A stretch of 32,497 nucleotides of DNA from an uncultured Gemmatimonadota bacterium (GTDB taxonomy: Bacteria; Gemmatimonadota; Gemmatimonadetes; Gemmatimonadales; Gemmatimonadaceae): NCBI GenBank assembly GCA_946478895.1, contig CAMLDY010000021.1:1-32497 (forward strand), written 5' to 3'. Below are positions 1-32,497 of the stretch, in pieces (the first letter of the stretch is position 1; every line of letters begins with the position of its first letter). A model generated the notes under the pieces. That model saw only the letters and a program-made list of their open reading frames with translations, made no database searches and was not told where the DNA came from. The translations under genes and the position numbers were made by a program.

Positions 1-160
1 AGCGGTAATGCGGAAGGTATGCCGGCCACTGTTCTACTCTGCTCGCTATCTCGAAAATGAGTGCTACCGGCGCACGGACCAGCCGCTCGTCGACGATCTC
101 CATCGGCCGTCCCGCGGGCATGGGAGCCAGCTGGAGAGGCCGCGCGGCTTCGGTCGTCAT
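1..160 (-). CDS. SRPBCC (polyketide cyclase/COQ10-like) protein, N-terminal fragment
   Basis: An open frame reads leftward from ATG at 160-158 to the window edge without a stop (53 codons). The residues around 20-53, including ERLVRAPVALIFEIASRVEQ followed by a W-P-x-Y-L-P-H-Y-R stretch, match the start of SRPBCC-fold proteins (polyketide cyclase/dehydrase, START-like, COQ10). There a first strand is followed by the helix that carries the conserved W-P. The ATG overlaps the TGA of the upstream methyltransferase gene (157-159) in an ATGA junction, so the two are translationally coupled. A second in-frame ATG at codon 20 (MEIVDERL) sits closer to the domain and may be the real start. In the family these proteins bind hydrophobic ligands or act as aromatase/cyclases. 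Its job here, folding or cyclising the product of the operon, is inferred from context. The C-terminus is outside the window. Confidence 0.72.
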   Translation of the reverse strand, partial: MTTEAARPLQLAPMPAGRPMEIVDERLVRAPVALIFEIASRVEQWPAYLPHYR

Positions 161-858
161 TGCACGGGCACCCAGCTCGTCGTGACGCGAAATCCACGGC
201 GGCGGCGGGCGACCGGCCTCCGCGCTACTGCTTGCTGGACTGTATCGGACAGCTCTCGAGTCGTGAAACCCCGCAGCACGGAGACGACGCCGTCGTGGCG
301 GCTAACGGCATGGAATCGGAGGGGAAACGACGCAATCCACAGCCCCGCCGCGGCAAGCCAGCTTCTTCTCAGATCGCTCACCACCACGCGCACTGTTGCG
401 ACGCGATTCATCTCGCGCAGCAATACCGACGCCTCGCGATCATCGAAGTGGTGCAGGACCTGGGAGCACATCACCACATCGATGCTGCGATCCGCGAACG
501 GGAGGTGAAGAGCATCGGCGCAAATCGACATGTCGATGGATTTTCTGCACGCACGCGCCAACACCGCCGCGGAATCGACGCCGATCGTGACGAGTCGAAT
601 GCCGCGTTTCTTTGCCAGCGCGCGCGCAGCACCGGGGATGTCGCCAAGTCCGGTGCCGACATCGAGCAGCGTCGCATCCGCCGGGAGATCGTCGAGCGTG
701 AGCTTGAGCTCCTCGAGGGCCGACCGCCTCCCTCCAAACAACGTGTTCGCGCGAACGACATCGGCGAGCGACCTGGTGACGAGCCCGGGATCGACGCCCG
801 GCGAGTCGAGAATCTCCATGCCCCTCTTTCGCCGCGGGGTCAGGAGGTCGCGCACCAT
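157..858 (-). CDS. class I SAM-dependent methyltransferase
   Basis: A 233-residue Rossmann-fold methyltransferase. Motif I is visible at residues 64-73 (LLDVGTGLGD). The acidic post-I strand (VTIGVD) is near 90-95, and motif III/IV (FADRSIDVVMCSQVLHHF) is near 121-138. The N-terminal segment, with an E-I-L-D-x-P followed by R-S-L-x-D and N-T-L-F-G-G, resembles the stand-alone methyltransferases that I know from type III polyketide synthase clusters. The ATG at 858-856 follows the TAG of the flavin reductase gene with no gap, and its own TGA overlaps the next start. It most likely O- or C-methylates an intermediate made by the operon. The substrate cannot be read from the sequence. Confidence 0.88.
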   Translation of the reverse strand: MVRDLLTPRRKRGMEILDSPGVDPGLVTRSLADVVRANTLFGGRRSALEELKLTLDDLPADATLLDVGTGLGDIPGAARALAKKRGIRLVTIGVDSAAVLARACRKSIDMSICADALHLPFADRSIDVVMCSQVLHHFDDREASVLLREMNRVATVRVVVSDLRRSWLAAAGLWIASFPLRFHAVSRHDGVVSVLRGFTTRELSDTVQQAVARRPVARRRRGFRVTTSWVPVQ

Positions 859-1359
859 CTAGCGCTCCAGCTGCGCGTAGCCGCCGCGATAATAGAGCAG
901 CGGCGCGCCCGGCTCGACCCGCGACGCATCGACTTCGCCGATGATGATGGTGTGGTCGCCGCCGTCGTGCAGGGCGTGCCGCCGGCACTCGATCACGCTC
1001 AGCACGTCGTCCAAGATCGCGTAACCGTCCGCCGACCGGCTGAAGCCGACGCCCTCGAACCGGTCGATGTCGACGATGGCGAATCGGCGCGCCAGCTGCT
1101 CCTGCGCCGCCGAAAGAATGTTGACGACGAACCCATCGGCCGCGGTGAGCGCGGCGTGCACCGACGCGGTTTTCTCGATGCAGATCAGCACGAGTGGCGG
1201 CTCGAGGGAGAGCGAGCAGAACGCGCTCACCGTCATCCCCTGATCCGCGCCATCGCCATCTCTGGTGGTGACGACCGTCACGCCCGACGGGAATCGGCCG
1301 AGCACGGCTCGGAACTCGTCGGAGCTGACGGGCGGCGGTGGAGGAGGTGGTGGTATCAA
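859..1359 (-). CDS. flavin reductase family protein (HpaC/FMN-binding split barrel)
   Basis: A 166-residue protein of usual length for NAD(P)H:flavin reductases, the small partner of two-component monooxygenases. Typical features are FRAVLGRFPSGVTVVTT at about 16-32, G-M-T-V-S-A-F-C-S-L-S-L-E-P-P-L-V at about 41-57, and the FVVNILSAAQEQLARRFA block at about 77-94. These form the FMN-binding split barrel. The only upstream start in frame is TTG (1359-1357), which overlaps the TGA of the FAD oxidoreductase gene as TTGA. Directly after the start comes a run of eight prolines (MIPPPPPPPPV), unusual for this family and a strong ribosome-stalling sequence unless elongation factor P acts. It probably supplies reduced flavin to an oxygenase, possibly the neighbouring FAD enzyme or one off the left edge. 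Confidence 0.87.
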   Translation of the reverse strand: MIPPPPPPPPVSSDEFRAVLGRFPSGVTVVTTRDGDGADQGMTVSAFCSLSLEPPLVLICIEKTASVHAALTAADGFVVNILSAAQEQLARRFAIVDIDRFEGVGFSRSADGYAILDDVLSVIECRRHALHDGGDHTIIIGEVDASRVEPGAPLLYYRGGYAQLER

Positions 1360-2606
1360 ATCTTGAGCGCCGGAGCGACGAAAACAGTGAACAGGAAGCG
1401 CGGACTCAGCACGAGCCGCGGGGGAATGAAATCACCAGCGACGCCGACGAGGAGATCGGCGAGATCCTTTCGCCTTGCCAGGACGCCCGCGGCGTTGTTG
1501 AGGAACCATGGATATGCGATGGCCATGCCGACAATGCGCTCCAGCTTCCATTTGCCGCCGAATTCTCGTTTGCGCGCTCGATCGTAGCCGGACAGGACAG
1601 CCTTCTCTTCCATCTCTCCGCGTCCGAGCGCTTCGACGAGGTACGGAGCGAGCAGCTCGCCTCCCCTCAGCGCGGCGTACATCCCCTCGCCGGTGAAAGG
1701 GTCGAAGAAATCGGCGGCGTCGCCCACCAGCGCCGCCCCACGCGTCCACGCTTGCCGCGACGCCGTCGCGAAGGGACCCGTCGCACGCACCGGCGTCACC
1801 CGCCGCGCGGATGCAAATCGACGCGCCAGTTGCGGCCGCTCCGCGATCCACCGCTCGAAAAATGCCGTCTTGCCATCGCCGAGCTCTTCCGCGCGCGATT
1901 GGGGAATCACCACCGCGACGTTGAACTTGCCGCCGCCAACATCCACCAAACCGAAGTAGCCGTCGTAGTCGACGTGCATCTCGCCGATATCGCCGACCTC
2001 GGCGACGTTCTCGTAGTGCGCGACGAGCGCAATTCGGCGCGGCCAGATCCGACTCGTCTTCATCAGGCCGAGTCGTCGGCCGACCACTGAGCGAAGCCCG
2101 TCCGCGCCCACTACGTAGCGAGCGCGGAGGATGCGCTCGGCGCCGGCTCCGTCGAGAGCCTTGACGCCGCTGACCCGTCCGCCGCCGTTGCGCGTGAGAT
2201 CGGTGACCCGCATCGATTCTTCCACGCGCGCGCCGGCCTTGCGCGCGCCGCGCAACACGATGTCGTCGAGAATGGTGCGCCGGATCGCAAGGCCGCTGTC
2301 GCGAAAGCCACGGAATCCATGACCGGAGGCAAACTCGCCGTCTGCCGTGGTGCCGTTGGGCGCGCTCACCCGCATCCCGCGCAGATGTGCCGGACCGGTC
2401 GCCTCAATCTCGTCCAGGACTCCCATGTCGGAGAGAATTCGCGATGCCTGGGGACTGAGGTACTCGGCGCAGATTTTGTCGCGGGGAAATTTCGAGCGGT
2501 CGAGCACCAGCACGTCGACGCCTTCGCGGGCCAGCGCGCACGCGGTTGAAGCGCCGGCTGGGCCGCCGCCGACGACGATTACCTCCGCGTCGAGGTGCTC
2601 GCTCAC
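1356..2606 (-). CDS. geranylgeranyl-reductase-family FAD-dependent oxidoreductase
   Basis: A 416-residue flavoprotein. The dinucleotide-binding GGGPAGAS motif is at residues 13-20 and is followed by LDRSKFPRDKICAEYLSP, the signature after the first Rossmann unit in the geranylgeranyl reductase / p-hydroxybenzoate hydroxylase superfamily. The second FAD motif is GDAADFFDPFTGEGMYAALR near residue 290. Members reduce isoprenoid double bonds or hydroxylate aromatic rings, and related proteins often sit beside type III polyketide synthases and methyltransferases. The GTG start at 2606 lies one base after the stop of the radical SAM gene. Its TGA overlaps the TTG start of the flavin reductase. Whether it reduces a prenyl chain or oxidises an aromatic product is unresolved. 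The DUF92/VTE6-like gene in the same operon favours an isoprenoid link, and the flavin reductase favours oxygenation. Confidence 0.86.
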   Translation of the reverse strand: MSEHLDAEVIVVGGGPAGASTACALAREGVDVLVLDRSKFPRDKICAEYLSPQASRILSDMGVLDEIEATGPAHLRGMRVSAPNGTTADGEFASGHGFRGFRDSGLAIRRTILDDIVLRGARKAGARVEESMRVTDLTRNGGGRVSGVKALDGAGAERILRARYVVGADGLRSVVGRRLGLMKTSRIWPRRIALVAHYENVAEVGDIGEMHVDYDGYFGLVDVGGGKFNVAVVIPQSRAEELGDGKTAFFERWIAERPQLARRFASARRVTPVRATGPFATASRQAWTRGAALVGDAADFFDPFTGEGMYAALRGGELLAPYLVEALGRGEMEEKAVLSGYDRARKREFGGKWKLERIVGMAIAYPWFLNNAAGVLARRKDLADLLVGVAGDFIPPRLVLSPRFLFTVFVAPALKI

Positions 2607-2607
2607 G

Positions 2608-4065
2608 CTAGCCGATTGCGCGCGCTACGCGCTGAAACAGCCCCATGTATTGCCAGTGTGGGCGAGGGAGGCGGAGAACCGACGCGGCGCGCGTGAGGTA
2701 CGGCAGAACGATCGATCGGGAGTCAGCGGAGAACATGAATCGTGGATGATCCGCGGCGAATCGCTTGAGTCTCGCCACGGTTTGGTCGAAGGAGAGCGCG
2801 CTCGAAAAGTAAAATGTAGGATCGAGCAGCGTGCTGTCTGGAGGAACGATTCCTTCCGCGATTGCAACCCGGTGCAGGGTCGTGCCCGGATAGATGCGCA
2901 GGCCGACGGTCGTGTAAACCGCATCCCCTCGTTCGAGTCGCCATTTCGCGAACGCCAGCGTTTCCTCGACGGTCTCGACCGTTTCTGCCGGCCCCCCGAC
3001 CAGAAAGATCCACAGCGTCTTGATTCCGTGCGCTTCGACCCGCGCCGCGACCTCGCGCACCTTGGCGGCCGTGAATCCCTTTTCCAGTCTTTCCAGCACC
3101 GCATCGCTGGCGCTCTCGGCGCTGATGCCGAGGGTGCGGAACCCGGCGCGGCGCATCGCGGTGAGAAGCTCCGGCGACGCTGTGGCGGGAGTGAAGTTGG
3201 TGGTGTCGAGGTGCACGCCGAGCTTGCGACGAGTGATCGCCTCGCAAACCTGGAGCGCGTGTCCGGGCGGGGAGTTGAAGGTCGAGTCCACGAAATCGAA
3301 GTGGTGAACGCCGGCTCTGATTTTCAGCTCTTCGATTTCGTCGGCGACGAGCTCGGGATCGCGGGTGCGGTAGCCCCAGCCTTCGACGTTGCGGTAGGTG
3401 CAGTACACGCACTTGTAGACGCAGCCGCGTTTGGTCTGGATGGGAATCGTCGCGCCGTGGCGCTGGTACCGCGCCAGGTCGACCCACCGGTGCAGGGCGG
3501 GGCGGGGCAACGAGTCCAGGTCCGCGTCCTCACCAGGCGGAGTGAAGGTGACCGTTCCATTCCGGTCTCGGACGAGTCCGGGCATCGCTTCGATTTCCGC
3601 GCCGGCGCAGAGTGCGTTGATCAACGCGACGCTGGCCCGTTCGCCGTCGCCGGCCACGGCGTAGTCGACGCCGAGGTCGCGAAAGAGTGCTTCCGGCGCG
3701 ACGCCGAACGCGGCACCGCCGGCGATGATCTTTGCCGCAGGTGCCGCCGTCCGCAGCGCGTGCATGATCCCGCGCGCCTCCGGGGTGTAGTGGCGTAGCG
3801 CGATGGCATCGCTGTTGTCGATGTTGCGCACGGAGACGCCGATCACATCGGGTCGGAATGCGCGTGCCGCACCAGCGGCGGTCCGGGCCGGATCGCGCGC
3901 GAAGCAGAGATCGACGAAGCGCACGTCGTGACCCGCGGCTTCGAGCGCCGACGCAACGCTCGCCAGTCCGTTTGGCACCACGGGGTAAGGCTGGCGCTCG
4001 CGGTTGGTGCTGACCAACAGCACCCGCGCAAAGCTTCCCATCGAGTGTTCGTGCATTTGCGTCAT
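2608..4065 (-). CDS. B12-binding radical SAM enzyme
   Basis: A 485-residue class B-like radical SAM protein. The N-terminal half (about 12-150) looks like a cobalamin-binding Rossmann domain: R-V-L-L-V-S start, a P-N-G-L-A-S-V-A-S-A-L-E-A-A-G-H-D-V helix-strand, then PDVIGVSVRN and KIIAGGAAFG. The radical SAM domain follows with a CxxxCxxC cluster motif (RGCVYKCVYC, near residues 215-222) and later IFLVGGPAETVETVEETL. The frame opens with TTG at 4068, but the ATG directly after it at 4065 is the better start. It ends one base before the FAD oxidoreductase start. Relatives methylate unactivated carbons (HpnP, class B methyltransferases) or build rings (BchE). The reaction here is unknown, but the operon suggests methylation or cyclisation of a lipid or aromatic polyketide. 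Confidence 0.87.
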   Translation of the reverse strand: MTQMHEHSMGSFARVLLVSTNRERQPYPVVPNGLASVASALEAAGHDVRFVDLCFARDPARTAAGAARAFRPDVIGVSVRNIDNSDAIALRHYTPEARGIMHALRTAAPAAKIIAGGAAFGVAPEALFRDLGVDYAVAGDGERASVALINALCAGAEIEAMPGLVRDRNGTVTFTPPGEDADLDSLPRPALHRWVDLARYQRHGATIPIQTKRGCVYKCVYCTYRNVEGWGYRTRDPELVADEIEELKIRAGVHHFDFVDSTFNSPPGHALQVCEAITRRKLGVHLDTTNFTPATASPELLTAMRRAGFRTLGISAESASDAVLERLEKGFTAAKVREVAARVEAHGIKTLWIFLVGGPAETVETVEETLAFAKWRLERGDAVYTTVGLRIYPGTTLHRVAIAEGIVPPDSTLLDPTFYFSSALSFDQTVARLKRFAADHPRFMFSADSRSIVLPYLTRAASVLRLPRPHWQYMGLFQRVARAIG

Positions 4066-4081
4066 CAAAACCGCCGAATTG

Positions 4082-4876
4082 CTACAGAAGGCGAGCCATC
4101 CCTAAAGCTACCAGCGCCCCCACCGCGGAGCAGACTCCGTTGACGACATCGTTGTCGAATCCGCGCACTCCCGCTGCGTGAATGGTTGGAGTGCCGCAGC
4201 TGTGCACCTTTCGCTCGGTGGATGTGGCGCATGCCTCGCACCATCGGCGTGCCTGGATGGTGGCTCCGAGGATGGAATCTGCAAGCGCGCCCGCGATCCC
4301 ACCCAGTGCGCCTGCGGCGAAGGAAACCGGCCAACTCGCCAGCGCTGCCTCGCCGGCGATGAACGCGGCGCCGGCCAGCCCTGCCGCCGTGCCGAGCAGA
4401 GTGACGGCACCTGAAGTGCCGGCTGGCACGCGGCGCCAGGAAAGGATCGACACGGGCTCACGCGTTGACAACGTTCCGACCTCGGTGGCCCAGGTGTCGG
4501 CGGTGGACGATGCGATGGCGCCGACTCCGAGCGCCATCCAAACCGGTGACGGAGCCAGCAGCTGGCCGAGCGCAGCCGCGGCGAACACGCCGCCGTTGGC
4601 GAGGACCTGACCAGCATCGCGCTCGCCACCTTTTTCGACGACCGAGCTGATGCGGGCGAGCTTTCGCTCTTCACCGATCCGGGACAGCGCGCTGGCGGAT
4701 ACGAAGAGCGAGAGTAGCAGCAGCCCCCAGCTCCAGCCGGCGGCCATGCACAGGGTACCGACGATCGCGCCGGCGATGGCGCCGCTCAGGGACAGGGTTC
4801 GGGTCCGCCGCGCGGCGAGGACGACGACGACTGACAGAATGGCGCCCGCCACCGCGCGAGCGAAAAGGTGGGTCAC
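4082..4876 (-). CDS. DUF92 / VTE6-like membrane protein
   Basis: A 264-residue integral membrane protein with about six hydrophobic segments. Conserved DUF92 motifs are all present: GERDAGQVLANGG near residue 85, SSTADTWATEVG near 123, GTSGAVTLLGTAAGLAGA near 153, GALADSILGATIQ near 197, and GFDNDVVN near 240. The plant member VTE6 phosphorylates phytyl phosphate (and related prenyl phosphates) to the diphosphate in tocopherol and chlorophyll metabolism. Bacterial members are mostly uncharacterised. It starts with GTG at 4876 and heads the leftward operon, 16 bases before the radical SAM ATG. Two genes downstream is a geranylgeranyl-reductase-type enzyme, so a prenyl phosphate kinase feeding an isoprenoid branch is a reasonable inference. 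The family assignment is firm, the reaction is not. Confidence 0.85.
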   Translation of the reverse strand: MTHLFARAVAGAILSVVVVLAARRTRTLSLSGAIAGAIVGTLCMAAGWSWGLLLLSLFVSASALSRIGEERKLARISSVVEKGGERDAGQVLANGGVFAAAALGQLLAPSPVWMALGVGAIASSTADTWATEVGTLSTREPVSILSWRRVPAGTSGAVTLLGTAAGLAGAAFIAGEAALASWPVSFAAGALGGIAGALADSILGATIQARRWCEACATSTERKVHSCGTPTIHAAGVRGFDNDVVNGVCSAVGALVALGMARLL

Positions 4877-5405
4877 CGGATCGACGCGGGGAGCGGGAGA
4901 GATTGGCTCACATCTGGAAAGTACGTGTTGTGGGTTGTGGGTAGCACGGTCGTGGGTTGCCGGTGAAATACGTTGCCGACGTATCAGGCGGGAAATGAAA
5001 GCAACAGAAGACTACCGGCGGGCGGCTTTGGGCGGGCCGGCTCGAGGCTGGGGGCTCGTTTCCTCGATGCTAAGGAAGACTACCAGCTAATAGCATCGGG
5101 CGGAGCAGCGGACGGCTCCGAGCTTCTTTTTGAAAACAGCACTTGGAGCCAACCCACGCTGTTCATCCAACCCCGTGCTCGGTGCCGCCAGCTGCTCCGC
5201 CCGAAGCTCCTGGCTGGTAGTCTTCCTTGATATTTCGGGCATGAGCCCCCGGCCGCGGGCCGGCCCGCCCTCAGCCGCCCGCCGGTAGTCTTCTCTTGCC
5301 GTTTCATCCGCTAATGCCTCCCGCCGATAGTCTTTGTCTGTCGTTTGCAATCCTTGAAGCCCCCTCCAGCGGCGGTTAGCTTGCCCTCTCCGCTCAGCCT
5401 CCCAA
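4877..5405. promoter_or_regulatory. divergent intergenic region, 529 bp
   Basis: No convincing gene lies between the minus-strand DUF92 start (4876) and the plus-strand start at 5406. Both flanking genes read outward, so promoters for both should be here. Most of the space is taken by the large inverted repeat described separately. The stretch 4921-4965 near the DUF92 side is GT-rich, with short direct repeats (GTGGGTTG). I could not pick a convincing -35/-10 pair. Confidence 0.5.
4985..5340. repeat. large imperfect inverted repeat centred at 5150
   Basis: The arms run at about 5000-5124 and 5176-5300 around a loop of about 50 bases. They are collinear: position x pairs with 10300-x without net gaps. 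The left arm has AAGACTA at 5008 and 5076. The right arm has its complement TAGTCTT at 5218 and 5286, both 68 bases apart and equidistant from 5150. Longer matched blocks are AGAAGACTACCGGCGGGCGG (5006-5025 versus its complement at 5275-5294) and TCGGGCGGAGCAGC (5096-5109 versus 5191-5204). Identity by eye is about 80 percent. Beyond 5300 the similarity continues with a third TAGTCTT at 5328, matched by a degraded, shortened segment near 4982-5000. It may be a MITE-like or REP-cluster element, or a cruciform/RNA structure. Open frames across it on both strands mirror each other and are artefacts. Confidence 0.82.
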
Positions 5406-6032
5406 ATGCCCGGCACTGTCAACGCCATCGTCCCCCTAAGTCTCCTCGAAGCAGTACGCACTGTCGATATACCGGAGGGAGACGATGTCGAGTACGTGCA
5501 GGAGCATCGCAACAAGCGCCTCGGCCTCAGCGACACCGTCATCGCCCAGATCCGGCGCTACAAGGACGCGCTGAAGCGAAATCAGCAGATCGCCATCCAC
5601 GAAGCGAGCGGGATTGCCCGGCTCATCGGGCGGAGACCCGACGCGGAGGGAATCTTTAGCCGCGCGGGCAGCATCGTCGCCAACCGGATGTACCAGATGA
5701 TCTCGGGCACCACCAGGCAGATCATCCACATCCTGCCCGGCTTCATCGCGCGCCCGCTGGCGTTTCGCCAGGTCAAAAAGGCTGGCGAGAAGTACCTCGG
5801 CGCGTCGGTTCGCCGCGTCGGCGCGTCGATCGTGCTCGGGGTCAGGGATTCAGTCACTTATGGAACCGCGCCGAAAGCGATTGGCTGCCTTTTCTACGAG
5901 TCGGCACTGCGCGAGATGCTCAAGCTGCTGGTGCAGGGCGGCGGCATGATCGACCACGTCCACTGCCGCGAGCGCGGCGAGGACATCTGCGAGTGGCGCG
6001 CGGAGTGGCGCGCCGTCAAAGGCTCTCAGTAA
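5406..6032 (+). CDS. uncharacterised protein with V4R-like C-terminus
   Basis: A 208-residue soluble protein of no family I can name with certainty. The C-terminal 50 residues (CLFYESALREMLKLLVQGGG, then HCRERGEDICEWRAEW with Cys187 and Cys195) resemble the end of V4R / heme-NO-binding-type domains, where a late Cys-x-x-x-G-D-x-x-C-x-[FW] strand closes an alpha/beta ligand pocket. The middle (R-x-G-S-I-V-A-N-R-M-Y-Q-M-I and K-A-G-E-K-Y-L-G-A-S-V-R-R-V-G) also fits the helix-strand pattern of that fold. There is no signal peptide and no membrane segment. The TAA at 6030-6032 lies five bases before the GTG start of the M24 peptidase, so the two form an operon. It may be a small-molecule or metal sensor; this is only inference. 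Confidence 0.7.
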   Translation: MPGTVNAIVPLSLLEAVRTVDIPEGDDVEYVQEHRNKRLGLSDTVIAQIRRYKDALKRNQQIAIHEASGIARLIGRRPDAEGIFSRAGSIVANRMYQMISGTTRQIIHILPGFIARPLAFRQVKKAGEKYLGASVRRVGASIVLGVRDSVTYGTAPKAIGCLFYESALREMLKLLVQGGGMIDHVHCRERGEDICEWRAEWRAVKGSQ

Positions 6033-6037
6033 CCGTC

Positions 6038-7216
6038 GTGCTCCAACCCGACGCGCTACCCGCGATCCAGTCGGCACTCGGCCGCGCGGGAGTGGATGGC
6101 TGGCTCCTCTACGACTTTCATGGGCTGAACCCCGTCGCGGTGGGGATGCTCGAGCTTCCGGGCATGACGACGCGCCGCTTCTTCGTCTTCATCCCGACGA
6201 AAGGCGCTCCCGTCGCCGTCACCCACGCCATCGAGCAGGGTCCATGGGCAGCCTGGCCCGAGGACTGGCGCAAGGAGAAGTACAGCAGCTGGCGGCAGCT
6301 GGAATCTCTCCTCGGCGATCTGGTGAAGGGAAAAAAGCTGGCGATGGAGTACTCGCCTGGCGACGCGGTCCCGTATCTCGATCGCGTTCCCGCCGGCGTG
6401 ATCGAGATGGTGCGCACCGCGGGCGCGACCATTGTCTCATCCGCGGACCTCGTCTCGACTTTCTACGCCGTCTGGAACGACGAGCAGCGCGCATCTCACG
6501 AACGCGCCGCGCGCGCTGTCTCCACCATCGGCCAGGAGGCGATTCGGCTCGCCGGCAGCCGCGCCGACAGCGCGACGCCGCTTACCGAGTACGCGCTTCA
6601 GGCGTGGATTCTCGAGCGTTTCGTCGCGGGCGGCCTCGAGACCGATCACGGACCGATCGTCGCGATCGGACCGAACGCCGCGAACCCGCACTACGAGCCG
6701 ACGGCAGAACAGTCGGCGACCATCAAGCGCGGCGACATCCTGCTTGTCGACCTGTGGGCGCGCGAGAAGCGCGGCGTCTTTGCCGATCAGACGTGGATGG
6801 GATCACTCGGGAAACCGAGCGAGCGGGACCAGAAGATCTGGCTCGCGGTGCGCGACGCTCGCGATGCCGCCATCGCACTGCTTCGCGAAAGAGCCAAGGC
6901 GCGCCAGCCGGTGCGAGGTGGTGAAGTCGACGATGCCGCCCGAGAATTCATCACCAAACGCGGGTTCGGCGAGCAGTTCATCCATCGCACCGGACACTCC
7001 ATCGATCCGCGAGATCTCCACGGCTCGGGTCCGCACATCGACAACCTGGAAACGCGCGAAGAGCGCGTCCTGATTCCCGGCGTTGGGTTCTCGATCGAGC
7101 CGGGGATTTATTTCACCGGCGACGTCGGAATGCGCAGTGAGGTCAACGGATTGATGGGAACCGACTCGGTGTTGATCACTCCTTCCGACTATCAGAAAGA
7201 CCTGCTGATCGTCTAG
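6038..7216 (+). CDS. M24 family metallopeptidase (Xaa-Pro aminopeptidase-like)
   Basis: A 392-residue protein with the creatinase-like N-terminal domain (about 1-145) and a pita-bread M24 catalytic domain. All five expected metal ligands can be placed: Asp238 (LLVDLWA), Asp250 (FADQTW), His320 (HRTGHSID), Glu354 (SIEPGIY) and Glu368 (MRSEVNG). It probably removes an N-terminal residue preceding proline, in the cytoplasm, since no signal peptide is seen. I chose GTG at 6038 (MLQPDALPAIQ) because the longer frame from 5993 would overlap the upstream gene by 40 bases with non-family-like residues. The spacing of 12 residues between the two Asp ligands is one longer than usual. Its stop shares the CTAG at 7213-7216 with the convergent gene. 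Confidence 0.9.
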   Translation: MLQPDALPAIQSALGRAGVDGWLLYDFHGLNPVAVGMLELPGMTTRRFFVFIPTKGAPVAVTHAIEQGPWAAWPEDWRKEKYSSWRQLESLLGDLVKGKKLAMEYSPGDAVPYLDRVPAGVIEMVRTAGATIVSSADLVSTFYAVWNDEQRASHERAARAVSTIGQEAIRLAGSRADSATPLTEYALQAWILERFVAGGLETDHGPIVAIGPNAANPHYEPTAEQSATIKRGDILLVDLWAREKRGVFADQTWMGSLGKPSERDQKIWLAVRDARDAAIALLRERAKARQPVRGGEVDDAAREFITKRGFGEQFIHRTGHSIDPRDLHGSGPHIDNLETREERVLIPGVGFSIEPGIYFTGDVGMRSEVNGLMGTDSVLITPSDYQKDLLIV

Positions 7217-8202
7217 GGTCCGATGTAGCTCCACACCGAGGGATCCTCGAGTCCGAGCCGCCATAGCGCAAAGGCCGTCACACCGACCTGTCGCGCGTCG
7301 CGAATCAGAGTCTCCAGCAGGACGCGGTCGCTGACCCAGATCTCCCAACCCTCCGGTGAGAGCGCGTGCAGGGTTGCCGACGCGTGGTCACGGGCCAGGG
7401 CAGTGTTCGTCATCGTCGTCAGCCGTCGCGCTTCGTCGTAGCTGATGACTTCGGTCTCCGCATTTCTGCGCCACCGATAACCGTACAGCGGAAAGCCGGC
7501 GATGATGCGCCCGGCGCCGACTTCCGCGACCCGCACGCCGAGGTTGCGCGTGACCCAATCCGGCGCGGCGATTGGCCCGGGCGGTGACGTGCTCCAATGC
7601 TGGTCGTAGAGCACGGGCATGATGTAGTCAGCCGACTGGAGCAGCAGCGCGGCGGGGTACGCGGCGGTGTCGCCGGCGGGAACCGCGATCACGATCGTCG
7701 TGATTCCGTGCGCCCGCACCGAATCGGCAACCGCCTTCGTCACCGTGAGCAGCTGATCGAGATCGCGGGTGGTCATGCCCTCGAAGTCGATCACCACGCC
7801 ATTATAGGTTCCCGAATCAACCAGAGCCGCGATAGCGCCGGCCGTCGACGCCGAGACCTGCGCATTGTCCCCGAGTCCGCGCACGATCTCGGGATGAAAG
7901 CCGTTGCCGAGGTTGGTGGTGATCAACGCCATCGTGCGTCCGGCGAGAGCCGGCCGATTGCCAAGGGTGTCCGGATACGCGACGATCGGGCGGAAGCTGA
8001 GGGTATCGAGCGCGATCCAGCCGGTCACGATCCGATCGAGACCGCCCTGATGCGCGATGACCGACGCCGCACTGCGTGCATCCCAGGGTCCGGTGAATCC
8101 CCAGTACGAAGGCCGGCCGCGCGGCTGCGACGGCAGGTGCGCGCACGCAGCGAGCGCGACGAGCGCAGCGATGTACCGTCGTCGCGCATGAATCAGAAGC
8201 AT
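7213..8202 (-). CDS. GH18-like glycoside hydrolase lipoprotein
   Basis: A 329-residue exported protein. From ATG at 8202 it begins with a basic stretch and a hydrophobic segment ending in a lipobox (LAAC, Cys20), so it is probably a lipoprotein. The body fits the YaaH/YdhD-type branch of glycoside hydrolase family 18. A strand carries YNGVVIDFEG with the presumed acid/base Glu141 and Asp139. The first Asp of the DxxDxDxE motif is Asn134. Later come YIMPVLYDQHW, AGFPLYGYRWRR and the final ITAFALW-like strand (VTAFALWRLG). Such proteins cut N-acetylglucosamine-containing polymers such as peptidoglycan or chitin, or only bind them. The longer upstream frame to 8241 adds residues before the signal peptide and overlaps the divergent gene region. 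It is convergent with the M24 gene. Confidence 0.83.
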   Translation of the reverse strand: MLLIHARRRYIAALVALAACAHLPSQPRGRPSYWGFTGPWDARSAASVIAHQGGLDRIVTGWIALDTLSFRPIVAYPDTLGNRPALAGRTMALITTNLGNGFHPEIVRGLGDNAQVSASTAGAIAALVDSGTYNGVVIDFEGMTTRDLDQLLTVTKAVADSVRAHGITTIVIAVPAGDTAAYPAALLLQSADYIMPVLYDQHWSTSPPGPIAAPDWVTRNLGVRVAEVGAGRIIAGFPLYGYRWRRNAETEVISYDEARRLTTMTNTALARDHASATLHALSPEGWEIWVSDRVLLETLIRDARQVGVTAFALWRLGLEDPSVWSYIGP

Positions 8203-8252
8203 TGCGATTCGAGGCTTGTGTCGGAGCCGTCGACGCGGCAAACTCCGCCGTC

Positions 8253-9935
8253 ATGAAACATCTATCAACCTACCTCGCGATTCTCACGCTCGCACCAGCC
8301 GTAGTCATGGCGCAAGGCAACGCTGATCTGGTGCTGACCAACGGACGCATTTACACCGTCGACAATGCGCGGCCGCAGGTCTCGGCGCTTGCGGTGCGCG
8401 ATGGCCGCGTTCTGTTCGTCGGATCCGACGCCGAAGCGAAAGCACTTGCCGGCCCTTCGACGCAGTTGATCGATCTGCGCGGCGCGGCAGTCTATCCGGG
8501 CTTCACCGATGCCCACGCGCACCTGCTCGGGCTCGGCAACATGCTGCAGCGCGTGAATCTCGCCGGCTCGACGTCGTACGACGAGGTGATTGCGCGAGTA
8601 AAGGCATGGGCAAAGGATGTGAAGCCGGGCGAGTGGATTCAGGGGCGGGGCTGGGATCAGAATCGCTGGCCGGTGAAGGAATTTCCAACCCACGAGGCGC
8701 TGTCCCGCGCGTTTCCCAACAACCCGGTGGTACTCGACCGGATCGATGGTCACGCGCTGCTGGCGAACGCGCGGGCGATGGAGCTCGCGCACGTTACCGC
8801 TGCGACGCGCGATCCGGCCGGCGGAAGAATCGTCAGACTCGCTTCCGGCGCGCCGTCTGGAGTTTTTGTAGATAACGCCAAGTCGCTGATTTCGCGCGCG
8901 GTGCCGGAGCCGACGCGCGCGAACACCCGCAAGGCGATTCTCGCCGCCGTCGCCGAAGCCAATCGCTGGGGATTGACGGGCATCCATGATCCCGGCGAAG
9001 ACACCGAGACAGTGGGCATCTACGAGGAGCTGGCCAGGGCGGGCAACTACAGTCTCCGCAACTACGTGATGCTGAGCGATCCGGGCGAGCCCGGTTCGGC
9101 TCAAGCGCTGGGGAATCCGTACATCCAACGCGGTCCCCAGAACGCGCTCTACGACGGCCACCTCTGGATTCGCGCCATCAAGCTTTACGCCGACGGCGCG
9201 CTCGGCTCGCGCGGCGCCGCGCTGCTCGCACCGTACAGCGACGACCCGAACAATTCCGGGCTGCTGGTGTCGCGACCAGAGCACATCGAGGCGTGGGCGG
9301 AATGGGCTCTGGGGCACGGGTTTCAGATCAACGTTCACGCGATCGGCGATCGCGGCAACCGGGTGGTGCTCGATGCCTTCGATTCAGCGCTGCGCAAGAT
9401 CCCGACGGCGAATCACCGCTTCCGGATCGAGCACGCGCAGGTGCTGAGCCCCCAGGATATCCCGCGGTTTGCGAAGCTCGGCGTGATTCCATCGATGCAG
9501 GCGACCCACCAGACCAGCGACATGCGCTGGGCGGAGTCGCGCGTCGGTCCGCAAAGAATTCGCGGCGCATATGCATGGCGATCCCTGCTCAGCACCGGTG
9601 TGATCATTCCGAACGGGACGGATTTTCCGGTCGAAGAGGTCAATCCGCTGCTCACCTTCCACGCGGCGGTGACCCGGCAGGATCCGACCAACTGGCCGGC
9701 GGGCGGCTGGTATCCCGACCAGAAGATGACCCGCCAGGAAGCTCTTCAGTCGATGACGATCTGGCCGGCCTACGCAGGTTTTCAGGAGTCCGTGCTGGGC
9801 TCGCTGACGCCCGGCAAGTACGCCGACTTCGTGGTGCTCGACCGCGACATCATGACGGTCCCGGACACCGAAATTCTCGGAGCGCGGGTACTTTCCACCT
9901 GGGTTGGGGGAAAGCGCGTGTACGAGGCGAAGTAG
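8253..9935 (+). CDS. secreted amidohydrolase (YtcJ/Amidohydro_3 type)
   Basis: A 560-residue metal-dependent hydrolase. ATG at 8253 gives a clear signal peptide (hydrophobic 4-19, cleavage near VMA-QG at 20). The start DLVLTNGRIYTVDNARPQVS and the metal-binding HAH (His88, His90, in FTDAHAHLLGLGN) are typical of the YtcJ-like amidohydrolase group. So are GRGWDQNRWP near 126, IKLYADGALGSRGAAL near 308, NVHAIGDRG near 375, RIEHAQVL near 403, NGTDFPVE near 455 and GSLTPGKYADFVVLDRD near the end. The family cleaves N-acyl, formamide or cyclic amide bonds. The substrate is not predictable. The divergent GH18 gene starts only 50 bases upstream, so the two share a promoter region. Confidence 0.92.
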   Translation: MKHLSTYLAILTLAPAVVMAQGNADLVLTNGRIYTVDNARPQVSALAVRDGRVLFVGSDAEAKALAGPSTQLIDLRGAAVYPGFTDAHAHLLGLGNMLQRVNLAGSTSYDEVIARVKAWAKDVKPGEWIQGRGWDQNRWPVKEFPTHEALSRAFPNNPVVLDRIDGHALLANARAMELAHVTAATRDPAGGRIVRLASGAPSGVFVDNAKSLISRAVPEPTRANTRKAILAAVAEANRWGLTGIHDPGEDTETVGIYEELARAGNYSLRNYVMLSDPGEPGSAQALGNPYIQRGPQNALYDGHLWIRAIKLYADGALGSRGAALLAPYSDDPNNSGLLVSRPEHIEAWAEWALGHGFQINVHAIGDRGNRVVLDAFDSALRKIPTANHRFRIEHAQVLSPQDIPRFAKLGVIPSMQATHQTSDMRWAESRVGPQRIRGAYAWRSLLSTGVIIPNGTDFPVEEVNPLLTFHAAVTRQDPTNWPAGGWYPDQKMTRQEALQSMTIWPAYAGFQESVLGSLTPGKYADFVVLDRDIMTVPDTEILGARVLSTWVGGKRVYEAK

Positions 9936-9990
9936 CGCGGCACATCGCTTGCCCCTCCTTGGGGCGAACTTTCACTCCCTCTTCGACAGA

Positions 9991-10920
9991 ATGCTGCGCC
10001 GGCTTTTCGGCTTTTCCATAATTCCGCTCGTCGTGCTGGCGTGTTCCCACGACGACACCGCTTCCGCGAAAACCCGTGACGGAAAATCGGACGACGACGG
10101 AGTTCCTCCGCGTCCGGCCGTCGTCTCGCCGTCGTCGCAACCCTACAAGGTTTCGACGGTTGCGACGCCCGGGACCATCATTGGGACCGTTGACTTTGAT
10201 GGGACGCCGCCGGTGCCGCGGGTAATCCAGCCGACTGTGGATCAGAACGCCTGCGGCAAGTCGATCGTGGCGAAGAATGTCGCCCTCTCTGGGACGCGCG
10301 TCGCGGACGCGGTGGTTTGGCTGACCGACATTCGCACCGGAAAGGATTTCCCGCTCCAGCGGCGGTTCGACCTCACCAACAACGACTGCATGCTCGATCC
10401 GTTCGTGCAGGTCATCACCACCAACGGAACCCTGAACATCGGCAACGACGACAGGGCGGTGCAGACCATCCGCCTCATCAACGTCGGAACGGGAAAGATC
10501 GTGGCGCTGGCGCCGTTCAACGACGACGGCGAAGTCGTGCCGGTGGACCAGATCACGGAGCCTGCCGAAGTCGAGATCGTGTCGCAGCAGCATCCGTGGA
10601 CGCACGGCTGGATGGTGGTGCTCGATCATCCGTACTACGCGCAGACGGATTCAAAGGGGACCTTCAAGATCGACGGTGTTCCGCCCGGGACTTACCAGCT
10701 TCGGAGCTGGCATCCGGAGCTCGGTTATGCGGACGCGCGCGCCACGGTTGCAGCGGGACAGCAGGTCGTCGTCGAGGTCCACATTCGACCCGGCGGGGTC
10801 GGGGCGCCGACGGTCGTCTCACCGGCTGACAGCTCCCGGGCGGCTTCGAGCACACCCGCTATTCCTATCCTGCCGACGTCGTCAAGTACGCCCGACTCAC
10901 TGCCCCCGCCGAGCCGATAA
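9991..10920 (+). CDS. lipoprotein with carboxypeptidase-regulatory-like / cupredoxin-like domains
   Basis: A 309-residue lipoprotein. ATG at 9991 gives a short signal with lipobox VLAC (Cys18), followed by a charged, low-complexity linker (about 20-60). The core starts with PGTIIGTVDFDGTPP and contains two cysteines (NACGK and NDCMLDP). It then has VQVITTNGTLNIGNDD, QQHPWTHGWMVVLDHPY, and a carboxypeptidase-regulatory-like module (T-D-S-K-G-T-F-K-I-D-G-V-P-P-G-T-Y-Q-L-R-S-W-H-P). This arrangement matches the 'methylamine utilisation protein-like' plastocyanin-related lipoproteins, in which conserved His residues may bind copper. The tail after residue 260 is rich in Pro, Ser and Thr. It is 55 bases downstream of the amidohydrolase and may be co-transcribed. 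The role is unknown. Confidence 0.78.
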   Translation: MLRRLFGFSIIPLVVLACSHDDTASAKTRDGKSDDDGVPPRPAVVSPSSQPYKVSTVATPGTIIGTVDFDGTPPVPRVIQPTVDQNACGKSIVAKNVALSGTRVADAVVWLTDIRTGKDFPLQRRFDLTNNDCMLDPFVQVITTNGTLNIGNDDRAVQTIRLINVGTGKIVALAPFNDDGEVVPVDQITEPAEVEIVSQQHPWTHGWMVVLDHPYYAQTDSKGTFKIDGVPPGTYQLRSWHPELGYADARATVAAGQQVVVEVHIRPGGVGAPTVVSPADSSRAASSTPAIPILPTSSSTPDSLPPPSR

Positions 10921-11024
10921 CAGTTAAAAAAAGGCTCCTTCTTGTTCGGCTGTTTGTCCGAGTCCTCACTCAGTCAGCAATCAGCAGTGCAGTTGGTCCT
11001 AAGTCCTCGCTCAAAGTCGTCGGA

Positions 11025-12857
11025 TTATCCGACCAGCGCGTCGCCCGCCCTGAACTGGCCGCGGTATAGCCGCGAGTAAACGCCTTCCGACGCAAGCAGG
11101 TCCTGGTGGCTGCCTTCCTCCACGATCTGGCCGTGGTCGATGACGACCAGTCTGTCGGCGCGCAGCACGGTACTCAGCCGGTGCGCGATGATGAGCGTCG
11201 ATCTCGCGCGGAGGAGATCCTCCATCGCCTGCTCGACCAGACGCTCGCTCTCGCTGTCCAGACTCGACGTCGCCTCGTCGAGAATCACCAGCGCCGGATC
11301 CTTGAGGAAGACCCGTGCGATTGCGATGCGCTGTCGCTGTCCTCCGGAGAGCTTCACGCCGCGCTCGCCGACGCGGGTATCCAGCCCATCGGGCAGGCGG
11401 TCGATGAACTCCATCGCGTGCGCGGCCTTTGCCGCGGCGCGAATCGATTCTTCGCTGGGGCGCGAGCCGTCTTCGCCGATTCCGGCGTAGGCGATGTTTT
11501 CGCGGATGGTGCCACTGAAAAGAGTCGGTTCCTGAGGCACGATGCCAATCGCGCCGCGCAGATCGGCCAGCGACAGATCGCGGATGTCCAGGCCGTCGAA
11601 GGTGATCCGGCCAGATGTCACATCCCAGAACCGCGGCAGCAGCGATGCGATGGTCGTCTTGCCCGCGCCACTCGGCCCGACCAGCGCCACGACCTCACCG
11701 GCACCGATCCTCAGCGAGACATTCTGCAGCACCTCGGGTAGCGACGGGAGATATCGGAACCCGACGTTGTCCATCACCACTTCGCCACGCAGCGGACGCG
11801 GCAGCTTGACGGGCCGCACCGGATCCTTCACCGCTGATTCCGCCTCGAGGAGATCGAACACCCGTCGCGCCGCACCCACTGCCTCCTGGTAAGCGCCGAA
11901 AAGCGACGCGAGAGAGCCGACGGCCCCCGCGACGTACAGCGCGTAGAGGAGGAACGAGACCAGCGCGCCGGCGGTGAGATTTCCAGCGAGCACCTGCCGC
12001 CCACCCTGCCATAGCACGGCGACGACGCCACCGAATCCGCAGAAAGTGAGAATGCCGAAGAACGTCCCGCGGATCCGCGCGCGTCTCAGCGCTGCGTCGA
12101 TCACTTCCACGAGGTGCGCGCCGTAACGACGGACTTCCTCTGCCTCCGCGGTGTAGCTCTGCACCGTCCGGATCTGCGAAAACGCTTCGTCCGCGGTCCC
12201 CGTTGCCTCGGCGATTCTGTCCTGCACGCCCGTGCTGGCTCTCCGCAGCGCGCGGCCGAACACCATCGCCGCGCCGACTACGATCGGCACCACCGCCAGC
12301 GTCGTCGCCGTCAACCGGCTGTCGGTGACGATCAGCAGGATGATGCCGCCGATCAGAAACAGCGTCTGCCGCGCGAACTCCGAGAGATTGTAGCTGAGTA
12401 CGGTTTGCAGCACCGTCGTGTCCGCCGACAGCCGGCTGGTCAGCTCGCCCGTTCTTCGCTCCGTAAAAAATCCGGGAGAAAGTCGGACCAGGTGAGCGAA
12501 CAGATCCTCGCGCAGCTGCGCGATCACCAGCTCCGATATCGCCGTCAGCAGATAGACTTGCACGAAATTGAGCAGCGCCTGCACGGCGAAGAGAATCAGC
12601 AGGCCGATGGCGATCTTGTTGAGCAGTGTCGCGTTCGCCGAAATGAACGCCGCATCGAGCAGGTGCCGCACGATTTGGGGAAACGCGAGCGCAATCCCCG
12701 CGCTCAGCAGCAGACAAACGAACGCCAGCGCGAGCCGCCACAAATACGGCCGAACTCGCGGCAGCAGCCTGCCGAGCGGCCGGGGAGACGTTACCGGCGG
12801 CTGGGCACGTGGCGTCGGACGCTGCGCGCTGACCGCGAAGGCCGGCGGTGCGGTCAC
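11025..12857 (-). CDS. ABC transporter, fused permease and ATP-binding protein (MsbA-like)
   Basis: A 610-residue half-size exporter. The six-helix type IV transmembrane domain spans about 30-330, with the loop FTERRTGELTSRLSADTTVLQ. The nucleotide-binding domain has Walker A GPSGAGKT (394-401), signature LSGGQ (503-507), Walker B LVILDE (523-528) and the switch His559 (IIAHRLST). Members export lipids, peptides or drugs as homodimers in the inner membrane. The frame is open for another 250 codons upstream, but that part only shadows ctaB. GTG at 12857 overlaps the ctaB stop (GTGA) and gives a normal family length. The coupling to ctaB suggests co-expression with cytochrome oxidase assembly, without showing a functional link. 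Confidence 0.92.
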   Translation of the reverse strand: MTAPPAFAVSAQRPTPRAQPPVTSPRPLGRLLPRVRPYLWRLALAFVCLLLSAGIALAFPQIVRHLLDAAFISANATLLNKIAIGLLILFAVQALLNFVQVYLLTAISELVIAQLREDLFAHLVRLSPGFFTERRTGELTSRLSADTTVLQTVLSYNLSEFARQTLFLIGGIILLIVTDSRLTATTLAVVPIVVGAAMVFGRALRRASTGVQDRIAEATGTADEAFSQIRTVQSYTAEAEEVRRYGAHLVEVIDAALRRARIRGTFFGILTFCGFGGVVAVLWQGGRQVLAGNLTAGALVSFLLYALYVAGAVGSLASLFGAYQEAVGAARRVFDLLEAESAVKDPVRPVKLPRPLRGEVVMDNVGFRYLPSLPEVLQNVSLRIGAGEVVALVGPSGAGKTTIASLLPRFWDVTSGRITFDGLDIRDLSLADLRGAIGIVPQEPTLFSGTIRENIAYAGIGEDGSRPSEESIRAAAKAAHAMEFIDRLPDGLDTRVGERGVKLSGGQRQRIAIARVFLKDPALVILDEATSSLDSESERLVEQAMEDLLRARSTLIIAHRLSTVLRADRLVVIDHGQIVEEGSHQDLLASEGVYSRLYRGQFRAGDALVG

Positions 12858-13747
12858 GCGCCGAGAACCTTCCGGTCGATCACCATCGCCAGAAACAGCA
12901 GCGCGAGGTAGAGCAGGGAGTACTTGTACACCCACCACGCCGGCGCTGTCCACTCTTCGCTGCGCGCGACCCGGATCACCCCGGCGAGCAAAATGCCGCC
13001 CAGCACCAGCGCCGATACGAAGTAGATCATGCCGAATGCCCCGAAGGTGACCGGCAGCAGCGTCAGCGCGATCAGGATCACGTTGTACCACAGCATCTGC
13101 CGCATTGTCTCGCGCTCGCCCCAGACCAGCGGCGCCATCGGAACGCCGGCGCGCCCGTAGTCGCGCTGCTTGAGCAGCGCCAGCGCCCAGAAGTGCGGCG
13201 GCGTCCAGTAAAACACGATCAGAAAAAGATAGACCGCGGTGAGATCGATGGTGCCGGTCATCGCCGCCCATCCGACGAGGGGCGGGAACGCCCCCGCCGC
13301 GCCGCCGATCACGATGTTCTGCGGCGTCGTTCGCTTCAGCCAGCGCGTGTAGATGAAGACGTAGAAATAAAATCCGGCCAGCGCGAGCACCGCGGTGAGA
13401 ACGTTGGTGAACCGCGCCAGCAGAAACGTCGCCGCGGTTGCGAGAGCGACGCCAAACGCCAACACCGCGCGCGGCCCCATCCGGCCGCTCGGGATCGGGC
13501 GCAGCCGCGTGCGCGACATCCGGGTGTCGATGTCGCGATCCAGATACATGTTGACCGCGTTCGCTCCTCCGGCCATCAGGTAGCCGCCAACGAGGACGAT
13601 TAGCACCAGCAGCCACGTCGGGTTGCCCGCGACGAACATTGGTGCGACGGTGGTGACCAGCAGCAGCGAGATGATCCGCGGCTTGGTGAGCATCACCAGG
13701 TCACGTGCGAGCGAAGTCTGCTCCTGTTCTCGGGCCGCCACAGTCAT
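12854..13747 (-). CDS. ctaB: protoheme IX farnesyltransferase (heme O synthase)
   Basis: A 297-residue UbiA-superfamily membrane enzyme that transfers a farnesyl group to heme B, giving heme O. The first substrate-binding motif is NMYLDRDID (Asn66, Asp70, Asp74), preceded by the family start LTKPRIISLLLVTTVAPMFV and followed by R-T-R-L-R-P-I-P-S-G. The typical TPPHFWALALLKQRDYGRAGVPM loop near residue 180 is present. About eight hydrophobic segments are visible. The ATG (13747) shares one base with the ctaA stop (TGATG), and its own stop overlaps the ABC exporter start. Together with ctaA it supplies heme A to an aa3-type oxidase whose structural genes are not in the window. Confidence 0.96.
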   Translation of the reverse strand: MTVAAREQEQTSLARDLVMLTKPRIISLLLVTTVAPMFVAGNPTWLLVLIVLVGGYLMAGGANAVNMYLDRDIDTRMSRTRLRPIPSGRMGPRAVLAFGVALATAATFLLARFTNVLTAVLALAGFYFYVFIYTRWLKRTTPQNIVIGGAAGAFPPLVGWAAMTGTIDLTAVYLFLIVFYWTPPHFWALALLKQRDYGRAGVPMAPLVWGERETMRQMLWYNVILIALTLLPVTFGAFGMIYFVSALVLGGILLAGVIRVARSEEWTAPAWWVYKYSLLYLALLFLAMVIDRKVLGA

Positions 13748-14712
13748 CAGGTGCTCACCCCTTCCGGCGTAGCGAACTCACCGCGCGATGGCGACTCGTA
13801 CACGATCCGCTCGATGTCGCCGGCGCCCGACCCGCTGGCGAGCGCGCCCAGCGCGACCACGCAGATCCAGACCAGCGTTCCGACTGCCTGGTGCAGCGAG
13901 CGCAACGCCGGCGGCAGGTGCATCTCGACCATTGCCGCCGCGACGAGGATCTGCAGAATCACGAGGGCGAGCGCCATGCCCGCCGCGCTCCGCACCGGAC
14001 GGGCTTCGCCGCGCTTTCGCACGCCGATGATTACGCCAATCAAATGGCCGAGCAGAAGCAGCGCGATGATGCGGTGGGTGATCTGGATGTAGAGCGGCGT
14101 CCCGGTCGCGGCGACGCTCCTGCACCACGGAAATCCCTGACACGCCACCGCCGCGCTCGGCGTGTTCGCGGTGAGCGCGCCGAAGACGAGAGCGAGAAAG
14201 GTGAGCCCAATCGCTCCTCTCGCCGAACGGAAGGTCCGCGCATAGGGTGAGGGAACCGCGGCGATGCCGAAGCCTCCCGCACGCGCTGCTGTGACGACCA
14301 GCACGGCGAGCAGCGTCATCGCGATTGCGAGGTGGGTGACCACCACCCAGGGCTCGAGCGCCATTTTTACGGTCACGGCCCCGAAGAGCGCCGCTACGAC
14401 GACAAGCAAGAGCGCGAGCAGCGCCGACCTCAGTGGGCCGCGGCGTCCGCCCACCCCCGGTTCCCGGCGCTTCACGATCGCAACGATGACGAGCAACACT
14501 ATCGCGATCGACAGCGTCGCCGCGCCGTAGCGGTGCGAGATCTCCACCAGCAGCGTCGGCGCGTTGTGCGCCGGCGTGAACGATCCGTAGCAATCCGGCC
14601 AGCTGTCGCCGCAGCCGAGCCCCGAGCCGGTGATACGAACGATCGCGCCGAATACGACCTGCGCAAAACCGATCAGGAGGGCGAGATAGGAGAGCCAGCG
14701 TATCGTTTTCAA
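13747..14712 (-). CDS. ctaA: heme A synthase (COX15/CtaA family)
   Basis: A 321-residue eight-helix membrane protein that oxidises the methyl group of heme O to a formyl group. The four conserved histidines appear in EISHRYGA, VVTHLAIA, QITHRIIA and LHQAVGT. Both extracytoplasmic cysteine pairs are present (GCGDSWPDC near 35 and CQGFPWC near 185), as in Bacillus-type CtaA. The start is TTG at 14712, one base after the stop of the small COX2-like gene, and it reads directly into the family start (KTIRWLSYLALLIGFAQVVFGAIVR). No alternative ATG fits. It lies between that small gene and ctaB in one operon. Confidence 0.95.
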   Translation of the reverse strand: MKTIRWLSYLALLIGFAQVVFGAIVRITGSGLGCGDSWPDCYGSFTPAHNAPTLLVEISHRYGAATLSIAIVLLVIVAIVKRREPGVGGRRGPLRSALLALLLVVVAALFGAVTVKMALEPWVVVTHLAIAMTLLAVLVVTAARAGGFGIAAVPSPYARTFRSARGAIGLTFLALVFGALTANTPSAAVACQGFPWCRSVAATGTPLYIQITHRIIALLLLGHLIGVIIGVRKRGEARPVRSAAGMALALVILQILVAAAMVEMHLPPALRSLHQAVGTLVWICVVALGALASGSGAGDIERIVYESPSRGEFATPEGVST

Positions 14713-14713
14713 C

Positions 14714-15022
14714 TCAGGATCCGCTCGTCGGCGGCGACGGCATCGGCATGTGCATCGGCCCGTGATCCATCATCATGTGCGCGTGGCGCGCGGTGATGCG
14801 ATTCCACGTCGCCCCGAAAAGAAGTATCAGAGCGAGCGCGGGAATGATCGCCCACGCGATCTCGCCACCGCGCGGCGCTGCGGGTACGAGCTCGGACTTG
14901 TTGGCGGCGCGCGCGGCGCGGACGGCGGGGGCGGCGAAGGTGAAGCGAAGGATCGCCAGCTCCGCGACCAGGCACGCCGCAGCGGCGATCCAGAAAATTG
15001 TCTCAGCCAGCGGCTGATTCAT
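14714..15022 (-). CDS. small COX2-transmembrane-like protein with His/Met-rich tail
   Basis: A 102-residue membrane protein with two hydrophobic helices (about 8-28 and 54-74). The second helix, EIAWAIIPALALILLFGATWN, closely resembles the second transmembrane helix of cytochrome c oxidase subunit II (pattern [EV]-x-x-W-x-x-I-P-x). The protein stops where the CuA cupredoxin domain should begin. Instead residues 80-94 are rich in histidine and methionine (His80, 82, 87, 91; Met83-85, 90, 92, 94), as in copper-binding tails. ATG at 15022 heads the ctaA-ctaB-ABC operon, and the longer frame to 15073 adds nothing family-like. Possible roles are a copper carrier for oxidase assembly or an accessory oxidase subunit. 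The COX2 resemblance is from pattern reading only. Confidence 0.75.
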   Translation of the reverse strand: MNQPLAETIFWIAAAACLVAELAILRFTFAAPAVRAARAANKSELVPAAPRGGEIAWAIIPALALILLFGATWNRITARHAHMMMDHGPMHMPMPSPPTSGS

Positions 15023-15118
15023 TTGCGAGAGTTGGTGTGCGTGAGATGCGCGCCGACTGCTCTCGCCGCGCACCTAAAGCTACTCGCGCAGCGCGGTCCT
15101 TTGCACTACCGTTTGCGG

Positions 15119-16531
15119 ATGGCAGATCCGGTTTTCGCCGAGGCTCCGTCGTCGTCGACTGTCAGCGGCGACTCGAGCTTCGCGCGCGCGTCCGCGCTAC
15201 CGCGACGCCTCGGAATGTGGAGCGCCGTCGCGGTGCTCGTCGGTTCCACGATTGGCTCCGGGATTTTCCGGTCGCCCGCCGGCATCGCCGACAAACTTCC
15301 GGGTCCGCTGCCGCTACTCGCCATCTGGGTCACTGGCGGGATCTTCGTGCTTTGCGGTGCGCTGACGCTCGCCGAAGTCGCGGGCGCTTTTCCGCGCACG
15401 GGGGGAGTCTACGTCTTCATCCGTGAATCGTGGGGGCGACTGCCGGCGTTTCTTTTCGGCTGGTCCGAGCTGGTGATCATCCGCGCCGCGGCGCTCGGCG
15501 CTATCGCCACGACTTTCTCCGAATATTTCCTGCGCGTGCTCGGCCACGATCCTCGCGTTGCGCCGTACAGCGCGTACGTGCACTACATCGCCGCCGCCGC
15601 AATTCTGATCACCGCGTTGTTCAACTACGTCGGCATCCGGTGGGGCTCCCTTGTCCAGAACCTCACCACTCTGGCGAAGGTCGGCGCATTGCTGATCATC
15701 GTGCTGTTCGCTCTCGCTTTCGGCTTGCCGCGCACTGGGGGCTACTATACGCCTGCGGTTCCGGCGGGGAGCTTCGACATGGCGCGCTTCGGGTTGGCGC
15801 TGGTGTCGGTGCTCTGGGTCTACGACGGCTGGGCGGACGTCAGCTTCGTCGGCGGAGAAGTGAAGGATCCCGAGCGCAATCTGCCGCGCGTGCTCATACT
15901 GGGGACGCTGATCATCATCGTTCTCTACGCGCTGGCAAATCTTGCGTACCTCGCGGTGCTGCCGGTCGGAGAGATCAGGCACTCCAAGCTCGTCGCGGCC
16001 GACGTCGCCGATCGCGTCATCGGCCCGATCGGAGTCACCTTTGTGTCGATCGCGGTGATGATCTCCACTTTCGGCACCCTCAACGGCTCAGTGATGACCG
16101 GATCGCGAATCCTTTTCGTGACGGCCGCCGATGGATTGCTGTTCAAGCCGATTGCCCACGTCGACCGAAAGTACCAGACCCCCGGCGTCGCGATCTGGCT
16201 CAGTGCGAGCCTCGGCGTGATTTTCGTGCTGGCGGGGACCTTCGAGCAACTGGCTGACACCTTTGTGACGGCGATCGTCCCGTTCTACGCGCTGGCGGTG
16301 GCCGCGATTTTCGTGCTTCGGCGCCGAAACGACTACCGTCCGCCCTTCCGCGTTCCGGGTTATCCAGTGGTCCCAGCCATCTTCATCGTCGCCACCGTTC
16401 TCCTCCTCGGCAACGCCATCGTCGATCCGGTCAGCCGTGTCCCGACGCTCGCGGTGATGGGCGTGATTCTGCTCGGAATCCCGGTTTTCTACCTCACAAA
16501 AACGGGCCGGGCGGCAGACGACATCCTGTAA
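15119..16531 (+). CDS. APC superfamily amino acid transporter
   Basis: A 470-residue protein with about twelve hydrophobic segments. Helix 1 carries VGSTIGSGIFRSPAGIA (near 40-56), the broken-helix substrate site of APC/LAT transporters. It is followed by the conserved GALTLAEVAGAFPRTGGVYVFIRE loop, the YDGWADVSFVGGEVKDPERNLPR stretch around helix 6, and RILFVTAADGLLFKPIAHV. It probably takes up or exchanges amino acids across the inner membrane. The substrate is not predictable. ATG at 15119 (MADPVFAEAP) was chosen because the longer frame back to 14750 shadows the COX2-like gene on the other strand. It is divergent from the cta operon, with about 96 bases between starts for both promoters. 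Confidence 0.92.
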   Translation: MADPVFAEAPSSSTVSGDSSFARASALPRRLGMWSAVAVLVGSTIGSGIFRSPAGIADKLPGPLPLLAIWVTGGIFVLCGALTLAEVAGAFPRTGGVYVFIRESWGRLPAFLFGWSELVIIRAAALGAIATTFSEYFLRVLGHDPRVAPYSAYVHYIAAAAILITALFNYVGIRWGSLVQNLTTLAKVGALLIIVLFALAFGLPRTGGYYTPAVPAGSFDMARFGLALVSVLWVYDGWADVSFVGGEVKDPERNLPRVLILGTLIIIVLYALANLAYLAVLPVGEIRHSKLVAADVADRVIGPIGVTFVSIAVMISTFGTLNGSVMTGSRILFVTAADGLLFKPIAHVDRKYQTPGVAIWLSASLGVIFVLAGTFEQLADTFVTAIVPFYALAVAAIFVLRRRNDYRPPFRVPGYPVVPAIFIVATVLLLGNAIVDPVSRVPTLAVMGVILLGIPVFYLTKTGRAADDIL

Positions 16532-16574
16532 GCGGCGGGTGTTCTGCGCGCCGTCGAATCGAGACAGAATTCTC

Positions 16575-16604
16575 TTGCCGGACTGAAGTTCGGGACGCTA
16601 CTTT
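16575..16604 (+). promoter_or_regulatory. possible promoter of the TonB-dependent receptor gene
   Basis: TTGCCG at 16575-16580 and TACTTT at 16599-16604 are 18 bases apart and lie 36 bases before the receptor ATG, a plausible -35/-10 pair. The TACTTTG also loosely recalls the TA-n-TTTG type -7 element of Bacteroidota sigma factors. Pattern reading only. Confidence 0.3.
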
Positions 16605-16639
16605 GTGGCCTTCCTTCCCACCTTTTTTTCAGAGACTTC

Positions 16640-19600
16640 ATGCTCAAGACACGTCTATTTTTGACTGTCGCTACGGCCCTGGCGCTGGTGACTGGAGCTT
16701 CGGCTCGTCTTATCGCCCAGGGCGTTACGACCGGCGCGGTCAGCGGAACCGTCACTGACGCCAACGGTGCGCCGATCGAGGGCGCGCAGGTTCAGGTCAG
16801 AAATCCCAGAACGGGAGCCAGCGCCGGCGGAATGACGCGCGCCAACGGCCAATTCAACATCCAGGGTATCGAGCCCGATCCGGGCTACTCGATCACCGTG
16901 CGTCGTATCGGCTTCGAGCCGGTGACCCAGAACAACGTTCTCGTCAGTCTCGGCCAGACCACCCGCTCCGACTTTCAGCTGAAGCAGCAGAGCGCGGTCC
17001 TCGAGACGGTGAGCGTCACCGCCGAAGCGACGCCGGTCATCAATCCGACCAAGACCGGAACTGGAACGACCATGGGCGACTCGCTCCTTCGTCGCCTGCC
17101 GACCCTGAATCGCAACTTTGCCGATTTCGTCACGCTGGTGCCGCAGGTCTCGACATCGACTGGTGTCGGTTTGTCGGGCGCGGGTGTCAACATCCGCCAG
17201 AATGCGATCCAGATCGACGGCGCTGCTTCGGGCGATCTCTTCGGGCTAGGCACGACTGGTCAGCCGGGCGCACAGGCCAACGCCAAGTCGATTCCGCTCG
17301 ACGCAGTGAAGGAGTACCAGGTCCTGCTCTCGCCCTTTGATGTTCGTCAGGGCAACTTCGGCGGACTTTTGATCAACGCCGTCACCAAGAGCGGCACCAA
17401 CGAGTTTCACGGCACCGCTTACGGCTACACCCGCAACGAGAACCTCACCCGCAGCCAGCCGTACCTCGCCGAGTTCAAGCAGAATCAATACGGCTTTTCG
17501 CTTGGCGGCCCGATCATGAAGGATCGCCTGTTCTTCTTTATCAACCCGGAGTGGCAGAAGCTTAGCACTCCCGCGACCGGCTCGTACATCGGCAGCTCCG
17601 ACAATCTGATAAATGAGGAAACCATCACACCGTTCGTTACCGCTCTTCAGGGGTATGGCCTTTCCAATCCCGGAACGGGTGCGAGAGTCGTAAAGCAGAA
17701 TCCGCTCACCAACATCTTCGGCCGCATCGACGCGTACCTGCCCGGTTATACGCGTTTGGTCCTCCGTCACAACTACGCAGCCGCTGACAACCAGAGCTTC
17801 AGCCGCAGCTCCTCGACGTCCTCGAATCCGAACTTCAACCTGACGTCGAATTCATACCTTTTCAGCTCCAAGACCCACTCGACGGTTGGTGAGTTTCTGA
17901 CGAACCTGCCCAACGGCGTGTTCAACGAGCTTTTGCTGAACCTCACCAAGACGAGCGACTTCCGCACCGTTCCCGTCACGTTCCCAATGGTTACTGTTCG
18001 CGGCTTCCAGCGCGCGGACGGATCGGCGAGCGACGTGGCGCTCGTTGCCGGAACGGAGAACTCCTCGCAAGGGAATTCGCTCGACCAGCGCACCTTCGAG
18101 ATCACCGAAAACCTGACCATTCCGGTTGGGGTTCACCACCTCACCTTCGGCACCAAGAATTTGTTCTATCGGCCGGTCAACCTGTTCGGTCAGAACTCGA
18201 TGGGCAACTGGACGTTCGCGAATGAGGCCGCGTTTGAGGCGGGCACGCCGATCAGCTACTCTGTGAGCGCGCCTTCGCCGACCGACCCCGCCAACGGTCT
18301 CGCCGTGTTCCGCGCCAACATGTACTCCTTCTATGTCCAGGATGCCTGGCAGAAGTCGGACAGGCTGCTCATCACCGCCGGCATTCGCATGGAGAAGCCG
18401 TCGTTCCTCGACACTCCGCCCGAGAATCCGTCGGTGCTCCAGAATTATGGACGCAGCACTGCCGCCGTTCCGAGCCGTCGCACCTGGTCGCCCCGATTCT
18501 CGTTCAACTGGGATGCGACTGGCGATCAGCGCAACCAGCTGCGCGGTGGACTTGGTTACTTCACCGGCACGCCCCCCTTCGTTTATCTGTCGAACGCGTT
18601 CGGCAATTCGGGCTTGAGTGGATATGCGTCACTGACCTGCTCGGGTACCGTAACCAATCAGGGCAACAACGCGACTTCGAACATTCCGCCGGCGTTCAAC
18701 GCGGCGAACATCGCCAACCCGCCGACGTCATGCGCGCCGTTCACTCCGGCGACCGGCCCGGTGCGTCCGGGTGCGACGACCGCCGCGAGCTCGAACATCG
18801 CGACCATCGATCCGAACTTCCGCTTCCCGCAGTACCAGAAGATCACCCTCGGCTACGATCACCGCTTCGCCAACGGCCTGGTCGGAACGCTCGAGGGACT
18901 GTACACGAAGGCGCTGTCCAATCCGTTCTACACCAACCTCGCTCTTGCCGGACCGCAGGGCAGGGATAGAAACGGGCGCGTTCTCTACGGAACACTAAAC
19001 GCAAATGGTGGGACGGCTGCGCTTGTCGGCGGTCGCTCGCAAGTGATCGACGTTACAGACATTCACGGAGACTACACCTACTCGATCACCGGCCAGCTCC
19101 AGAAGACTTTCTTCGACAACTTCCAGGGCTCGCTCGCCTACAGCTACATGCAGGTGCGTGACGTCGCGGCAACCACGAGCAGCACCCAAGGCTCGAACTA
19201 TCGCTATCAGCGTGACGTGAGCGGCTTCCTCGAGGATCGCAGTCTCACCCGTGGCAAGGAAGACATGCCGCACCGCATAGTCGCCACCGGCACGTGGAGG
19301 CTGAAGACGCTGACCGACTTCTCGGTCGTGTACGTCGGCAACTCCGGCGCGCCGTTCGACTACGTTTACGCGGCGGGCGGCTCGTCGGGCTCCGGCGATG
19401 CAAACGCCGACGGCCAGACCCAGAACGATCTCGTCTACGTGCCGAAGGATGCTCACGATCCGAACGAGATTCTGTTCAAGGGCTTCGATCAGCCGGCCGG
19501 GTCGGCCGCGCAGGTCGAGGCGGCTGCAGAGGCCGACGCCTTCGATAAGTACATCGATCGCGTGCCGTGCCTCAGAAAGAGCCGCGGCAAGCTCCTCAGC

Positions 19601-19945
19601 CGCAACGCGTGCCGCAATCCGTGGCAGAACGATGTGGATGTCAGCGTCGGCCAGTCACTTCAGGCGTTCGGTCAGCAGAACCTGCAGCTCCGACTCGACG
19701 TCATCAACTTCCTCAACCTGCTCAACCCGAGATGGGGCGCGCAGAACTTCTCGGACCAGAACAACACCTGCGGCCCGATCTGCAGTGCTACGACCCTGCT
19801 CAGCCACACCGGAAACTTCACCACCGGTCGTACTCAGCAGACCATTCAGGGTATCTACACCTTCAACAAGAACATGAAGCCGTGGAACGCGGACAACGCA
19901 TCGTCCAACTACCGCATGCAGCTCTCGATGCGCTACAGCTTCTAG
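16640..19945 (+). CDS. TonB-dependent receptor with carboxypeptidase-regulatory-like domain (Oar-like)
   Basis: A 1101-residue outer-membrane protein. It has a signal peptide (1-27, ending SARLIAQ), then a carboxypeptidase-regulatory-like beta-sandwich (about 30-115: GAVSGTVTDANGAPIEGAQV, IEPDPGYSITVRRIGFEPV). A plug domain follows (about 125-250: RLPTLNRNFADFVTLVPQVS, GVNIRQNAIQIDGA), and the rest is a beta-barrel rich in aromatic strand ends. It finishes with MRYSF, the terminal aromatic BAM signal. The early barrel has NAVTKSGTNEFHGTAYGYTRNENL, characteristic of Oar-like receptors. It would import or bind a large substrate with energy from TonB. No SusD partner or TonB/ExbBD genes are nearby. 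It stands alone between its own promoter region and a strong terminator. Confidence 0.94.
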   Translation: MLKTRLFLTVATALALVTGASARLIAQGVTTGAVSGTVTDANGAPIEGAQVQVRNPRTGASAGGMTRANGQFNIQGIEPDPGYSITVRRIGFEPVTQNNVLVSLGQTTRSDFQLKQQSAVLETVSVTAEATPVINPTKTGTGTTMGDSLLRRLPTLNRNFADFVTLVPQVSTSTGVGLSGAGVNIRQNAIQIDGAASGDLFGLGTTGQPGAQANAKSIPLDAVKEYQVLLSPFDVRQGNFGGLLINAVTKSGTNEFHGTAYGYTRNENLTRSQPYLAEFKQNQYGFSLGGPIMKDRLFFFINPEWQKLSTPATGSYIGSSDNLINEETITPFVTALQGYGLSNPGTGARVVKQNPLTNIFGRIDAYLPGYTRLVLRHNYAAADNQSFSRSSSTSSNPNFNLTSNSYLFSSKTHSTVGEFLTNLPNGVFNELLLNLTKTSDFRTVPVTFPMVTVRGFQRADGSASDVALVAGTENSSQGNSLDQRTFEITENLTIPVGVHHLTFGTKNLFYRPVNLFGQNSMGNWTFANEAAFEAGTPISYSVSAPSPTDPANGLAVFRANMYSFYVQDAWQKSDRLLITAGIRMEKPSFLDTPPENPSVLQNYGRSTAAVPSRRTWSPRFSFNWDATGDQRNQLRGGLGYFTGTPPFVYLSNAFGNSGLSGYASLTCSGTVTNQGNNATSNIPPAFNAANIANPPTSCAPFTPATGPVRPGATTAASSNIATIDPNFRFPQYQKITLGYDHRFANGLVGTLEGLYTKALSNPFYTNLALAGPQGRDRNGRVLYGTLNANGGTAALVGGRSQVIDVTDIHGDYTYSITGQLQKTFFDNFQGSLAYSYMQVRDVAATTSSTQGSNYRYQRDVSGFLEDRSLTRGKEDMPHRIVATGTWRLKTLTDFSVVYVGNSGAPFDYVYAAGGSSGSGDANADGQTQNDLVYVPKDAHDPNEILFKGFDQPAGSAAQVEAAAEADAFDKYIDRVPCLRKSRGKLLSRNACRNPWQNDVDVSVGQSLQAFGQQNLQLRLDVINFLNLLNPRWGAQNFSDQNNTCGPICSATTLLSHTGNFTTGRTQQTIQGIYTFNKNMKPWNADNASSNYRMQLSMRYSF

Positions 19946-19984
19946 GACTGCGACTGCTTTCAGAGATCGCGTGGTCCAGAGAAT

Positions 19985-20018
19985 AAAATGCCGGCGGGAG
20001 AAATCCCGCCGGCATTTT
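19985..20018 (+). terminator. rho-independent terminator of the TonB receptor gene
   Basis: A perfect 15-bp stem (19985-19999 with 20004-20018) encloses a GAAA tetraloop and is followed by a T-rich run (TTTTTCTTTTCT through about 20026). It lies 40 bases after the receptor stop and 30 bases before the next gene. Because the stem has A's before and T's after, it could also act weakly in reverse. Confidence 0.95.
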
Positions 20019-20055
20019 TCTTTTCTGTCAACACATTCTCGCTGACTCTCACGAC

Positions 20056-20721
20056 ATGACCGCCATCGAGCTCTCGAGCTACGCCGGACTCACCGCGATG
20101 ACGTTGCTCACGCTTAACATCCTGATCGGGCTCGTCATGTCGGTGAAGTACAACCCAGTCAGGAACTGGCCCCACCGTCGCATCAACACCTTCAAGATCC
20201 ACAACTGGACCGCCTACATCGCCCTCGCCGTCGCCATCCTACACCCGCTGATCATTCTCTTTTCATCGACGGCGAAGTTCCGGTTGATCGACATCATCTA
20301 TCCGGTCAATGCGCCGAAGCAGCCGTGGATCAACGTCTTCGGCGCCATCGCCCTCTACACGCTTTGCTTCGTGGTGGTGACTTCCTACTTCCGCCTCGAC
20401 CTCGGTCGCAAAACCTGGAAAAAGCTCCACTTCACCGCCTACGCCACCGCCATCTGCTTCTACATCCACGGAATTCTCACCGACCCGAATCTCAAGGACA
20501 ACCCAATCGATTTCCTGGACGCCGAGAAGGTCTATGTGGAGCTGTGCGCGCTGATAGTGTTAGTTGCGATCGTCCTGCGGATCCGCTGGCAGATAAAGCA
20601 ACCACCACCGAGAGTACATCTGCCGAAGCCGGCGCGAAAACCGTCCAAGCGAATGTTGCCACCGCTGACGTTCCGCGCTGATAACGCTGTCGCTCTTCAT
20701 CAAGGCCCAGGGTGCATTTAA
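20056..20721 (+). CDS. ferric-reductase-like transmembrane protein (MsrQ/YedZ-like core)
   Basis: A 221-residue protein with about five transmembrane helices and no flavin or NAD domain. Two pairs of histidines suit two stacked b-type hemes: His49 and His63 (KIHNWTAYIALAVAILHPL), and His125 and His138 (KKLHFTAYATAICFYIHGI). This is the pattern of the ferric reductase-like transmembrane domain family, which passes electrons across the inner membrane. The redox partner is not in the window. The last 40 residues are Pro/Lys/Arg-rich and look unlike the rest. The alternative frame in the same place reads a Thr/Ala/Glu-rich tail ending at 20681, so a frame slip near 20590-20600 is possible. Confidence 0.82.
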   Translation: MTAIELSSYAGLTAMTLLTLNILIGLVMSVKYNPVRNWPHRRINTFKIHNWTAYIALAVAILHPLIILFSSTAKFRLIDIIYPVNAPKQPWINVFGAIALYTLCFVVVTSYFRLDLGRKTWKKLHFTAYATAICFYIHGILTDPNLKDNPIDFLDAEKVYVELCALIVLVAIVLRIRWQIKQPPPRVHLPKPARKPSKRMLPPLTFRADNAVALHQGPGCI

Positions 20722-20816
20722 GACTAACCTGGGGTAGTGCCGTACGCTTGGAAAACGAGGCCAAGTGGCGATTAAACGAGCACTCGTGCGCTGGGAAGAC
20801 TGAAGGCCAGTAGATA

Positions 20817-20839
20817 ATAGCTTCCCTACCGGAAGCTAT
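20817..20839. repeat. short perfect hairpin
   Basis: ATAGCTTCC (20817-20825) and GGAAGCTAT (20831-20839) form a 9-bp perfect stem with a 5-base loop CTACC. No T-run follows, so a terminator is unlikely. It could be an operator or the remnant of a mobile element boundary. Confidence 0.5.
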
Positions 20840-21071
20840 ACTCAACACCACTCTATCTAAGGGTCAGCCCTCAATTGATTCGCAGCGGACTCTTGTTCCG
20901 GATGCCGTCGCTATTGTCTGGCGAACGGCAATCTGAACTCGTCATGACCTTCCCCCAAGCCGGCGCAGGAACGAGGTGCGAAGGGTACGAAGCAGGCGCG
21001 TGTAGGGGATTTCCCAGTCGTATGCATTAACCTAGGCTCCCGGGGGTGCGGCGAAGGGGCGCGCGAACCCG

Positions 21072-21102
21072 TGATAAGAAATCGACATCTCCTGATAAGA
21101 AA
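21072..21102. promoter_or_regulatory. direct repeat TGATAAGAAA, 21 bp apart (possible operator)
   Basis: TGATAAGAAA occurs at 21072-21081 and 21093-21102. The start-to-start distance of 21 bases is two helical turns, so both copies face the same side of DNA. The similarity goes on weakly to a shared CAT at the end of each 17-base unit. It lies about 95 bases before the JAMM lipoprotein start, a sensible place for an activator or repressor pair. Confidence 0.45.
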
Positions 21103-21194
21103 CAGGCATTTCGTCGCTCTTGCTGGGGCCACAAATTGGGCTGCGACCTCGCCGCGCATGGCTGGGCGCGAAACCTCCCCACTGCGGAGCTGCG

Positions 21195-22682
21195 ATGAAT
21201 GGATTCCTGCGCAATTGTCTCCGATTGCTGGCCCTTACTTCGTTGGCAACGGCTTGCCACGAGATCGAGTCCCCGCTCGCAAAGCTCAAACCGCCGATAA
21301 GCGCGTTAAGGTCTCAAAGCCCACCTACGCCGCAGGTCTACCATCTCTCATCGGATGCGATGTCATCCGTCGAGCTGGCGAACAATAACTATCTCTATGA
21401 CACGTGGATTGTGGTAAGACCCGATGGACCAACCTTCAATCTCCAGACCTATCCACCGGCGTTGCCCGCGGCCGGCGATTACGGCGCTACTGGGGCTGCG
21501 GGTGGACGCAACGGCTGCGACTTAAACTCGATGGTTGCTTTCGGAATGACTACGAGTGGGTTCGGGGCGTGTGGTAGCGGAGGGGTTGGGGGGAATGACA
21601 CAACTTTAGCGCGTGGTCAGGGGTTTCTAAAACAGGGGTCATTTCCTCTGGATTTTGCGACGCCGGACAATAGCGATTGTCCACCGCATACCTCGGGAAG
21701 TTGTCACATCCTCGAGATCGTAGATCGGACTTTTACTGTGTGGCCGATCCCTGTCGTGATGAAGAAAGTAAGGGCAAATCCGCGGACATTTAATTTCAAC
21801 TCCATGCCTCTGGGTTATGTTGATGTCGCTTTTTCTACCGGGGCAGACCCAGATACCGTGATGATCGGCGGTGTGCGAAGAGCGATGCCAATAACTACCA
21901 CGCACTGGGTATACACTGCGGGCGATGGGACGCTAGACGGTAACATGTGTGCCGGAGGGTATCCGATCATCACTTGTATCCCGCACCTTCACAAAGCCGG
22001 CCGGATGGTGGTTAATGCCTTTACCGGAGGATGGGAGCAGTCGTCTACAATTACCGTCCAATGCCTCGTGAGTCCTTCCGACTCGATTCTCAACGATACG
22101 ACGAACGATTTTCAGGTTAGATCAGCTTTGCTGCAAATGCTTGATTCATCGCATCCCGAGGTACCTCCTGGCTTCGGTTACGATTCGGTTAAGGGCAGGG
22201 GTCTAATGCACGAGGTGTCGGGTAATATCTGGAAGCTTCCTGATGGTGGCGGATACATGCTCACGCCGTTCGATAGCCCCGAGAATACCGAATGCCAAAG
22301 TGATGTCGATACCACTTCACCACCACCAGTACCGGGCGCGGTGCTGTTGGGACGGGCGCATACACATCCGAGCCCTTGGAACAAACCAGTATATGGATGT
22401 CCCACAAAGATTATCAACAATGGTCGTGATTCCATACAGTTTTCGCGTTTCCCGGGCGACACTGCCAACGGGAAGAAGCCATTTATAAAGAATCGAAAAG
22501 ATATGCCTCGTGGTGGTAGTGGTCAGGATTGGCTGCGCATGATTTTCGACCTTCCGCCGAAACCCGACTACGTCATGGATGCCGACGGCACCGTTGCGGA
22601 GGTTTCATACTTTACGATGGTAAATCCAAGGATTCGCAATTGGGCGCCAAGCACGGCGTCACGCTGCGCCTGGGTTAGATGA
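21195..22682 (+). CDS. lipoprotein with Ig-like region and C-terminal JAMM/JAB-type metallopeptidase signature
   Basis: A 495-residue exported protein that I cannot assign to a named family as a whole. The start at 21195 has GGAG seven bases upstream. Residues 1-21 form a signal with lipobox LATAC (Cys21). A glycine-rich stretch spans about 95-135. About 178-290 reads like an Ig-type fold (TFTVWPIPVVMKK, THWVYTAGDGTLDGNMC, C-I-P-H-L-H-K-A-G-R-M-V-V-N-A-F-T-G-G-W, TITVQCL). The C-terminal 165 residues carry a JAMM pattern: Glu340 (HEVSGNIWKLPDGGGYMLTP), His389-x-His391-Pro (LLGRAHTHPS), and Ser442-x-x-Asp445 (GGSGQDW). They end in PDYVMDADGTVAEVSYF, as in DUF4329-like JAB domains, though with a longer HxH-to-Ser gap (about 50 residues). 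JAMM enzymes are zinc isopeptidases or peptidases. Its stop overlaps ATG 22679 (ATGA), and codon use is less GC-biased than in the neighbours. Confidence 0.75.
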   Translation: MNGFLRNCLRLLALTSLATACHEIESPLAKLKPPISALRSQSPPTPQVYHLSSDAMSSVELANNNYLYDTWIVVRPDGPTFNLQTYPPALPAAGDYGATGAAGGRNGCDLNSMVAFGMTTSGFGACGSGGVGGNDTTLARGQGFLKQGSFPLDFATPDNSDCPPHTSGSCHILEIVDRTFTVWPIPVVMKKVRANPRTFNFNSMPLGYVDVAFSTGADPDTVMIGGVRRAMPITTTHWVYTAGDGTLDGNMCAGGYPIITCIPHLHKAGRMVVNAFTGGWEQSSTITVQCLVSPSDSILNDTTNDFQVRSALLQMLDSSHPEVPPGFGYDSVKGRGLMHEVSGNIWKLPDGGGYMLTPFDSPENTECQSDVDTTSPPPVPGAVLLGRAHTHPSPWNKPVYGCPTKIINNGRDSIQFSRFPGDTANGKKPFIKNRKDMPRGGSGQDWLRMIFDLPPKPDYVMDADGTVAEVSYFTMVNPRIRNWAPSTASRCAWVR

Positions 22683-22693
22683 CAGCAGTAATA

Positions 22694-22699
22694 AGGAGG
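22694..22699 (+). promoter_or_regulatory. Shine-Dalgarno AGGAGG deciding the start at 22706
   Basis: A complete AGGAGG (in AAGGAGGA, 22693-22700) lies six bases before GTG at 22706. This is the ideal distance and much stronger than anything before the ATG at 22679. It is the best ribosome binding site I saw in the window. Confidence 0.75.
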
Positions 22700-22705
22700 A
22701 AATTC

Positions 22706-23146
22706 GTGAGAATTCTTAAGGAACTCGGTGTGCTCTCGATTGTGTTCACGCTGGCCCTCGTTGGGAGAGCGCAGGCACAGGGCTACACCTGCAAGTCAAG
22801 TGACTTTTTCAGCGACATGATGATACGGCAGGTCAACGGGTCCATAGCGGACACCGCTTCTCGGAGTGCATTAGGTCTGCCCAACGTCCCTCCTGCGCAA
22901 GTTACGCTTGCGGCGGACGCAGCTTTTTGTAACAGAGCAGTTCTTGCGCTGGACACGCTTGCCCACTCGCAGCATCCAACGGAGCCGATGCCTTCTCCGG
23001 GGAGTGGCGGTTACTACGTACTCAAGGTCGGGACGTATACCGGCGTCGCCGTTCCAGATACTACAGCAACGGGGCCGCGCACAAGTTACGCTCCGCTATT
23101 TCTTTTTGATTCTCTTTGGAAGTTCGTCAGCATAATAGGCCTGTAA
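22706..23146 (+). CDS. small exported protein paired with the JAMM lipoprotein
   Basis: A 146-residue protein from GTG at 22706 (an ATG at 22679 in the same frame overlaps the upstream stop and adds nine residues). It begins with a basic n-region and a hydrophobic core (about 8-20) and a probable signal peptidase I site after AQA (22-24). The mature part would thus start QGYTC. Two cysteines (29 and one in AAFCNRAV near 75) could form a disulfide. No known domain is recognised. The mature region is rich in Ala, Pro, Ser and Thr, with a Y-Y-V-L-K-V-G-T-Y-T-G-V strand and a hydrophobic C-terminal F-V-S-I-I-G-L. Its lower-GC codon use matches the JAMM gene. It could be a substrate, inhibitor or partner of that protein. 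Confidence 0.7.
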   Translation: MRILKELGVLSIVFTLALVGRAQAQGYTCKSSDFFSDMMIRQVNGSIADTASRSALGLPNVPPAQVTLAADAAFCNRAVLALDTLAHSQHPTEPMPSPGSGGYYVLKVGTYTGVAVPDTTATGPRTSYAPLFLFDSLWKFVSIIGL

Positions 23147-23384
23147 TGACTCTTCGCGAAACCATATCTCGAGGGCTAAGCAGCGCGGTTCGAACCCATT
23201 CAGTCGACACTTCCAATCCGGTCGGCGGACGATCGACGACTAAGAACGCCGCGCGCTAAGCGCGGCGTCGCCTGTGCCCTGAAGCCCACGAGTAACGTCC
23301 CGACGTAGTGAACTAATCGCTGGCGCCTACGCTCCTCTGACGCCTCGCACCCGTTCTGTTGCAGTTGTTCGCAATCCGCAGTTC
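23147..23384. other. convergent intergenic region with hairpin
   Basis: This region separates the plus-strand small exported protein from the end of mlaD on the minus strand. A hairpin at 23246-23268 has a 9-bp stem (ACGCCGCGC with GCGCGGCGT) and loop GCTAA, without a T-run on either side. It may be a weak bidirectional or factor-dependent terminator. Nothing else was recognised. Confidence 0.4.
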
Positions 23385-24266
23385 CTAGAAGATCTTTACG
23401 TTGATGTACCGCTTCGGATTCTTCTTGATGTCCGCAATCAAGGAATCCATCCGCTGCAACAGCCCGCGTACATCGTTGTACGCTCCGGGGTCGTTCAATA
23501 GCTTCGCCGCCGATCCCGGCCCGCTGTCGACTTTCGCGAGTATCGCGTCCAGCTTCCCCGACGTTTCCTTGAGCTGGGCGCTCATGTCCGCCATGTTGGC
23601 GCTGGCCGTCCGGAAATTGGCGATCGTCGAATCCACCTTCACCGGATCGATCGCTCCCGTCGCTCTTCTCAATGACGTCATCGTCGCGCTAAGCTGACGC
23701 GACTGCTCGGCGGCGATCGACGCGAACTCATTCACCAGCCTGTTCGTCGCGCCAATGGTGTTCCGCAGATCGCGGATTCCGCCGCTCGCCACCATCTGCT
23801 GCTCCAGCGCCGTCGTCACCGCATTCACCGATCTCATCACTGAGTCCGCCTTGCTGGTCAGATCCGCAATGCCCGGCGTCGAAGGCCCGATCGGAACCGT
23901 ATCGCCCGGCTGAAAGGAGCGCGGGTTGGGCTTGGACGGCGTCAACGCGATCGCCATGTCGCCGAAGATCCCGTTCGGCACTACCGTCGCGCGACTCGTG
24001 ATCGGCACCTGATAGTTCTTCTGGATCCTGAGCGTCGTCACCAGTGTCCCGTCCTGGTGCAGATCGACTTCGTCGACGTAACCCGCGGCGACCCCGACCA
24101 GCAGTACGGGCTGCCCCTGCTTGAGGCCCGCGCCCCAGGGGAATTTCGCGTACAGCGGATATCCCTTCGACAGCCCGCCGCGCGCCAGCCACAGCGAGCC
24201 GAGCACCGTCAGAACTATCGCAACCGTAACGACCAGACCTACGAGTACTTCGTCTCTTGTCTTCAT
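23385..24266 (-). CDS. mlaD: MlaD/MCE family lipid-transport protein
   Basis: A 293-residue protein with one N-terminal membrane helix (about 8-28) and a single MCE domain (about 35-115: YPLYAKFPWGAGLKQGQPVLLVGVAAGYVDEVDL, ATVVPNGIFGDMAIALTP). A long helical tail to residue 280 follows (repeated hydrophobic heptads through AEQSRQLSATMTSLRRATGA and SANMADMSAQLKETSGKLDAILAK). MCE proteins form hexameric rings in the periplasm that pass phospholipids between membranes. The tail is longer than in E. coli MlaD and more like the helical needle of PqiB or LetB types. The ATG at 24266 overlaps the mlaE stop (ATGA), so the two are coupled. Confidence 0.9.
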   Translation of the reverse strand: MKTRDEVLVGLVVTVAIVLTVLGSLWLARGGLSKGYPLYAKFPWGAGLKQGQPVLLVGVAAGYVDEVDLHQDGTLVTTLRIQKNYQVPITSRATVVPNGIFGDMAIALTPSKPNPRSFQPGDTVPIGPSTPGIADLTSKADSVMRSVNAVTTALEQQMVASGGIRDLRNTIGATNRLVNEFASIAAEQSRQLSATMTSLRRATGAIDPVKVDSTIANFRTASANMADMSAQLKETSGKLDAILAKVDSGPGSAAKLLNDPGAYNDVRGLLQRMDSLIADIKKNPKRYINVKIF

Positions 24267-25027
24267 GCCTGGAGGTATGGGGCCAGCAGGGCCGCGGTTA
24301 GCGCGTCCAGCACCAGTATGGCGACCGATGTCACAACCACTGCCTGCGCGGTGCTGCGTCCGACGCCCTCGGCGCCGACGTTCGCGGTGTAGCCCTCGTA
24401 GGAGCAGAAGAAGGCGATCGCGCCCCCGAATATAGTCGCCTTGATGATGCTATACACTATCTGAAACGGCGTGAACGACAGTCGAAGACCCGCGGTAAAG
24501 TCCGCGCTCGACACATCGGTCGCAGTTACCGCCGTCAGCATCGCCGTCCCAACGCCCACTGAATTCGCGATCACCGTCAGCACCGGCAGCATTACCAACG
24601 CTGCGAGTACTCTTGGCACCACCAGATACGCGATTGGATCGTAGGCAAGCGTCTCCAGAGCGTCGATCTGCTCCGTCACCCGCATTGTCCCGATCTCGGC
24701 GGTGATGCGCGCGCCCACCCGGCCCGTCAGCACCAGTCCGGTCAGCAAAGGCCCGAGCTCGAGGATGATCGACTGTCGCGAGATCAGTCCTACCACCGAG
24801 AGCTGCACTCCGCCGAACAGCTGGTACCGGGTCTGAAACGCCGTCACCGCGCCGATGAATGCCGCGACGATCGCCGCCAGCGGCACCGAATCGACGCCGA
24901 TGTTCCGCATCTGTCGGATCGTCTCGCCGCCGTAGGTTCGGAAATCGGGAAGCGCGCGGCCGATGTCGCGCAGGAAATACGTCCACGCTCCGACTTTCCG
25001 GAAAGGACGCAGCGGATCCCTGATCAA
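24263..25027 (-). CDS. mlaE: MlaE-family ABC transporter permease
   Basis: A 254-residue inner-membrane permease for MCE lipid transport. The conserved GLVLTGRVGARITAEIGTMRVTEQIDALETLAYDPIAYLVVPR block (about 105-150) contains the EQIDAL coupling element that contacts the ATPase. Around it lie five hydrophobic segments, including the N-terminal SVPLAAIVAAFIGAVTAFQTRYQL. The frame is open further upstream, but that part shadows lptG. TTG at 25027 overlaps the lptG stop as TTGA and gives the normal family length. No MlaF ATPase gene is present between this and mlaD or elsewhere in the window, so the ATPase must come from another locus. Confidence 0.9.
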   Translation of the reverse strand: MIRDPLRPFRKVGAWTYFLRDIGRALPDFRTYGGETIRQMRNIGVDSVPLAAIVAAFIGAVTAFQTRYQLFGGVQLSVVGLISRQSIILELGPLLTGLVLTGRVGARITAEIGTMRVTEQIDALETLAYDPIAYLVVPRVLAALVMLPVLTVIANSVGVGTAMLTAVTATDVSSADFTAGLRLSFTPFQIVYSIIKATIFGGAIAFFCSYEGYTANVGAEGVGRSTAQAVVVTSVAILVLDALTAALLAPYLQA

Positions 25028-26109
25028 GTTCTGACGCGCGCGAAGAGGATGGCTCCCACTATCCCGAATATGATGCTCGGCAGCCACGCTGCCAGGTCTG
25101 CCGGGATGAATCCTTTGCCGCCGATGCCCTTCGTCAGCTGAATCAGCATCAGAAATATCACCGTCGTTGCCAGACTGAGCCCCACACCGTACGCAGCGCC
25201 GCCACGCTGGGTGCTCGTCGCCAGCGGCGCCCCGAACAACAGGATCACGATGCACGTAATCGGAATCGCGATCTTGAGCATCCGCTCGACCCTCAGCTCG
25301 TTGACCTCGGCGCCCGACCGCTCCATCGACGTGATGAACCTGCCCAGCTCGCGAAACCCCATGTCCGCCGGCGCCTTTTGCGTGAGCGTCAGCTGCTTTG
25401 GCGCCTCGGTAAAGTGCCGATCCACCAGCGAATCGAAGCTGATGGTGATGTTGTGCAGGCTGTCGGGGATGATGTGCATCGCACCCTTGCCGAGCACCCA
25501 GCCGCGGTTCGGGCTGTACCGCGCGTTGTTGGCGGTGATCAGGTAGGATGGATAATCGGGCCCGTTGCCCTTCCGCTCGATCACCATCCCCTCGATCGAC
25601 GGCGTCGTCAGATGAAGTGCGCCCACCTTGTAGACGCGACCGCGATCGGCGGCGTACGCGAAGTTGTAGCGGTCGTTGCTGATGCTGACGCGATTTCCCT
25701 GCAGGATTTCCATCCGCTTCTTGTTGGTGATGGGCGCGAGCTCGCCGAGTGCGAGACCCAGCACCGTGGCAATCACCGCGCCCGCGAAGATTGGCGCGAT
25801 GAATCTGTAGAAGCTGATGCCGGATGCCTTTGCTGCCGTGATCTCCGAGTGTCGCGTCAACGCGCCGATGGCGAACACCGTCGCGAACAGCACCGCCGCC
25901 GGCAGCACCATGAACATCGAGTCAGGCAGCCAGTACAGGTAGCTGAGCGCGATCCGGCCACCCGACAGGTGCTGGCCGAGGTATTTGTCGAGATTGTCCG
26001 TAAGATCGATGATGTTGACCAGGATCGGAAATCCGATCGCGGTCGTGACGAAGATCTTCCAGAACTCGACGAAAACGTAGCGGTCCAGCGCCCGCACGAC
26101 TCTGCTCAA
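25024..26109 (-). CDS. lptG: LptG-like lipopolysaccharide export permease
   Basis: A 361-residue YjgP/YjgQ-family protein. It begins LDRYVFVEFWKIFVTTAIGF and continues with the conserved IDLTDNLDKYLGQ, SEITAAKASGISFYRFIAPI and the periplasmic jellyroll (about 105-260). It ends with three helices containing KIAIPITCIVILLFGAPLATSTQRGGAAYGVG. LptF and LptG form the inner-membrane part of the Lpt machine, which extracts lipopolysaccharide for transport to the outer membrane. TTG at 26109 overlaps the lptF stop (TTGA). A GTG four codons later is an alternative. It is the standard length for the family, unlike its LptF partner. Confidence 0.9.
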   Translation of the reverse strand: MSRVVRALDRYVFVEFWKIFVTTAIGFPILVNIIDLTDNLDKYLGQHLSGGRIALSYLYWLPDSMFMVLPAAVLFATVFAIGALTRHSEITAAKASGISFYRFIAPIFAGAVIATVLGLALGELAPITNKKRMEILQGNRVSISNDRYNFAYAADRGRVYKVGALHLTTPSIEGMVIERKGNGPDYPSYLITANNARYSPNRGWVLGKGAMHIIPDSLHNITISFDSLVDRHFTEAPKQLTLTQKAPADMGFRELGRFITSMERSGAEVNELRVERMLKIAIPITCIVILLFGAPLATSTQRGGAAYGVGLSLATTVIFLMLIQLTKGIGGKGFIPADLAAWLPSIIFGIVGAILFARVRT

Positions 26110-27722
26110 GTCGCGAGGCCTTCGCGGCGGACACGCCGGTTCTTCCAGCCCGTCTTGGTCCGGATCCAGCCCTTGATCGCCCCGATCATCTCCTTGGCGT
26201 CGCCGCCGCGTGCCGTGCTCGTCTCCTTGCCAAGCTTGGTCATCATCCACAGCGCGATGATCGCGAACAGCACATTCGCCATCCACATCGATACCACTGC
26301 GGGCATCATCCCGCGCTTGGCGATCGATTCGCCGGCGATGAGGCAGACGTAGTACAGAGCGAAAACGAACAGACTGACGCCGATGGTGAGACCCACTCCG
26401 CCGCGGGGAAACCGCAGCGCGATCGGCGCGCCGAGCAACACGAACACGAAGCACGCGACGGCGAGCGCGAATTTCTTGTGGATCTCGACTCCGTAGGAAT
26501 TCATCAGTTGCGCGCTGTCAACGAGCCGGATCCGCACCGCCTCGAGCTGCGACAGCTTCGTCGCATCTATCATCTGGCCCGGCACCGGCGCGGCGGGTTC
26601 ACTCCCCGACACGGTCGACGAAGCCGTCGTCGCGGTCGAAGACGCAGTCGACGACGCTGCCGGCTTCGATGTGGCGGTCGTCGATGCCGGCAACCGCGGA
26701 CGGCCAATGGTCACACCCTGGGCATGCGCCTTCTTGGGGAGGACTTTCGGGGCGATCCACGCCAGCGCGTTGCAGTACAACCGCCCGAGCCCGATGTCCC
26801 ACGGCGCGTCGACCTTCACGTTCTGCATTTGCTTGGGCAGTTTCGTCTTCGTCGCCGTGAGCTCGGCTATTGCTCCTCGAAAGGATTTCTCCGCCGACTC
26901 GTGGTCCTTCCGCGCCCGGTCCTGCGCCTCCTGCATCTCGCACACCGTCATCTCGCGGTCGCTTTTGTAGGAATCGGAAGTGGTCTTCTGGAACTGGTTT
27001 CCGACGCCGCGCACTCTGATCAGATCCGTGACGAAGTAGAGACGCTGCAGCTCGTCGGGGTTGGTGGTCGGAACATCCTCCATGTTCCCGTCGTAGAGAG
27101 TGAGCTCGAGATCGGTGAGCCCCTTGCTCAGGTTCATGTTGCCGCTGTCGGCGTAAATGGTTCGCCGACGGGTCGGGTCCGACATATCGTAGATGGTCAC
27201 CTCGCGCATGAGGTTCGTCGCCTCATCGATGTGGCCCGCGCGGAGGTAGAATTTGCCCGGACTGACTTCGTTGATCACCTGCTCGCGCAATCCAAAGGTC
27301 GGCTTTTTCTGCGCGATGTCGCGCTGCAGCACGGCGAGCCGATGATTCGATCGCGGAAGCACCTGATCGTTGAAGCCGATCATTACTATTGTCACGCCCA
27401 ACGCCGCCCACAGAACGGGCTTGAGCACACTCACCAGGCTGACGCCGCTCGCCTTGAGCGCTGTAATCTCGTTTTCCGCGGCCAACCGGCTGAAAGCGTA
27501 GAGGGTCGCGACCAGCACCGCCATCGGCAGGGTCAACGCCACCGTCAGCGGGATCGACAGCCCAAAGAACTCGGCGATCACGAAGGACGGCAGCCCCTTC
27601 CCAACCAGCTCGCCAAAGTGCTTGCCGATGTACTGCAACAGCAGTATCGAAGTGAGCGCCGTCAGGGCGAAGGTGAGCGGCCCCAGATGTTCCTTTAGAA
27701 CGTAGCGGTGCAGTATCTTCAC
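26106..27722 (-). CDS. lptF: LptF-like lipopolysaccharide export permease with long periplasmic insertion
   Basis: A 538-residue YjgP/YjgQ-family protein, against about 360-400 for classical LptF. GTG at 27722 gives the family start (KILHRYVLKEHLGPLTFALT). Conserved elements are LAAENEITALKASGVSLVSVL (80-100), the periplasmic beta region (about 145-245), and the C-terminal FVLLGAPIALRFPRGGVGLTIGVS (427-450). Between about 262 and 400 is an insertion with a charged helical part (EAQDRARKDHESAEKSFRGA). It also holds a low-complexity Ala/Ser/Thr/Pro linker (346-378). The last 40 residues form a basic cytoplasmic tail. It heads the operon lptF-lptG-mlaE-mlaD and starts only about 15 bases from the divergent SprA-like gene. 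Longer frames to 27782 enter that gene. Confidence 0.9.
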   Translation of the reverse strand: MKILHRYVLKEHLGPLTFALTALTSILLLQYIGKHFGELVGKGLPSFVIAEFFGLSIPLTVALTLPMAVLVATLYAFSRLAAENEITALKASGVSLVSVLKPVLWAALGVTIVMIGFNDQVLPRSNHRLAVLQRDIAQKKPTFGLREQVINEVSPGKFYLRAGHIDEATNLMREVTIYDMSDPTRRRTIYADSGNMNLSKGLTDLELTLYDGNMEDVPTTNPDELQRLYFVTDLIRVRGVGNQFQKTTSDSYKSDREMTVCEMQEAQDRARKDHESAEKSFRGAIAELTATKTKLPKQMQNVKVDAPWDIGLGRLYCNALAWIAPKVLPKKAHAQGVTIGRPRLPASTTATSKPAASSTASSTATTASSTVSGSEPAAPVPGQMIDATKLSQLEAVRIRLVDSAQLMNSYGVEIHKKFALAVACFVFVLLGAPIALRFPRGGVGLTIGVSLFVFALYYVCLIAGESIAKRGMMPAVVSMWMANVLFAIIALWMMTKLGKETSTARGGDAKEMIGAIKGWIRTKTGWKNRRVRREGLAT

Positions 27723-27737
27723 GAGGTGAAATATACC

Positions 27738-30700
27738 GTGCGCTCGCGGGTAAGCGACACGCAGACAACGAGTTCCGCGCATCCATCATCGCGCTTGCAC
27801 CGCACCTCACCGCTCCTTTTTCTGGCGATGGGATTGCTGTTCGCTGCAAGCTCGACCGCGCGCGGCCAGGACCCGCGCGACACGACCCGGAAGGTTACGC
27901 CCGCCCCGCCAGTGACACCTCCGTCCGGAACCCCGGGAACTCCGGGCATCCGGCTGCGCCTCGGGCGCGACACGTTGCCCCTCACCCTGCCTTCGGTGAT
28001 GTCGCTCGGCGAGCGCGAGTCGTTCCGCCAGGCGCAGGCCCAGATCGATGCCGCACGCGCGACGGCGTTCCAGCAGAACATGCGAACCATCATGGAGGCG
28101 GTGTGGGGGCAGGTTGCGACCAGCAACTTCGCGACATCGACACCCTCTCCGCCGTATCCCGGCGATCTGCCGCCCAAGCCAAAGCCCATTCCCAGCCGGC
28201 CGATCCCCATCCTCGGCGAATACGCTGATCTCGGACTTCAGCTCGACGGCAGGTTGGAGTTCCGCGACGAAAAAAATCAGAGCGCGCTCTGCACCTCTGC
28301 ATTCCTCCTCGATCCGGCCTCGAATTGTCGCAGCGCTTTCGAGCCGCTGCCCCAGGTTGACTTCCAGTTTGCCGCGAAATCGGGAGGCATCATCGCCGAT
28401 CGGGTGCACGTCAATCTCGACTACGATACCCAGCGCGAGTTCGACGCATCCAACAACATCTCGATCTACTACGAGGGGAAGGGAAGCGAGTTCGTTCAGC
28501 GCCTCGAGGTCGGCAACGTCACCTTTCAGCCGCCCCCGTCGCGCTACATCACCGCCGGAATCGCGAGCGGTAACTACGGCGTCCAGGCAGTCACCAAGCT
28601 TGGCTCGGCGCGGTTCAGAACCATCCTCGCCCAGCAAAAGGGCAACATCGTGCGAGACCGCGTCTTCACGGTCGGCGATCGCACCCTGCAGGCGATCGAT
28701 CGCAAGATCGAGGATTACCAGTTCGAGGCGCGACGCTTCTTCTTCACGGTCGATCCGCGCGTCTTTGGCGCCGCCTACCCCAACATCGACATCCTCGATA
28801 CGCGCAGGATGGCGGCGCTCGCGGCGTCATTGCCCGACACTCTGCGGCCGACCAAGATCTTCCTTTATCGTCTGTTGATCGGCGGACAGCCGCCCAATCC
28901 CAACGGCCCGCAATTCCGAATCATCGGCGATCCGCGCTCCCGGCGCGGGCAAGTCTATGAGTATCTGCGCGAAGGCGTCGACTACTATGCCGATCCTTCG
29001 CTGCTCTGGATCGCGCTGGTGCGTCCGCTCGCGCTCAACAACGAGCGCCTCGTCGTCGCGTATCGAGTGCGCATCAACGGGCGTGACACAGTCTATACCG
29101 CGACGGGCGGCACTCCCGATCTCGCGCGCACCGACCGCGATCAGTTCGCCAATCTGATCTGGGATCCGGACGTCCAGCCCGGCGATCCCGCGTTCGACCG
29201 CGAGATCAGAAGCGTCTACCGACTCGGCGGCTCTGACCTGCGGCGCCAGAGCGTCATTCTCAAAATCGTCACCGGCAGCAGCGAGGATCAGGAGAAGCCG
29301 GTCGCCGGCAACGCCGACACCTATCTCAAGCTTTTCGGCCTCGCGCAATCCACCAACAGTTCCAGCTTCGATCTCGAGAACCGCATCTGGCCGCGACCGA
29401 GCGATCCGAACTTCGAGCTGAGCCTGGGGTCTCCGGGCGCGCACACCATCCGCGACCAATTTCTGATCTTTCCGTCGGCGAAACCTTTCGCGCGGAACGG
29501 TCTCGCCACCGCCGGAAATCCTTCCAACGACACCATCTACACGACGCCGCCGGAATACGTGCGCTCGTCGCAGCGGCCGGAAGCTGTCTATCACATTCGG
29601 ATGCGTGCCCAGGCCGAGGGGAGCGGGGACGGTGGCGCGCTGATGCTCGGCACCGTTCAGATCCGTCCCAATTCCGAGCGTCTGCTCGTCGACGGCATCC
29701 CGCTCACCCGCGGCACCGACTACTCGGTCGACTACGATCTCGGCCGGGTGTCGTTCAATCGCCCCGACACGCTCTTTCCGCGCCCGCGACAAGTGACGGT
29801 GCAGTACGAGGAGAATCCTGTCTTCGAGGAGACGCCGACCAACATCTTCGGGGCAACCGCCGAGTTTCCGCTCACCAACGGCCAGATCAATTTCACCGCC
29901 ATCTCCCAGAGTCAGCGCACCAACTTCACGCGGCCACCGCTCGGTTTCGAGCCCGCCGCATCGCTCGTCGCCGGGGTGAGCGCGCTGTTCAATTTCGACG
30001 CCGAACCGCTCACGGCTTTGGTGTCGAAGCTGCCGTTCGGAACGACGACGATTCCATCACGAGTCGCGCTGTCCGCCGAGCTCGCGGCGAGTCGTCCCCA
30101 GGCGAGCGCGTCGCAGCAGGCCTACCTCGAATCGTTCGAGGGCGAGGGCGGGCTTCCGATTCAGCTCTCGGATCCGCAATGGTACTTCAGCAGTCAGCCG
30201 GCGCTCGGAACGAAAATTCCGGCGCGCTTCGGCGCGACGGTGTTCGATCTCGATCGCGCGACGACCCTCGCCTGGCAGAGCAACGGCGTGGATGCTGAGG
30301 GCCGCGCCGTGCGCTATCGCATCGATCAAATCGACGACGCGGTCGCCCAGAGCGGAACCGGCATTGCCGGCCCCGAGCCTTTGCTGTGGCTCACGCTGTA
30401 TCCACTCGGCGTCGGCGGACAGCTAAATCCCAACGTCATCGGCGGCAACATTCCGTCGGCCAGCGCCTTCCGCTGGACCGTTCCCAATGCGCCCGCCGGC
30501 AGGCGATGGCGCTCGGTTCGTACGGTGCTCGGTCCCGGCGGCGCAGACATCTCTCACGCTGAAAACCTCGAGTTCTGGGCGCAGATCCCCACTCTCGATC
30601 GCTCCAAGAACCCGACCATCATTTTCGACTTCGGCGACATCTCGGAGAATTCCGTGACCTTCGGTCCGGATACACTCTATATCCGCCGTTCGACCACCGG

Positions 30701-32497
30701 CGCGGTGGATACCGTCTATCATGGAAAAACCATTCAGGGTCTCGATACCCTGAACAGCGAGCGCGACCCGTTTTCACGAGCGTTCAACGTCGCTCGTGAC
30801 GACCGCGGTCTTCCCGGCGACGTGGTCGACACTCTGATCGTGGTGACTGACACTGTCTCTGGTCGGCCACCCAGCTTCGCCAAGGTGCCGCGCGCGCAGA
30901 CCTGCCTCGGCGGATATGGACTGCGTCAGATCCTCGGCGACTCCAGGATCAACTGCACCGTACACAACAATCACCTCGACGAGGAGGACATTGACGCCGA
31001 CAACGTCCTCAACCTCACCACCAGCGAGCGCGATCAGGAGCAGTGGTATCGATACATTGTCAACCTCGCCGATCCGACGAAGCAAACGCGTCAGGGCGTG
31101 TGCAGCGCCGGCCCCCAGCTGGCCGGCCAGCCCGCCGGCACTCGTGACGACGTGTGCTGGGTCTTCTTCCGCATCCCATTCCGCACGCCCGACGATTCTC
31201 TCGGTCATCCACTGCTGCGCCGCACCCGCGCGCTCCGGATCACCGTCGTATCGGGCGATGGGCTTGGCGATACGGAGTTCAGCACCGTTCCGCTGGCGCG
31301 CCTTCGGCTGACCGGAGCGCCGTGGCTCAAGGTCAGCGACCGCAGCCTGCACGGCATCGCCGGTGATCAGACCTCGACCGGTACGGTCCTGTCGGGTGTC
31401 GTCGGCACCCAGGACAAGAAGCTTCGCGGCGACATCAACTACGAATCCCCGCCCGGTGTCACCGACGCGCCGACCAGCAAGACTGTCTCGTACCAGCCGG
31501 GGCGTGTCCAGATCAACGAGCGGTCACTGCGACTGCTCGCTACGGATCTCGCTCCTCTCGACCGGGCGGAGTCGTATTACCGATTCCCGGAGGGCGAGAA
31601 AAACTTCATGAGCTACAAGCAGCTCCGCGTCTGGGCTCGCGGTGTCAGCAGCGGCTGGGGGCAGGACGGCGAGCTGCAGTTCTACATCAAGATCGCGCGC
31701 GACAACAACAACTTTTACATGTACCGCACGCCGATCAGCTCGGGAACGTCGAAGGCAGCGTGGCTTCCCGAGATCACCGTCAATTTCGAGAAGCTCTTCG
31801 CTCTGCGGGCGGGCATCCAGAACGCGTACCTCCAGGGGACGAGGCGCAACACCTGCACCGGCCTCGATTCGACGCTGATCGCGAATACTCCGCTGCCAAC
31901 CGGCGTCCCGCCCACCGCGCTTTATGCCGCCTGCGACAGCGGATACATCGTTTATACCGTCGACCCCGGTACCAGTCCGCCCAACCTGGCCGCTGTGCAG
32001 GAGCTGGCGGTGGGAATGATCCGCCTGCCGGTCGCATCGGGAGTCAACCCGATTCTGCCGAGCGACACCCTCGAGTTATGGGTCGATGACATCCGCCTCG
32101 CGGGCGTTGTGAACCAGGCGGGGTTCGCCGGGCAGGCAGGTCTGACCGTGGTCGCCAGCGACTTCGCCGACATCCGCATCAACGCCAGTAAGCGCGATCC
32201 GAATTTCCGGCAGCTCGCCGAGCAGCCGACATTTCTGACTGACAACAATCTGGATGTCAGCACGGCGTTTCATCTGGAAAAGCTGCTCCCCGCGTCGCTC
32301 GGCCTGTCGATTCCATTCACGCTCAACTACACCTCGGCGTCCGTCGATCCGTTGTTCGTTTCGCAGTCCGACATCCAGGGAGATGCGATTCAGGGACTCC
32401 GCACGCCGCGGTCCGCGGCCACCTCGATGACCTTGAGCGTGAGGCGGACGAAGCAGTCGACGGGCTCGGTGTGGTCGCCGATTCTCAACAATCTGGA
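27738..32497 (+). CDS. sprA: SprA/Sov-like giant outer-membrane protein, N-terminal 1586 residues (right end cut)
   Basis: A single frame runs without a stop to the window edge. GTG at 27738 has AGGTG (27725-27729) eight bases upstream. GTG at 27726 and TTG at 27795 are alternatives, all before a signal peptide (SPLLFLAMGLLFAASSTARG). The mature N-terminus has LPLTLPSVMSLGERESFRQ, GEYADLGLQLDGRLEFRDEK, LEVGNVTFQPPPSRYI and SGNYGVQAVTKLGSARFRTIL. It continues with ILDTRRMAALAASLPDT, YLREGVDYYADPSLLWIAL, ERLLVDGIPLTRGTDYSVDY, ENLEFWAQIPT and ELWVDDIRL. These are the SprA order seen in Bacteroidota, where the protein (about 2400 residues) is the 36-strand translocon of type IX secretion. The remaining barrel and C-terminus are off the edge. 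Minus-strand frames over this region are shadows. Confidence 0.88.
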   Translation, partial: MRSRVSDTQTTSSAHPSSRLHRTSPLLFLAMGLLFAASSTARGQDPRDTTRKVTPAPPVTPPSGTPGTPGIRLRLGRDTLPLTLPSVMSLGERESFRQAQAQIDAARATAFQQNMRTIMEAVWGQVATSNFATSTPSPPYPGDLPPKPKPIPSRPIPILGEYADLGLQLDGRLEFRDEKNQSALCTSAFLLDPASNCRSAFEPLPQVDFQFAAKSGGIIADRVHVNLDYDTQREFDASNNISIYYEGKGSEFVQRLEVGNVTFQPPPSRYITAGIASGNYGVQAVTKLGSARFRTILAQQKGNIVRDRVFTVGDRTLQAIDRKIEDYQFEARRFFFTVDPRVFGAAYPNIDILDTRRMAALAASLPDTLRPTKIFLYRLLIGGQPPNPNGPQFRIIGDPRSRRGQVYEYLREGVDYYADPSLLWIALVRPLALNNERLVVAYRVRINGRDTVYTATGGTPDLARTDRDQFANLIWDPDVQPGDPAFDREIRSVYRLGGSDLRRQSVILKIVTGSSEDQEKPVAGNADTYLKLFGLAQSTNSSSFDLENRIWPRPSDPNFELSLGSPGAHTIRDQFLIFPSAKPFARNGLATAGNPSNDTIYTTPPEYVRSSQRPEAVYHIRMRAQAEGSGDGGALMLGTVQIRPNSERLLVDGIPLTRGTDYSVDYDLGRVSFNRPDTLFPRPRQVTVQYEENPVFEETPTNIFGATAEFPLTNGQINFTAISQSQRTNFTRPPLGFEPAASLVAGVSALFNFDAEPLTALVSKLPFGTTTIPSRVALSAELAASRPQASASQQAYLESFEGEGGLPIQLSDPQWYFSSQPALGTKIPARFGATVFDLDRATTLAWQSNGVDAEGRAVRYRIDQIDDAVAQSGTGIAGPEPLLWLTLYPLGVGGQLNPNVIGGNIPSASAFRWTVPNAPAGRRWRSVRTVLGPGGADISHAENLEFWAQIPTLDRSKNPTIIFDFGDISENSVTFGPDTLYIRRSTTGAVDTVYHGKTIQGLDTLNSERDPFSRAFNVARDDRGLPGDVVDTLIVVTDTVSGRPPSFAKVPRAQTCLGGYGLRQILGDSRINCTVHNNHLDEEDIDADNVLNLTTSERDQEQWYRYIVNLADPTKQTRQGVCSAGPQLAGQPAGTRDDVCWVFFRIPFRTPDDSLGHPLLRRTRALRITVVSGDGLGDTEFSTVPLARLRLTGAPWLKVSDRSLHGIAGDQTSTGTVLSGVVGTQDKKLRGDINYESPPGVTDAPTSKTVSYQPGRVQINERSLRLLATDLAPLDRAESYYRFPEGEKNFMSYKQLRVWARGVSSGWGQDGELQFYIKIARDNNNFYMYRTPISSGTSKAAWLPEITVNFEKLFALRAGIQNAYLQGTRRNTCTGLDSTLIANTPLPTGVPPTALYAACDSGYIVYTVDPGTSPPNLAAVQELAVGMIRLPVASGVNPILPSDTLELWVDDIRLAGVVNQAGFAGQAGLTVVASDFADIRINASKRDPNFRQLAEQPTFLTDNNLDVSTAFHLEKLLPASLGLSIPFTLNYTSASVDPLFVSQSDIQGDAIQGLRTPRSAATSMTLSVRRTKQSTGSVWSPILNNL

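Follow-up and report, generated by a model that had tools for sequence, protein, structure and literature searches.

A predicted lipoprotein with a C-terminal JAMM-like domain and a small exported neighbour in Gemmatimonadota: an apparently mosaic family with a possible role in envelope competition

What might an enzyme of the JAMM type cut outside the cytoplasm? The question is raised by two adjacent genes, A and B, in a window of 32,497 nucleotides (the whole stretch of DNA analysed here) from an uncultured member of Gemmatimonadota, a phylum little studied in this respect. A survey published in 2012 called the prokaryotic JAB domains then on record intracellular, and described toxin modules and certain secreted viral forms as the exceptions (PMC3482391). 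The question would come to the fore with a family of lipoproteins whose JAMM domain diversifies, and it can be put to a direct test with the C-terminal domain of A and the exported protein encoded beside it. An earlier, sequence-only reading of the locus had drawn attention to the pair; its overall proposal is supported in part: the JAMM-type domain outside the cytoplasm has good support, and B as a substrate cut at a free C-terminal tail is unlikely, as the model of B ends in a strand. The mosaic structure that the A family appears to have is new relative to that reading.

Gene A and its product are laid out as follows, all on the forward strand:

21186-21189, +: GGAG, likely ribosome-binding site of A, 5 nt before ATG 21195
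21195-22682, +: gene of protein A, an intact open reading frame of 495 amino acids from ATG 21195 to TGA 22682; predicted lipoprotein with a C-terminal JAMM-like domain
21243-21257, +: lipobox L-A-T-A-C (residues 17-21), with predicted lipidated Cys21
21330-21749, +: N-terminal beta-sandwich (residues 46-185), weakly LecA-lectin-like
21753-22067, +: Ig-like domain (residues 187-291); the invariant Cys290 closes it, and the proposed domain-swap boundary falls within it or just after
22071-22649, +: JAMM-like domain (residues 293-485)

The N-terminus of A, MNGFLRNCLRLLALTSLATAC, fits a lipoprotein signal by the lipobox pattern, and the lipobox predicted earlier gains from the alignment of the family, as Cys21 is Cys in all 12 of the 17 aligned rows that reach its column (by eye). 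The middle of the protein, previously read as Ig-like, is also Ig-like in the model over residues 187-291. With the lipoprotein signal, the predicted fold and the conserved residue set described below, there is good support for placing this JAMM-type domain outside the cytoplasm, and A may face outward. Two cysteines, Cys290 (22062-22064) and Cys491 (22665-22667), flank the JAMM domain and occur in each of the 17 rows; they possibly form a disulfide clasp around it.

The sequence-only reading had picked out five residues of A as a complete JAMM-type set, and these map to:

22212-22214, +: Glu340, predicted catalytic base, invariant in 17/17 rows; the model is weak here (block 331-340, mean pLDDT 58)
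22359-22367, +: His389-Thr390-His391, predicted zinc ligands, both His invariant in 17/17 rows
22518-22529, +: Ser442-x-x-Asp445, predicted helix cap and third zinc ligand; Asp445 in 17/17 rows, Ser442 in 11/17; helix 443-451 in the model

Structure prediction places a JAB fold over residues 293-485, a span that contains all five residues, and the outcome that would have refuted the earlier reading (no JAB fold, residues scattered) did not appear as far as the test reached. When the model of A was compared with known structures, 8 of 50 rows fell on this domain, and all eight, ranks 1-3 among them, were Rpn11-type or COP9-signalosome chains (chain identities, such as CSN5, being inferred from entry titles). 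Conservation agrees with the fold: H339, E340, H389, H391 and D445 are invariant in all 17 aligned rows of the family (at most 16 independent ones, since P0019 is apparently part of P0006), so that four of the five residues never vary, even though identity between JAMM domains of different types is mostly in the range 20-38%. As 14 of 204 columns in the domain are invariant, four random positions would all be so with p = 1.4e-5, or about 7e-5 (by hand) if Ser442 is counted as a miss. The Ser442 column holds Ser in 11 rows and Asp in the other six, and the middle residue of H[ST]H is Thr in 8 of 17 (by eye). Fifty residues (392-441) lie between HxH and SxxD; within this insert, at residues 420-422 (22452-22460), Pro420 is invariant and residue 422 is acidic (Asp in 14/17 rows, Glu in 3/17). 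A predicted JAMM fold with invariant E/HxH/D is thus shown by sequence and prediction; zinc binding and hydrolysis are its putative functions.

Gene B starts close behind A:

22694-22699, +: AGGAGG, ribosome-binding site of B, 6 nt before GTG 22706
22706-23146, +: protein B, 146 amino acids from a GTG start, exported; candidate inhibitor or immunity protein of A

B had been described as a 146-residue exported partner reached through an ATGA overlap and a perfect AGGAGG. The AGGAGG and the length stand together, as the former serves GTG 22706 and this start gives 146 residues with a putative type I signal peptide (by eye); the ATGA overlap belongs instead to ATG 22679, which gives a 155-residue version, and GTG 22706 leaves a gap of 23 nt after the stop of A. 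Because, outside the window's own cluster, 8 of the 11 aligned relatives of B start at the place of GTG 22706, we take this gap, with its strong ribosome-binding site, as the arrangement of the two genes. By eye, the signal peptide lacks a lipobox and ends AQA, with residue 38 as the first mature Cys; Tyr36, Cys38 and Cys84 (155-residue numbering) are invariant in 13 rows (the window's own protein supplies two of them), and 12 of the 13 end in -GL or -GM. The model of B has elements in the order b-a-a-b-a-b-b-b-b, a helix being followed by four strands of which the last takes up the final residues (149-154), and structural comparison gave no confident match.

Relatives of A were sought among about 5.8 billion proteins, and for both A and B the candidates with most words in common were scored. 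Among the 7989 scored for A, 17 rows including A itself were retained, and the three that carry an organism in their names are Gemmatimonadota or Gemmatimonadaceae MAGs; among the 7998 scored for B, a profile search retained 24 rows including the window's own cluster, the other 23 being 48-72% identical to B. Known families offered little. A had no match in Pfam or NCBIfam at E <= 10, its 17-row family had none in NCBIfam (E <= 10) or PADLOC (E <= 1), and PHROGs returned weak rows with a best E of 0.024. B had no match in Pfam, where its 13-row family drew three weak rows, from one member each (best E 0.13); an NCBIfam row for B, a beta-lactamase exception model at 16.1 of 850 bits, was taken as chance. 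No relative of A appeared in the species genomes or viral contigs scanned, nor, by profile search, in one 1.1-Mb Gemmatirosa plasmid, and tblastn with A or B as query found none in plasmids. Rfam had no match within the window, and among the papers that literature searches on JAB/JAMM toxins, lipoproteins and Gemmatimonadota listed, no title or opening abstract described the A family.

The A family looks like a mosaic in which the JAMM domain has been exchanged between carriers, the carrier being the beta-sandwich plus the Ig-like domain. By single linkage, 15 of 17 carriers (three of them fragments) fall into one cluster at 60% identity, with P0009 and P0010 apart, whereas the JAMM parts split into nine types at 60% and five at 45%. 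The JAMM type of A (P0001) also sits on the divergent carriers of P0009 and P0010, about 32% identical, and so on three carriers in all; A and P0010 share 75% identity in the JAMM part and 32% in the carrier, and P0012 and P0014 show the reverse, 80% in the carrier and 27% in the JAMM part. The best cut points lie at 269 for P0010 against A, 286 for P0004 against P0009, 287 for P0009 against A, and 293 for both P0012/P0014 and P0011/P0015; those for P0006/P0007 and A/P0006 are later and vaguer (324 and 341). Across pairwise identities of 16 rows (P0019 dropped), the N-domain follows the Ig-like domain (r 0.88) and the two halves of the JAMM domain follow each other (r 0.90), and the Ig-like and JAMM domains show no correlation (r -0.03). 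Without P0009 and P0010, however, Ig against JAMM rises to 0.53, with N against Ig at 0.53 and N against JAMM at 0.26; most of the exchange signal therefore comes from these two rows. A single assembly error is unlikely to account for them, because they come from different sources and one cluster draws on 25 contigs. Tree topology was considered as proof of swapping and set aside. Of the carrier tree (built without P0017-P0019) and the JAMM tree (without P0019), the latter groups P0009 with P0010 (74/71, not starred), one shared topology is not rejected (AU p 0.27), and the discord thus lies in distances and not in branching. Since topology gives no support, we argue for exchange from distances and cut points.

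Coupling of A and B finds tentative support in two lineages, one of them inferred from equal contig size, with counter-hints present. Shared contig size, used as a pairing key among the 17 A rows and 24 B rows, links a single pair, P0004 with P0022 (3026 bases, both jgi); the key is a weak one, as even A and B of the window escape it (P0001, 3 contigs, longest 7,341; P0020, 9 contigs, longest 8,980). Against coupling, no B row matches the longest contig of P0010 (179,163), and no A row matches those of P0021 (11,840), P0023 (6,196) and P0039 (8,225), although pairs could go unseen where the partner has diverged or the contig ends. Base composition suggests that A and B were acquired as a unit: their GC3 values of 0.56 and 0.585 are the lowest of all, 14 of 16 other intervals measured lying at 0.69-0.84 and the remaining two, reading frames without assigned identity, at 0.595 and 0.615. 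One of these low values (0.595) belongs to a frame of 406 residues at 26478-27698, upstream of the SprA-like gene; it has no Pfam match and may not be genuinely coding as read. The neighbours of the pair are a CarboxypepD-regulatory/outer-membrane-barrel protein, a ferric-reductase-like protein, MlaD/MlaE, LptF/LptG and the SprA-like protein. A repeat precedes A:

21072-21109, +: two tandem copies, TGATAAGAAATCGACAT and TGATAAGAAACAGGCAT, 21 bp apart and 85 bases before the ATG of A; possible operator or repeat element

The pattern, which is the first copy and so accounts for one match by construction, has 2 matches at up to 3 mismatches against 0.02 expected. Translated through the copies, the window reads IRNRHL and IRNRHF, and the N-terminal extension of P0008 contains VIRNRHF, which suggests similar DNA upstream of this relative too. 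The repeat was also seen in seven stretches of viral contigs, where 60-base flanks showed no link to A; a search for DUF4329 was silent alike in those seven records and in 14 control genomes, and its silence carries no information.

How might such a pair act? We lean, tentatively and short of calling it probable, towards a lipoprotein-borne JAMM effector of envelope competition, with B as its periplasmic inhibitor or immunity protein. A would be lipid-anchored and face outward, its carrier serving as a constant escort that presents the C-terminal JAMM-type zinc hydrolase, and the JAMM domain would be the part that has diversified and been exchanged. Transferred to a neighbouring cell, A would act as a hydrolase, probably on peptide or isopeptide linkages of some envelope target, and B, secreted into the periplasm, would bind the JAMM domain and so spare the producer and its kin. 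A toxin/immunity reading gains, indirectly, because the C-termini of the A family look mosaic. Extracytoplasmic hydrolysis seems the likelier action because enzyme and partner both appear to be exported; a nuclease action may still be entertained, because SitA toxins, anchored outside, act in the cytoplasm of the target. The fuller claim, that Gemmatimonadota possess in this modular JAMM metalloprotease an envelope weapon whose carriers are interchangeable and whose inhibitor, B, is secreted, and hence a polymorphic lipoprotein toxin system outside myxobacteria aimed at an extracytoplasmic target and not at ubiquitin-like proteins or nucleic acid, we regard as unlikely.

The strongest competitor to the effector reading is an everyday one, in which A is an ordinary surface lipoprotein peptidase that works on the envelope of its own cell or digests food proteins. 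Its substrates would then account for the fast evolution of the JAMM part, and B would be an independent small protein of the periplasm or would regulate the activity of A. This account, doubtful to our minds and still to be taken seriously, sits well with JAMM as the sole C-terminal fold seen (17 of 17 rows), with the discordance that fades without P0009 and P0010, and with the lack of a shared contig size for most A and B rows; it explains less well how one JAMM type comes to lie on three carriers, or why identity changes sharply at residue 293 in two pairs, both of which fit exchange better than mere rate. The JAMM-like domain might otherwise be a non-catalytic binding module, as in an adhesin or a phage decoy under diversifying selection, an interpretation we find improbable: Asp in place of Ser442 in 6 of 17 rows, the 50 residues between HxH and SxxD and the weakly lectin-like N-domain speak for it, and the retention of E, HxH and D in every row, despite low overall identity, speaks against.

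JAMM enzymes trim ubiquitin and ubiquitin-like tails, and B could by the same logic be a substrate that A clips or conjugates. Adjacent genes and the -GL or -GM ending in 12 of 13 rows make the idea natural, and yet the predicted strand 149-154 leaves no free tail and the order of elements is not that of a beta-grasp fold, which makes it very improbable.

The JAMM/MPN+ metalloproteases (Rpn11, CSN5 and the archaeal Rpn11 homologue) resemble A in the predicted fold over 293-485 and in E/HxH/D. A differs from them in its export with a lipoprotein signal, in a Ser of SxxD that is not family-wide, and in the distance between HxH and SxxD, 50 residues against about 7 in JAMM/MPN+ enzymes. Nearer in setting are the toxin modules: as the survey presents them, two clades of JAB domains serve in polymorphic toxins and come with immunity genes, and its authors proposed that these domains act as nucleases (PMC3482391); Salmonella Rhs proteins that carry DUF4329 appear in one list as RNases (PMC10469887). 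With DUF4329/Tox-JAB-2, A itself shares E, H[ST]H, S and D and a C-terminal JAB position. Two of the 17 family rows, one apparently a fragment of the other and neither being A, match DUF4329 weakly in Pfam (E 0.0021 and 0.0075), with 18.5 and 16.7 bits where the curated threshold is 28.6. By Pfam, A carries no RHS, PAAR or similar carrier, and its partner is exported and without a Pfam match, whereas Tox-JAB-2 is described with Imm-NTF2-2 (PMC3482391). Tox-JAB-1 of Bacteroidetes, the clade that the survey pairs with the lipobox-bearing Imm65 and its YxC motif (PMC3482391), recalls our pair in its JAB warhead and in an exported partner with Y-x-C; Tyr36 and Cys38 of B are found in 13 of 13 rows (two the window's own), a three-residue motif being weak evidence. 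Tox-JAB-1 has NxxxE where A has Gly336, Imm65 has a lipobox where B has none, and A lacks RHS repeats (Pfam).

Closest in architecture are the SitA proteins of myxobacteria, which the papers on them present as lipoprotein toxins with escort and toxin domains, three families retaining one toxin fold while alleles vary (PMC5562445, PMC8546572). Like these, A has a lipobox, an apparently constant N-terminal escort part, a C-terminal putative enzyme domain that seems to vary, and a small gene downstream; SitA warheads are typically nucleases and that of A would be a JAMM domain, and SitA belongs to myxobacteria and the three named relatives of A to Gemmatimonadota. We do not assign A to SitA, DUF4329 or Tox-JAB, which it resembles in layout.
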